Below, one piece after another: positions 1 to 64,000 of a stretch of 64,000 nucleotides of DNA. The position numbers were made by a program, and so were the translations under genes. How positions within the stretch are numbered: the stretch's first letter is position 1; the number at the start of each line of letters is the position of its first letter. Under the pieces are notes generated by a model, which had not been told where the DNA came from, ran no database searches, and saw only the letters and a list, made by a program, of their open reading frames with translations. This DNA comes from Stomorhina lunata (taxonomy: Eukaryota > Arthropoda > Insecta > Diptera > Rhiniidae), in assembly GCA_933228675.1 (NCBI GenBank), contig OW121744.1, positions 21,416,536-21,480,535 of the forward strand, written 5' to 3'.

Positions 1-33
1 AATACCCTTTCCACCTATGGTGGTGAAGGGTAT
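1..33 (+). mobile_element. 3' end fragment of dispersed element (copy 1)
   Basis: The first 33 bases form an imperfect dyad (ATACCCTT, CCACC, then GGTGG, AAGGGTAT) and match the end of the fuller copy at 1471-1503 almost base for base. The rest of the element lies outside the window. The terminal foldback recalls Helitron-like non-autonomous elements, but the family is not established. Confidence 0.7.
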
Positions 34-701
34 AACAACATCGAACAAAAAACGCCACAATTCCAGAGAATAGATTTTATTTAGCAACACACAATAACCA
101 TATAACTATAACGATAAAAAAGCACTAAACGTGCTTTTACAATTAAAATTAAATACTTTAAGATGAATAGCGAAAACATGACACAGAGTGTGGCATGCAA
201 CAAACTACCAACATATTGGTGGTGTTGATAGCTAAACGAATTTGTTGCTGGCTGCTGCTGCTGCCTCTGTTGTTGTACCTAATCTTGGTGGGGCCAAATG
301 ATAAAGCAGCAACAAATTTGCAACATTTAAACAATCATATTAAAATGAATGGTAGCTCTTATGATTTTTTAAAAGTTGCAGTCAAAATTTTTGCAAAAAA
401 ATATGTTAAAAGAATGAAGGACAGACTGAAAATTATTTATTTGCGAACAGCAGGCGGTTATTAGTTAAATTGTAAATGAGGTGTGAAGTTGTTATGATAA
501 TTAATTTGATTATTTTTAATTTCTTATATTAAAAAAAAATATGTTCAAAGCTTTTTTCTATGAGGACAGGAGTGGATCAAATCGTTAACTTTTAAGTTCC
601 CCTACCTCGTCTAGCCGGAACTCAAAACAAAATTTCTATCAAATGTCAAAAAAAAAATGGATATACTAAATGAAAAGTCAACACTTGATTAGGACATAAA
701 A
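34..701. other. Spacer, no supported gene
   Basis: AT-rich sequence with a CAA/CTG-rich patch around 195-320. That patch opens an 89-codon frame (195-464) with a leucine-rich, signal-like N-terminus. The hydrophobic stretch comes from the trinucleotide run, so I do not call a gene. The 570-640 part is slightly less AT-rich and unrecognised. Confidence 0.5.
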
Positions 702-1506
702 CAAGTAAGAAAGCGCTAAAGTCGGTCAAGCCGACCATACGATACCCTTCACCACTAAGGTCAAAGGTGTTATTTTTCCTGTATAAAGACAAATATTTGC
801 TAAATTTTGCCATCATACAAACATTTTCTCAAAACGTATATATTCAACCTGTTTCCGTCATTTGGACTTATATGAGAGCTAGGGTCAAATTTGGACCGAT
901 TATCTCGAAATTTGGCAAATTGATTACAGTTGTTACAAAAATTATGTATGCAAAAAATAAACTCAAAATTTTCATTATCTTTAGATTTACGAGCGTTTTA
1001 GTGATTTTTTGTCTCATTTAGTGCGTTTTTGAAGAAGAGTTTGTATGGGAGCTATGGTCAAATGTGGACAGATTTCAACGAAATTTGGTACAGTGATTTA
1101 AGTTTACATAAGCAGTATCTGTTTTAAATTTCATGAAAAAATATTGATATTTGTGGCCAATATAGCAATTCCGGGAAGTGGGACCTATGGGAGGTACCAT
1201 AAATAATGGACCGATTTTGAAAAATTTCAATAGCCATGGTCCCATTATCAAAAAACAAAATATCTGTGCCAAATTTCTTATCAAATCGAATTATCTTTAG
1301 AATTGCGACCTGTAGTTTGATTACAAGGTTTACATGGGGGTCCAGCCAGACGGACGGACGGACGGACATCGCTAAATCGACTCAGAAAGTGATTCTAAGT
1401 CCATTGGTATACTAAAAGGTGGGTCTAAGACAAATATTTCTATGCGTTACAAACATCAGCACAAACTTATAATACCCTTTCCACCTATGGTGGTGGAGGG
1501 TATACA
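702..1506 (+). mobile_element. Dispersed non-autonomous element, near full-length copy
   Basis: The left end near 702-750 carries a small hairpin (GTCGG, then CCGAC) followed by GATACCCTTCACCAC. The right part has four GGAC steps (about 1352-1368), CTAAATCGACTCAG, a conserved block including TCTAAGTCCATTGGTATAC, and the terminal foldback at 1471-1505. The right about 180 bp recurs inverted at 22137-22316 and the last 33 bp recur at window position 1. Open frames inside (for example 1075-1284 and 1124-1369 on the minus strand) overlap each other and show no domain. This general type of repeat (GTCC runs, CGACTCAG, ATACCC ends) is widespread in higher flies. It is non-coding; Helitron-like origin is one possibility. 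Confidence 0.7.
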
Positions 1507-2249
1507 AACTTCATCGAGTTCGTATTTTTTTCGCCTATGCACTTCGCTTGGCTGTCTTTTTTCTAACACTTAACGAAATTTCTTCTTTATTTACAAAACA
1601 CTTCGTTTGGCTAGATTTTTATCTTTAGCTTAAATAAAGATCTATATCTCTTAATTTCTCACACTTTGTTTGGCTGGCTTATTTTTTACACTAGATAAAG
1701 GTATAATAAGAAAGTTTGATCTATTTAGATAAAGATATAATAAGAAATTTTGAAAAAATTTATCTCCTTTTTATAAATACAAAAGTTCTTAAAAATTTGT
1801 ATACTAAGTGTATTGCACTAGATATGTATTCAAAATTAATGACTATAATTTGTTCCTTACATTTAACCTAAACTACGCTCCTGCCTTACAAAATATTCAT
1901 TTTTATAACTGCATTTTTTTTATTAACTATTTTAATTCATTCTTTAGCAAATATTGCTTTTGTTAATTAAATATTTAGATAAATCATAAAATTATTAAAA
2001 TTCATTTTTATTATCAAAATAATAAAAAAGCGGTTTGCTTTACTTTAATCTGAGAACAAAGTAAAAAAAATTGTTTATTATCTTGATTTTTTTGAAATAA
2101 ATATTTAATTTCATGCCACAATTGTGTTATACTTATACATATGTAAATATTTGTATGTTAATTATTTATTGAATAACAAAGTGAGAAGTATTTATCATAA
2201 ATAAATCATAGTCATAATAATAACAACAAAATAGGTAAGAAAAATAAAA
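1507..2249. other. Spacer, no supported gene
   Basis: AT-rich sequence. A degenerate motif around CACTTCG(C/T)TTGGCT occurs about three times between 1540 and 1680 (for example 1541, 1600, and CACTTTGTTTGGCT near 1662), suggesting a decayed short repeat of roughly 60 bp. Nothing else is recognisable. Confidence 0.5.
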
Positions 2250-4706
2250 ACAGAAATTTTTTTAAAAATTTTCTATAAAAATAGGAAATTTTAGAAAAAT
2301 TTCCTATAAAAATAAGAAGTTTTGAAAAAATTTCCTATAAAAATAAGAAATTTTGGAAAATTTTCCTATACACATAAAAAAGTTTTGAAAAAATTTCCTA
2401 TAAAACTCAAAAAAAAATTTCTATAGAAATAAGAAATCTTTGAAAAATTTTTTTTAAAAAATAAGAAATTTTTGAAAATTTTCAAATAAAAATAAGAAAT
2501 TTTTGAAAAAATTCCTTTTAAAATAGGAAATTTTTAAAAAATATTCTACAAAAATAAGAAATTATTAAACAATTTCCCTTAAAAATTAGGAATTTTTTCA
2601 TAATTTCCTAAAAAAGTAAGAAATTTTTGAAAAAATTCCTGTACAAAAAAAAAATCCAAACAAATAAGAAATTGTTAAAAGTTACCTATAAAAACAAAGA
2701 AACTTACAAAAAATTTCTTATCAAAATAAGAAATTTTTAAAAATTTCCCATAGAAATAAGAATTTTTTGAAAAATTTCCTATAAAAATTATGAATTTTTG
2801 AAAAAATTCCTATAAAATAACAAAATTTAAAAAAAAGAATTCTCTAAAAATAAAAAAAATTTTTACAAATTTTCTAAAAAAATAAAATTTTTTTTTAAAA
2901 TTTCCTATAAAAATAAGAAATTTTTGAAAAATTTTCTATAAAAATAAAACATTTTTGAAAAATTTCCTATAAAAAAAAATAAATTTTCAAAAAATTTCCC
3001 ATAAAAATAAGAATCTTGAAAAATTTCCTATAAAAATAAGAAGGTTTTGAAAAATTTTCTAAAAAAATAAGAAATCTTTGAAAAATTTCCTACAAAAATA
3101 AGAAATTTTTGAAGAATTTCCTAAAAAAATTAGAAATTTTTAAAAATTTCCTAAAAAAATTAGAAATTTTTAAAAATTTTCTTATAAAAAAAATTGTTGT
3201 TTTTAAATCTCCTAAGAAAATAAGACATTTTTGGAAAATTTCCTATAAAAATAAGAAATTTTTGAAAAAAATCCCATAAAAATACCAAATTTTTTAAAAA
3301 AATTCCTATAAAAATTAGAAATTTTTGAAAAATTTTCTAAAAAAAGTTTCCCACAAAAATAAGAAATTTTTGAAAAATGTTCTTAAAAAATTATAAATTA
3401 TTAAAAAATTTCATAAAAAAAATTAGAAATTTTTAAAAATTTTCTTATAGAAGAAATAAATATTTTAAAAATCTCCTATAAAAGAAAAGTTGAAAAATTT
3501 TTTTATAAAAATAAGAAATTTTTGAAAAATTTCCTATATAAATAAGAAATTTTTAAAAAATTTCCTACAAAAATAAGAAATTTTTGAAAAATTTTCTATA
3601 AAAACAAGAATGTTTTAAAAAATTTTCTATAAAAATTAGGAATTTTTAAAAAACTTCCTAAAAAAAAATAGTTTTTAAAAATTTCCTAAAAAAAAATAAT
3701 TTTTTTTTTTAATTTCCTAAAAATATAAGAAATGTTTGAGAAAATTTCTATTAAAATAAGAAATTTTTGAAAAATTTCTTATAAAAATAAGAAATTTTTA
3801 AAAAATTTCCTATAAACATAAGAAATTTTTAAAAAATTTCCTATAAAAATAAGAAATTTTTCAAAAATTTCCTATAAAAATAAGAAATTTTTCAAAAATT
3901 TCCTATAAAAATAAGAAAGTTTTGAAAAATTTCCCATAAAAATACCAAAAAAGTTCTTATAAAAATAGGAACTTTTTGTAAAATGTCCTATCAAAATAGC
4001 AAATTTTTGAAAAATTTCCTATAAAATTAAGAAATTTTTGAAGAATTTCCTATAAAAATAGAAAATATTAAAAAATTTCCCATAAAAATAAGAAATTTTT
4101 GAAAAATTTTCTATAAAATTAAAAAAATTTTGAAAAATTTCCTATAAAGATTAGAATTTCTAAATAATTTCCTAAAAAAATAAGAAATTTTCTAAAGAAA
4201 TAAAAAATTTTAAAAAATTTCCTCTAGAAATAAGAAATTTTTAACAAATTTCCTATAAAGATAAGAAATTTTTGAAAAATTTACTAAAAAAAAATAAAAA
4301 AAAAATTGAAAAATTTTCAATAAAAATAAAAAAAAATTCTTATAAAAATAAGACATTTTTGAAAATTTTCTTATGAAAATATGAAACTTTTTCTTATTTT
4401 TATAGGAAATTTTTCAAAAATTTCTTATTTTAATCGGAATTTTTTCAAAAAATTTCTTATATTTATAGGAAATTTTTAAGAAATTCCTTATTTTTATAGA
4501 AAATTTTAAGAAAATTTCAAATTTTTATAGGAAATCTTTCAAAAATTTATTGTTTTTATAGGAAATTAAAAAAAAAAAATTATTTTCCTATAAATTTTTA
4601 AAACATTTCCTACAAATTAGTAAATATTTAAAAAATAAATTTTCTATGAAAGTAGTAAATTTTTGTTAAATTTTCTATAAAAATAGCAAATTTTTGAAAA
4701 ATTTTA
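2250..4706 (-). repeat. Family A tandem array 1 (degenerate, with orientation switches)
   Basis: About 80 diverged units of 25-31 bp built from TTTCCTATAAAAATAAGAAA plus TTTTTGAAAAA. By my convention (a family A unit reads C-linker and TTTT loop on its own strand) most of this block is minus. At about 4384 the units flip to the other strand (TTTTTATAGGAAATTTTTC) until about 4575, then flip back to about 4706. High divergence suggests an old array no longer homogenised. Confidence 0.9.
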
Positions 4707-5794
4707 AAGCTTAAAATTACAAAAGTTATATTTTTTTATAAATTATATTCGAATTTATTATTATTTCCTTACACTGTTCTTACCATTTTAATTCATTATC
4801 TTTGGGTCAGGCATTTCTGATTAATAAATGATTAATGGCGCCTCGTTTTCACTCCAACTCTAGCACCAAAAATCTTTTGACACTTACGATCACGAAATCT
4901 TTGTTCACAATCTCTCATTTTTATAAGCAACAACAATACAAACGATCCACTTAAAAAAAAATCTTTTTATAAAGTAAAAATCAATAAAATATAATCATAA
5001 TTCATTATTGTCTTCTTTTAATCCATTGGGGAATACTTATTCGTGTTTGTAAGTATTTTAACCCCTTCTAAGGCTGCGTTTGCTTGAAAATTTTTAAATA
5101 TCAAATAATAAAAAAAAATTCTTATCTTTTCCCTAGAAATTAACTCGTTTTCCGTTATTTATTGTAACGATAATATTTTATGAGTCTAAACAAAAGGGAA
5201 CTTTATAAATTTCCTTTTATGTTTTTAAAAAATATTATTTCTTTTTGTTTAATAAATTTTTCTGTTAATATTTGTTGAAAATTTATAATGTTTTCCTGAC
5301 ATTTGTTTGTTTGTTGTATCAATGAGTTAAGTTCTTTTTTCTAGTGATTTTTGCTTTTTGATTCTTTGTGTTAATATTTTAAACTTTTTATCTTTATGTC
5401 TTTCAAAAAAAGAAAAAGAGAGTTAGTTTAAAGGTGTCTTTTATCTTATTATTTGAAAAGTTTTTTAACGAAAAAAGGGCGTTTTGTGTTGGTAATCTAT
5501 CATATTCCGTTTGACTTTTATATGACAGTCATCTTTCCGGCATAGGAGGGGCTGAAGGGGAGTTTAAGCTTGTTAAGGTGCATAAACTTTTTAACTGCAT
5601 TATCATTGTATCGCTTGTGGGTTGTCATAAAACACAAACTTTTATATACCAAAACATATATTTCTAAAATTTAGGTCAGAGTTAGGTAATTATTAATGAT
5701 TTATTTACTGTTGAAATTTGTTCAATATTGTTTAGAAAATAAGATATCGAAAAAAGTTAATCACGGAAAATATTAACAACATAAACTTTTTGTC
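4707..5794. other. Spacer, no supported gene
   Basis: Mixed AT-rich sequence, more complex than the arrays (for example 4800-4880 and 5500-5570). No open frame of note, no RNA gene, and no repeat I could pair with another place in the window. Confidence 0.5.
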
Positions 5795-8390
5795 TTTTTG
5801 AAAAATTTCCTATAAAAATAAACAAATTCCTTTAAAAAATTTACTATTCTTATGGGATTTTTTTTTTAATTTTTCTATTTTTATAGAAAATTTTTCAAAA
5901 ATTTTCTATTTTTAAAGGAAATTTTTAAAAAATTTTCTATTTTTATAGAAAATTTTTCAAAAATTTTCAATTTTTAAAGGAAAAACTTTCTATTTTTATA
6001 GGAAATTGTTTAAAAATTTCTATTGTTATAGGAAATTTTTCAAAAATGTTCTATTTTTATAGGAAATTTTTAAAAAAATTTCTATTTTTATAAGAAATTT
6101 TTCAAAAATTTTCTATTTTTATAGGAAATTTTTCAAAAATTTTCTATTTTTATAGGAAATTTTTCAAAAATTTTCTATTTTTATAGGAAATTTTTCAAAA
6201 ATTTTCTATTTTTACAGGAAATTTTTCCAAATTTTTCTATTTGTATAGAAAATTTTACAAAAATTATCAATTTTTATTGGAAAATTTTAAAAAATTTTCT
6301 ATATTTATAGGAAATTTTTTAAAAATTTCTTATTTTTAAAGGAAATTTTTCGAAAATTTTCTATTTTTATAGGAAATTATTCAAAATTTTTCTATTTTTA
6401 TAGAAAATTTTTCAAAAATTATCAATTTTTATAGGAAAATTTTCAAAAATTTTCTATATTTATAGGAAATTTTTTAAAAATTTCTTATTTTTAAAGGAAA
6501 TTTTTCAAAAATTTTTTATTTTTATAGGAAAATTTTCAAAAATTTTCTATTTTAATAGGAAATTTTCAAAAATTTTCTATTTTTATAGGAAATTTTCAAA
6601 AATTTTCTATTTTTGTAGGAAATTTTTCAAAAATTTTCTATTTTTATAGGATATTTTTCACAAATTTTCTATTTTTATAGGAAATTTTTCAAAAATTTTC
6701 TATTTTTATAGAAAATTTTTCAAAAATTTTTTTTATAGGAAATTTTTCAAAAATTTTTTTTTATAGGAAATTTTTCAAAAATTTTTTTTATAGGAAATTT
6801 TTCAAAAATTTTCTATTTTTAAGTAAACTTTTCATAAATTTTTTATTTTTAAAGCAAATTTTTAAAAAATTTATTATTTTTAAAGGAAATTTTTAAAAAA
6901 TTTATTATTTGTATAGTAAATTTTTTAAACATTTCGTCTTTTTATAGAAAATTATCAAAAATTTATTATTTTTGGATAAAATTTTTCAAAATTTTCCATT
7001 TTTAATTTTTATATTTTTATAGGAAAATTTTCAAAAATTTTCTAAATTTTTCACAAATTTCTTATTTTTATAGGAATTTTTTTTTAAATTTTTTTATTTT
7101 TATAGGAAATTTTTCAAAAATTTCTAAGTTTTATAGGAAATTGTTCAAAAGTTTCTTATTTTTATAGAAATTTTTTCAAAAATTTCTTATTTTTATAGGA
7201 AATTTTTCAAAAATTTCTTATTTTTATAAGAATTTTTTCAAAAGTTTCTTATTTTTATAGGAAATTTTTAAAAAATTGCTATTTTTATAGGAAATTTTTC
7301 GAAAATTGGTATTTTTATAGAAAATTTTTAAAAAATGTTCTTAATTTTTTACAAATTTCTTATTTTTATACGAAATTTTTTAAATTTTTTTTATTTTTAT
7401 TGGAAATTTTTCAAAATTTTCTTATTTTTATAGGAAATTTTTCAAAAATTTTATATTTCTATAAGAAATTTTTCAAAAATTTCTTATTTTTATAGGAAAA
7501 TTTTTAAAAATTCCTATTTTTATAAGAAATTTTGTTTAAAATTTTTTTAACTTTTCACAAATTTCTAATTTTTATAGGAAATTTTCAAAAATTTTTTTTA
7601 TTTTTATAGGAAATTTTTTTTTATTTTTATAGAGATTTTTTCAAAAATTTCTGATTTTTAAAGGAAATTTTTCAAAAATTTCTTGTTCTTATAGGAAAAT
7701 TTTCAAAAATTTCTTTTTTTTATAGGAAATTTTTCAAAAATTTCATATTTTTGTAGAAAATTTTTGAAAAATTTTTTATTTCTATATGAAATTTTTAAAA
7801 AATTTTCTATTTTTATAGAAAATTTTTCAAAAATTTCTTATATGTATTGAAAATTTTTCAAAATTTTTAAATTTTTATAGGAAAGTTTTCAAAAATTTCT
7901 TATTTTTATAGAAAATTTTTCAAAAATTTCTTATTTTTATAGGAAATTTTTTAAAAATTTATTTTTTTTTCTATGAAATTTTTTAAAAAATTTCTTATTT
8001 TGGTATTAAATTTTTCATAAATTTATTTTTTTATAGGAAATTTTTCAAAAATATCTTATTTTTATGGGAAGCTTTTCAATAGATTCTTATTTTTTATATT
8101 CAAGTTTTCATAAATTTCTTTTCTTATAGGAAATTTTTTAAAAATTACTTATTTTTATGGGAAAGTTTTCATAAATTTCTTTTTATTGACAGGAAATTTA
8201 TATTTCTATGGGAAATTTTTCAAAAACTTTATATTTTATTGAAAATTGTTCATAAATTTCTTTTTTTATAGGAAATTTTTCGAAAATGTCTTATTTTTCA
8301 AAAAACTGTTATTTTAAAGGAAATTTAAAAAAAAAATTATTTTTATAGAAAATTATTCAAAAATTGGCAATATTTTTAGGACCTTTTTAA
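5795..8390 (+). repeat. Family A tandem array 2
   Basis: About 80 diverged units of about 31 bp. The first one or two units (5795-5850) read in the minus sense and the rest in the plus sense (CTATTTTTATAGGAAATTTTTC), so the array begins with a head-to-head junction. Units from about 6050 to 6700 are the most regular, with TTTCTAT in place of TTTCCTAT; the tail (7950-8390) is strongly degenerate. Confidence 0.92.
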
Positions 8391-9682
8391 ACTAAAAAAA
8401 AATTACACTGAAAAAAATTTAAATCTTACCTTTAATATATAATGTTAATGGGTTTAGGATATTCCGTAATTTTCATTCTTTTAATGTTGAGATAAAACCT
8501 GCAAAGAAATAATGACAAAATTATTTAAGGAACAAATTGTATTTTGAAATTTTAAGAAATTGGTATAAAACATTAAATTTAAGTTACTTTTTGTGAATAA
8601 AAAAAAGTTATTTCCTTTAAAATTTTAGTATAATAAATTTAATGGTGAAGATATAAAATGTGTCATTTATTTAAGCTTTGTTCACTATAGCTGACTTTTT
8701 TCACATATGTTTGTACGTATAAACTGTCATATGTTTAGGCTCATGAGTATCAAATTGTCATTTTATAAAGAATTGATCATTAATGCATTTACACTCGAAG
8801 ATAAATTATATATTCAAATTATATCAAATATTTTCTTCCTCGAATTCCTAACATTTTTATTATTATTTTTATGTCAAATGCTTGTCACTTGAGAATTGAA
8901 TGAACTTAAAGTAATTGAAATTTTTACATGTGTATGACACTTAACATATGATTTTTACACAGGCCATAAGAGTAAATGTTCAAGCTATAAATGTATTTAG
9001 CATTAAAAAATTCGACACGACATGTGTTAAATGATTGCAAATGTGAACAGATCCTACTTTTTTTCCTATTTGTCTTATTTTCAATATAAATAAATTACTT
9101 CGTTTTTTTAGGCTTTCTTAACTTATTAACATTTTAATTATTTTTCTAAGAAATAATTATAATCCTTAGACTGCCATTATCATTACCACTCCCACTTCTT
9201 TTACATATACAAATACATTTTATACATCTTTTATTGTCATCATTTAGTTCCCCTTTAGAACCGCCCTTGTTTAGTGAATGAGTTTGATGAGTAAAAAGTA
9301 TAATTTTACCAAAACGATACCAACTTAATCCCAGTTTAGAATTATCCTGTAAGGCTAAATTAAATTGTATTTTTTATACATACGCATAACATATGGCATC
9401 AACAGCAGCCGCTGCTATCGTCATCATAAGATGAACATCAGCATTATTCTTATCCATACATATAGAAATTTTGAACCCTTTCTTGCATTGTATCCTTCAT
9501 CACTTGCTTTAATGCCAATGTTACTTCATATTAAACTTTAACAATATCTTAAGCTCCTACAACACAAAAGTACCTAAACTTTTTAATATTTTAGCTAAAT
9601 TCATAGTTAAGAGTAAGTAGATGAAAAATAAAACGTTTAAACATTAGGGGTATTCCCGAATTATGCAATAAAACGATCAAAA
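8391..9682. other. Spacer, no supported gene
   Basis: Unique-looking AT-rich DNA. The 61-codon frame at 8707-8892 is hydrophobic and low-complexity; I do not call it. A small CAG/CGC-rich patch lies at 9400-9450. No RNA gene or mobile element recognised. Confidence 0.5.
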
Positions 9683-10411
9683 TACTATAAAAAAATAAGA
9701 AATTTAAAAAAAAAATTCTATCAAAACAAAAAATTTTGTAAAAATATCCTAAAAAATAAGAAAATTTTTAAAAATTTCCTATAAAAATAGGAAATTTTTG
9801 AAAAATTTCCTATAAAAATAGGAAATTTTTTGAAAAATTTCCTATAAAAATAGGAAATTTTTGAAAAATTTCCTATAAAAATAGGAAATTTTTGAAAAAT
9901 TTCCTATAAAAATAGGAAATTTTTGAAAAGTTTTCTATAAAAATAGGAAATTTTTGAAAAATTTTCCTATAAAAATAGGAAATTTTTGAAAAATTTCCTA
10001 TAAAAATAGGAAATTTTTGAAAAATTTCCTATAAAAATAGGAAATTTTTGAAAAATTTCCTATAAAAATAGGAAATTTTTGAAAATTTTCTTATAAAAAT
10101 AGGAAATTTTTGAAAAATTTCTTATAAAAATTTTTGAAAAATTTCCTATAAAAATAGGAAATTTTTGAAAAATTTCCTATAAAAATAGGAAAGTTTTGAA
10201 AAATTTCTTATAAAAATAGGAAATTTTTGAAAAATTTCCTATAAAAATAGGACATTTTTGAAAAATTTCCTATAAAAATAGGAAATTTTTGAAAAATATT
10301 TCCTATGAAAATAGTAAATTGTAGAAATATATCATTTAGAAATAGTAAAATTTAAAAAACTTCCTATAAAAATAGTAAAGTTTTGAAATTTTTGCTATAA
10401 AAATAGTAAAG
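9683..10411 (-). repeat. Family A tandem array 3
   Basis: About 23 units of 31 bp, regular between 9770 and 10300, reading TTTCCTATAAAAATAGGAAA and then TTTTTGAAAAA. This is the reverse complement of the monomer in the array at 11.5-14.5 kb. The ends are degenerate. Confidence 0.95.
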
Positions 10412-11537
10412 GTTGTGAAGTTTTGTGAATACCCGTATTGTAATTTTCAAAAAAAAAAAGAAAAACATTATTTTGTATATTTGCATGTATGTATGACACC
10501 AACAACAGTTGCTGATGTCGCTCAAACTGTTACATTATTAAATATCACACAGAGATTACTCTGGGTAATGGGTAGAAACATCACATCAAAACTTAAGTTC
10601 AAAAATGAAAAAAAAAGCAAAAGAGTATCTAAACGCCAACGCAGCAAAACCAGGAAACACATTCTACCATTTTATCTGTAAGACAGACAGACATTTAACA
10701 CCCTGTTTCCTATTTCGCTATTTAACCCTTTCATACCCATTTTTGCTTATACGAAACTTTTCACACATTCATATTTAAATTACTTTTTTGTGAAAACAGC
10801 TAAATTTGAAGGGATAGTTTTGATATATAATATTTTTTTTGAATTGTGAATTTAATAAACTTTATCTTAGACATAAACCGGCACACATAAATGGTCCTAA
10901 AAGGGTTAATGACACAAACTTTTACATCCTCCTCTAAAGATTTGAATTGTTGTCTCGTTATTTTATGTGTTTTGTAAGCAATTTTAATATTCAAAGTAAA
11001 TTTTCCCAGTTGTTTTTCATTTTCAGTTAAACTTACCCTTAGGCTTTTGATGATGACGTTGATACCAAAAAGCGATAGATGATAATTTCTGAGTGTTATT
11101 GAAAATATTCCTCATAGACAAAGGCAAACAACTCTTTTTCTAGGATTTCAAAGGACAAAGTAATAGGAAGGAAACAAATTGGAATTGTTTTCTTTCGGCT
11201 GTATTTATTTCAAATGAAACGATTATTTCTTCTAGGAAATTTCATCAAAGTGTTGAAGGATCTCAATCATAATATGAATTTAGTATTGAAATATTTTCCC
11301 CAAATTAAAAGGGTGGAGTTGAGTTGGTCGTTAAAGAGTGTTGTAAATATTAAAGAGGAGTGTTCCAATTTATAAACAAATTCATAGAATTTAATATAAT
11401 TTGATTATATTGCGTGAGGAAATATACGATGAAATAATGTTATAAAATAATAAAGATATCGTTAAAAATTAGGAAAAGGAGAAATGTTATTAGGATATAC
11501 ATATGTCGAAATAATTGAAAATTTAATACTATTGTGG
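10412..11537. other. Spacer, no supported gene
   Basis: Includes an 88-codon frame (10415-10681) whose middle (10490-10660) is less AT-rich than its surroundings and ends in a lysine/arginine-rich tail, followed by GACAGACAGACA. It has no recognisable domain, and its first codons lie in an A-run bordering the array. I see no splice or promoter evidence that supports a gene. Confidence 0.45.
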
Positions 11538-14520
11538 AAAATTTTTTTATTCTTAAAGAAAATTTTTCAAAAATTTCCTATTTTTATAGGAAATTTTTCA
11601 AAAATTTCCTATTTTTATAGGAATTTTTTTCAAAAATTTCCTATTTTTATAGGAAATTTTTCAAAAATTTCCTATTTTTATAGGAAATTTTTCAAAAATT
11701 TCCTATTTTGATAGGAAATTTTTCAAAAATTTCCTATTTTTATAGGAAATTTTTCAAAAATTTCCTATTTTTATAGGAAATTTTTCAAAAATTTCCTATT
11801 TTTATAGGAAATTTTTCAAAAATTTCCTATTTTTATAGGAAATTTTTCAAAAATTTCCTATTTTTATAGGAAATTTTTCAAAAATTTCCTATTTTTATAG
11901 GAAATTTTTCAAAAATTTCCTATTTTTATAGGAAATTTTTCAAAAATTTCCTATTTTTATAGGAAATTTTTCAAAAATTTCCTATTTTTATAGGAAATTT
12001 TTCAAAAATTTCCTATTTTTATAGGAAATTTTTCAAAAATTTCCTATTTTTATAGGAAATTTTTCAAAAATTTCCTATTTTTATAGGAAATTTTTCAAAA
12101 ATTTCCTATTTTTATAGGAAATTTTTCAAAAATTTCCTATTTTGATAGGAAATTTTTCAAAAATTTCCTATTTTGATAGGAAATTTTTCAAAAATTTCCT
12201 ATTTTTATAGGAAATTTTTCAAAAATTTCCTATTTTTATAGGAAATTTTTCAAAAATTTCCTATTTTTATAGGAAATTTTTCAAAAATTTCCTATTTTTA
12301 TAGAAAATTTTTCAAAAATTTCCTATTTTTATAGGAAATTTTTCAAAAATTTCCTATTTTTATAGGAAATTTTTCAAAAATTTCCTATTTTTATAGGAAA
12401 TTTTTCAAAAATTTCCTATTTTTATAGGAAATTTTTCAAAAATTTCCTATTTTTATAGGAAATTTTTCAAAAATTTCCTATTTTTATAGGAAATTTTTCA
12501 AAAATTTCCTATTTTTATAGGAAATTTTTCAAAAATTTCTTATTTTTATAGGAAATTTTTCAAAAATTTCCTATTTTTATAGGAAATTTTTCAAAAATTT
12601 CCTATTTTTATAGGAAATTTTTCAAAAATTTCCTATTTTTATAGGAAATTTTTCAAAAATTTCCTATTTTTATAGGAAATTTTTCAAAAATTTCCTATTT
12701 TTATAGGAAATTTTTCAAAAATTTCCTATTTTTATAGGAAATTTTTCAAAAATTTCCTATTTTTATAGGAATTTTTTCAAAAATTTCCTATTTTTATAGG
12801 AAATTTTTCAAAAATTTCCTATTTTTATAGGAAATTTTTCAAAAATTTCCTATTTTTATAGGAAATTTTTCAAAAATTTCCTATTCTTATAGGAAATTTT
12901 TCAAAAATTTCCTATTTTTATAGGAAATTTTTCAAAAATTTCCTATTTTTATAGGAAATTTTCAAAAATTTCCTATTTTTATAGGAAATTTTTCAAAAAT
13001 TTCCTATTTTTATAGGAAAATTTTCAAAAATTTCCTATTTTTATAGGAAATTTTTCAAAAATTTCCTATTTTTATAGGAAATTTTTCAAAAATTTCCTAT
13101 TTTTATAGGAAATTTTTCAAAAATTTCCTATTTTTATAGGAAATTTTTCAAAAATTTCCTATTTTTATAGGAAATTTTTCAAAAATTTCCTATTTTTATA
13201 GGAAATTTTTCAAAAATTTCCTATTTTTATAGGAAATTTTTCAAAAATTTCCTATTTTTATAGGAAATTTTTCAAAAATTTCCTATTTTTATAGGAAATT
13301 TTTCAAAAATTTCCTATTTTTATAGGAAATTTTTCAAAAATTTCCTATTTTTATAGGAAATTTTTCAAAAATTTCCTATTTTTATAGGAAATTTTTCAAA
13401 AATTTCCTATTTTTATAGGAAATTTTTCAAAAATTTCCTATTTTTATAGGAAATTTTTCAAAAATTTCCTATTTTTATAGGAAATTTTTCAAAAATTTCC
13501 TATTTTTATAGGAAATTTTTCAAAAATTTCCTATTTTTATAGGAAATTTTTCAAAAATTTCCTATTTTTATAGGAAATTTTTCAAAAATTTCCTATTTTT
13601 ATAGGAAATTTTTCAAAAATTTCCTATTTTTATAGGAAATTTTTCAAAAATTTCCTATTTTTATAGGAAATTTTTCAAAAATTTCCTATTTTTATAGGAA
13701 ATTTTTCAAAAATTTCCTATTTTTATAAGAAATTTTTCAAAAATTTCCTATTTTTATAGGAAATTTTTCAAAAATTTCCTATTTTTATAGGAAATTTTTC
13801 AAAAATTTCCTATTTTTATAGGAAATTTTTCAAAAATTTCCTATTTTTATAGGAAATTTTTCAAAAATTTCCTATTTTTATAGGAAATTTTTCAAAAATT
13901 TCCTATTTTTATAGGAAATTTTTCAAAAATTTCCTATTTTTATAGGAAATTTTTCAAAAATTTCCTATTTTTATAGGAAATTTTTCAAAAATTTCCTATT
14001 TTTATAGGAAATTTTTCAAAAATTTCCTATTTTTATAGGAAATTTTTCAAAAATTTCCTATTTTTATAGGAAATTTTTCAAAAATTTCCTATTTTTATAG
14101 GAAATTTTTCAAAAATTTCCTATTTTTATAGGAAATTTTTCAAAAATTTCCTATTTTTATAGGAAATTTTTCAAAAATTTCCTATTTTTATAGGAAATTT
14201 TTCAAAAATTTCCTATTTTTATAAAAAAAAATTCCTATTTTTATAGGAAATTTTTCAAAAATTTCCTATTTTTATAGGAAATTTTTCAAAAATTTCCTAT
14301 TTTTATAGGAAATTTTTCAAAAATTTCCTATTTTTATAGGAAATTTTTCAAAAATTTCCTATTTTTATAGGAAATTTTTCAAAAATTTCCTATTTTTATA
14401 GGAAATTTTTCAAAAATTTCCTATTTTTATAGGAAATTTTTCAAAAATTTTAAAAAAAAATTTTTTAAATATTTCCTATTTTTATAGGAAATTTTTAAAA
14501 ATTTCCTTTTTTAATAGAAC
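11538..14520 (+). repeat. Family A tandem array 4, highly homogeneous 31-bp satellite
   Basis: About 94-96 copies of a 31-bp unit, most of them identical over almost 3 kb. Each unit is itself a palindrome: a 13-base arm starting AAAAATTTCC, a TTTT loop, the complementary 13-base arm ending ATTTTT, and one C as linker. Line-by-line phase (two bases shift per 60) confirms period 31. Rare variants include TTTTGATAGG (11710, 12145, 12175), one short unit at 14221-14235 and single-base changes. Near-identity implies recent expansion or ongoing homogenisation. Confidence 0.98.
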
Positions 14521-15782
14521 ATTTTTTTAAATAATTTCTTGTTTCATAAAAAAATTTATGATTTTTTAAATTTAATTTTTTATCTGTTTAATATTGAGTA
14601 TCCCTCTTGTTTAATCTGATTGATTTCTTAGATACCCAAAACATAAGTACAATTCCTTCTAATTTATATCCCTTTATCAATTCATGATTTCGAAAAACAT
14701 TAGAAACTCCAGTAAGTTTTATTTTTTAGACAATCCTAAAACTAAATTCAATATGTACGAGTAGGAAGTGTAACCATAAACCATTAAATACTAAATTACG
14801 TTTTGGAAAACGAGACATGTGTTCCAAACTAAACTGATTTGGCTTTTGACAAACATCAAAGAAGAGGTGGTTTTGTTCGTATTTCTGTGCGTTAAATTAC
14901 CAATTTCTAATGACAAAATTACACAGTGTCTGTGTATACGACTAAAATACATTAGAAAAGGAACAAAAAAAAAAAAAATAGGAAAATTAGTTTTTAAACT
15001 CAATTTAAACTGTTGTAGGGATTATGCTTAAATACATATGGATATGCTTTTTCAATTTCTAGAGTAAGTAAACAAATTGTCTTAGCCCTGTAGGAAAAAC
15101 GAGGGAAAGAATTGACAGTTTATAACTAGCATACATAGGATATAATTTTTGTATCCAAGATCTTTAATCTTATATAATTTTCTAGATATTTTAAAAGGAG
15201 TGCAGAAAAAGTGGTAATAAAATGCTTAAGGAAGTATTTGCATTAGAAGTAATCGTGAAAAGTGAATCGAATACTTTTACAAGAAAGACTAGAATATTTT
15301 TATGTTTTTATATATCAACTTATCATACTCTCAAAATTTTCCCACTGGGAAGGATTTAAACCAGCCATGAAAAGGTGTATGTGTGTGTATGCGTTAGTAC
15401 CTAAATGTGGGTAGTAGTGGATGTTCTTTATGGTTTTTGATCATTTTGCGTTGGTTGTTTAAACATGAATATGTTACTCTCGGAGTTCTACTCCGTATGT
15501 TTGTATGTCTGTCTGTCCTATCCAGTGTTAATGTCCGTCCGTCTGTCTGTCTGCCATTAATATTATTTTTCACTTCAGTTTAACGCATTGTCATTGTTTA
15601 TTTTATATGCTGCCACAATCCTGATGACGATGTCTCAAAATGCTCTTGTTATTTCATTTCATTATTCTTTTTTTTTTTGTTATTTTTTGGTGCAGCATGT
15701 GTCTTTTGTATATTAATGTCTTAAATCAAGAATTTGAGTCTAGAGATTAATACCCTACAATGGGTACTCATGTTTGTAACAA
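14521..15782. other. Spacer with GTCC/GTCT microsatellite
   Basis: AT-rich spacer. Two overlapping 70-codon frames on opposite strands (14791-15031) are not supported. Microsatellite runs TGTCTGTCTGTCC (15506-15520) and GTCCGTCCGTCTGTCTGTCTG (15533-15553) sit near 15.5 kb. No gene seen. Confidence 0.55.
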
Positions 15783-16677
15783 AAAACAATTTTTAAAATT
15801 TTCCTATAAAATAGCAAATTTTGTGAAAAATTTCCAATAAAATGGGAAATTTTTGAAAAATTTCCAATAAAAATAGGAAATTTTTGAAAAATTTCTAATA
15901 AAAATAGGAAATTTTTGAAAAATTTCCAATAAAAATAGGAAATTTTTGAAAAATTTCTAATAAAAATAGGAAATTTTTGAAAAATTTTAAATAAAAATAG
16001 GAAATTTTTGAAAAATTTCCAATAAAAATAGGAAATTTTTGAAAAATTTCCAATAAAAATAGGAAATTTTTGAAAAATTTCCAATAAAAATAGGAAATTT
16101 TTGAAAAATTTCCAATAAAAATAGAAAATTTTTGAAAAATTTCCTATAAAAATAGGAAATTTTTGAAAAATTTCCTATAAAAATAGGAAATTTTTGAAAA
16201 ATTTCCTATAAAAATAGGAAATTTTTGAAAAATTTCCTATAAAAATAGGAAATTTTTGAAAAATTTCTTATAAAAATAGGAAATTTTTGAAAAATTTCCT
16301 ATAAAAATAAGAAATTTTTGAAAAATTTCCTATAAAAATAGGAAATTTTTGAAAATTTTCCTATAAAAATAGGAAATTTTTGAAAAATTTCCTATAAAAA
16401 TAGGAAATTTTTGAAAATTTTCCAATTAAAATAGGAAATTTTTGAAAAATTTCCAATAATAATAGGAAATTTTTGAAAAATTTCCAATAAAAATAGGAAA
16501 TTTTTGAAAAATTTCTTATAAAAATAGGAAATTTTTCAAAAATTTCCTATAAAAATAAGAAATTTTTGAAAAATTTCCTATAAAAAAAGGAAATTTTTGA
16601 AAAATTTCCTATAAAAATAGGAAATTTTTTAAAAATTTCCTATAAAAATAGGAAATTTTTGAAAAAAATTCTCCAAA
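15783..16677 (-). repeat. Family A tandem array 5 with a CCAATA variant subfamily
   Basis: About 29 units of 31 bp in minus sense. Units at 15830-16120 and 16415-16500 mostly read TTTCCAATAAAAATAGG, which breaks the palindrome arm. Units at 16140-16400 and 16545-16670 read TTTCCTATAAAAATAGG, which restores it. The blockwise distribution indicates local amplification of variants. Confidence 0.95.
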
Positions 16678-18131
16678 ATAGGGTGTCTATTAGTCCGTCT
16701 ATACTTTCTTAATTGTTTTTTCATGTTACTTTATTGAAGTCTTCAAAGAACATTGACAGTCAAACTTTAGGTAGAGTTAACTCTACAAGAATACATTTTT
16801 CAATCTTTTCAAACTCAAACACTTACAATGACACTTTTTCGAAACTTCACTTTCTGGGCTACAGCCAGAGATAAACCTAATTCTGTATGGGTTTGTTTAA
16901 ATGTTCCCCGAAATTGTAGCAGATGCATCAAGTGTGATTATTGATGGTTTGGTCTGGTTTAACCATATCCATCCATTTACTCAGACACAGCCAAAACTTA
17001 AATAAAGACATGAAGGCGTTTCAATATTAATTAGCACCATCATAATAATGAAGATTTCAAATTATTGGGGATGTAACATATCGTGGTATGATTTTTATTC
17101 TTAACTGACATCAAAAATTAGTTAAGTCTTTAATATTTGAATGTTAGATTTTGTGGGTGCTCTTATTTGTTTGAAGGGGGGAGGGCAGGAAATTTTAATA
17201 TTTGATAAACATGCTGGAATTAAAAGGTTCTGGGGAAAATTGTATATTGTACACAAAGAATATAATCTTTTGTTGCTTTTAGAAAATATCTTAATTAGTA
17301 GCAAAATAAATATAAATTGGAGAAAATGACAAAATAGTTAATGTTTTTGGAAAGCCATCATAAAAGTTGAAATTAATGATACATAGACAATATGAAAGTT
17401 TTTAGAAGATTTTCCAAGAACTTTTTATTAGAGTATAAATTTTAAAAATTTTAATTTTTTAAAAATTGTTTATTTTGATAGAAGCTTTTCCATTTTTAAT
17501 TTTTCAATTTTGAATATTTTGTAAAAAATTTGTATATTTTTGCAAAAAGTACAATAAAAGAAATTTATTGCGCCATAAAATTTGTTATTCAAAATAATCG
17601 CATTGTAGCTGCACTTTCGCAAAATAATCAACAATAAATTTCACAAGAAACCGCAAATTTTTCATTTAAATGGTTTCAATTGTCCGAGGTACAATCAAGA
17701 AAGAGATAATAAAAAAAAACTTAAAAATCATATGAGATTGAGTCTGACATTCTTAAATTAAATTATCGCCCCATAAAAATCATTGGATTATTTTTTTCAT
17801 ACCAAATGAAAGAAACAATAAAAATTCAAATCAGCTTGAAATGATAAAGATTTTTTTCACTTCTGTGCGAAACAATATTTTAAATTGTTTCATTGAAAAA
17901 AAGTTTTAGAAGATTAAGAAAATGAGAAAAAAAAAATACATTTCGAAAGATAATAAAAAGACTCCAATCTCTTAAAGATTGACTTTATTATCACTTTCAT
18001 TTATTTCGATTCCTTTTTCTTTATTCAGATTTTTGTTTTCGAATTGATTGATTTATAGTTAAATGAATGAGTTTTGAACTTATTTGAAATGGAATTTCAA
18101 TTCCTTTCTAATTTTTGAAATGTATTAAAAC
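16678..18131. other. Spacer, no supported gene
   Basis: Moderately complex AT-rich DNA. Short frames near 17.1-17.3 kb overlap on both strands and are unsupported. No repeat partner elsewhere in the window was found by eye. Confidence 0.5.
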
Positions 18132-20090
18132 TTTTCAAAAATTTCTAATTTTTATAGAAAATTTTTCAAAAATTTCTAATTTTTATAGGAAATTTTTCAA
18201 AAATATCCTATTTTTTAATAGAAAATTTTTAAAATATCCTGTTTTTTAATAGGAAATTTTTCAATAATTTTTCAAAAATTTCCTATTATTTAAGAGGAAA
18301 TTTTTCAAAAATTTCCTATTATTTAAAAGGAAATTTTTCAAAAATTTCCTATTTTTTAATAGGAAATTTTTTAAAAATTTCCTATTTTTTAATAGGAAAT
18401 TTTTCAAAAATTTCCTATTTTTTAATAGGAAATTTTTCAAAAATTTCCTATTTTTTAATAGGAAATTTTTCAAAAATTTCCTATTTTTTAATAGGAAATT
18501 TTTCAAAAATTTCCTATTTTTTAATAGGAAATTTTTCAAAAATTTCCTATTTTTTAATAGGAAATTTTTCAAAAATTTCCTATTTTTTAATAGGAAATTT
18601 TTCAAAAATTTCCTATTTTTTAATAGGAAATTTTTCAAAAATTTCCTATTTTTTAATAGGAAATTTTTCAAAAATTTCCTATTTTTTAATAGGAAATTTT
18701 TCAAAAATTTCCTATTTTTTAATAGGAAATTTTTCAAAAATTTCCTATTTTTTAATAGGAAATTTTTCAAAAATTTCCTATTTTTTAATAGGAAATTTTT
18801 CAAAAATTTCCTATTTTTTAATAGGAAATTTTTCAAAAATTTCCTATTTTTTAATAGGAAATTTTTCAAAAATTTCCTATTTTTTAATAGGAAATTTTTC
18901 AAAAATTTCCTATTTTTTAATAGGAAATTTTTCAAAAATTTCCTATTTTTTAATAGGAAATTTTTCAAAAATTTCCTATTTTTTAATAGGAAATTTTTTA
19001 AAAATTTCCTATTTTTTAATAGGAAATTTTTCAAAAATTTCCTATTTTTTAATAGGAAATTTTTCAAAAATTTCCTATTTTTTAATAGGAATTTTTTTAA
19101 AAATTTCCTTTTTTTATTGGAAATTTTTCAAAAATTTCCTATTTTTATAGAAATTTTTTAAAAAATTTTCTTTTTTTATAGGAAATTTTGAAAATTTTTC
19201 TCAATTTTATAGGAAAATTTTCAAAAATTTCTTATTTTCATAGCAAATTTTGCAAAAATTTTTAATTTTAAAGAAACATTTTCAGAAATTTCCTATTTTT
19301 ATAGGCAATTTTAAAACAATTTCTTATTTTTATAGGAAATTTTTCAAAAATTACTTTTTTTATAGGAAATTTTAAAAAATTTCTTATTTATATAGGACAT
19401 TTTTCAAAAATTAAATATTTTTATAGGAAATTTTTTAAAAATTTAATACTTTTATAGGAAATTTTTAAAATATTTCCCATTTTTAAAGGAAATTTTAAAA
19501 AAAAACTTCGTATGTTTATATAAAATGTTTAAAAAATTTCTTATTTTTATAGGAAATTTTTCAAAAATTTTTTATTTTTATCGAAAAATTTCCTAAAATT
19601 TCTTATTTTTATAGAAAATTTTCCTATTATCCTATTTTTGTAGGAAATTTTAAAAAAATGTCTTATTTTTGTAGGAAGTTTTTCAAAAATTTTCTGCTTT
19701 TTATTGGAAATTTTTAAAAAAATTTATGATTTTTATAAGAAAAACTTTCAAAAATTTTTTATTAGTATAGGAAATTTTTCAAAAATTTCTTATTTTTATA
19801 GGAAACTTTTCAAAAATTTCTTATTTTTATAGGAAATCTTAAAAATTTCTTATTTTTATAGGAAATTTTAAAAATGTCTTATTTTTATAGGAAATTTTAA
19901 AAATGTCTTATTTTATAGGAAATTAAAAAAATTTCTTATTTTTATAGGAAATTTTAAAAATTTCTTATTTTTATAGGAAATTTTTCAGAAAGTTCCTATT
20001 TTTATAAAAAATTTTCAAAAATTTCTTTTTTTATAGAAAAATTTTCAAAAATTTAAAATTTTTATAGGAAATTTTTTAAAAATTTTCTTA
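18132..20090 (+). repeat. Family A tandem array 6, 33-bp variant core plus degenerate 31-bp tail
   Basis: From about 18255 to 19090 there are about 25 units of 33 bp. They differ from the 31-bp unit by one T and one A added symmetrically around the loop (CCTATT, TTTT, AATAGG), so the palindrome gains one base pair and keeps its four-base loop. From about 19100 to 20090 the units return to a degenerate 31-bp-like form. A few diverged units also precede the core. Confidence 0.96.
18261..19067 (-). other. Repeat-derived open frame, 268 codons (not a gene)
   Basis: Because the unit is 33 bp, one reading frame repeats every 11 residues (KNFLLKNRKFL) without a stop. The composition is only K, N, F, L, R and a little I/Y. 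Every residue follows from the DNA repeat, there is no non-repeat N- or C-terminal domain, and neighbouring 31-bp arrays cannot keep such a frame. I regard it as a by-product of the satellite. Confidence 0.85.
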
Positions 20091-21446
20091 TTTATTTTGT
20101 AAATGAAAAAAATATATGTATATCGAGACACGGTGCGCATAAGCTTCTACCTTTTGCATCATGGATTGTCTCCCACATTTAAGCAAAAGTAGTTCATTTC
20201 CCAAGATTTTTTTAAATGTTATTTTGCATAAAATTTATGGCAAATTTGCTAAATTTTTTTTTCTTAATATTCAAAGTGTTTTTTTTGAATCTAGAGAAGA
20301 TTTTGTAGCACCAAAAAATTTTAGTCACGTTTTAAATGTTTATTTTCTGTTTATATTTTTGTGTTTTTTTTTAACTCTGGCGTCAAGTCATAAAATTTAT
20401 TAAACTTATTGTACAAATTTGTATTTTGCAATAACAAAAACTTAACAATTTCATATAAATTTAAACTGTATATTGTTTTTCTAAACCCCCTAAAAACAAA
20501 TAGATAAAAATTATTATTTACCCTAAAGTTGTTAATAATGTTTAGATGTCTTTTTTGTCGAAGATTTTTTTTAAAATCAAAACAAACATAAAAGAAACAT
20601 TGTCACGTTCTCGAAAAGTTTTGAAACATTTTATCTAACAAATTACGAGTTGTATATGTATGTGAAGCAGATTTTGCCCCCACCCGTTACTCTTTGAAAG
20701 TCTTTAGATGGGAATGAGTGAATGAACGAATGAATGAATAAATGTATAATATTTTATTTTTTTCTAAATGTGACATCACATTTGAAATATTGTACAACAT
20801 CATCCATTTATCCATTCCAATAATAAAAATTCAAGAAACAAAACAGAAAAAAAATTTCAAATTGATATGTACATATGAAATTATTTATGTTTTACTTTTC
20901 CTCTATATTTACATTTACATACTTATTTTCATTTACGTATGTAGAGCGTGTAGCATACCGTGTAAATATGGTGACAAATTTTACATTTGCATTTGTCTCA
21001 CATTCATTTTATTTTTTTTATGTTACAAATATTTTATTCCATTTCAATTTTTGTAAATGTTTTTCTTTTTCACTCATTTTGTCACTTTGTTTAAATAAAA
21101 ATGAAAAAAAAACAAGATAAAATTGCTTTAACTCGTAGTTTAGAATTATTTGCATTACATTTCAATTGAAAAATTTTTAACATACAAGTTTTTATGCTAA
21201 TTCTTTTTGTAAAGTGTTTCAAATGATATTTGACTTATTTTTTTAGACAAAAATGTTTATTTTCCATAATGATGATAAAATCTGTTAGAAATTCAAATCA
21301 GTCAAGGTATAAATTCAATTAAAATGTCAGGGATATTAAAGAATTTTTTAAATATTTTGACATTGACATTAAGTAGGAATACAAAATGTAAGTTATTAGT
21401 TTCTAATTTGAAATTAGATTTACTTTTTCAGAAGTAGTATACAAGT
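20091..21446. other. Spacer with a GAAT-type microsatellite
   Basis: AT-rich spacer. Degenerate GAAT/GAGT repeats lie at 20713-20743. Frames at 20161-20403 and 20742-21120 translate to low-complexity F/Y/I/L-rich peptides and overlap in two phases. No gene called. Confidence 0.5.
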
Positions 21447-22690
21447 ACCTGGGCCCTATTTCACTAAACTACAATTCTACAAGTTTACAAGTTACAATTA
21501 CAAGTCTAATTCTTACAAGTGCTATTCAATTGTATTTCATTAAAATTTACACAACAATTGTAGCTTTTTGGACTAGCAAACTACAATTTCTACAATTACA
21601 ATTTCTACAATTATAATAAAATAAAATATTTTGATAAATATATGGAGTCAAATAAAACATTTTTGAACTCGTACCGAACCACACCATCTACGATTTTCAT
21701 GAAATTATATACATTCTCCTAGCTTAGGCAATTTTTACACTTCTTCAAAATTTTTAATTTCGCTTTGGTTCAGATTTTATGGCGGTCCAAAGTTCGTTTT
21801 TTCAAGATTTTTTCCGATATATACCCACTTTATATGCATATAACTTTTGATACTCATGTTTTAGCATATATCCTGTAGTTTTATGTCCTTAAATTAAAAA
21901 ATTTAATCTTGTATTCAAATTCAAAATTTGTACTGAAATGTTATGAGTTATTTTAGAAAAAGTTTTTTGTTTTCCGATCCATCATGGGGTCATTTTTGTG
22001 GTTTTCATATTTTGTTGTCTACACTATTATCCACATTTGAGACAATGATAAAGAAAATTTAAGATATGCTTTTTGAGGTATCCTTGAGTCAAGGACATCA
22101 TTGATTTCCCTTGTCCTGCATAAATGATTATATTTTCATATCCTTCACCACTTTAGGTGAAAAGCGTGTTATAAGTTTGGGCTGATGTATGTAACGCATA
22201 GAAATATTGGTCTTAGACCACCTTTAGTACACCAATGGACTTAGAATTCATTCCTGAGTCGATGTCAGTCCGTCCGTCCATCGGGCTGGACCGCCATGTA
22301 AACCTTGTAATCAAACAAAATAAATAAATGGTCATTAATATTGATTTGATTTTGTGTTAATTTTAACTAATTTTTATTAAAAGATAGTTAAAAACCAAAT
22401 TTGAATTCAATTTATCTTTCACTTGTAACTTGTAAAATTTTTTTTGAGAGTCTCAGTCGACCCTATGCTTTTTTTCCACAATTCTACAAGTGTACAAGTA
22501 CAAATTTATATTTGTGAAACAAAACCACTTGTAGAAGTATGACTTGTAAACTTGTGAATTGTAAATATCACTTGTAGCTACAAACTTGTAATTGTATTTT
22601 AAAGAAACACAATTTTTTGCAAGTTCACAATTTTACAGGCAAAAACACTTGTAATTGTAGACTTGTAGCTTAGTGAAATAGGACCCTGGT
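21447..22690. mobile_element. 1.24-kb DNA-transposon-like element with terminal inverted repeats
   Basis: The left end GGGCCCTATTTCACTAAACT (from 21451) is matched inverted at the right end (22667-22686), with one mismatch in GGG(C/T)CC and one in CTAA(A/G)CT. If the flanking ACC(T/A) is included, the inverted repeats start at 21447. Both subterminal regions (21480-21620, 22420-22660) are full of CTACAA and ACTTGTA motifs in both directions. There is no transposase frame, so the copy is non-autonomous or decayed. I could not define a target-site duplication or the superfamily. A fragment of another element (22137-22316) sits inside it. Confidence 0.8.
22137..22316 (-). mobile_element. Nested 3' fragment of the 702-1506 element family
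   Basis: The reverse complement aligns to about 1318-1506: the GTTTGATTACAAGGTTTACA block, GGAC runs, CGACTCAG, TCTAAGTCCATTGGT, TATTTCTATGCGTTACA and the terminal dyad (here decayed to ATATCCTTCACC). It lies inside the 1.24-kb inverted-repeat element, so one plausible order is that this fragment inserted after the host element. Confidence 0.8.
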
Positions 22691-22860
22691 TGACCGAGCC
22701 TTGCTCTAAGCTTTATGATAAGCATTTTGAGGCAAATTTTAAAGTTTGTATATATTTTATTTTATAAAGTACTAAAATAAATTTAGGGGAAAGACATTGT
22801 ACAAATATTCAGTTAATTTTGAGTTATTTTATTTATTTTGTCCGATCAACACATAGTTTG

Positions 22861-23345
22861 CATAGTTTACAGTTTAACTCATTTTAAAAAATTTTGGAAA
22901 ATGGTCGTACCAACAGAAACCTCCGTCGACTCATGCGTAACAACTTTGCTAAAGTTTATAGTCTGATAAAATGCATAGTTTACGATTAAATTAATTTTGA
23001 GTAGTTTTCAGTGTCGCCGCCTGAAGTTGTTCATACCAACTAAAAAACCTTCGTCTGCTTATGCGTAACAACTTTGCTTATGATTATAACATGATCAAAT
23101 GCACAGTTTACGATTTAATTCACTTTAAGTAATTTTCAGTGGCGCCACCTGTCGGACTTTGGTCATTCCAATAAATAAACCATCGCCGGCATATCCGCAA
23201 CAAGTTTGCTAAAGATTATAGCATGATTAAATGTTCAGCTTACCTGTCGGAAATTAGTCTTACCAACTTAAAAACCTTCGCCGGCTTATCCGCAACATCT
23301 TCGCTAAAGAGCATAACATGATCAAATTAACAGTTTACTTTTATA
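22861..23345 (+). repeat. Diverged tandem repeat, about 95-132 bp period, 4-5 copies
   Basis: Successive units start with CA(T/C)AGTTTAC-like sequence at 22861, 22974, 23102, 23234 (TTCAGCTTAC) and 23329. Each carries CCAAC(A/T)(A/G)A(A/T)AACC, a (C/T)CGTC or CGCCGGC stretch, a GCGTAACA or CCGCAACA block, CTTTGCTAAAG and ATAACATGATCAAA. The second and third units share GTGGCGCCACC-like sequence. It is less AT-rich than the surroundings and could be an internal repeat of a decayed element. Confidence 0.75.
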
Positions 23346-23905
23346 CATTTTGAGATGTTAACTTATAATTTAATCCCCTTTTTACCCATTTTGGGCCCAA
23401 AATCAAAAAAGTACCAAATAGGTGTTTAATATTTCTTTCACATCTATTGATTGCAGTACAAAGTTCCGTTTTATATTCTTTAGTTTAAAAAATAAGAGTG
23501 GGTTAAAAAAGTACCAAAAAACTATTTTTACCCTCTTTTACCCCCTATCGGACATTGTTTCAAAAAAGTACCAAATACCTGTCCTCTTATCTTCATAGTT
23601 GTTTAAAACGTAATTTTCATTTTATTTCTATACGTATTACTTTAGGAGATATAACGTTTTCGATTTTTTTTAGAGGCAAAGGTTCCAAAAGTCCCTTCTT
23701 CTTCGACCTATATCAAAAAAGGTACCCACAGTCCAAATTTTATCAAAATCGTTTGAGCCGTATAGGAGATAGTAAGCCTTATATTTTATATATTATTTCG
23801 ATTATCCTAAAAGTATGCTACACACATTCTTCTAAAATATCTTAAATTTCGATCGATATCGTATGCGGTGTTTTGGCCCCTGGAATTCGAACCCTGATAA
23901 CTAAT
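23346..23905 (+). mobile_element. Dispersed repeat D, longer copy
   Basis: Contains three spaced AAAAAGTACCAAA blocks (about 23406, 23508, 23562) separated by pyrimidine-rich TTTACCC stretches, then TATCAAAATCGTTTGAGCC and a block from about 23736 to 23897. That block is repeated in reverse complement at 32526-32676 (shared TTATCCTAAAAGTATGCTAC, AAATATCTTA, TTTCGATC, GGCCC(C/T)TGG). It probably represents a transposon-derived interspersed repeat; no coding capacity seen. Confidence 0.65.
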
Positions 23906-24394
23906 CCCATATAAATATTGGGCACTGAGCAAAATTTTATTCTTGTATATATGTATCTGAATTTTTTTTCCGATAATTTGTCGAATACAAAATTTTGAAT
24001 TACCTGATAAACCAGATTGTATATTGTTCATACCTAAAAGAAGAAAAAAAGATAATTAAAAATTTGATTTGTAGAAAAGAATTTCTTTATTATATTAATA
24101 CTAGAATGTAACTCTTAAATGCATGCGCGTTATTATATATCTCGAGCCTATATTCAATACCGTCTATAAACCAATTTTTTCAAAATCACTTTTTGTTGGG
24201 ATACTATTTTTTTTTATAATAGTTACATATGTTTTAATAAAAATCAGAAAGAAGAAATCTGTTTTTGAACTTTCACTTAAAAATTTTCGCTATTAAATAG
24301 TTTTTTGCCTCTCCAAAAAATATTTTATTTGGTTCATAGTCGGTTTTGATTATAGGCTCGCGATATAGAATATTTTGGGTACAAGATTTGTCTT
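23906..24394. other. Spacer, no supported gene
   Basis: AT-rich DNA leading into family B repeats. It contains a TCGAGCCTATA / TATAGGCTCG pair (around 24142 and 24350) that could mark a small inverted repeat of about 220 bp. No gene seen. Confidence 0.45.
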
Positions 24395-27085
24395 TTTAAA
24401 AAAATTGTTGATTTTAAAATTTTCTATATAAATATAAAAAACTTTTTATAAAATATTAAGATTTTCTGTATTCAAAATTTTCTGTGTAAAAAACTTTCGA
24501 TGTCAAGATTTTCTATATAGAAAATTTTTCATGTTAGGATTTTCAATATTCAAAACTTTCGATGATTAGAATATGTTTATTGAAAGTTTCGATATTCATA
24601 TTTTCAATATAAAAAATTTTCTATATCAAGTTTTTCTATATAGAAAATTTTGATGTTAAGATTTTTCATATAAAAAAATTCTGAGATCAATATTTTCTAT
24701 AAAGAAATTTTCGATGTTTAGATTTTCTGTGCAAAAAAATGTCGATGTTAAGTTTTTCTATACAGAAGTTTCTTGATGTTCAGATTTTCTATACAGAAGA
24801 TTCTTGATGTTCAGATTTTCTATATAAAAAAGTTTCAATGTTAAGTCTTTCTATATAAAAAACTTTTGATATTAAAATTTTTTATATAAAAAAATTTCGA
24901 TGTTAAGGTTTTTTATATAAAAAAAAAAATTCGATGTTAAGTCTTTTTTAATATTGAAAACTTTCGATGTTTAGAATTTCTTTACAGAAAATTTTCGATG
25001 TTTAAATTTTCAATATATAGAAAAATTTCGCTTTTATATTTTCTGTATATAAAAGATTTTCTATATAAAAAGTTTCCATATTCATATTTTCAACATAAAT
25101 AATTTTTGATGTCAAGATTTTCTATATATAGACAATTTTTTGATGTTAAGATTTTTTATATTAAAAAAGTTTCGATGTTAAGTTTTTTTATATTGAAAAC
25201 TTTCGATGTTCAGAATCTCTTTGTAGAAAGTTTTCGATGTTTAGGTTTTCAATATATAAAAAAAAGTTTTGATTTTCAATTTTCTGTATAGAAAATGTTA
25301 AGATTTTTAATATAAAAATGTTCAGATTTTCTATATAAAAAATTTTCGATGTTAAGTTTTTCTACATAAAAAATTTTCGATGCCAAGATTTTCTATTTAG
25401 AAAATTTTCGATGTCAAGATTTTCTGTATTGAAAACTTTTCATATTTAGAATTTCTTTTTAAAAAATTTCCAATACTTTAGAATTTCTTTATAGGAAACG
25501 TTCGACGTTAAGGTTTTCAATATATAGAAAAGTTTCGATTTTAGATTTTCTGTATAGAAAAATTTCGATGTTAAGATTTTTTATATAAAAAAGTTCCGAT
25601 GTTCAGATTTTCTATATAGAAAACTTTTGATGTTAATATAAAAAAATTTCGATGTTCATATTTTCTATGTAAAAAATTATCGATGCTGCGATTTTCTATA
25701 TAAAAAATTTTCGATGTTCATATTTTCAGTACAAAAAACTTTCGATGTTCAGTTTGATTATATATATATTTTCAATGTTAAGATTTTCTATACAAAAAAA
25801 ATTCAATGACAAGATTTTTTGTACAGAAAACTTTTGATGTTAAGATTTTTAATGTAAAAATTTTCGATATTAAACTTTCGATGTTTAAAGTTTCTTTATT
25901 AGAAAATTTTGAATGTTTAGATTTTCTATATAGAAAAGTTTCGATGTTCAGATCTTCTTTATAGAAAACTTTTTTTTAATATAAAAAATTTTCGATTTCG
26001 AAAACTTTTGATGATTTTCAATATAAATAAATTTCAATGTTTAGATTTGCTTTGTAAAAAAGTTTTCGATGTTTAGTGTTTTTTGACAGAAAATTTTCGA
26101 TGTTCAGTTTTTCAGTATAAAAAGTTTCGATATTAAGTTTTTCTATATTGAATATTTTCGATGCTTAGATTTTCTATGTTAAAAGTTTTGAAGCTAAAAT
26201 TTTCCACAGAGAAAGTTTTCGATGTCAAGTTTTTCTCTATAGAAAATTTTCGATGTTTTGATTTTCTATATCAAAAAATTTCTATGTTAAGTTTTTCTAT
26301 ATAGAAAATTTTAGATGTTAAGATTTTTTATATAAAAAAATTTCGATATTCAAAATTTTCCATGTCAAGATTTTCTATGTTGAAATTTTTCGATGTTAAA
26401 AATTTCTTTATAGAAAATTTCCGATGTTTAGATTTTCTATGTATAGAAAGTTTTCGATATAACTATTTTCTATATAGAAAATCTTCGATGTTAAGATTTT
26501 TAATAAGAAAATCTTTGATGTTCAGATTTTTATTATAAAAAATTTTCAATGTTTAGATTTTCTATACAAAAAATGAGCGATGTTAAGATTTTCCATATAG
26601 AAAATTATCGATGTTTAGACTTTATTTTTAGAAAATTTTCGATGTCATGGTTTAATATAATAAAAATTTTCTAGATTTGGAATTTCTTTATAAAAAATTT
26701 TCAATGTTTAGGTTTTCTATATAGATAATTTTCGATGTTAAGATTTTTAATATAAGACATTTTCGATGTTCGGATATTCTATGTAATAAAATATCGATGT
26801 TACAATTTTCTATATAGATAATAATCGATGTTCAGTTTTTCTTTATAGAAATTTTTTGAAGTTTAGATTTTCAACAAAAAAATCTTCGATGTTATATTTT
26901 TAATATAGAAAATTTTCGATGTTAAGTTTTTCTAAATAAAAAAGTTTCGATGTTTTTTTTTTTTCTATATAGAAAGTTTTTGATGTTAAGATTTTTTATA
27001 AAAAAAAAATTTGAGATATAAAAAATTTTCGATGTCAAAGTTTTCTTTATTAAAAACTTTCGAGGTTAAGAATTTGTTTAAGAAA
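24395..27085 (+). repeat. Family B tandem array 1 (degenerate)
   Basis: About 85-90 diverged units of about 28-31 bp: AAGATTTTCTATATAGAAAA then TTTTCGATGTT. The palindromic core TTTTCTATATAGAAAA plus linker CGATGTT identifies family B. Identity is low and many units have indels, so this is an older array than the one at 29-31 kb. Confidence 0.93.
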
Positions 27086-27200
27086 ATGTGAACTGAAGGA
27101 CGATGAAAACTGAAAATTGTTTGTGTTTTATTCAGTCGATGACCTACGCTTTTACTTATGTTTTATGAACATAATTCTGAAAGGTTTTGTTTGTAAAATA

Positions 27201-27380
27201 AGTAATAATGCGAGGTTTTCGATCTGTCTAAATTGGGGATAATCCTCCTGAAGAGATGGCTTAACCAACCATCGAAACGCGTAGAGGAATTTTAGTTTCT
27301 CCGCAAACAATTTTTGGCTTTTTATCAATAAATTGGTCTGTTACATTAATAAATAAATGTAACAGTTTTGGGATCAAATG
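27201..27380 (+). mobile_element. Hammerhead-bearing dispersed repeat, copy 1
   Basis: About 180 bp shared with 37.18-37.35 and 59.62-59.79 kb. Shared blocks, in order: AATG(C/T)GAGGTTTTCG, CTGTCTA, GATAATCCTCCTGA, TAACCAACCATCGAAACGCG, GAGGAA, TTTTTGG(C/T)TTT(T)ATCA, and a TTACATT...AATGTAA hairpin (27341-27362). It interrupts the family B array, which resumes weakly at 27400-27470. Left and right limits are approximate; the 27086-27200 flank may belong to it too. Confidence 0.8.
27243..27288 (+). ncRNA. Hammerhead ribozyme-like motif, degenerate core (copy 1)
   Basis: Stem I TCCTC (27243-27247) pairs with GAGGA (27284-27288). The core reads CTGAAGAG (27248-27255), where the conserved form is CTGATGA, so one catalytic-core base is changed. 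Stem II (GATGG with CCATC) is followed by GAAAC (27274-27278), a two-base-pair stem III over GC, and GTA as cleavage triplet, which still fits NUH. The fold is kept but activity is doubtful. Confidence 0.6.
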
Positions 27381-27399
27381 CGCATAGTTATTCTTTTTG

Positions 27400-27470
27400 A
27401 AGAAAATCTTCAATTTTTATATCTTCTTTATAGAAAATTTTCGATATTAAGATTTTCTATGTAAAAATTT
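27400..27470 (+). repeat. Family B array remnant beyond the inserted repeat
   Basis: Two to three units with CTTTATAGAAAATTTTCGATA and AAGATTTTCTATG continue the array at 24.4-27.1 kb on the far side of the hammerhead-bearing repeat. Confidence 0.75.
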
Positions 27471-29079
27471 AATAGTTTAGGTATCAGTTGTTTGAATTCC
27501 CTGTTATTTACAAAACATTCGAGGCATTTTGTAAAATTATCCTTTCCCATTTATTGTGGTTATTCTTATGTTTAGAAATAAATGAAAGCCGCTAGAAACA
27601 GCTACTCCCCCTTTACTTCAAAACTGGAAATTAAACAAAAAAATAAAATAAAAAATCCTACATTTGTATACAAAATTTATGATTCATTTGTATATTATTT
27701 TTATTATTTACCAGCAACATGTGGGCTTAGAGTCAAATCATTCAAAGTATATTTTTGTTAAAAATTATCTTAAGCTAAAATTCCATGTTTATTTTAGAAG
27801 AAATCTTTGTTTATTGCTTTTTCTGTAGGTTTCTGTGTATAAAAGTTATTTTCGACTTTTATGATCCTTGATAAACAAGGACACTTGTATAAATAATCAT
27901 CATTATCATCATCTTTGGCATCATATGCATAAATATGAAATTCATAGGACTCTTGAAGGATATAAGAATAGAATCATTTGTATGGAAAGGACAAATAATG
28001 AATATAATACCTAAGATATGTATGAGTATGCATCAGTATCACCACATGGTCAAGTGGTTGATTAAGGGAGAAATTAAGATATTTAAGCTTAAATTTTTTT
28101 AAATCTATTTGGATGGAACTAAAAATAACTCTTTAAGTTTTTAGTGTGTTTTTATGTCTTCGGCCGTTATGGAAAGGTAGTTTTGTTGACTTTTTTATTA
28201 AATTAATAAAAATATTTTGAACTTCTTGGAGCCTAGAATATGGTGTCATAATATGACACATTTTAAAAATAAGCTCTCTTAGATTTAATAAGTTTCATTT
28301 GTATTATTCTCATAGAAAAGCTATTCCTGGACCGATTTGCACAAATTTTATGTTTCGGAAAGTCAGAACCAGAATCTATAAAATAGAGAAAAAATTTTTG
28401 AAATAACTTACAAAACAACAAAGTTTGTATGCTTTAGATATGGAACTATAAGTTATTTAGCTAATACTTAAAAAACCAAGTAGTCGAAATTGTTCATTAA
28501 AAAGCCTTTCACAATCTTCTTTCTGGTAAATTGTAATTTTATTTTTGCTAGAGACTTAAGCTTAAAAGAAAAAAGCTCTTAAGCCTTAACTCACTTTAAA
28601 AATGCTAGAAATTTTTCCTTAAGAAAAAAAATTTTTGAAAAAAACTAAATGAAATTCTATCAAGAGTTTTTTCCATAAATCTATTGGAGATAACATAGGC
28701 ACATGTGTTTTATTGTGGAAATGACATGGAAATCTGTTGTAAATACATAAAATGCAAGAGATGTAGCATAAAAATACCACATCATATAAACAAGTATTGC
28801 AAAACCACAAGATTGAAAATTTTAAAAATGCAATTTTTTTCAAAAGTACTTTTTATTTATAGGGAGTTATGTCTATTTCATCTATGGCTGGAATACGAGG
28901 GAAAATAAAAGATTCAACAGCAAGAGATTATAATTTTAAATTTGTATTTGTTTGCATTTTAAAAGAGTCTAGTTTAAAAAGCAGCAGGGAAAAAAGATTA
29001 AATCTATATAAAGCTTTTTACCCTTTTTTGCCAATAGATGACAAAATAGAAGTGCAATGAAAAATAGAAAAAAACAATT
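27471..29079. other. Spacer, no supported gene
   Basis: Unique-looking AT-rich DNA. Short frames around 28619-29060 overlap on both strands and have no domain. No RNA gene or mobile element recognised. Confidence 0.5.
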
Positions 29080-31040
29080 TTTCATAAATTTTCGATGTTA
29101 AAATTTTAAATATGGAAAATTTTCGATGTTTTAATTTTTTATATAGACAATTTTCGATGTAAAAATTTTCTATATAGAAAATTTTCGATGTTAAAACTTT
29201 CCATATAGAAAATTTTCGATGTTAAAATTTTCTATATAGAAAATTTTCGATGTTAAAATTTTCTATATAGAAAATTTTCGATGTTAAAATTTTCTATATA
29301 GAAAATTTTCGATGTTAAAATTTTCTATAAAGAAAATTTTCGATGTTAAAATTTTCTGCATAGAAAAATTTCGATGTTAAAAATTTCCTTATAGAAAATT
29401 TTCCATATTAAAATTTTCTATATAGAAAATTTTTGATGTTAAAATTTTCTATATAGAAAATTTTCGATGCTAAAATTTTCTATATGGAAAATTTTCGATG
29501 TTAAAATTTTCTATATAGAAAATTTTCGATGTTAAAATTGTCTATATAGAAAATTTTTGATGCTAAAATTTTCTATATAGAAAATTTTCGATGTTAAAAT
29601 TTTCTATATAGAAAATTTTCGATGTTAAAATTTTCTATATAGAAAAGTTTCGATGTTAAAATTTTCTATATAGAAAATTTTCGATGTTAAAATTTTCTAT
29701 ATAGAAAATTTTCGATTTTAAAATTTTCTATATAGAAAATTTTCGATCTTAAAATTTTCTATATAGAAAATTTTCGATCTTAAAATTTTCTATATAGAAA
29801 ATTTTGGATTTTAAAATTTTCTATATAGAAAATTTTCGATCTTAAAATTTTCTATATAGAAAATTTTCGATCTCAAAATTTTCTATATAGAAAATTTTCG
29901 ATGTTAAAATTATCTATATAGAAAATTTTCGATGTTAAAATTATCTAGATTCAATATTAAAAATTTTTGATGTTTATATAAAAAAAAACTATTTAAAAAA
30001 TTTTCGATGTTAAAATTTTCTATATAGAAAAATTTCGATGTTAAAATTTTATATATAGAAAATTTTCGATGTTAAAATTTTCTCTATAAAAAATTTTCGA
30101 TGTTTAAATTTTCTAAATAGAAAATTTTCGATGTTAAAATTTTCTAAATAGAAAATTTTCGATGTTAAAATTTTCTATATAGAAAATTTTTGATGTTAAA
30201 ATTTTCTATATAGAAAATTTTCGATGTTAAAAATTTCTATATAGAAAATTTTCGATGTTAAAATTCTTTATATACAAAATTTTAAATGTTTAAATTTTCT
30301 TTATAGAAAATTTTAATATCGAAAATTTTCGATATTAAAATTTTCTATATAGAAAATTTTCTATATTAAAGTTTTCTTTATAGAATATTTTCGATATTAA
30401 AATTTTATATATAGAAAATTTTCGATATTAAAATTTTCTATATAGAAAATTTTCGATATTAAAATTTTCTATATAGAAAATTTTTGATATTAAAATTTTC
30501 TATATAGAAAATTTTCGATATTAAAATTTTATATATAGAAAATTTTCGATATTAAAATTTTCTTTACAGAAAATTTTCGATATTAAAATTTTCGATATTA
30601 AAATTTTCTATATAGAAAATTTTCGATATTAAAATTTTCTATATTGAAAATTTTCGATATTAAAATTTTCAATATAGGAAATTTTCGATGTTAAAATTTT
30701 CTATATTAAAATTTTCTATATAGACAATTTTCGATATTAAAAATTTTTATATAGAAAATTTTCGATATTAAAATTTTATATATAGAAAATTTTCGATATT
30801 AATATTTTCTATATAAAAAATTTTCGATATTTAAATTTTCTTCATAGAAAATTTTCTATATTAAAATTTTCTATATAGAAAATTTTCGATATTAAAATTT
30901 TCTATATAGAAACGTTCGATATTAAAATATTTAATATAAAAAAATTTCGATGTAAAAAATTTTCTATACAGAAAATTTTCGATGTAAAAAATTTTTATAT
31001 AGAAAATCTTCGATATTAAATATTTTCATATAGAAAATTC
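29080..31040 (+). repeat. Family B tandem array 2, homogeneous 31-bp satellite
   Basis: About 63 units of 31 bp. The 24-base palindrome with arms AAAATTTTCTAT and ATAGAAAATTTT is followed by a seven-base linker. The linker is CGATGTT from about 29080 to 30280 (with a CGATCTT/CGATTTT subgroup at 29710-29870) and mostly CGATATT from about 30310 to 30910. A short disruption lies at 29945-30000. The linker shift shows blockwise subfamily amplification. Confidence 0.97.
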
Positions 31041-32525
31041 TCTGGCCTGCTATAATTTGAATCACATCTATTTTTAATATTTTCATTCTCATCATTTGCT
31101 AAAAATCAATATATTCATACAGAAGTAGTGGAAAATCTTTTTTGCAACAAAAAAAAAAAAGATATTTAAGATTTATTTATGTATGAATAAACAGAATATT
31201 TTATAAATCATGCATAAAATACTACTTATCAAGAGGAAAATATATAAGTCGTTTTTAAAAGAGAAAATGTTTAATATTTGTGGAAAGTAAAACATATGAG
31301 GAAGTAAATGTGGGTAATAATATTAAGGAAAATAAGAAAAATGTTAAATTTCAATGAAAATGAAATAATATATCGGCTTTAAAAAAATTTTAACATTTCT
31401 TTTATATAAATAATATGTATATATAATGTTAAACTTATAACATTTTTTTAACAAAAATTAGTATTTCTTAAATCCTAAAAGTATACACCGAATTATCTAT
31501 TTTTTGTTTAATATTGAATGCCAGTATCATTCTCCATTCTTTATAACATTATCTACTACTTATAATTATCATATTTTTGCAATTATCTTTAAAATATGCT
31601 TTACTTTTTTTTCTTGTTCCCCTTATAGGTATGCAATAAAAATATTTCCTAATTATGGGCTATTTATATATTATAGTTAACTAAAGCCAATTATATTTAT
31701 ATAATAACCATTTTCCTATTCCTTAAAACACACAAAATAAAAAATATAGCCTATATTTAAAAGCTTTGGGTGATTGGAAAATATTTCCAAGCAAAATAAA
31801 ATTCATAGCATACTTTTAGCCGTAATATCAATATAAATGAAATGGATTTCTTCTCTTTCATTATTATTGCTAAAAAATAATATAACAAAATAAATGTAAA
31901 AAAACATTTATCATTTATAATGATACTCTTTATCGCTCACATTTACCATGAGGTTTGAAGAGGACCTTAATGGAAAAACTTTAGTTTGCCGTAACTATTT
32001 TCTTTTCCTCTTTTTTTGGCATAAGCAGCCATTTTCGTTAAATGATTCATGAGATTTTATTGATACAATATTTTGTTTTTTTATATGTGTGAGTGTGTTT
32101 TGGGGAAAATGAAGGTATATATTTATATGTATTTGTGTATTTAGGGGGAAAAAAGTATTTGATTGTTTTAACCCACCCATACGAGTACGAGGAATATTTA
32201 GGAAATTTTGTTTGCCAAAAAAAAACTAGAAACAAATACAAAATATTTATTAAAGCAAGATTGTTATACTTAAACCAATACTGGCCTTCGAATTTCATAA
32301 TGAAACACAAACAGACAAAAATCTTGAAAATAAAATACTAAGGGGTTGTTTGATATTTCCGAAAAGGTATAAAAATAATAAGTTTACCTGAACCTGAAAT
32401 ATACAAACAAATATACCGCACACACACATGCATATGTATACACCTAAACATACATACTTTTTTATTTACAAGCTTCAACGACATGAAAAGTAGGGTATTT
32501 TACTTTAGAACTGATGTTTGTAAAA
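31041..32525. other. Spacer, no supported gene
   Basis: Very AT-rich, otherwise featureless. Frames of 60-90 codons at 31995-32341 lie on both strands across the same bases and cannot all be real. A short CA-rich stretch lies at 32420-32431. Confidence 0.5.
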
Positions 32526-32676
32526 CCCAGGGCCCAAATGGCCGGATTCAATACTGATCGAAATGTAAGATATTTCAGAAAAATTTGCGTAGCATACTTT
32601 TAGGATAAGCAAATTAATATATAAGGTTACATTTACCCAGCAATTTCTAAAATACTAGACGGATTTTGATGAAATA
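32526..32676 (-). mobile_element. Dispersed repeat D, short inverted copy
   Basis: The reverse complement matches 23736-23897. Shared pieces include GTAGCATACTTTTAGGATAA, TAAGATATTT, GATCGAAAT and (C/A)CAGGG(C/G)CC-type ends. It is a fragment of the repeat seen in plus sense at 23.35-23.90 kb. Confidence 0.7.
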
Positions 32677-32760
32677 AACGAAATTAAATGAAAATTGAAA
32701 TGATGAAATAAAAAATGAAATGATGAAATAAACGAAATGAAAAATGAAATGAAATTTGAA
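32677..32760 (+). repeat. Simple repeat, GAAATGAAA/GATGAAAT
   Basis: About 80 bases of imperfect AAATGA units with ACGAAA interruptions, directly next to the repeat D fragment. Confidence 0.8.
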
Positions 32761-32857
32761 ACATCAGTATAAGAGAAGCTAAACTTTTAAGGTAATGTTC
32801 TATTGGCAGCACAATGGGCTCAACAGTGGACTAAAGTTGCCCACCTCGGGTATGTAA

Positions 32858-35285
32858 TCAAAAATTTCCTATAAAAAATTTTATATCAAAAATTTTTTAT
32901 AAGAAAATTTTATATCAATAATTTTTTGTAAAAAAATTTTATATTAAAAATTTTCTAGAAGAAATTTAATATTAAAAATTTTCTAGAAGAAATTTTATAT
33001 CAAAAATTTTTTGAAAGAAAATTTTCTATACAAAATTGCATATCGAAATTTTTCTATAAAAATTTTTATATCGAAAATTATCCATAAAAAATTCTATATC
33101 AAAAATTTTCTATAAAAAATTTTGTATCAAAAATTTTCTATAAGAAAATGTTGTACCGAAAATTTCCTATAAGAAATTTTATATCAAAAATTTTCTGGAA
33201 AAAATTGTATATCAACAATTTTCTATAAAATATTTTATAGCGAAAATTTTCTGTAAAAAATTTTATATCGAAAGTTTTCTATCAAATTTTTTATTGAAAA
33301 TTTTCCATAAAAAACTTTGTATCAAAAATGTTCTATTAGAAAATGTTGTACTGAAAATTTTTTATAAGAAAATGTTATACCGAAAATTTTCTTTAAGAAA
33401 ATTTTCTATAGAACATTTTTTATGATGAAATTTTTAATCGAAAATTTTCTATTAAAAATTTGATTTCGAAAATTTTCGATAAAAAATTTTATTTCAAAAT
33501 TTTTCTATAAAGAATTTTATATTGAAAATTTTCTATAAAGAATTTTATATAGAAAATTTTCTATAAAAAATTTTATATCGAATATTTTCTATAAAAAATA
33601 TTTTATTGAATAATTTCTATAAAAAAATTTTTATTGAAAATTTCTATAAACAAATTTTTATTGAAAATTTTCTATAAAAAATTTTATATCGAAAATTTTC
33701 TATAAAAAAATTTTAAATCTAAAATTTTGTATAAAAAATTTTATATCAAAAATTTTCTATAAAAAAATTTATATCGAAAATTTTCTATAATAAATTGTAT
33801 ATCGAAAATTTTCTGTAAAAAAATTTTGTATTGAAAATTTTCTATCAAATTTTTTTATTAAAAATTTTCAATTTCTATAAGAAAATTTTATACCGAAAAT
33901 TTTCTATAAAAAATTGTATATCGAAAATTTTCTATAAAAAATTTTATATCAAAAATTTTCTATAAAAAATTTTATATCGAAAATTTTCTATAAAAAATTT
34001 TATATCGAAATTTTCTATTAAAAATTTTATATCGATTATATTCTTTAAAATTTTTATATCTAAAATTTTCTATAAAAAATTGTATATCTTAAATTTTCTA
34101 TAAAAAATTTTATATCTAAAATTTTGCATCTAAAATTTTCTATAAACAATTTTATATCAAAAATTTTTTATAAAAAAATTTTGTATCGAAAATTTTCTAT
34201 AAAAAAATTTTTATCGAAAATTTTCTATAAAAAATTTTATATCGAAAATTTTCTATAAAAATTTTATATCGAAAATTTTCTATAAAAAATTTTATATCAA
34301 AAATTTTCTATCAAAAATTTTATATCAAAAAACAATTTTTTATTTCAAAATTTCTATTAAAAATTTTTTACTGAATTTTTTTTATTTAAATTTTGTATTG
34401 AAAATTTTTTATAAAAAATTTTTTATTGAAAATTTTTTATAAAAAATTTTTTATTGAAAATTTTCTATAAAAAAATTTTCTATAAGAAAATTTTCCAAAA
34501 AAAAGTTTTATATCGAAAATTTTCTAAAAAAAAATTGATATCGAAAATTTCCTAAAAAAAAAATTTATATCGAAAATTTTGTATAAAAAAATTTTATATC
34601 GAAAATTTTCTACAAAATATTTTATATCGAAAATTTTCTATAGAAAATTTTACATCGAATTTTTAATATAGAAAATTTTATATCCAAAATTTTCTATAAA
34701 CAATTTTACATCGAAAATTTTCTATAAAAATTTTTATATCGAAAATTTGCTATAGTAAATTTTATATTGAAAATCTTCTATCAAAAATTTTATATCGAAT
34801 ATTTTCTATAAAAAATTTTATATCCAAAATTTTCTATAAACAATTTTATATCGAAAATTTTCTATTAAAATTTTTATATCGAAAATTTTCTATAAAAAAT
34901 TTTATATCGAAAATAGAAAATTAAAAATTTTATATCGAAAATTTTCTATAAAATATTTGATATCGAAATTGGTCTGTGCTAAAATTTCATACCGAAAATT
35001 CTCTATAAGAAAATTTTGTTATCGAAAGTTTTCTATAAAAAAAATTTATATCGAAATTTTTCTATTAGAAGATTTTATATGGAATATTTTCTATAAGAAA
35101 ATTTTTTAACTAAAATTTTCAATAAAAAAATTTTTCATCGAAAATTTCCAATAAGAAAATTTTTTTACAAAAATTTTCTATAAGCTAATTTTTTATCGAA
35201 AATGTACTTAAAGAATATTTTGTATCGAAAATATCATGAATTTTCTAGAAAAAATATTTTATATCGAAAATATTCTGTAAGCAGG
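32858..35285 (-). repeat. Family B-related tandem array 3, 28-bp unit in inverted orientation
   Basis: About 85 units of about 28-29 bp: TATCGAAAATTTTCTATAAA then AAATTTTA. Read on the minus strand the linker is CGATAT and the core TATAGAAAATTTTC. It therefore corresponds to the CGATATT subfamily at 30.3-30.9 kb with about three bases lost in the core. Regular at 33.5-34.3 kb, degenerate at both ends. Confidence 0.93.
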
Positions 35286-36804
35286 GTATCCAATGGTCGG
35301 ACTTAGACGACTTCATTTTATTCCTGCTTTAAATATATAAATGAATAAATATATTGCAAAAGGGAATAACTACATAAAGAAGAAACGAAAAAACAAGTTA
35401 CAAGAAATAACATCCTTTTACCGCATTCTCTTAAAAATGGCACCAAGACAGACACGAAAGGGGAAGTGAAGTAAAGAAAAATGAAATTTTATTTTACTCC
35501 CTCTGTCGTTACACGTAGACATTTTATTGTATCCCTCATATATACAAACACACTCACTTATATTTATATAAACTCTTATACATAAACATTTAATGTAGAT
35601 TTTATGGATTTTTTGCTTTTAAGAAGAAAAATTGAAGCATACTTTTAGGTTTGCTTTTCAGGTTTTTGTTTTTTTTTTTTGCTACTTTAGCCTCTTTGGC
35701 AGCCGGCAAAGACAGCAAGGTGAAAGTTATTATTGAAATTGACATTTTTCCTTAACACACCAGAAAAGTAGAGGAAGCAACAAACGTAAAAATCCAGCTG
35801 TTGAAATCTAAAGACAAGTCCTGGTAAAATATAAATAAAAGCGGGGGTGCGGAAAGAGGTTTAAGTCTTAATGTAATGAAAATACTAAAAATAATATCTT
35901 TAGCTATAAGAGTATAGAGACTAAGGCAGAGAGTGTTAAAGCGTAACGTTTTTTTTTTCATATTCCAAAATATTTGCTGTAAGCAAAAACACCTCAAAGT
36001 AGGCTTTACTTTTTATTTCGAGTTAAGCAAATATTTCTAAAAGAGGGTTTTTTTCTGAACAGAAAGAAAAATTGTAAAAGTGTGTTAGCCCCAAAAAGGA
36101 AATAAATATATTTTATATCTTTGCCTTTAGAAAGAAGTTTAATTTCATGGTAGCTTTTTCTGATTGTCTTAACTTGTCTTGTCTCGTATCATTTTATGAC
36201 TCGGAATTGTATGTAATGAAATTTGGCATTTTTTTCTTCCATGAAATGACAAAAAAGAAGTGACATGTTTTCACCCTAATGCTTTTCGAAACTCCAGTTC
36301 GAAAATTAATGTCTTACCAAATTGGTTTCGAAGTATTTTTATTACTCAGTTTTACCTTTAATTTATTTACTTTCAAATACAGACTCGACTGAATTTTTGT
36401 ACCTTTACAAAATATTTTTATTATAGCTTATTTTTCTATATGAACTTTACTCTTAGTGGAATTTTAATTAAAAAATATTTATTGTTTAAGGTTTCTTTTT
36501 ATGTGTTTTTAATTTTATTATTATGAATAATTGCCATTTGTGGCAAATTTTTCTATTTTTGTCTAAAACATATTTTTAAAATGTAATTATCATTTCGGTT
36601 TTAGGTGACCAAATGTCTGGTGTAGACAAAAAATTGTGTAATCAATTTTTCCTCAAATTTAATTATTTTGTGTGAAAGTTAGTTTAACTTAAAGTCAATA
36701 AAATTTTGTTGACTTAACAAATCAACTAAAGATAAAGAAAGCAGAAATTAGGAATTTATTTAATTTTTTTTAAAGAATTTTTTTTTAATTGATAATTTGG
36801 CAAT
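35286..36804. other. Spacer, no supported gene
   Basis: AT-rich spacer with a few more complex stretches (35440-35520, 35690-35830, 36140-36300). An 81-codon minus frame at 35752-35997 has no recognisable domain. No RNA gene or repeat partner seen. Confidence 0.5.
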
Positions 36805-37165
36805 TAACATTTTTTCTATATAAAAAATTTAATAGAAATTTTTTCAAAAGAATTTTTTTCTTTAAAAACATTTTTAATAGAGTTAAATCTCTCAAAAGAA
36901 AAATTCAATAAAACTTTGTTCCATAGAAAAATTTTTAATTGAAATTTTCTATAAAAAAATTGCAACCGAAATTGTTTCTATTAAAAATTTTTCTATTGAA
37001 AATTTTTATTGGAAATTTTTTTACAGAAAAAATTTTTATTGAAAATTTTTTTATAGAAAAAATTTTTACAGAATTTTCTCTTAAAAATTTTTATGTAGAA
37101 TAAATTTCTATTAAAATTTTTCTATAGAGAAATATATTTTTTGAAAATTTTTAATAGAAAAATTC
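36805..37165 (+). repeat. Family C tandem array 1, left degenerate part
   Basis: About 10-12 degenerate units with ATTGAAATTTT(T)CTATA and TAGAAAAA. It is separated from the main array by the hammerhead-bearing repeat at 37.18-37.35 kb. Confidence 0.85.
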
Positions 37166-37180
37166 AGTCCCTCAAATTAT

Positions 37181-37350
37181 ACATAATGTGAGGTTTTCGC
37201 TCTGTCTAGAATTAGGGATAATCCTCCTGATGAGATGGTCTAACCAACCATCGAAACGCGTCGAGGAAAGGTTTCCCCACCAACATTTTTTGGTTTTATC
37301 AAAAAACTATTTATTACAATAATAAATAATTGTAATAAATTGGGATTCTT
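37181..37350 (+). mobile_element. Hammerhead-bearing dispersed repeat, copy 2 (best conserved)
   Basis: The same element as at 27.20 and 59.62 kb, inserted within the family C array. It runs from ACATAATGTGAGG through the ribozyme-like core (37222-37267), TTTTTTGGTTTTATCA, a TTACAAT...ATTGTAA hairpin (37314-37335) and TTGGGAT. There is no coding region, so it is a short non-autonomous element or a solo terminal region of a larger retroelement. Exact ends and target-site duplication could not be fixed. Confidence 0.85.
37222..37267 (+). ncRNA. Hammerhead ribozyme motif, intact core, minimal type I form
   Basis: All required parts occur in order: stem I TCCTC (37222-37226); core CTGATGA (37227-37233); stem II, six pairs GATGGT with ACCATC, seven-base loop (37234-37252); GAAA (37253-37256); a very short stem III with A-C pairing G-T across GC (37256-37261); cleavage base C37262 after GT; and the second strand of stem I GAGGA (37263-37267), fully complementary to the first. 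Minimal helix III is typical of hammerheads described in Penelope-like elements and retrozymes, where dimers help activity. Self-cleavage is predicted to fall between 37262 and 37263. Assignment as a hammerhead is by motif and pairing, not by test. Confidence 0.82.
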
Positions 37351-37367
37351 AGTGCAATACACTACAG

Positions 37368-39362
37368 TAAAACTTTTTAATGAAAAAATTTCCACTGAAA
37401 ATTTTTCTATAGAAAAAGTCTCTTTTGAAAATTTTTATATAGAAAAAAATTGCTATTGAATATTTTTGATAGAAAAAGTTTTTATTCAAAATTTGTATTT
37501 ATTTATTTATTTCTATCAATTTTTTTTTTTAATTTTTATATAGAAATTTTTTTTATGGGAAATTTTTCTGTAGAAAATTTTTCTATTAAAAATGTTTCTG
37601 CACAAAATTTCTCTAAAAAAAATTCTGTTAAAAATGTTTTTATAAAAAAAAATCTATTTTAAATAGAATTTTTTTCTGTACAAATTTTTTCAATAGAAAA
37701 ATTTTCTACAAATAAACTTTCAATAAAAATGGAAAAAAAATTCTATTGAAAATTTTTATATGGAAAAAATTGTTTAACAAATGCTTCTATAGAAAAAAAT
37801 TCTATAGAAAAAAATTGTATTGAAAATTTTTCGATAGAAAAAATTTTTTTTGAAAATTTTTCTATAGAAAAAAATTGCTTTTGAAAAAATTTGATAGAAA
37901 AAATTTCTATTGAAAATTTTTATTTATTTATTTCTATAGAAAAAATTACTGTTTAAAATTTTTCTATAGAAAATTTTTGTTTTAAAAATTTTTCTGTAGA
38001 AAATTTTTCTATTCTAAAAAAATTTCTATTGAAAATGTTTCTAAAATAAAAAAATTATTATTCAATAGAATTTTTTTATACAAATTTTTTTAATTGAAAA
38101 ATTTTCTACAGAAAAAATAAATATTTTTTTTATTCAAAATTTTTCTTTACAAAAAATTTCTATTGAAAATTTTTTCCATAGAAAAAATTTCTATTGAAAA
38201 TTTTTCTATAGAAAAAATTTCTATTGAAAATTTTTCTATAGAAAAAATTTCTATTGAAAATTTTTCTATAGAAAAAATTACTATTGAAAATTTTTCTATA
38301 GAAAAAATTTATATTTATAATTTTTCTATAGAAAAAAATTCTATTGAATATTTTTCTTTGAAAAAAAATAATTTTGAAAATTTTTATATAGAAAAAATTC
38401 TATTGAAAATTTTTCTATAGAAAAAATTTCTATTGAAAATTTTTCTATAGAAAAAATTTCTATTGAAAATTTTTCTATAGAAAAAATTTCTATTGAAAAT
38501 TTTTCTATAGAAAAAATTTCTATTGAAAATTTTTCTATAGAAAAAATTTCTATTGAAAATTTTTCTATAGAAAAAATTTCTATTGAAAATTTTTCTACAG
38601 AAAAAATTTCTATTGAAAATTTTTCTATAGAAAAAATTTCTATTGAAAATTTTTCTGTAGAAAAAATTTCTATTGAAAATTTTTCTATAGAAAAAGTTTC
38701 TATAAAAAAAATTCTATTAAAAATTTTTCTATAGAAAAAATTTCAGTTGCAAATTTTTCTATAGAAAAAATTTTATTAACAATTTTTCTATAGAAGAAAA
38801 TTTTATTGAAAATTTTCTATAGAAATATTTTCTTTTAAAAATTTTTCTATTGAATTTCTAATGAAAATTTTTCTTTAGAAAAAATTTCTATTGAAAATTT
38901 TTATTTAGAAACAATTTCAGTTACAATTGTTTCTATAGAAAAAATTTCTATTGAAAATTTTTCTATGGAAAAAAATTTTATTGAAAATTTTTATATGGAA
39001 AAAAATTTTGTTGAAAATTTTTATGTAGAAAAAATTTCTTAAAAATTTTTCTATAGAAAAAAATTCTTTGTAAATATTTTCTTTTAAACATTTTTCTATT
39101 GAATTTCTAATGAAAATTTTTCGTTAGAAAAAATTTGTAATGAACATTTTTCTTTAGAAAAAATTTGTAATGAACATTTTTCTTTAGAAAAAATTTGTAA
39201 TGAAAATTTTTGTTTAGAAAAAATTTCTATTGAAAATTTTTCAATAGAAAAATTTTCAATTGAAATTTATTCTATCGAAAAATTTTCAATTGAAATTTTT
39301 TCTATAGAAAAATTTTCAATAGAAATGTTTTTTATAGAAAAATTTTCAATAGAAAAATCAAT
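37368..39362 (+). repeat. Family C tandem array 1, main part, 30-bp satellite
   Basis: About 65 units. From 38160 to 38700 units are nearly identical at exactly 30 bp (lines repeat with no phase shift): TATTGAAAATTTTTCTATAG then AAAAAATTTC. Elsewhere units are degenerate. The core TTTTTCTATAGAAAAA is a palindrome and the linker reads CTATTG. The last units (39240-39360) carry CAATTGAA/CAATAGAA in the opposite sense. Confidence 0.96.
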
Positions 39363-39374
39363 TGCATTTCCGAG

Positions 39375-39655
39375 ATGATTAAACAGTTTTGGGATGAGTG
39401 AGTAGTTTAAGAATGCGTCAGCAATTTTAAGATGACTAAGAAGTATTAGGGTGACTCAGCAGTTTTAGGATGACTCATTATTTTATGGATGAGTCATCAG
39501 TTGTATAATGTGTCAGTGTTTTTAGTATGAGGCGGCAGCTTAAGAGTGACTTAGTTGTTTTTAAATGACAGCAGTTTCAGGATGACTTAGCTGTTTAAGC
39601 ATGACTAAGTTATTTTAGGATGACTCAGCATCCTTAGCATGACTTTGCATTTTCT
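39375..39655 (+). repeat. Degenerate minisatellite, about 20-22 bp unit
   Basis: About a dozen diverged units built on GATGACTCAGCAGTTTTAG (variants GATGACTAAG, GTGACTCAG, GATGACTTAGCTG). It begins immediately beyond the family C array and is unrelated to it in sequence. Confidence 0.8.
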
Positions 39656-41213
39656 TGTCTACAATCGAAAAATTGAAAAACTAGGCTTGTCTTCTGTCGT
39701 ATATGTTGGCTTTTTGGTGATAATATTTTTGGAAATTTCCGAGGATTTTACTATCAGAATTTGCAACAGTTGTATGAAAGTTTGTTGCGTCTTGAGTTGT
39801 AAAAAAAAACTTCTAAAGCTTAAATCTTTTTCAAAAGCTTTGTTTAGAGTTAGTCTTTGCATTAATTAACTTATTAAAAAGCCTAATAATTCCTAACTTA
39901 ATTGGATAATTATTTCCCCAAATAAAGGGCAGAATCTTATCTCATGTGTGAAATATTCAATTTTTTAGAGTGTTAATTTTCTGCTTCAAAGCTTTTATTA
40001 ATATAAAGCTTTAAAGCGTGTTATTAATAAACAATGCCCTTTTTATTTAATCGTATTTTCTTGTTCTCTTAATTCTTTTAGATTTTTTTTTTTGTTTAAT
40101 TTTTTGATAAATCATCTGAAATCATAAATCATTTTGTTGGCGGTTTTCTGAAAATATTTACAATTTTGTTTCAGTTTTAATTTGTGGCACATTTTTTGGC
40201 AGGTCACACTCATTTGAAATCCTACTCCGAAATACTTAAAAATTTTGTATTTATTCACATGAGATGGGTCTTAAATTTGTTTTGATATTCACATATAAAA
40301 CATTTGTATGCTTAACTGAGTTATTGTTATTTTCTTAAGATCAAGATTAAAGATTAATTAGTAAAATGTTTTTTTTTTCCTATATTTATGTGAATGTAAG
40401 TATTTTAAAAATTTTGCGGCTTTATTTCTAAGATTTTTATTTTTTTGTATTTTTGGCCAGGGCGTTACACTGAATGATTAGTAGGAATTTCGAAATTTAA
40501 ATTATTTTTATGGGATGTTTTGTAAGGGGTGGCGGCCTCTTTAGAAATCTAAAGACCACAGTAGTTGTTGGTAGAAGCCAGCGTCTAGCAGCTGCCTTTG
40601 TTGGTTGGCTATTTTGTAGCGTTAGTTAACTATAACTTAAATTTTTAATTTGTTTATTAACAATTAAGGTTGTAAAAATATAACTACATGAATAGGAAGC
40701 TGAATATTTGAAGTAAGTGGAATTTATATTGTCAGTTGCTTTTTTTTATTTAGGTTTTTAATGAGGGTTTTTTTGTGTTACATTTATTAAATATTTGGGC
40801 AATTGTTAAAAAAAAAAACTTCAAAGCTCATCATATTTATGATTAATTAAAAAAAAACATAATATGTTTTTAAAATTTTGAATTTTTAATAACCTTTAAA
40901 TCATACCTTCAAATTTTTCTCATCTTTCAAGTTTTTTTGAAAATATTTATTAGAGCTTTTTACCCAGTAAAACTTTTCATTACCAAATAATGAGTTAAAC
41001 AGTTAAACTATTGAACACGAACTACTTACTCATTCGCTGTTTAAGTCATTACATTAACATGGGGATGTCATTGGAGGCAAGTATTTACCACTTGCAGAAA
41101 AGTTATGACTTGGGTAAGCAATTTGAAAGCAACAACAACAACAGCAACAACTTTTTAGTTGTTGTTTTATTAAAAACATATATTTTTAAACGAAATACAA
41201 AATTTTTTTTATG
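39656..41213. other. Spacer, no supported gene
   Basis: AT-rich spacer. Frames on both strands at 39639-39869 overlap and have no domain. A less AT-rich patch lies at 40520-40620 and a CAA-rich patch at 41120-41165. No gene recognised. Confidence 0.5.
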
Positions 41214-41280
41214 ATCCCATGGGGGATCGAACCCAGACCCTCCGACTGCTAGGCAGAGACTCTTCCACTGAGCTACTTCA
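41214..41280 (-). pseudogene. tRNA-like segment (tRNA pseudogene or tRNA-derived SINE head)
   Basis: The reverse complement contains an A-box-like TAGCTCAGTGGAAGAG, an anticodon-arm-like stem CTCTG with CGGAG around a loop containing CTAGCAG, and a perfect B box GGTTCGATCCC. Order and spacing fit a tRNA, but the loop appears to be nine bases, the T-stem keeps only three clear pairs, and the flanks where the acceptor arms should be do not pair. If read as a tRNA the anticodon would be AGC (alanine), with low certainty. I call it a decayed tRNA-derived sequence, possibly still able to bind the Pol III factor TFIIIC. Confidence 0.6.
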
Positions 41281-42080
41281 TATGTTGAAAACTTAGCAGC
41301 TTAAAATTAATTTAAACAATTTTTATTTTTAGATCCAAAATCATGTGAAAATAACTTTGTTTTTCCCTGCTTTTTTTTTTGCTTTGTTGTAATTTTTGGA
41401 AAAATATTTTTATACGATTTTTTGTAATTATTTAAAACCTTTTTAAAATTATTTTAAAACTTAAACAATTTAAATCTTCTTTTTTGTATAAGTTTTTACA
41501 TAAGATTGATTCTTACTTACTTAAATGTTACAACCTGTTAACATATTTTAGAATTCGATGGATTTCGATCTTGGGCGAATATTCTCCAATTTTATAGGCC
41601 AAGCTTTGAAAAATGTTCCTGTACTTGGTCTTTCTATCGAAGTTTCGGACATCCTCCTCTAACATTAGGTAGTGGGACATTTCAATTCTAATTTTATCCT
41701 CTTCATTGTATTTTTTTTCAAGAGAGGGTTACTAGCCCGTAATCCTAACCCATTTTTATCGATCTTATGGGACAACTCTCGGAACATGTTAACTCACAAT
41801 ATTAATGGGTGTTAATCTCCCCGGGTGATACCATGAGGAGATGTGTGTCCACAGTTGAGATGAAGGATGACCCAGATAAGTTGGGCTTACCAAGTTAAGA
41901 CCAATTAGAATCGTGTTTGGTATTCAACATCCCCTACATAATTAAAATTGACTCATGATGGTATTTTTTCATATACGTGAGTTAGTTTTACAATTTTTTT
42001 TTACAGAAGATAATATTTAAGTTCTTAAAATTCAAAAATCATTTAAAAAGACTCTTTTAATAAAAAAAACAAAACAAAAT
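41281..42080. other. Spacer with a less AT-rich, possibly retroelement-derived block
   Basis: 41281-41540 is plain AT-rich sequence. 41550-41945 is clearly richer in G and C (for example GGTTACTAGCCCGTAATCC at 41738-41756 and CTCCCCGGGTGATACC at 41817-41832) and has stops in all frames that I checked by eye. Lying between two tRNA-like segments, it may be a decayed element. I do not recognise the family. Confidence 0.4.
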
Positions 42081-42120
42081 TCTTGCCCTTGGTGGGATTT
42101 GAACCGGGGCCATTCAGTTT
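42081..42120 (-). other. Second tRNA-like B-box segment
   Basis: The reverse complement reads GGTTCAAATCCCACC, a good B-box/T-loop with its stem. No convincing A box lies upstream at the right distance. It may be the 3' half of a tRNA or part of a SINE. Confidence 0.4.
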
Positions 42121-42349
42121 AAATTACCATCTTAATTACAAATAAGTACTTCTGTAAAAACTTATTATTTATTCGGGTGGTATGTTGTAGTCGTTACAAG
42201 GTAACCAGTTATCTGAGTACTCGCCATTACCAAAGTTTTGCTGGGAAGCTCAGTACTCGCACTTAGAAAAAGAAAAATTATGCGAATCTGACCTTAGTAG
42301 AAACCATTGCTCCATATACATAGCTAGTAAAATATGTAAAAATAAGTTT

Positions 42350-44945
42350 TTAATTTTCAATAGAAACTTTTTCTTCTATAGAAAAATTTTCAATAGAAAT
42401 TTTTCCTATAAAAAAATTTTCAATAGAAATTTTTCCTTCTATAGAAAAATTTTCAATTGAAATTATTTATATAGAGAAATTTTCAACACATTTTTTTTTT
42501 CTATAGAATATTTTCAATAGAAATTTTTTTATATGCAAAATTTTCAATAGAAAATTTTTAATACAATTTTTTATAGAATTTTTTTCTATAGAAAGATTTT
42601 CAGTAGAAATTTTTTCTATAAAAAAAATTTTAAAATAAATTTTTTCCTTTAAAAAAAATTTTAGTAGAAATTTTCAATAGAAATTCTTTCTATAGAAAAA
42701 TTTTTAATAGAAATTTTTTCTACAGAAAAATTTTTAATAGAATTTTTTCCATAGAAAAATTTTTAATAGACTTTTTTTTATAGAAGAATTTTCAATAGAA
42801 ATTTTTGATAGAAGAAATTTTAATAGAAATTTTTTCTACAGAAAAATTTTCAATAGAAATTTTTTCTATGATAAAAATTTTAATCGAAATATTTTCTATA
42901 GCAAAATTTTCAGTAGAAATTTTTTTTATAGAAAAATTTTCAATAGAAATTTTTTCTATAAAAAAATTTTCAATAGAAATGTTTCCTTCTATAGAAAAAT
43001 TTTCAATTGAAATTATTTATATAGAGACATTTTCAACACATTTTTTTTTCTATAGAATATTTTCAATAGAAATTTTTTAAAAAAAATTTTAGTAGAAATT
43101 TTCAATAGAAATTCTCTCTATAAAAAAATTTTTAATAGAAATTTTTTCTACAGAAAAATTTTTAATAGAATTTTTTCCATAGAAAAATTTTTAATAGACT
43201 TTTTTTTATAGAAGAATTTTCAATAGAAATTTTTTATAGAAATTTTTTCTATGATAAAAATTTTAATCGAAATATTTTCTATAGAAAAATTTTCAGTAGA
43301 AATTTTTTTTATAGAAAAATTTTCAATAAAAATGTTTGATATATAAACATTTTCAATATAAATTTATCCTATAGAAAAATTTTCTATAGAAACGTTTTGA
43401 ATAGAAAAATTTCTAATAGAAATTTTTTCTATAGACAAATTTCAATATACATTTTTTCTTTACAATAATTTTTAATAGAAATTTTTCTTTAGAAAAATTT
43501 TGATAAAAATTTTTCTTTACAAAAATGTTAAATGGATATTTTTTCTATAGAAAATTTCTATAGAAAATTGCAATATAAATTTTTTCTATGAAAACATTTT
43601 CAATAGAAATTTCTTCTATAGAAAAAATTTCATTAGGAAATTTTTTCTATAGAAAACTTTTCAATAGAAATTTCTATAGAAAAATTTACAATAAAATTTT
43701 TTGCTATAGAAAAGTTTTCAATATTAATTATTTTAATAGAAAACGTATCAATTGAATTTTTTTATAGAAAAATTTACAATAGAAATTTTTTCTATAGAAA
43801 AATTTTCAATAGAAATTTTTCCATAGAAAATAGAAACATTTTCAATAGAAATTTTTTGTATAGAAAAATCTTTTATAGACATTTTTTCTGTAGAAACTTT
43901 TACAACAGAAATTTTTTATATAGAAATTTTTTATAGCAATTTTTTCTACAAAAAATTTTTTCTATAGAAACATTTTCAATAGAAATTTTTTCTACAGAAA
44001 AATTTTGAATAGAAATTTTTTCTATAGAACAATTTTCAATAGAAATTTTTTCTATAGAAAAATTTTTAATAAAAATTTTTTCTATAGAAAAATTTTCAAT
44101 AGAAATTTTTTCTATAGAAAAATTTTCAATAGAAATTTTTTCTATAGAAAAATTTTCAATAGAAATTTTTTCTATAGAAAAATTTTCAATAGAAATTTTT
44201 GCTATAGAAAAATTTTCAATAGAAATTTTTTCTATAGAAAAATTTTCAATAGAAATTTTTTCTATAGAAAAATTTTCAATAGAAATTTTTTCTATAGAAA
44301 AATTTTCAATAGAAATTTTTTCTATAGAAAAATTTTCAATAGAAATTTTTTCTATAGAAAAATTTTCAATAGAAATTTTTTCTATAGAAAAATTTTCAAT
44401 AGAAATTTTTTCTATAGAAAAATTTTCAATAGAAATTTTTTCTATAGAAAAATTTTCAATAGAAATTTTTTATATAGAAATTTTTTTATAGCAATTTTTT
44501 CTGCAGAAAAGTTTTTTCAATAGAAACATTTTCAATATAAATTTTTTCTATAGACAAATTTTCAATAGAAATTTTTTCTATAGAAAAAATTTCAATAGAA
44601 ATTTTTTCTATGCACTGATTTTCAATAGAAATTTCTTCTATAGAAATTAGAAACATTTGCAATAGAAATTTTTTCTACCAAATATTTCCAATAGAAATTT
44701 TTTCTATAAAAAAATGTTATTAGACATTTTTTCTTTAGAAAAATTTTCAATAGTTGTTTTTTTTATAGAGAAATTTTCACTAGAAATTATTTCTTTAAAT
44801 AATTTTTCAACAGAAATTTTTCCTATAGAAAAATTTTCTATAGAAATTTTTACTATGAAAAAATAGAAAGTTTTTCTATAGAATAATTTTCAGTAAAAAT
44901 TTTTTCTATGAAAAACTTTCAATAGAAAATATTTTCATAGAATTT
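42350..44945 (-). repeat. Family C tandem array 2, inverted copy of the 30-bp satellite
   Basis: About 85 units. The homogeneous core at 44035-44465 has about 15 units of exactly 30 bp, reading CAATAGAAATTTTTTCTATA then GAAAAATTTT. That is base for base the reverse complement of the 38.2-38.7 kb monomer. The left part contains an internal duplication: 42435-42535 recurs at 42985-43080 (offset 550) and 42663-42820 recurs at 43091-43240 (offset 428). Confidence 0.97.
44005..44523 (+). other. Repeat-derived open frame, 172 codons (not a gene)
   Basis: The 30-bp unit keeps frame and gives a 10-residue repeat (NRNFFYRKIF). Other 30-bp stretches give similar frames (38163-38420, 42805-43080). Every residue is dictated by the DNA repeat, and no unique flanking domain exists. 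Confidence 0.85.
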
Positions 44946-46194
44946 TTGTTTCTGGCAAAATGTTTAGTGAAGTGTTTTTCTTTTTGATTGTGGGTACGAA
45001 AACAATCAGCACAATCGATGCAGGCCAGAAGCAAAAATATCGCTTTCCGTTTAATGAAAGTTATAATTTATAGGAGAAAATTTAAAAAAAATCTAAATTT
45101 TATACAAGAAATTGTAAGCAATTAAAAATAAGGTTAATTCAGAAATTTAATATTATTTAAATTTTACATATAAACATTAATAATTTTAATTTATTACAAC
45201 TTAAAGCATAAACAAATTATTCTTAAAATTTATTTATTTTTGTAATATTTCTTGCTCACAAAAAATTTCTGGGGGCCATAAAACAATTTCTATTTTCAAT
45301 AATTAAAATTTATTATTGTTTTTGAAAAAATATGTTAAATTTGTTTCCAATACAAATTTTTTTTTTGTGCATTTTTGGTAATGTTCAATTACAGAAAATA
45401 TTTGAATTTATTGATGTTTTTGGGGGGTTTTTAACATTTCTTTTAAGTAATTTTCGCTTTTTTCAAATTTGGGCTTTTTTCTTTATGGCTAAAAAGTAAT
45501 AAGAATTTATGACCGTGTTATAGGAACTTGTAAGTAACATTTTTTTGGTTTTTATTTTCAAATGATTAACTATTAGTTATTTCCTTTTTAAACAATTTTC
45601 TGCTTGTCTTCTTTTGTTTAATTTCCTTTATATTTTGTATGAAACTTTTTTTTTATTGAGTTTTATACCTAAAATTCCATTTAACATATAAATTTATGTT
45701 AATAATTTAACAATAAAATATTTATGTTGACTTTCCCAATAAAACACTCTCCAATTTGACATTGATAAATGTCCAAGACAATGTCCAACTAACCAAACAA
45801 CCGACGGACGGACCGACCAACCAACCAATCGTACGAACCATCCAACTTTACACACTTTCAAATTTGCTTTTATCTCATGACTAAGCCGAGAATATTTAAG
45901 TGCCTCAAACTGAATGTTCGATTGAGTGTTTGAAAAGTAACACTTGGCCCAATGTATTTGTGGACACATTTAAGCCAAAATCGTTGAATATTTAGCCGCT
46001 TTTTATATGTTTATAAATATGTATTAAATGTGGTTTTATTGCCAGGGAAATTGTATAATAAATTTATTCAATATATTCTTGGGCTCATCGAATTAATAAA
46101 ATTGATCACGTTGTTCTTAGAAGAAAGCCAATGATTCTAATGTTATTACAATTGTTGGCTTTTTCCACTCCCTTAAAGTTAACATCAGTATATT
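44946..46194. other. Spacer, no supported gene
   Basis: AT-rich spacer. A run of GACGGACGGACCGACC/AACCAACCAA type simple sequence lies at 45800-45828. The 91-codon minus frame (45694-45969) runs through this simple sequence and is not supported. No RNA gene recognised. Confidence 0.5.
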
Positions 46195-48490
46195 AAATTT
46201 TTGATATCAAAATTATTCTTATAGAAAAAATTTTTTCTTATAGAAAAAATTTTTTCTTATAGAAAAAATTTTGATACCAAAATTTTTCTTAAAGAAAATG
46301 TTTGATATCAAAATTTTTTTATAAAAAATTTTTGATATCAACATTTTTATGATTAAATAAATTTTGATAGAAAAAATGTTAATATACAAATTTTTGTGAT
46401 AGAATACATCTTGATATCAAAATTTTTCTTACAGAAAAAATTTTGATATCAAAATTTTTCTTACAAAAAAAATTTTGATATCAAAATTTTTCTTACAGAA
46501 AAAATTTTGATATCAAAATTTTTCTTATAGAAAAAATTTTGATATCAAAATTTTTCTTATAGAAAAAATTTTGATATCAAAATTTTTCTTATAGAAAAAA
46601 TTTTGATATCAAAATTTTTCTTATAGAAAAAATTTTGATATCAAAATTTTTCTTATAGAAAAAATTTTGATATCAAAATTTTTCTTATAGAAAAAATTTT
46701 GATATCAAAATTTTTCTTATAGAAAAAATTTTGATATCAAAATTTTTCTTATAGAAAAAATTTTGATATCAAAATTTTTCTTATAGAAAAAATTTTGATA
46801 TCAAAATTTTTCTTATAGAAAAAATTTTGATATCAAAATTTTTCTTATAGAAAAAATTTTGATATCAAAATTTTTCTTATAGAAAAAATTTTGATATCAA
46901 AATTTTTCTTATAGAAAAAATTTTGATATCAAAATTTTTCTTATAGAAAAAATTTTGATATCAAAATTTTTCTTATAGAAAAAATTTTGATATCAAAATT
47001 TTTCTTATAGAAAAAATTTTGATTTCAAAATTTTTCTTATAGAAAAAATTTTGATATCAAAATTTTTCTAATAGAAAAAATTTTGATATCTAAATTTTTC
47101 TTATAGAAAAAATTTTAATATCAAAATTTTTCTTATAGAAAAAATTTTAATACCAAAATTTTTCTTATAAAAAAAACTTTGATATCAAAATTTTTCTTAT
47201 AGAAAAAATTTTGATATCAAAATTTTTCTTATAGAAAAAATTTTGATATCAAAATTTTTCTTATAGAAAAAATTTTGATATCAAAATTATTCTTATAGAA
47301 AAAATTTTGATATCAAAATTATTCTTATAGAAAAAATTTTGATATCAAAATTATTCTTATAGAAAAAATGGTGATATCAAAATTATTCTTATAGAAATAA
47401 TTTTGATATCAAAATTATTCTTATAGAAAAAATTTGGATATCAAAATTATTCTTATAGAAAAAATTTTGATATCAAAACTTTTCTTATAGAAAAAATTTT
47501 GATATCAAAATTTTTCTTATAGAAAAAATTTTTATAACAAAACTTTTCTTTTAGAAAATTTTTATAACAAAACTTTTCTTTTAGGAAATTTTTGATATCA
47601 AAATTTTTCTTTAGAAAATTTTTAAAAGCAAATTTTTTGTTATGGAAAAATCTTTCATTTAAGAAAATTTTTAATATTAAAATTTTTGATATTAGAATTT
47701 TTTATATAGAAAAATTTTCCTGTCAAAATTTTTATATAGAAAATTTTTGGTATCAAAATTTTTTATATAGAAAATTTTTGGTATCAAAATTTTTTTATTT
47801 TTTTCTTTAAGAAAATTTTTTGATATCAAAATTTTTCTATTAGAAAATTTTTCCTTATAGAAAGTTTTTATTATGAAAACTTTTCTAATATAAAATTTTT
47901 GATTTAAAAATTTGCCTTCTAGAAAATTTTTGATTTCAAATTTCTTCTTTTAGAAAATTTTTGATTTAAAATTTTTTCTCTTAGAAAATTTTTGATATCA
48001 ATCTTTTTCTTCTAGAAAATTTTTGATATCAAATTTTTTCTTCAAGAAAATTTTTGATATCAAATTTTTTCTTCTAGAAAATTTTTGATATCAAATTTTT
48101 TCTTCAAGAAAATTTTTGATATCAAATTTTTTCTTCTAGAAAATTTTTGATATCAAATTTTTTCTTCTAGAAAATTTTTAATATCAAATTTTTTCTTCTA
48201 GAAAATTTTTGATATCAAATTTTTTCTTCTAGAAAATTTTTGATATCAAATTTTTTCTTCTAGAAAATTTTTGATATCAAATTTTTTCTTATATAAAATT
48301 TTTGTTATTAAAATTTTTCTTATAGAAAATTTTTGTTATTAAAATTTTTCTTATAGAAAATTTTTGTTATCAAAATTTTTCTTGTAGAAAATTTTTATTA
48401 TTAAAATTTTTCTTATAGTAAAATTTTGGTAAATTTTTGGTTTTAAGATTTTTCTTCTACAAAATGTTTGGTATCAAATTTTTTTAATTC
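46195..48490 (+). repeat. Family D tandem array 1, 32-bp core with 31-bp CTTCTAG subfamily
   Basis: From about 46430 to 47480 there are about 33 near-identical 32-bp units: GATATCAAAATTTTTCTTAT then AGAAAAAATTTT (phase shift four per 120 bases confirms 32). From about 47990 to 48290 the unit is 31 bp and reads CTTCTAGAAAATTTTTGATA, containing the palindrome TTCTAGAA. Each unit carries the GATATC palindrome, so the array is a ladder of EcoRV sites. Middle and ends are degenerate. Confidence 0.97.
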
Positions 48491-49550
48491 ATTTTCCAAA
48501 TTTTAAAGCCTACTTTTAGGAAATAATTTACATTTTATTTCTTTCTGCTCGTTTTTGTTCTTGATAATGATTTTGTTAACATAAAATATACATTTTAAAT
48601 AAATATAAGTTACAGTTTTTAGAAAAACGACTAAAAATCTAGTGTCCTGTTTTTGTTTAGTTTTTAAAGGATATGAAATTGTCTTTTTGTCGAAGGATTT
48701 TTATATCTTTTGGCGTTTCTTTTATTTTAAATTTATGCAAATTGTTTTTTTTCTTCTTGTGATACAAGAAAGAAGAAAACTGTTTATCTTAATTTGGGGA
48801 AAGCCTGATATCAATTTCCTGGTGGAGAAGGAAGAGGATTTTTCTAAAAGTTGCTAAGAGTTGGAAAGGACCTGAATAAAAAAACAAGGACATATATTTA
48901 TTATTAAACCATTACTATGCAAATATGGTTAACATTTTGTCAATTCTTTGAAAATTTCAGAAAATATATAAAGAAATTTTCCCTTTCTTTTAGAATTTCG
49001 TTGAAGTATTAAAGAGGCTGGTGTTGAAAATTCTGGTGGGTGTTGAGATTTGGGGTGAGTTTTTAGATTTTTTTTAGATTTGTTAAATAAGTTCACGAAT
49101 TTTATTAAATTAGCATATGAATCATTTAAGCTAATTTGCATACAAATTGGTCAACTTGAGTTTAATTAAACCCAATTCAAGCGTAAGAATTACAAAATTT
49201 ATAACAACGAAAAGCGGAAATTTGCAATATTCAACATTTGCATGGAGTTGGGGAAATTTAAATATTTACAAAACATTTTAACCGCAATTATATGAAAGAA
49301 TTGAGCATTCGAGTATTTATAATTTCAAAACTAAATGACATTATGCAAATATTAACAACATGCCTCATTTACTTTGAAGTAGAAGAAAAGCAGAAATAAA
49401 AAAATTAACATTTATTTAAAATTATTTAACAATGAAAGAAAAAATCACAACAATAAATGGAGCTTATTTTGAAAAACTGTTATATTCTGGGTACTTAAGG
49501 GTGTACGTGGGTCAGTAAAAGTTTTTCCTTGGTACTTCATGAGGATGAAG
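48491..49550. other. Spacer, no supported gene
   Basis: AT-rich spacer. Frames at 48642-48857 (+) and 48929-49141 (-) have no domain and no coding character that I can see. No RNA gene or mobile element recognised. Confidence 0.5.
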
Positions 49551-49695
49551 GTTTCCAAAACATTCAAATATATAAAAATCGAGTGAAAAGTGCTTGAGTT
49601 ATATGAAGTTTTGTGAAATTTAATCTTAATAAAAACCAATTGGAATGATTGAGAAAATTTATAAATATATAAATACAACAAAACTAAAGTGCTAC
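49551..49695 (+). repeat. Left direct repeat flanking family D array 2
   Basis: About 145 bp from a TTTCCAAAACAT stretch through TATAAAAATCGAGTGAAAAG (from 49571) to CTAAAGTGCT. It recurs in the same orientation at 52092-52253, on the far side of the array, with moderate divergence. Confidence 0.8.
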
Positions 49696-49869
49696 CAAAA
49701 ACTTTATATTATAAAAATGTTGCACTTCCATATATTGATAAATCGGATGGTCATTTTGAAAAGTCCCATAAAAAAGAGAGTATATATGTATGTTTGTTTG
49801 AGCGTTTATGTGTTTCTCATTGCTCTTAATCCACTTTAATGTGACTTTTGTCAAAAAAAAAATTTATAT

Positions 49870-52090
49870 TGCACTATAAAATTTTTCTTATAGAAAATTT
49901 TTGATATCAAAATTTTTCTTATAGAAAAATTTTTATATCAAAATTTTTCATACAGAAAATTTTTGATATTAAAATTTTTCTTACAAAAAAATTTTGATAT
50001 CAAATTTTTCTTATAGAAAATTTTTAATATCAAAATTTTTCTTATAGAAAATTTTTGATATCAAATTTTTTTTCTAAAAGATTTTTGATATCAATATTTT
50101 TCTTTTACAAAAATTTTTATATCAAATTTTTTCTTCTACAAAATTATGGTATCAAATTTTTTCTTCTAAAAAATTTTTGATATCAAAATTTTTCTTATAG
50201 AAAATTTTTAGTATCAAAATTTTTCTTATTGAAAATTTTAAATATCAAAATTTTTCTTACAGAAAATTTTTGATATCAAATTTTTTTCTTGAAGAAAATT
50301 TTTGATATCAAAATTTTTTTTATAGAAAATTTTTGATATCAAAATTTTTCTTATAGAAAATTTTTGATTTCAAAATTTTTCTTATAGAAAATGTTTGCTA
50401 TCAAAATTTTTCTTATAGAAAATTTTTGATATCAAAATTTTTCTTATAGAAAATTTTTGATATCAAAATTTTTCTTATAGAAAATTTTTGATATCAAAAT
50501 TTTTTTTATACAAAATTTTTGTATCAAATTTTTTCTTCTAAAAAATTTTTGATATCAAATTTTTTTCTTGAAGAAAATTTTTGATATCAAAATTTTTCTT
50601 ATAGAAAATTTTTGATATCAAAATTTTTCTTATAGAAAATTTTTGATTCCAAAATTTTTCTTATAGAAAATGTTTGCTATCAAAATTTTTCTTATAGAAA
50701 ATTTTTGATATCAAAATTTTTCTTATAAAAAATTTTTGATATCAAAATTTTTCTTATAGAAAATTTTTGATATCAAAATTTTTTTTATAAAAAATTTTGA
50801 TATCAAAATTTTTTTTTTTAGAAAATTTTTGATATCGAATTTTTTCTTCTAGAAAATTTTTGATATACAATTTTTTCTTCTAGAAAATTTTTGATATTAA
50901 AATTTTTCTTATTGAAAATTTTTGATATCAAAATTTTTCTTATAGAAAATTTTTGATATCAATTTTTTTCTTTTAGAAAATCTTTTCTTCTAGAAAATTT
51001 TTGATATCAATTTTTTTCTTCTAGAAAATTTTTAATGTCAAATTTTTTCTTCTAGAAAATTTTTGATATCAAAATTTTTCTTCTAGAAAATTTTCAATAT
51101 CAAAATTTTTCTTCCAGAAAATTTTTAATATCAACTTTTTTCTACAAGAAAATTTTTTATATCAAATTTTTTCTTCTAGAAAATTTTTGATATCAAATTT
51201 TTTTCTTCCAGAATATTTTTAATATCAAATTTTTTCTTCAAGAAAATTTTTGATATCAAATTTTTTTTTTTAGAAAATTTTTAATATCAAACTTTTCTTC
51301 TAGAAAATTTTTGATATCAAATTGTTTCTTCCAGAAAATTTTTAATATCAAATTGTTTCTTCTAAAAAGTTTTAGATATCAATATTTTTCTACTAGAAAA
51401 TTTTTGATTTCAAATTTTTTTCATCGACAAAATTTTTGATATCAAAATTTTTCTTCTAGAAAATTTTTAATATCAAAATTTTTCTTCCAGAAAATTTTTA
51501 ATATCAAATTTTTTCTTCTGGAGAATTTTTAATATCAAAGTTTTTCTTCTAGAAAATTTTTGATCTCAAATTTTTTCTTCTAGAAAATTTTAATATCAAG
51601 TTTTTTGTTCTAGAAAATTTTTGCTAGAAAATTTTTTTCTTCTACAAAATTATTGATATCAAATTTTTGCCTAAAAAAATTTTGATATCAAATTTTTTTC
51701 TTTAGAAAATTTTTGATTTCAAATTTTTTTTTAAAGAAAATTTTTGATATTAAATTTTTTCTTAACGAAAATTTTTAAAATCAAATTTTTTCTTTTAAAA
51801 AATGTTTGATATCAAATTTTTTTCTCTAGAAAATTTTTGATATCACATTTTTTTCTTTTAGAAAATTTTTGATATCAAATTTTTTCTTCTAAAAAATTTT
51901 TATCAAATTTTTCTTATAGACAATTTTTGATAAAACCTTTTTCTTTTAGAAAATTTTTGATATCAAAATTTTTCTTTTAGAAAATTTTTGATATCAAAAT
52001 TTTTCCTATAGAAGATTTTTTATATCAAAATTTTTCTTTTAGAATTTTCTTGATATCAAAATTTTTTCTTTTAGGAAATTTGTTTATATT
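49870..52090 (+). repeat. Family D tandem array 2, 31-bp unit
   Basis: About 70 units of about 31 bp: GATATCAAAATTTTTCTTAT then AGAAAATTTTT. The first half is mainly CTTATAG type, the second half (50840-51640) mainly CTTCTAG type, mirroring the two subfamilies in array 1. A nine-unit higher-order repeat is visible: marked variants (CTTGAAGAAA at 50288 and TGTTTGCTATC at 50392) recur 279 bases later (50567, 50671). Confidence 0.96.
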
Positions 52091-52091
52091 A

Positions 52092-52253
52092 TATTTCCAC
52101 AACATAAAATTATATAAAAATCGAGTGAAAAGTGATTGAGTTATATTAAGTTTTGTAAAATGTGAACTAAACAAGTACTAATTGAAATGATCAGGAAAAT
52201 TTATAGATATATATATATAAAGTACGTTTCTGTACAATAAACCTAAAGTGCTC
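52092..52253 (+). repeat. Right direct repeat flanking family D array 2
   Basis: Second copy of the 49551-49695 segment, starting ATTTCCACAACAT, with TATAAAAATCGAGTGAAAAG from 52113 and ending CTAAAGTGCT, with a small TA-repeat insertion at 52207-52218. The copies bracket the array like a segmental duplication. Confidence 0.8.
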
Positions 52254-52991
52254 CATTTTTCGAAATTATAATAATTGCGGACTTAAAAACGCTTTGATCA
52301 TCAAACAAAAGTAAAAAGTATAAATTATATTAATTTTATCACAATAACTAAATTTCATAATATTTTTTTATTTACCTACCACAGTCTAAAATTTCAATTA
52401 ACAATTGCTGTATATTTTACTAGATTTTATTTCAGTTTTTATGACCGTCCCTCCGTCTGTCCATCCATCTAACCACTAGTTAACTAAATTACGCTTTTTT
52501 GTTAAAAAGAACGCGACTGCCTAGTGCCTTCGTCAATAAAATCGTATACTATTTATACTTCCCAGTAACTATTTTCGTAAATTTCGGTTTCATCGTTGCT
52601 TTTTATTGTCTTCAAAACTTCATCATCATTCTATGAAAGTTGGCTTCCAGTCGTCGGCAGTAGTGTCTTTCTTGTCCAGTTTAATGTCCAAACGTGCTTT
52701 AGTAATTACTTGTCTTACAACAGAAAAACCAAAAAAAAAGACTTAATGTAATGAAAAATCTTTCATTATTTTTACTCATTACAATTTACACGTGCTAGAA
52801 AGAAAACTATAATAAACAGATGTAAAGAAAGAAATTGGACTATAAAGTGTTGGTAATGAATCACGTTTCTAAAAAGGCGGTAGCAATGAAAAAAATAACA
52901 TCAAATTTTACTGCCTAAGATATTTATTTAATTAATTAAACTGTGATGTAAGAATATGCAAATTTAAAATCAAAGTTTATCAGAGACGACT
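52254..52991. other. Spacer, no supported gene
   Basis: Contains a short GTCC/CATC simple-sequence patch (52444-52470) and otherwise AT-rich unique-looking DNA. No gene recognised. Confidence 0.5.
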
Positions 52992-54445
52992 ATCTTAGTC
53001 TATGTCTTAGTCTATGTCTAAGTCTATGTCTCAGTCTATGTCTTAGTCTATGTCTTAGTCTATGTCTTAGTCTATGTCTTAGTCTATGTCTTAGTCTAGG
53101 TCTTAGTCTATGTCTTAGTCTAGGTCTTAGTCTATGTCTTAGTCTATGTCTTAGTCTATGTCTTAGTCTATGTCTTAGTCTATGTCTTAGTCTATGTCTT
53201 AGTCTATGTCTTAGTCTATGTCTTAGTCTATGTCTTAGTCTATGTCTTAGTCTATGTCTTAGTCTATGTCTTAGTCTATGTCTTAGTCTATGTCTTAGTC
53301 TATGTCTTAGTCTATGTCTTAGTCTATGTCTTAGTCTATGTCTTAGTCTATGTCTTAGTCTATGTCTTAGTCTATGTCTTAGTCTATGTCTTAGTCTATG
53401 TCTTAGTCTATGTTTTAGTTTATGTCTTAGTCTATGTCTTAGTCTATTTCTTAGTCTATGTCTTAGTCTATGTCTTAGTCTATGTCTTAGTTTATGTCTT
53501 AGTCTATGTCTTAGTCTATTTCTTAGTCTATGTCTTAGTCTATGTCTTAGTCTATATCTTAGTCTATGTTTTAGTCTATGTCTTAGTCTATGTCTTAGTC
53601 CATGTCTTATTCTATTTCTTAGTCTATGTCCTAGTCTATATCTTAGTCTATGTCTTATTCTATGTCTTATTCTATGTCTTATTCTATGTCTTATTCTATG
53701 TCTTAGTCTATATCTTAGTCTATGTCTTAGTCTATGTCTTAGTCTATGTCTTAGGCTATGTCTTAGTCTATGTTTTAGTCTATGTCTTAGTCTATGTCTT
53801 AGTCTATGTCTTAGTTTATGTCTAGTCTATGTCTAAGTCTATATCTTAGTCTATGTCTTAGTCTATGTCTTAGTCTATGTCTTAGGCTATGTCTTAGTCT
53901 ATGTTTTAGTTTATGTCTTAGTCTATGTCTTAGTCTATTTTTTAGTCTATGTCTTAGTCTATATCTTATTCTATGTCTTAGTCTATGTCTTAGTCTATGT
54001 CTTAATCTATGTCTTAGTCTACGTCTTAGTCTATGTCTTAGTCTATGTCTTAGTCTATGTCTTAGTCTATGTCTTAGTCTATGTCTTAGTCTATGTCTTA
54101 TTCCATATCTTAGTCTATGTCTTAGTCTATGTCTTAGTCTATGTCTTAGTCTATGTCTTAGTCTATGCCTTAGTCTATGTCTTAGTCTATGTCTTAGTCT
54201 ATGTCTTAGTCTATGTCTTAGTATATGTCTTAGTCTATGTCTTAGTCTATGTCTTAGTCTATGTCTTAGTCTATGTCTTAGTCTATGTCTTAGTCTATTC
54301 TTAGTCTATGTCATGGTCTATATCTTTGTCTAAGTCAATGTCTTGGTCTTAGTCTTAGTCTATGTCTTGGTCTAATTTGTAGTCTATGGCTTACTCTTAA
54401 TCTTAGTATATGTCATAGTCTCTGTCTTTAACTATTTCTTAGTCT
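52992..54445 (+). repeat. Family E tandem array 1, 12-bp satellite
   Basis: About 120 copies of TATGTCTTAGTC, almost perfect from 53120 to 53400, with scattered single-base variants elsewhere (TATATC, TATTTC, TTATTC) and a ragged end at 54300-54445. It has much less A+T than the other families. It is the reverse complement of the 56.9-59.3 kb array. Confidence 0.98.
53818..54333 (+). other. Repeat-derived open frame, 171 codons (not a gene)
   Basis: One frame of the 12-bp unit reads a four-residue repeat SLCL, with stops in the other two plus-strand frames of the perfect unit. It starts only where a one-base slip creates ATG in this frame. There is no non-repeat domain. Confidence 0.85.
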
Positions 54446-55732
54446 GTTTGTGTGAGTATATTTGAACATCTGCCTATGATTTTCACAAAAACCCCACATT
54501 TACACGATGAGTTTTTTACATAAGATTTACTTTCACAGGTAGACCGGGCAGATCAAAGTGAGATCACAAAAAAATCTTAAGTTAAAAATGAAAAAGTAAC
54601 TACCTGTTTCGTAATGAAAATAAAGTGTGTTCAGATAAGCGGAAAAAATAAATTTTCTATTAATTAGAAAATATAAATCAATTACATAAAATATCAAATC
54701 ACGTTTCCAAGTAAACAAGTGTGATTTACAGCTGTTTTTTTTAATTTTTTTACTAGATCTTACAAGATATATTTACATATTTAATATATAGAAAAGCCCC
54801 TAGGTTTAAAAGGTGATTAACGAGTATCGCTTTTAACGGTTATTAGACCGCTTTATAATGGATCAAATTTCCTTTTAGCCAGCATTTTGTTGAGGTTTCT
54901 AAATTAAATAAAATTGTATTCCTATTAGATTTTAATGGCAAAACATTTATTAGAGATTAAATTGTCAACAAAATGAATAAATTTTGGAAATTTGATATTT
55001 TCAAATGGAGGCAAATGCATAAATATTTTTTTAATATTAAAAAAAATGGGAAAAATTACTTTGTTTAACAAATAAATATTTATAGTAAAACATTAAATAT
55101 TTGTCAAATATATATAGAAAATATATATAGAAAATATTTTGATTTGAAAACTTTAGTTATTATAAAAATGTTTATAAATATTTTCTTGGGAATGGGTTCC
55201 CCTTTTATGTTTAACTTTGAACAAATATTTTTCATTTATGATTATTTTCTTTGCATAAAGTGTTGGCGTTTCTTATAATTTTTTCTCAATCACTCAATTT
55301 AATATTTGTCGTTCTTTTTAAGTTGCTTTTCAAAAACTTGTAACCTAAATAGCTTTAAGCTATTATCTCCTACCCAGTATTGGAAGAAAAAAACAAACTT
55401 AAATAGCTTTAAGCTGTTTCTCTACTTATTCCTAAGAATTATAAAGAAATACAAAAGTACTTATGAGTTGCTGGTAAAATAGAAACACAAAAAGGTTGGA
55501 AACGAAAATATTTTTACATTTTAAAATGAAAATATTGAAATATCTGTTCAAAGTATAAGAAAGATTTTAGGCATAGCTGATACTTAAAAGACTCTAGAAA
55601 AAACTTGAAGATAGAAAAGTTCAACTGAATCATAAGCCCAAAAGATATGTAAAAAATTTGCGAAAAAAGCCAATAACACTACTAAGAATTACTGAAATCA
55701 AAAGTATATAAAATATGTTTATAGAACACTAT
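54446..55732. other. Spacer between inverted 12-bp arrays, left part
   Basis: AT-rich DNA with no supported gene. AAATAGCTTTAAGCT occurs twice (about 55347 and 55400). 54780-55090 shows weak similarity in block order to 56525-56740 (CCCC(T/C)(A/G)G(G)TTTAAA(A/T)GGTGA, AAAATGAATAAAT, ATAAATATT), suggesting an old duplication, but I could not align it with confidence. Confidence 0.4.
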
Positions 55733-55978
55733 ATCTATGGCTTGGTGCTAAAAGGGCCAATGTCAAAAAATCTAGTTTTGAGAAAATTTGATTTAAAGTT
55801 TTTATTTTCAATATAAATTCATAGTAACCTTGCCCAGAAAAACCCTTTATAAATCTGTTCTGAGTTAAGTTAGAGATTAGCTATTGGAGCCAAATAAAAA
55901 GGGGTAAAGAAGGGAATATAAAGCAATAAATAACTCAAAACAGCAAAAAATTGACATTGGCCCTTTAAGCCACAGATT
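55733..55978. mobile_element. Small foldback (MITE-like) element, about 246 bp
   Basis: The left arm starts ATCTATGGCTT (55733) and reaches AAAGGGCCAATGTCAA. The right arm is its inverse, TTGACATTGGCCCTTT AAGCCACAGAT (55951-55978). The arms match in 26 of 27 aligned bases once a seven-base insertion (GGTGCTA) in the left arm is allowed. The interior is AT-rich and non-coding. No target-site duplication found. Confidence 0.7.
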
Positions 55979-56867
55979 TATTGACACTTTTATATTTAGA
56001 TTTGAAAATGTTAAAAAAAATTTTGAACAACCTTTAACTATTAAACACTTCAAGTAACTCTAGCTCAAATCTGGAAAACTATTATTAAAATGTTTATGAA
56101 TAAATCAATTTTTATTTGAATTGGTTCTTTGAATTAATAATTTTGTTGTTACACTAAGAAAAGAAAATCTAGAAATCATGGAGGTGTGTCAGTCAGTCAC
56201 ATAAAAACAACAATGTTGTTAATATTATTAATAAATACTGACATAAAACATTTCGAGGTCTATTAATTTTATTGTCTCATACAAAATTAATAACTAAATC
56301 AAAAAAATTACCTTTAAGCATAAACAAATTTTTAACCTTTTTTCTAGATCTAAGACAAAAAACCTACAAAACCAATTGGTTTTCAAAAATCTATTTCCCC
56401 TTTGACAAATATTTATGGAAAAGCTAGACTAACATTATATAAGAATTTCCAAATTGTCACCATATTTTTTTTTCTTTTGTTGGAAGTTTTTCTTTTTTGA
56501 TAATTCATTATTCACGCTTTTGTTTAATATCTAGAACCCCCGGATTTAAATGGTGAGACATGTTTTTTAACACCCACTAAATTAAAATGAATAAATCTTA
56601 ATTTTCAAAATAAAGTCATTTCTAGGCGACATATGAATATTTTGAAGGCATTAATAATTTTAAAGGGGGGAGACTTTAAAATGCAAGAACAAAGTGTTTT
56701 ATTAAATAAATATTAAATATTTATATTAAAAGATAATTCAAATTTATGTTCATTTATTTATATGGTTTCATAGAATTTATAATGAATGTAAAAATACTCA
56801 TAAAAATATTGAGAATTTAAAGAAAAATTCTAAGAAATTAAAAATCTGATAAATAATATTTAATTAA
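55979..56867. other. Spacer between inverted 12-bp arrays, right part
   Basis: AT-rich DNA with a run of G (GGGGGGAG at 56664-56671). No supported gene, RNA gene or clear repeat. Confidence 0.5.
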
Positions 56868-59283
56868 AAGAACTAAGACATAAACTAGGACATATGCTAA
56901 GACATATGCTAAGACATCGACTAAGACATAGACTTAGACATAGACTAAGATATAGACTAAGACCTAGACTAAGACAAAGACTAAGACATAGACTAAGCCA
57001 TAGACTTAGACATAGAATACGACATAGACTAAGATATAGACTAAGACATAGACTAAGACATAGACTAAGACATAGACTAAGACATAGACTAAGACATAGA
57101 CTGAGACATAGACTAAGACATAGACTAAGACATAGAATAAGACATAGACATAGACTAAGACATAGACTAAGGCATAGACTAAGACATAGACTAAGACATA
57201 GACAAAGACATAAACTAAGACATAGACTAAGATATAGACTAAGACATAGACTAAGACATAGACTAAGACATAGACTAAGACATAGACTAAGACATAGACT
57301 AAGACATAGACTAAGACATAGACTAAGACTTAGACTAAGACATAGACTAAGACATAGACTAAGATATAGACTAAGATATAGACTAAGACATAGACTAAGA
57401 CATAGACTAAGACATAGACTAAGACATAGACTAAGACATAGACTAAGATATAGACTAAGACATAGACTAAGACATAGACTAAGACATAGACTAAGACATA
57501 GACTGAGACATAGACTAAGACATAGACTAAGACATAGACTAAGACATAGACTAAGACATAGACTAAGACATAGACTAAGACATAGACTAAGACATAGACT
57601 AAGACATAGACTAAGACATAGACTAAGACATAGACTAAGACATAGACTAAGACATAGACTAAGACATAGACTAAGACATAGACTAAGACATAGACTAAGA
57701 CATAGACTAAGACATAGACTAAGACATAGACTAAGACATAGACTAAGACATAGACTAAGACATAGACTAAGACATAGACTAAGACATAGACTAAGACATA
57801 GACTAAGACATAGACTAAGACATAGACTAAGACATAGACTAAGACATAGACTAAGACATAGACTAAGACATAGACTAAGACATAGACTAAGACATAGACT
57901 AAGACATAGACTAAGACATAGACTAAGACATAGACTAAGACATAGACTAAGACATAGACTAAGACATAGACTAAGACATAGACTAAGACTTAGACTAAGA
58001 CATAGACTAAGACATAGACTAAGACATAGACTAAGACATAGACTAAGACATAGACTAAGACATAGACTAAGACATAGACTAAGACATAGACTAAGACATA
58101 GACTAAGACATAGACTAAGACATAGACTAAGACATACCTTAAGACATAGACTAAGACATAGGCTAAGACATAGACTAAGACATAGACTAAGACATAGACT
58201 AAGACATAGACTAAGACATAGACTAAGACATAGAATAAGACATAGACTAAGACATAGACTAAGACATAGACTAAGACATAGACTAAGACATAGACTAAGA
58301 CATAGACTAAGACATAGACAAAGACATAGACTAAGACATAAACTAAGACATAGACTAAGACATAGACTAAGACATAGACTAAGACATAGACAAAGACATA
58401 GACTAAGACATAAACTAAGACATAGACTGAGACATAGACTAAGACATAGACTAAGACATAGACTAAGACATAAACTAAGACATAGACTAAGACATAAACT
58501 AAGACAAAGACTAAGACATAGACTAAGACATAGACTAAGACATAGACTAAGACAAAAACTAAGACATAGACTAAGACATAGACTAAGACATAGACTAAGA
58601 CATAGACGAAGACATAGACTAAGACATAGACTAAGACATAGAGTAAGACATAGGCTAAGATATAGACTAAGACATAGACTAAGTCATAGACTAAGACATA
58701 GACTAAGACATTGACTAAAACATAGACAAAGACATATACTAAGACATAGACTAAGACATAGACTAAGACATAGACTAAGACATAGACTAAGACATAGACT
58801 AAGATATAGACTAAGACATAGACTAAGACATAGACTAAGACAGTGACTAAGATATTAACTAAGACAAAGACTAAGACATAGACTAAGACATAGACTAAGA
58901 CATAGACTAAGACATAGACTAAGACTTAGACTAAGACTTAGACTAAGACATAGACTAAGACATAGACTAAGACATAGACTAAGACATAGACTGAGACATA
59001 GACTAAGACATAGACTAAGACATAGACTAAGACAAAGACTAAGACATAGACATAGACTTAGACATAGAATAAGACATAGACTAAGACATAGACTGAGACA
59101 TAGACTAAGACATAGACTAAGACATAGAATAAGACATAGACTAAGACATAGACTAAGACATAGACTAAGACATAGACTAAGACATTGACTAAGATATTAA
59201 CTAAGACAAAGACTAAGACATAGACTAAGACATAGATTTAGACATAGAATAAGACATAGACTAAGATATAGACTAAGAAATGG
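56868..59283 (-). repeat. Family E tandem array 2, inverted 12-bp satellite
   Basis: About 200 copies of GACTAAGACATA, the exact reverse complement of the unit at 53.0-54.4 kb. The most perfect part is 57500-57960. Variants (GACATAAACTAA, GACAAAGACTAA, GACTTAGACTAA) increase after 58280. Slightly shifted units with GACATAGACATAGACT occur at 57143 and 59046. Confidence 0.98.
56894..58714 (+). other. Repeat-derived open frame, 606 codons (not a gene)
   Basis: The longest open frame in the window. It translates to a four-residue repeat RLRH throughout, because the 12-bp unit has one stop-free frame on this strand. It would give a highly basic, purely repetitive protein with no other sequence, and no promoter or splice evidence is visible. 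The frame is a consequence of unit length; it should be treated as coding only if transcripts and peptides were found. Confidence 0.85.
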
Positions 59284-59615
59284 TAAAAATGGTAAGTTTT
59301 TGAAATCTTCGATTTTTTTTATGAATTTTATGAAAAATAAAAATTTTTTAAATTTTTGTATGAAAAACTCTACGACCCTCTGATCATATGAAAAAATTTT
59401 CCTATTTAGACTTAAAGAAAATTTTGTGGTAAATCCGCCGGTGTTTCTTTAAACGAACTCAGATAAAATCAATGGAGCGACCTCTGTGAAAATCAGTGAT
59501 TTTAGAAGAAAAAAAAATAGTATCCAAAGAATTTTAATTTTGGGTGTTTTTGCCCTTAGGGGGCCATAATACAACGAAATTAAATAGTTAGACTTTAAAG
59601 TAATTTCTTGTTGAC
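59284..59615. other. Spacer, possibly decayed element
   Basis: AT-rich with a somewhat more complex middle (59415-59580: AAATCCGCCGGTGTTTC, TGGAGCGACCTCTGTG, CCCTTAGGGGGCC). It is directly followed by hammerhead-bearing repeat copy 3 and could be related to it, but nothing equivalent precedes copies 1 and 2. Confidence 0.4.
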
Positions 59616-59790
59616 GATTGTTATCATATTTTCGAACTGTCTAAAAGTAGAGATACTCCTTCTGAAGAAGGCCTAACCAACCATCGAAACGCGTCGAGGA
59701 AACAAACATTTCTTGGCTTTTATCAATAATTGTCTTTTACATTTATAAATAAATAAATTAATTAGACTGGGATCAAGTGTGAATAATTTT
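59616..59790 (+). mobile_element. Hammerhead-bearing dispersed repeat, copy 3 (most diverged)
   Basis: Shares TTTTCGAACTGTCTA, CTTCTGAAGAAG, the block CTAACCAACCATCGAAACGC, GTCGAGGAAA, TTGGCTTTTATCAATAA and CTGGGATCAAGTG with copies 1 and 2. The downstream hairpin seen in the other copies is broken here (TTACATTTATAAATAAATAA). Unlike them, it does not interrupt a palindromic array; it lies about 330 bp beyond the 12-bp array. Confidence 0.8.
59657..59700 (+). ncRNA. Hammerhead ribozyme-like motif, degenerate (copy 3)
   Basis: Stem I TCCTT (59657-59661) pairs with GAGGA (59696-59700) through four Watson-Crick pairs and one G-T pair. The core reads CTGAAGA instead of CTGATGA, stem II is two bases shorter and weakly paired, while CGAAAC (59685-59690) and the GTC triplet (59693-59695) are kept. 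Probably inactive. Confidence 0.5.
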
Positions 59791-61269
59791 TCTTTTTCAA
59801 TAATACATATTTACATCTTGACAATTTTGTTATTTTTTGATAAAGAAAAATATTTCTTAGAAACTAAATTTTTCTATAAAATTATTTCCTTTGAAAGTGA
59901 GTTTTTTCTATGGTATTTTTTATAGAAAAAATTTTTTTCTTATATAAAAAAATTGTTATACAAGAAATTTGCTTAAAAGTCTTCAATATTTAAATTTCTT
60001 TTAAATGATCATTTTGGATTCTATGGTTTTATGAATAATGGAAAAGATCCCAAAACTGTTACGCTTTAAGGCTGATTAAATAGCTATTTTTACTTTTTAA
60101 AAAGTATACAATAAAATCTAATTACACTTAGTAACAAAAAAAAAAGGACTAGGACCCCTTCAAACAAAACAAAAAACGTATAAGACCCAGAAAAACAAAG
60201 GAAAATCAAATGGTGTTAAAATCAAGGATTACATTGCTATTTTTTCCTCAACAGAATAACAAAACAAAAAAAGGAACAAACCATTTTATTATTCTGACAA
60301 ACAACGAAAAGGTGCTAAAAAATGGTTACAATAAAGAAAAATTACAAAAAATAAATTATGATGGTGGTGTTTTTTTTTTGCAAAAGGATATTAATAGAAA
60401 ATGATGTTTAGAAAATTAATGTTAGTCATAACATATTGTTGTCATAATTTGAATTAATAATAGACATTAGAAAAAAGCACACGCATACACTCAAATATTT
60501 AAATGCATTAATTACACACGACATTGACATTGTGTGTGTGTGTATGGGTGAATATCAGAACAAAGGAAAAAGGTTGCGGTTGGCATGAAAAACAAAGGGG
60601 ATGAAGGCAGGGAGAGATGATTTTACCACTACCAACGGAAGTTGTTTCATTTTCAATATAATTTGTGATTCAATAAAGTTGTGGAAAAAGGCGTAGCATT
60701 AGATTATTTTTCCATAAGGGCTGGAATTGTGCATTTCTTTTTATTTTTTCGTTTTCGAAAAGCAGCAAAACTAAACGAATAAATACAAAATTTTAGTAGT
60801 AAATGCATTTTATGGTCGTAGTACACACTCAGGCTATTTTAAACACATACACTCAAACTGTCTATGTATCTAGATACTTTCTAACTATTCCTCTGTGTAA
60901 GAGTGTTTGTTCACTCTACTCCATTTCACTACAAAACAGGATATATGCGGAGTTAACCTTGTTATGGATTTTTTTTTTTTCGAAAAAATGTTCATCCTGT
61001 TTTACCAAAAATAGGTATAAAAAGAAATTACTATTTACAGGGGTAGTTTTTTTTCTTCTTTTCTGGGAGTTGTTGTTCTAACGGTTCAATAAAATAGAAG
61101 AAGTATCCTTGGGCTTTAAGAGTCTCTATATGTGTATGGGTAAGAGTGCAAGTGTGTTTGCTTTCAAATGTCTGTAGTTTCGGAGTTTAATAAACACAAA
61201 TTGGAATTTTATGTTTCAAAATAGACGACGAGACTTTGGAATAAAAATTGTAACCAGAAACTTCCCAGC
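59791..61269. other. Spacer with a TG microsatellite, no supported gene
   Basis: AT-rich. Contains TTGTGTGTGTGTGTATG (60530-60546). Frames at 60210-60404 and 60803-61081 have no domain. No RNA gene recognised. Confidence 0.5.
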
Positions 61270-62895
61270 GAGAATAAAATTTTCCAAAGAAAAAATAAAT
61301 TTAAAAAAAAAAATTTTTCTTTTAACAAAAAATTTTCTATAGAAAATTTTTTATAAAGAAAATTTTTTTTTAGAAAAATTTTTATAACGAAAAATTTCCT
61401 ATAGAAAAATTTTTTTAAAAATAAAAAAAAAATTTACGAAAAATTCTCTATAGAAAAATTTTTTAACGAGAAAATTCTCTATAGAAAAATTTTTTAACGA
61501 AAAATTCTCTATAGAAAAAGTTTTTAACGAAAAATTTTCTATAGAAAAATTGTTTAACGAAAATTTTTCTATGGAAAAATTTTTTTTACGAAAAATTTTC
61601 TAGAGAAACATTTTTTTAAAGAAAAAAATTTTTTAATGAAAAATTTTCAATAGAAAAATTTTTTTAATGAAAAATTTTCAATAGAAAAATATTTTTAACG
61701 AAAAACTGTCAATAGAAAAATATTTTTAACGAAAAATTTTCTATAGAAAAACTTTTTTAACGAAAAATTTTCTATGGAAAAATTTTGTTAACGAAAAATT
61801 TTCTAAGGAAAAATTTTTTAACGAAAAATTTTCTAAAGAAAAATTTTTTTAACGAAAAATTTTCTAAAGAAAAATTTTTTTAACAAAAAATTTTCTAAAG
61901 AAAATTTTTTTTAACAAAAAATTTTCTATAGAAAATTTTTTTTAACGAAAAATTTTCGTTAGAAAAATTTTTTTAACGAAAAATTTTCGTTAGAAAAATT
62001 TGTCTATAGAAAATTTTTTTTACGAAAAATTTTCTATAGAATATTTATTTTAACGAAAAATTTTCTATAGAAAATTTTTTTTAAAGAAAAATTTTCTATA
62101 GAAAAAGAAAATTTTTCTATAGAATAATTTTTTTAACAAAAAATTTTCTATAGAAAAATTTTTTTAACAAAAAATTTTCTATAGAAAATTTTTTTTAACG
62201 AAAAATTTTCTATAGAAAAATTTTTTTAACGAAAAATTTTCTATAGAAAAATTTTTTTAACGAAAAATTTTCTAAAGAAAAATTTTTTTAACGAAAAATT
62301 TTCTAAAGAAAAATTTTTCTAACGAAAAATTTTCTATAGAAAATTTTTTTTAACGAAAAATTTTCTATAGAAAATTTTCGTTAGAAAAATTTTTTTAACG
62401 AAAAATTTTCGTTAGAAAAATTTGTCTATAGAAAATTTTTTTTACGAAAAATTTTCTATAGAATATTTATTTTAACGAAAATAAAAAAAAATTTTCTATA
62501 GAAAAAGAAAATTTTTCTATAGAAAAATTTTTTTAACAAAAAATTTTCTATAGAAAAATTTTTTTAACAAAAAATTTTCTATAGAAAATTTTTTTTAACG
62601 AAAAATTTTCTATAGAAAAATTTTTTTAACGAAAAATTTTCTATAGAAAAATTTTTTTAACGAAAAATTTTCTATAGAAAAATTTTCTAAAGAAAAATTT
62701 TTTTAACGAAAAATTTTTTTAACGAAAAATTTTCTAAAGAAAAATTTTTTTAACGAAAAATTTTCTATAGAAAATTTTTTTTAACGAAAAATTTTCTATA
62801 TAAATTTTTTTTTAACGAAAAATTTTTCGTTCAAAAATATGTCTATGGAAAATGTTTCGTTAAAAAAAAAAAAATTCTATGAACAATTTTTTTTG
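61270..62895 (+). repeat. Family F tandem array, 31-bp unit
   Basis: About 50 units of about 31 bp: AACGAAAAATTTTCTATAGA then AAAATTTTTTT, with linker AACG or AACA and a CTATAG/CTAAAG core. A higher-order duplication of about 420 bp is visible: CGTTAGAAAAATTTGTCTAT and the following units up to GAAAAAGAAAATTTTTC at 61970-62117 recur at 62392-62517 (offset 422, then 400 after a 22-base deletion). Confidence 0.95.
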
Positions 62896-64000
62896 GTAAG
62901 TATTTTTTGCATGTATATTTCCCATTGGGTTCTTGCTTAAATATTTGTATGGGTGTTGCAAATGTGTAGGTAAGTGCTTTGAAAAATAAACGTGCAATTG
63001 TTTATATATGTTTGTGTGTATGTGTGTGTTTGTAAAAATGTTGTTCCCTTTTTATATCCTTTTTGCGTGCTAACAATAACCAAGTTTTTATTACCTACAA
63101 CAAAACAATTTTTATAATTTTCTGTCTGGCTGCAGACTAAACAACACAAAACAAAACACAAAAAAAACAATATTGTAAAATTTCCAATTTTGTTGAAAAT
63201 TTCTAATATCATCTTACCCACTAATTTCTAACACAATGTCCTTGTACTGAAGTTTTTGGGTTTTAAATTTTGATCAAATAACCAATTTTTAACTTGACGA
63301 AATTCATTGTGTTTCATTTGAAATTCAATTGCATTATTATACAATTTTCAAATTTAGCTCATAATTTTTGTTTTTTTTTTCTTGTGTTAAGTGAAATAAA
63401 AAAGGAAACAAATGAAAATTTTTCAGATAAGCAAAGAAAATCCAGGAGTGAAAACTTCGTGCTAAATTGTGGAGTTAAAACAGCCAAGAATGTATTCGTT
63501 TGAGGAGGCTTGTTGGCTTTTGGATTTTAGCTTTTGTCTGGAATTATTAATTTGATAAAAGGAAAAAAACGAATGATTGTTGTTAAACAATTTATTTGTA
63601 TATATCCTAAAAGACAATTTCATAGAATTTCTAAGTAATTTAAAGGTATTTTACTACTAAACTCTCCTCCCTTTTCCTTTGTTTGCCTTTAAATGTTTGG
63701 AAAATTTTTTGAAAAATTTCTTTTGTTTACCATGAATATTTAAAGACATGATTTGCATATGTAATAGTTAAAGATTATTTGGCTTTAATAGACTCTATTA
63801 AACAAAATAATAAACTGAAAATAATAACTTTTTTAATAAATTAATTGAACACGATTCAAAATCGTAAATAAAGATATAGCTCGACTTTACAATACCCTTC
63901 TACAATTCCGTCAAATATTTACAATTCTTGTAACAGTTACAATCTTTCGAATATAATATCATTTCCGACAGAGGTTTCTGATACGGGACCTAGTCTAGAC
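62896..64000. other. Terminal spacer, no supported gene; possible element end near 63890
   Basis: Contains a TG/CA-rich patch (62995-63035). Frames at 62937-63221 (-) and 63294-63503 (+) are low-complexity. At 63875-63905, CTCGACTTTACAATACCCTTCTAC resembles in order the left end of the 702-1506 element (CCGACCATACGATACCCTTCACC), but the resemblance is short. Confidence 0.4.

Follow-up and report, generated by a model that had tools for sequence, protein, structure and literature searches.

A non-coding hammerhead repeat in a fly genome with insertion ends that point to Penelope-like elements

Introduction

Minimal type I hammerhead ribozymes lie in the pseudo-LTRs (pLTRs) of Penelope-like elements (PLEs), as described in excerpts of the reports on Anolis PAc (PMC11167929) and Adineta vaga Pen (PMC3846280). 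According to these excerpts, the pLTRs of PLEs occur in tandem and inverted, a tail of 30-40 bp is optional and duplications measure 8-10 bp; the elements cut both strands and start reverse transcription internally (PMC11167929, PMC3846280). The tail, which in the Adineta PLE is found on one of two inverted pLTRs (excerpt of PMC3846280), is explained in the Anolis excerpt by two internal reverse-transcription start sites (PMC11167929). The latter also states that uncut RNA is the main template in vitro and that the ribozyme cut only with PLE protein (PMC11167929). In an excerpt of one review, the role of PLE hammerheads is called a mystery (PMC7761336).

Hammerheads also occur in metazoan retrozymes, which in animals form circles of ~170-400 nt (excerpt of PMC7229834). 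Their repeats, in the words of the review excerpt, hold no motif revealing which autonomous retrotransposon moves them (PMC7761336). Hammerheads in PLEs and in retrozymes are thus both known already. A literature search, with key work of 2014 and 2017 outside its reach, returned in the excerpts covered no non-coding hammerhead repeat with PLE-signature insertion ends, and we claim no priority.

In this study, we examine a hammerhead motif in a stretch of 64,000 bases (the window), together with other copies and the PLE genes of the same assembly. The element that carries it resembles Anolis PAc and Adineta vaga Pen, as far as the excerpts describe them, in its minimal hammerhead, its tandem and head-to-head copies, an optional 30-40 bp tail on one arm, AT-rich target sites with short duplications and a hammerhead at the start of an open frame; unlike them, it has no coding region and is built from a 488-nt unit (PMC11167929, PMC3846280). 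With metazoan retrozymes, as excerpted, it shares small non-coding tandem repeats, one type I hammerhead per unit and low G+C (PMC7229834, PMC7761336), whereas its unit is longer than their circles (PMC7229834) and it has a likely internal TATA-like box, retrozymes being said to be promoterless (PMC7761336). It further differs from them in having insertion ends that point to PLE enzymes and a hammerhead that is minimal rather than canonical. We consider it highly probable that the element is a non-autonomous, non-coding, retrozyme-like PLE derivative, mobilised in trans by PLE proteins.

Results

The hammerhead motif

The plus strand at 37222-37267 reads TCCTC-CTGATGA-GATGGT(CTAACCA)ACCATC-GAA-ACGCGT-C-GAGGA, in which CUGANGA, stem II, GAAA, UH and stem I follow one another in the order and topology of a minimal type I hammerhead. 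Its parts, and a hairpin beside it, are:

37222..37267, plus strand: minimal type I hammerhead (sequence, descriptor scan, PLE-trained covariance model)
37222-37226/37263-37267, plus strand: stem I
37227-37233, plus strand: core CTGATGA
37234-37239/37247-37252, plus strand: stem II
37253-37255, plus strand: GAA
37256..37261, plus strand: self-complementary ACGCGT, stem III (sequence, descriptor scan, dimer energy)
after C37262, plus strand: predicted cut
37310..37339, plus strand: 11-bp hairpin TTTATTACAAT/ATTGTAATAAA, 3' of the hammerhead (folds, alignment)

Judged by its sequence, this is a genuine hammerhead-type motif, and cleavage of its RNA is predicted. A preliminary description of the locus had proposed a minimal type I hammerhead cut after C37262; all parts are present in order, and we predict the same cut position. 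A descriptor scan of both strands of the window, with stem I and stem II each at least 3, found exactly two motifs, at 37222-37267 and 27243-27288. Such motifs are rare or absent in dinucleotide shuffles (n=300), which gave a mean of 0.19 per window at this setting, 0.03 with both stems at least 4, and 0 with stem I at least 5 and stem II at least 6.

The two-pair stem III first described has to be revised, as it would leave a 2-nt loop; what is present is one A-U pair closing CGCG. Six pairs of the ACGCGU palindrome are possible only between two ribozymes, and because stem III is this palindrome, cutting probably requires a dimer. In energy models, the double hammerhead of two strands reaches -30.7 kcal/mol and one monomer -11.1. 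The palindrome and the modelled dimer energy agree with the earlier suggestion of a short stem III suited to dimers, and the hammerhead would probably cut as a dimer through ACGCGU/ACGCGU. The minimum-energy folds (dimer -32.3, monomer -12.3) lie slightly below the hammerhead forms in energy and draw core bases into an alternative stem, which counts against our preferred reading. Folding of a 61-nt stretch is unremarkable (z -0.31), which is no argument against a hammerhead because the hammerhead core is unpaired. Small hammerhead variants that cleave as dimers were reportedly described by Lunse et al. in 2017; going by the title, a truncated stem III, PLE association and dimer action are common to those variants and the motif here. 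The type I hammerhead of the axolotl retrozyme likewise consists of a single pair capped by a palindromic tetraloop at this place and works much better as a dimer (excerpt of PMC7229834).

Copies in the window and in the assembly

The motif sits in one of three copies of a dispersed repeat in the window, all on the plus strand:

37162..37385, plus strand: young non-coding element copy, unit positions 1-224, 99.55% identity over 224 nt
37373..37381, plus strand: 3' terminal motif CTTTTTAAT, unit 212-220, first of the family's two 3'-end sites
27205..27404, plus strand: older element copy, hammerhead intact at 27243-27288, 83% over 159 columns
59629..59803, plus strand: oldest of the three copies, hammerhead at ~59657-59700 with stem II broken
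36942..37164, no strand assigned: AT-rich tandem array left of the insertion
37369..39356, no strand assigned: AT-rich tandem array right of the insertion (rows 37369-37494 and 37397-39356)

The young copy has one mismatch to a 488-nt unit (L009:3088-3575), and strict extension places its untailed 3' end at unit 220. The motif had been placed inside a satellite array; it belongs in fact to a 224-bp insertion by which an AT-rich array is interrupted. In the copy at 27 kb, the hammerhead reads CTGAAGA and GTA and has lost the loop-closing pair of stem II, and the stem of the 11-bp hairpin is altered on both sides in the alignment.

AT-rich tandem arrays make up more than half of the window, which has a G+C content of 21.7% and of which TRF masks 34,256 of 64,000 bases; many have palindromic 15/31-bp units, such as AATTTTTCTATAGAAAA. 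The 12-bp satellites TCTTAGTCTATG (52993-54445) and ACTAAGACATAG (56872-59278) are one unit in opposite orientations. Direct repeats at 49555-49678 and 52097-52220 (124 bp, 82% identical) flank the array at 49878-52096, and inverted dispersed repeat pairs occur at 1315-1503/22138-22316 (85% identical) and at 23786-23883/32527-32624 (83% identical).

A 181-nt query against the assembly gave 1013 candidates, of which the best 40 were scored; 40/40 were identical to it, all on contig C1. This identity speaks for recent spread and is not an age profile, because only the best candidates were scored. With three copies in the window and many young ones in the assembly, the element is the short dispersed repeat that the preliminary description had suspected, and its recent mobility is supported as well. 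The proposed fly origin is borne out by an SLX1-like gene of the assembly, which is 87% identical to that of Cochliomyia hominivorax over 85% of the query and by which the host would be a calyptrate fly. No exact 20-mer match was found in viral_contigs, and the motif letters, searched in paper texts, led to no paper on ribozymes by title.

The copies that we studied (L001-L033, all on contig C1) were fetched by perfect match to unit 19-199. They are single, head to tail with a 488-nt period, or head to head, with one hammerhead per unit. Of 47 places that differ by at most 8 mismatches, 42 have identical hammerheads, which is no evidence of selection because the copies were fetched by identity. 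L022, L026 and L033 share flanks and were counted as one event, and L007 and L013 repeat L006. In L005, one insertion has been duplicated together with its satellite surroundings (1472-1910 and 2466-2904, 994-bp spacing), and therefore arrays expand after insertion. A reading frame that starts in the hammerhead core stops after 30 codons, and the unit holds no reverse transcriptase and GIY-YIG endonuclease frame of its own; the element is therefore at most a non-autonomous PLE derivative.

Covariance models

At the gathering score, Rfam reported no family for the hammerhead motif. With a 701-base stretch, the sole hammerhead match was a poor one to Hammerhead_3 (15.6 bits, E 3.1); with a 66-base stretch, RF00163 Hammerhead_1 matched 37222-37267 at 22.0 bits (E 0.0011), below its cut-off of 34, and the 27 kb copy at 16.7 bits (E 0.06). 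Rfam also gave no hammerhead match, at E up to 5, in seven sources (11 kb) with PLE-adjacent hammerheads of the same genome. Since these were missed too, the Rfam miss is a limit of the library.

A second model was trained on nine hammerheads that lie 3' of PLE endonuclease frames in this assembly; copies of the element were not among them. Near-identical hammerheads and the degenerate L077 were excluded; by regular expression, L070, L072, L073, L074 and L079 had no hammerhead. In the nine, 98.8% of cells are paired and two-sided changes occur in 7/9 pairs, and their covariation score was reached by 0/500 shuffles. Over the 64 kb, this model placed 27243-27288 at rank 1 (21.1 bits, E 0.0015) and 37222-37267 at rank 2 (19.8 bits, E 0.0034); the 59 kb copy came fifth of nine (12.4 bits, E 0.46), under two AT-rich background matches. 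Recognition by a covariance model, named as a check in the preliminary description, accordingly failed at the Rfam cut-off and succeeded with the PLE-trained model. Together with the PLE hallmarks of the insertions, the latter result upholds the kinship to Penelope elements to which the preliminary description had pointed.

Insertion ends and flank duplications

We read the 3' ends of 20 single insertions and 9 complete double-armed events, with duplicated loci merged. The 38 ends concentrate at two sites, 18 at unit 216-224 (ACTTTTTAA) and 17 at unit 256-264 (CCTTTTTAA), the other three lying at unit 247, 214 and 214. For L014 (257) and L021 (258), BLAST ends were used, strict extension having halted at 243 and 240 because of mismatches. 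The two CTTTTTAA sites are spaced 40 nt apart. Exactly one arm carries the tail in 9/9 complete head-to-head pairs, where 49.5% would be expected if the arms were independent (p 0.0018); with the incomplete pair L011 taken as a failure, which counts against our preferred reading, p becomes 0.0099. The element thus has the optional 30-40 bp 3' tail on one inverted arm and the tandem and head-to-head copies of a PLE.

Words shared between flanks show that it also has short target-site duplications. The longest words common to both flanks measure 12-14 bp in six of eight pairs (8 in L024, 9 in L014; L005 lies in an array and is unusable for this comparison). When flanks from different loci were combined, a shared word of at least 12 occurred in 0/56 combinations, and the observed sum was matched by 1 of 20000 permutations. 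In 18 single copies, the excess of flank words is small (mean 7.6 vs 6.4; 33/20000 permutations).

Half of the single insertions (10/20) have their 5' ends within unit 370-421, an interval preceded by a TATA-like TTTATAGCAC (332-341); the nominal p of 0.0007 is against an even spread over the 308 positions accessible in this sample, and the interval was picked post hoc. Ends at 370-421 suggest linear transcripts initiated inside the unit; multimeric or circular RNA is needed for copies that extend beyond this interval or span several units. Of the eight arms that end between unit 20 and 200 (69, 69, 93, 109, 133, 142, 156 and 158), none stops at the cut site, 102, which counts against our preferred reading. 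The lack of an end at 102 agrees with the Anolis element, for which the excerpt names uncut RNA as the main template in vitro (PMC11167929). Hammerhead cutting may have a role in RNA processing, and the inserted template need not come from it.

PLE genes of the same genome

A Pfam search for GIY-YIG, with 14 candidates scored, led to two places, the SLX1-like host gene and one PLE fragment. The fragment, used as a protein query, gave the PLE set of the genome: among 206 candidate endonuclease matches, 150 were scored, and 11 lie in open frames of at least 830 aa. The RVT_1 domain was present in 4/4 PLE frames scanned, with GIY-YIG above cut-off in one. No coding PLE that shares the unit was found at 30 PLE loci and 12 further flanks, and this counts against our preferred reading. 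At the 30 loci, the matches to the unit were an old copy beside a PLE (L060) and short stretches (L040, L039); the 12 flanks yielded short AT-rich matches only, the best of which (34-nt, L075) lies within the hairpin directly behind the hammerhead of that PLE.

PLE hammerheads of this genome (L038-L047, L059, L067, L068, L069, L071, L075, L076, L078) have an ATAT or ACGT stem III and an extra A/U before stem II, and a hairpin often follows them. The motif here differs from the nine used for training in its 6-nt palindromic stem III and in lacking the one extra base that they carry before stem II, and the latter counts against our preferred reading.

Discussion

The 3' ends, the one-tail pairs, the flank duplications and the PLE genes of the genome point to PLE proteins acting in trans. 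A course of events can be proposed in which the RNA of the element is probably transcribed from its internal promoter, and a PLE reverse transcriptase/GIY-YIG endonuclease from another locus would bind this RNA 3' of the hammerhead. The enzyme would cut both strands of AT-rich DNA ~12-14 nt apart, and each DNA end would have its own internal start site for copying of the RNA, the two sites lying 40 nt apart. Two cDNAs would yield head-to-head copies, and multimeric or circular RNA would yield head-to-tail copies. The hammerhead most likely acts as a dimer, with two ACGCGU segments paired over 6 bp as stem III, and would process multimeric transcripts to 488-nt units. That pLTRs, in the absence of PLE coding sequence, suffice for integration in trans is indicated by an Adineta vaga NRPS gene copied with PLE pLTRs (excerpt of PMC3846280); there a host gene is carried, whereas here it is a short non-coding unit in many copies (PMC3846280).

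One alternative is a relic, in which PLE proteins move the element and the hammerhead is retained only as part of a protein-binding or start-codon region and has ceased to cut RNA. This is unlikely, if not negligibly so. In the Anolis PLE, core mutants left insertion in vitro unaffected and RNA reads showed no ends at the cut site (excerpt of PMC11167929), and the identical hammerheads of copies fetched by identity say nothing on selection; however, covariation of core and stems is seen among the PLE families of the genome, and the diverged 27 kb copy retains the core, differing only at position 7, in the loop, at the loop-closing pair and at H17. We regard as decidedly improbable a strict metazoan retrozyme, whose self-cleaved transcripts, ligated to circles, are the template and whose mover is an unknown retrotransposon. 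Non-coding units in tandem, with a single type I hammerhead in each, are what such an element would have, its circles have the size quoted above (~170-400 nt), and some copies exceed one unit (L001, at 508 nt, L009 and L010). It is at odds with the arm ends between unit 20 and 200, of which 0/8 lie at the cut site, and with 5' ends behind a TATA-like box (10/20), the pattern of linear transcripts, and stem I, which has no loop in the motif as read, would probably not allow loop 1-loop 2 contacts.

A DINE-1/mini-me Helitron, or a satellite unit that resembles a hammerhead by chance, is hardly credible. DINE-1/mini-me elements are abundant in flies and hold GTCY microsatellites and internal repeats (excerpts of PMC2374699 and PMC3630058), and copies here contain CTGTCT and adjoin AT-rich repeats. 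We considered a DINE-1/mini-me Helitron for this CTGTCT tract and the neighbouring repeats and rejected it on the insertion ends: a Helitron, with its subterminal inverted repeats, has fixed termini and no target duplication, whereas here the 5' ends vary, the flanks are duplicated, arms stand head to head and 3' ends occur at two sites 40 nt apart. A chance match is opposed by the PLE-trained model, which recovers the motif, and by shuffles, which seldom or never match it.

For the PLE derivative that we favour, the ends of young insertions can be read and they implicate PLEs, of which the same genome also has long open frames. With a 488-nt unit, two RNA start sites and a one-tail-per-pair rule, both the mover of retrozymes and the role of PLE hammerheads can be tested in one fly. 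There is an even chance, in our view, that small non-coding repeats with hammerheads in animals parasitise the Penelope machinery and that a PLE dimer assigns the start sites. If so, insertion ends would identify the enzyme class, which for retrozymes earlier work had been unable to deduce, and the pairing of a tailed with an untailed arm would reflect a PLE protein dimer that gives each target strand one RNA start site.
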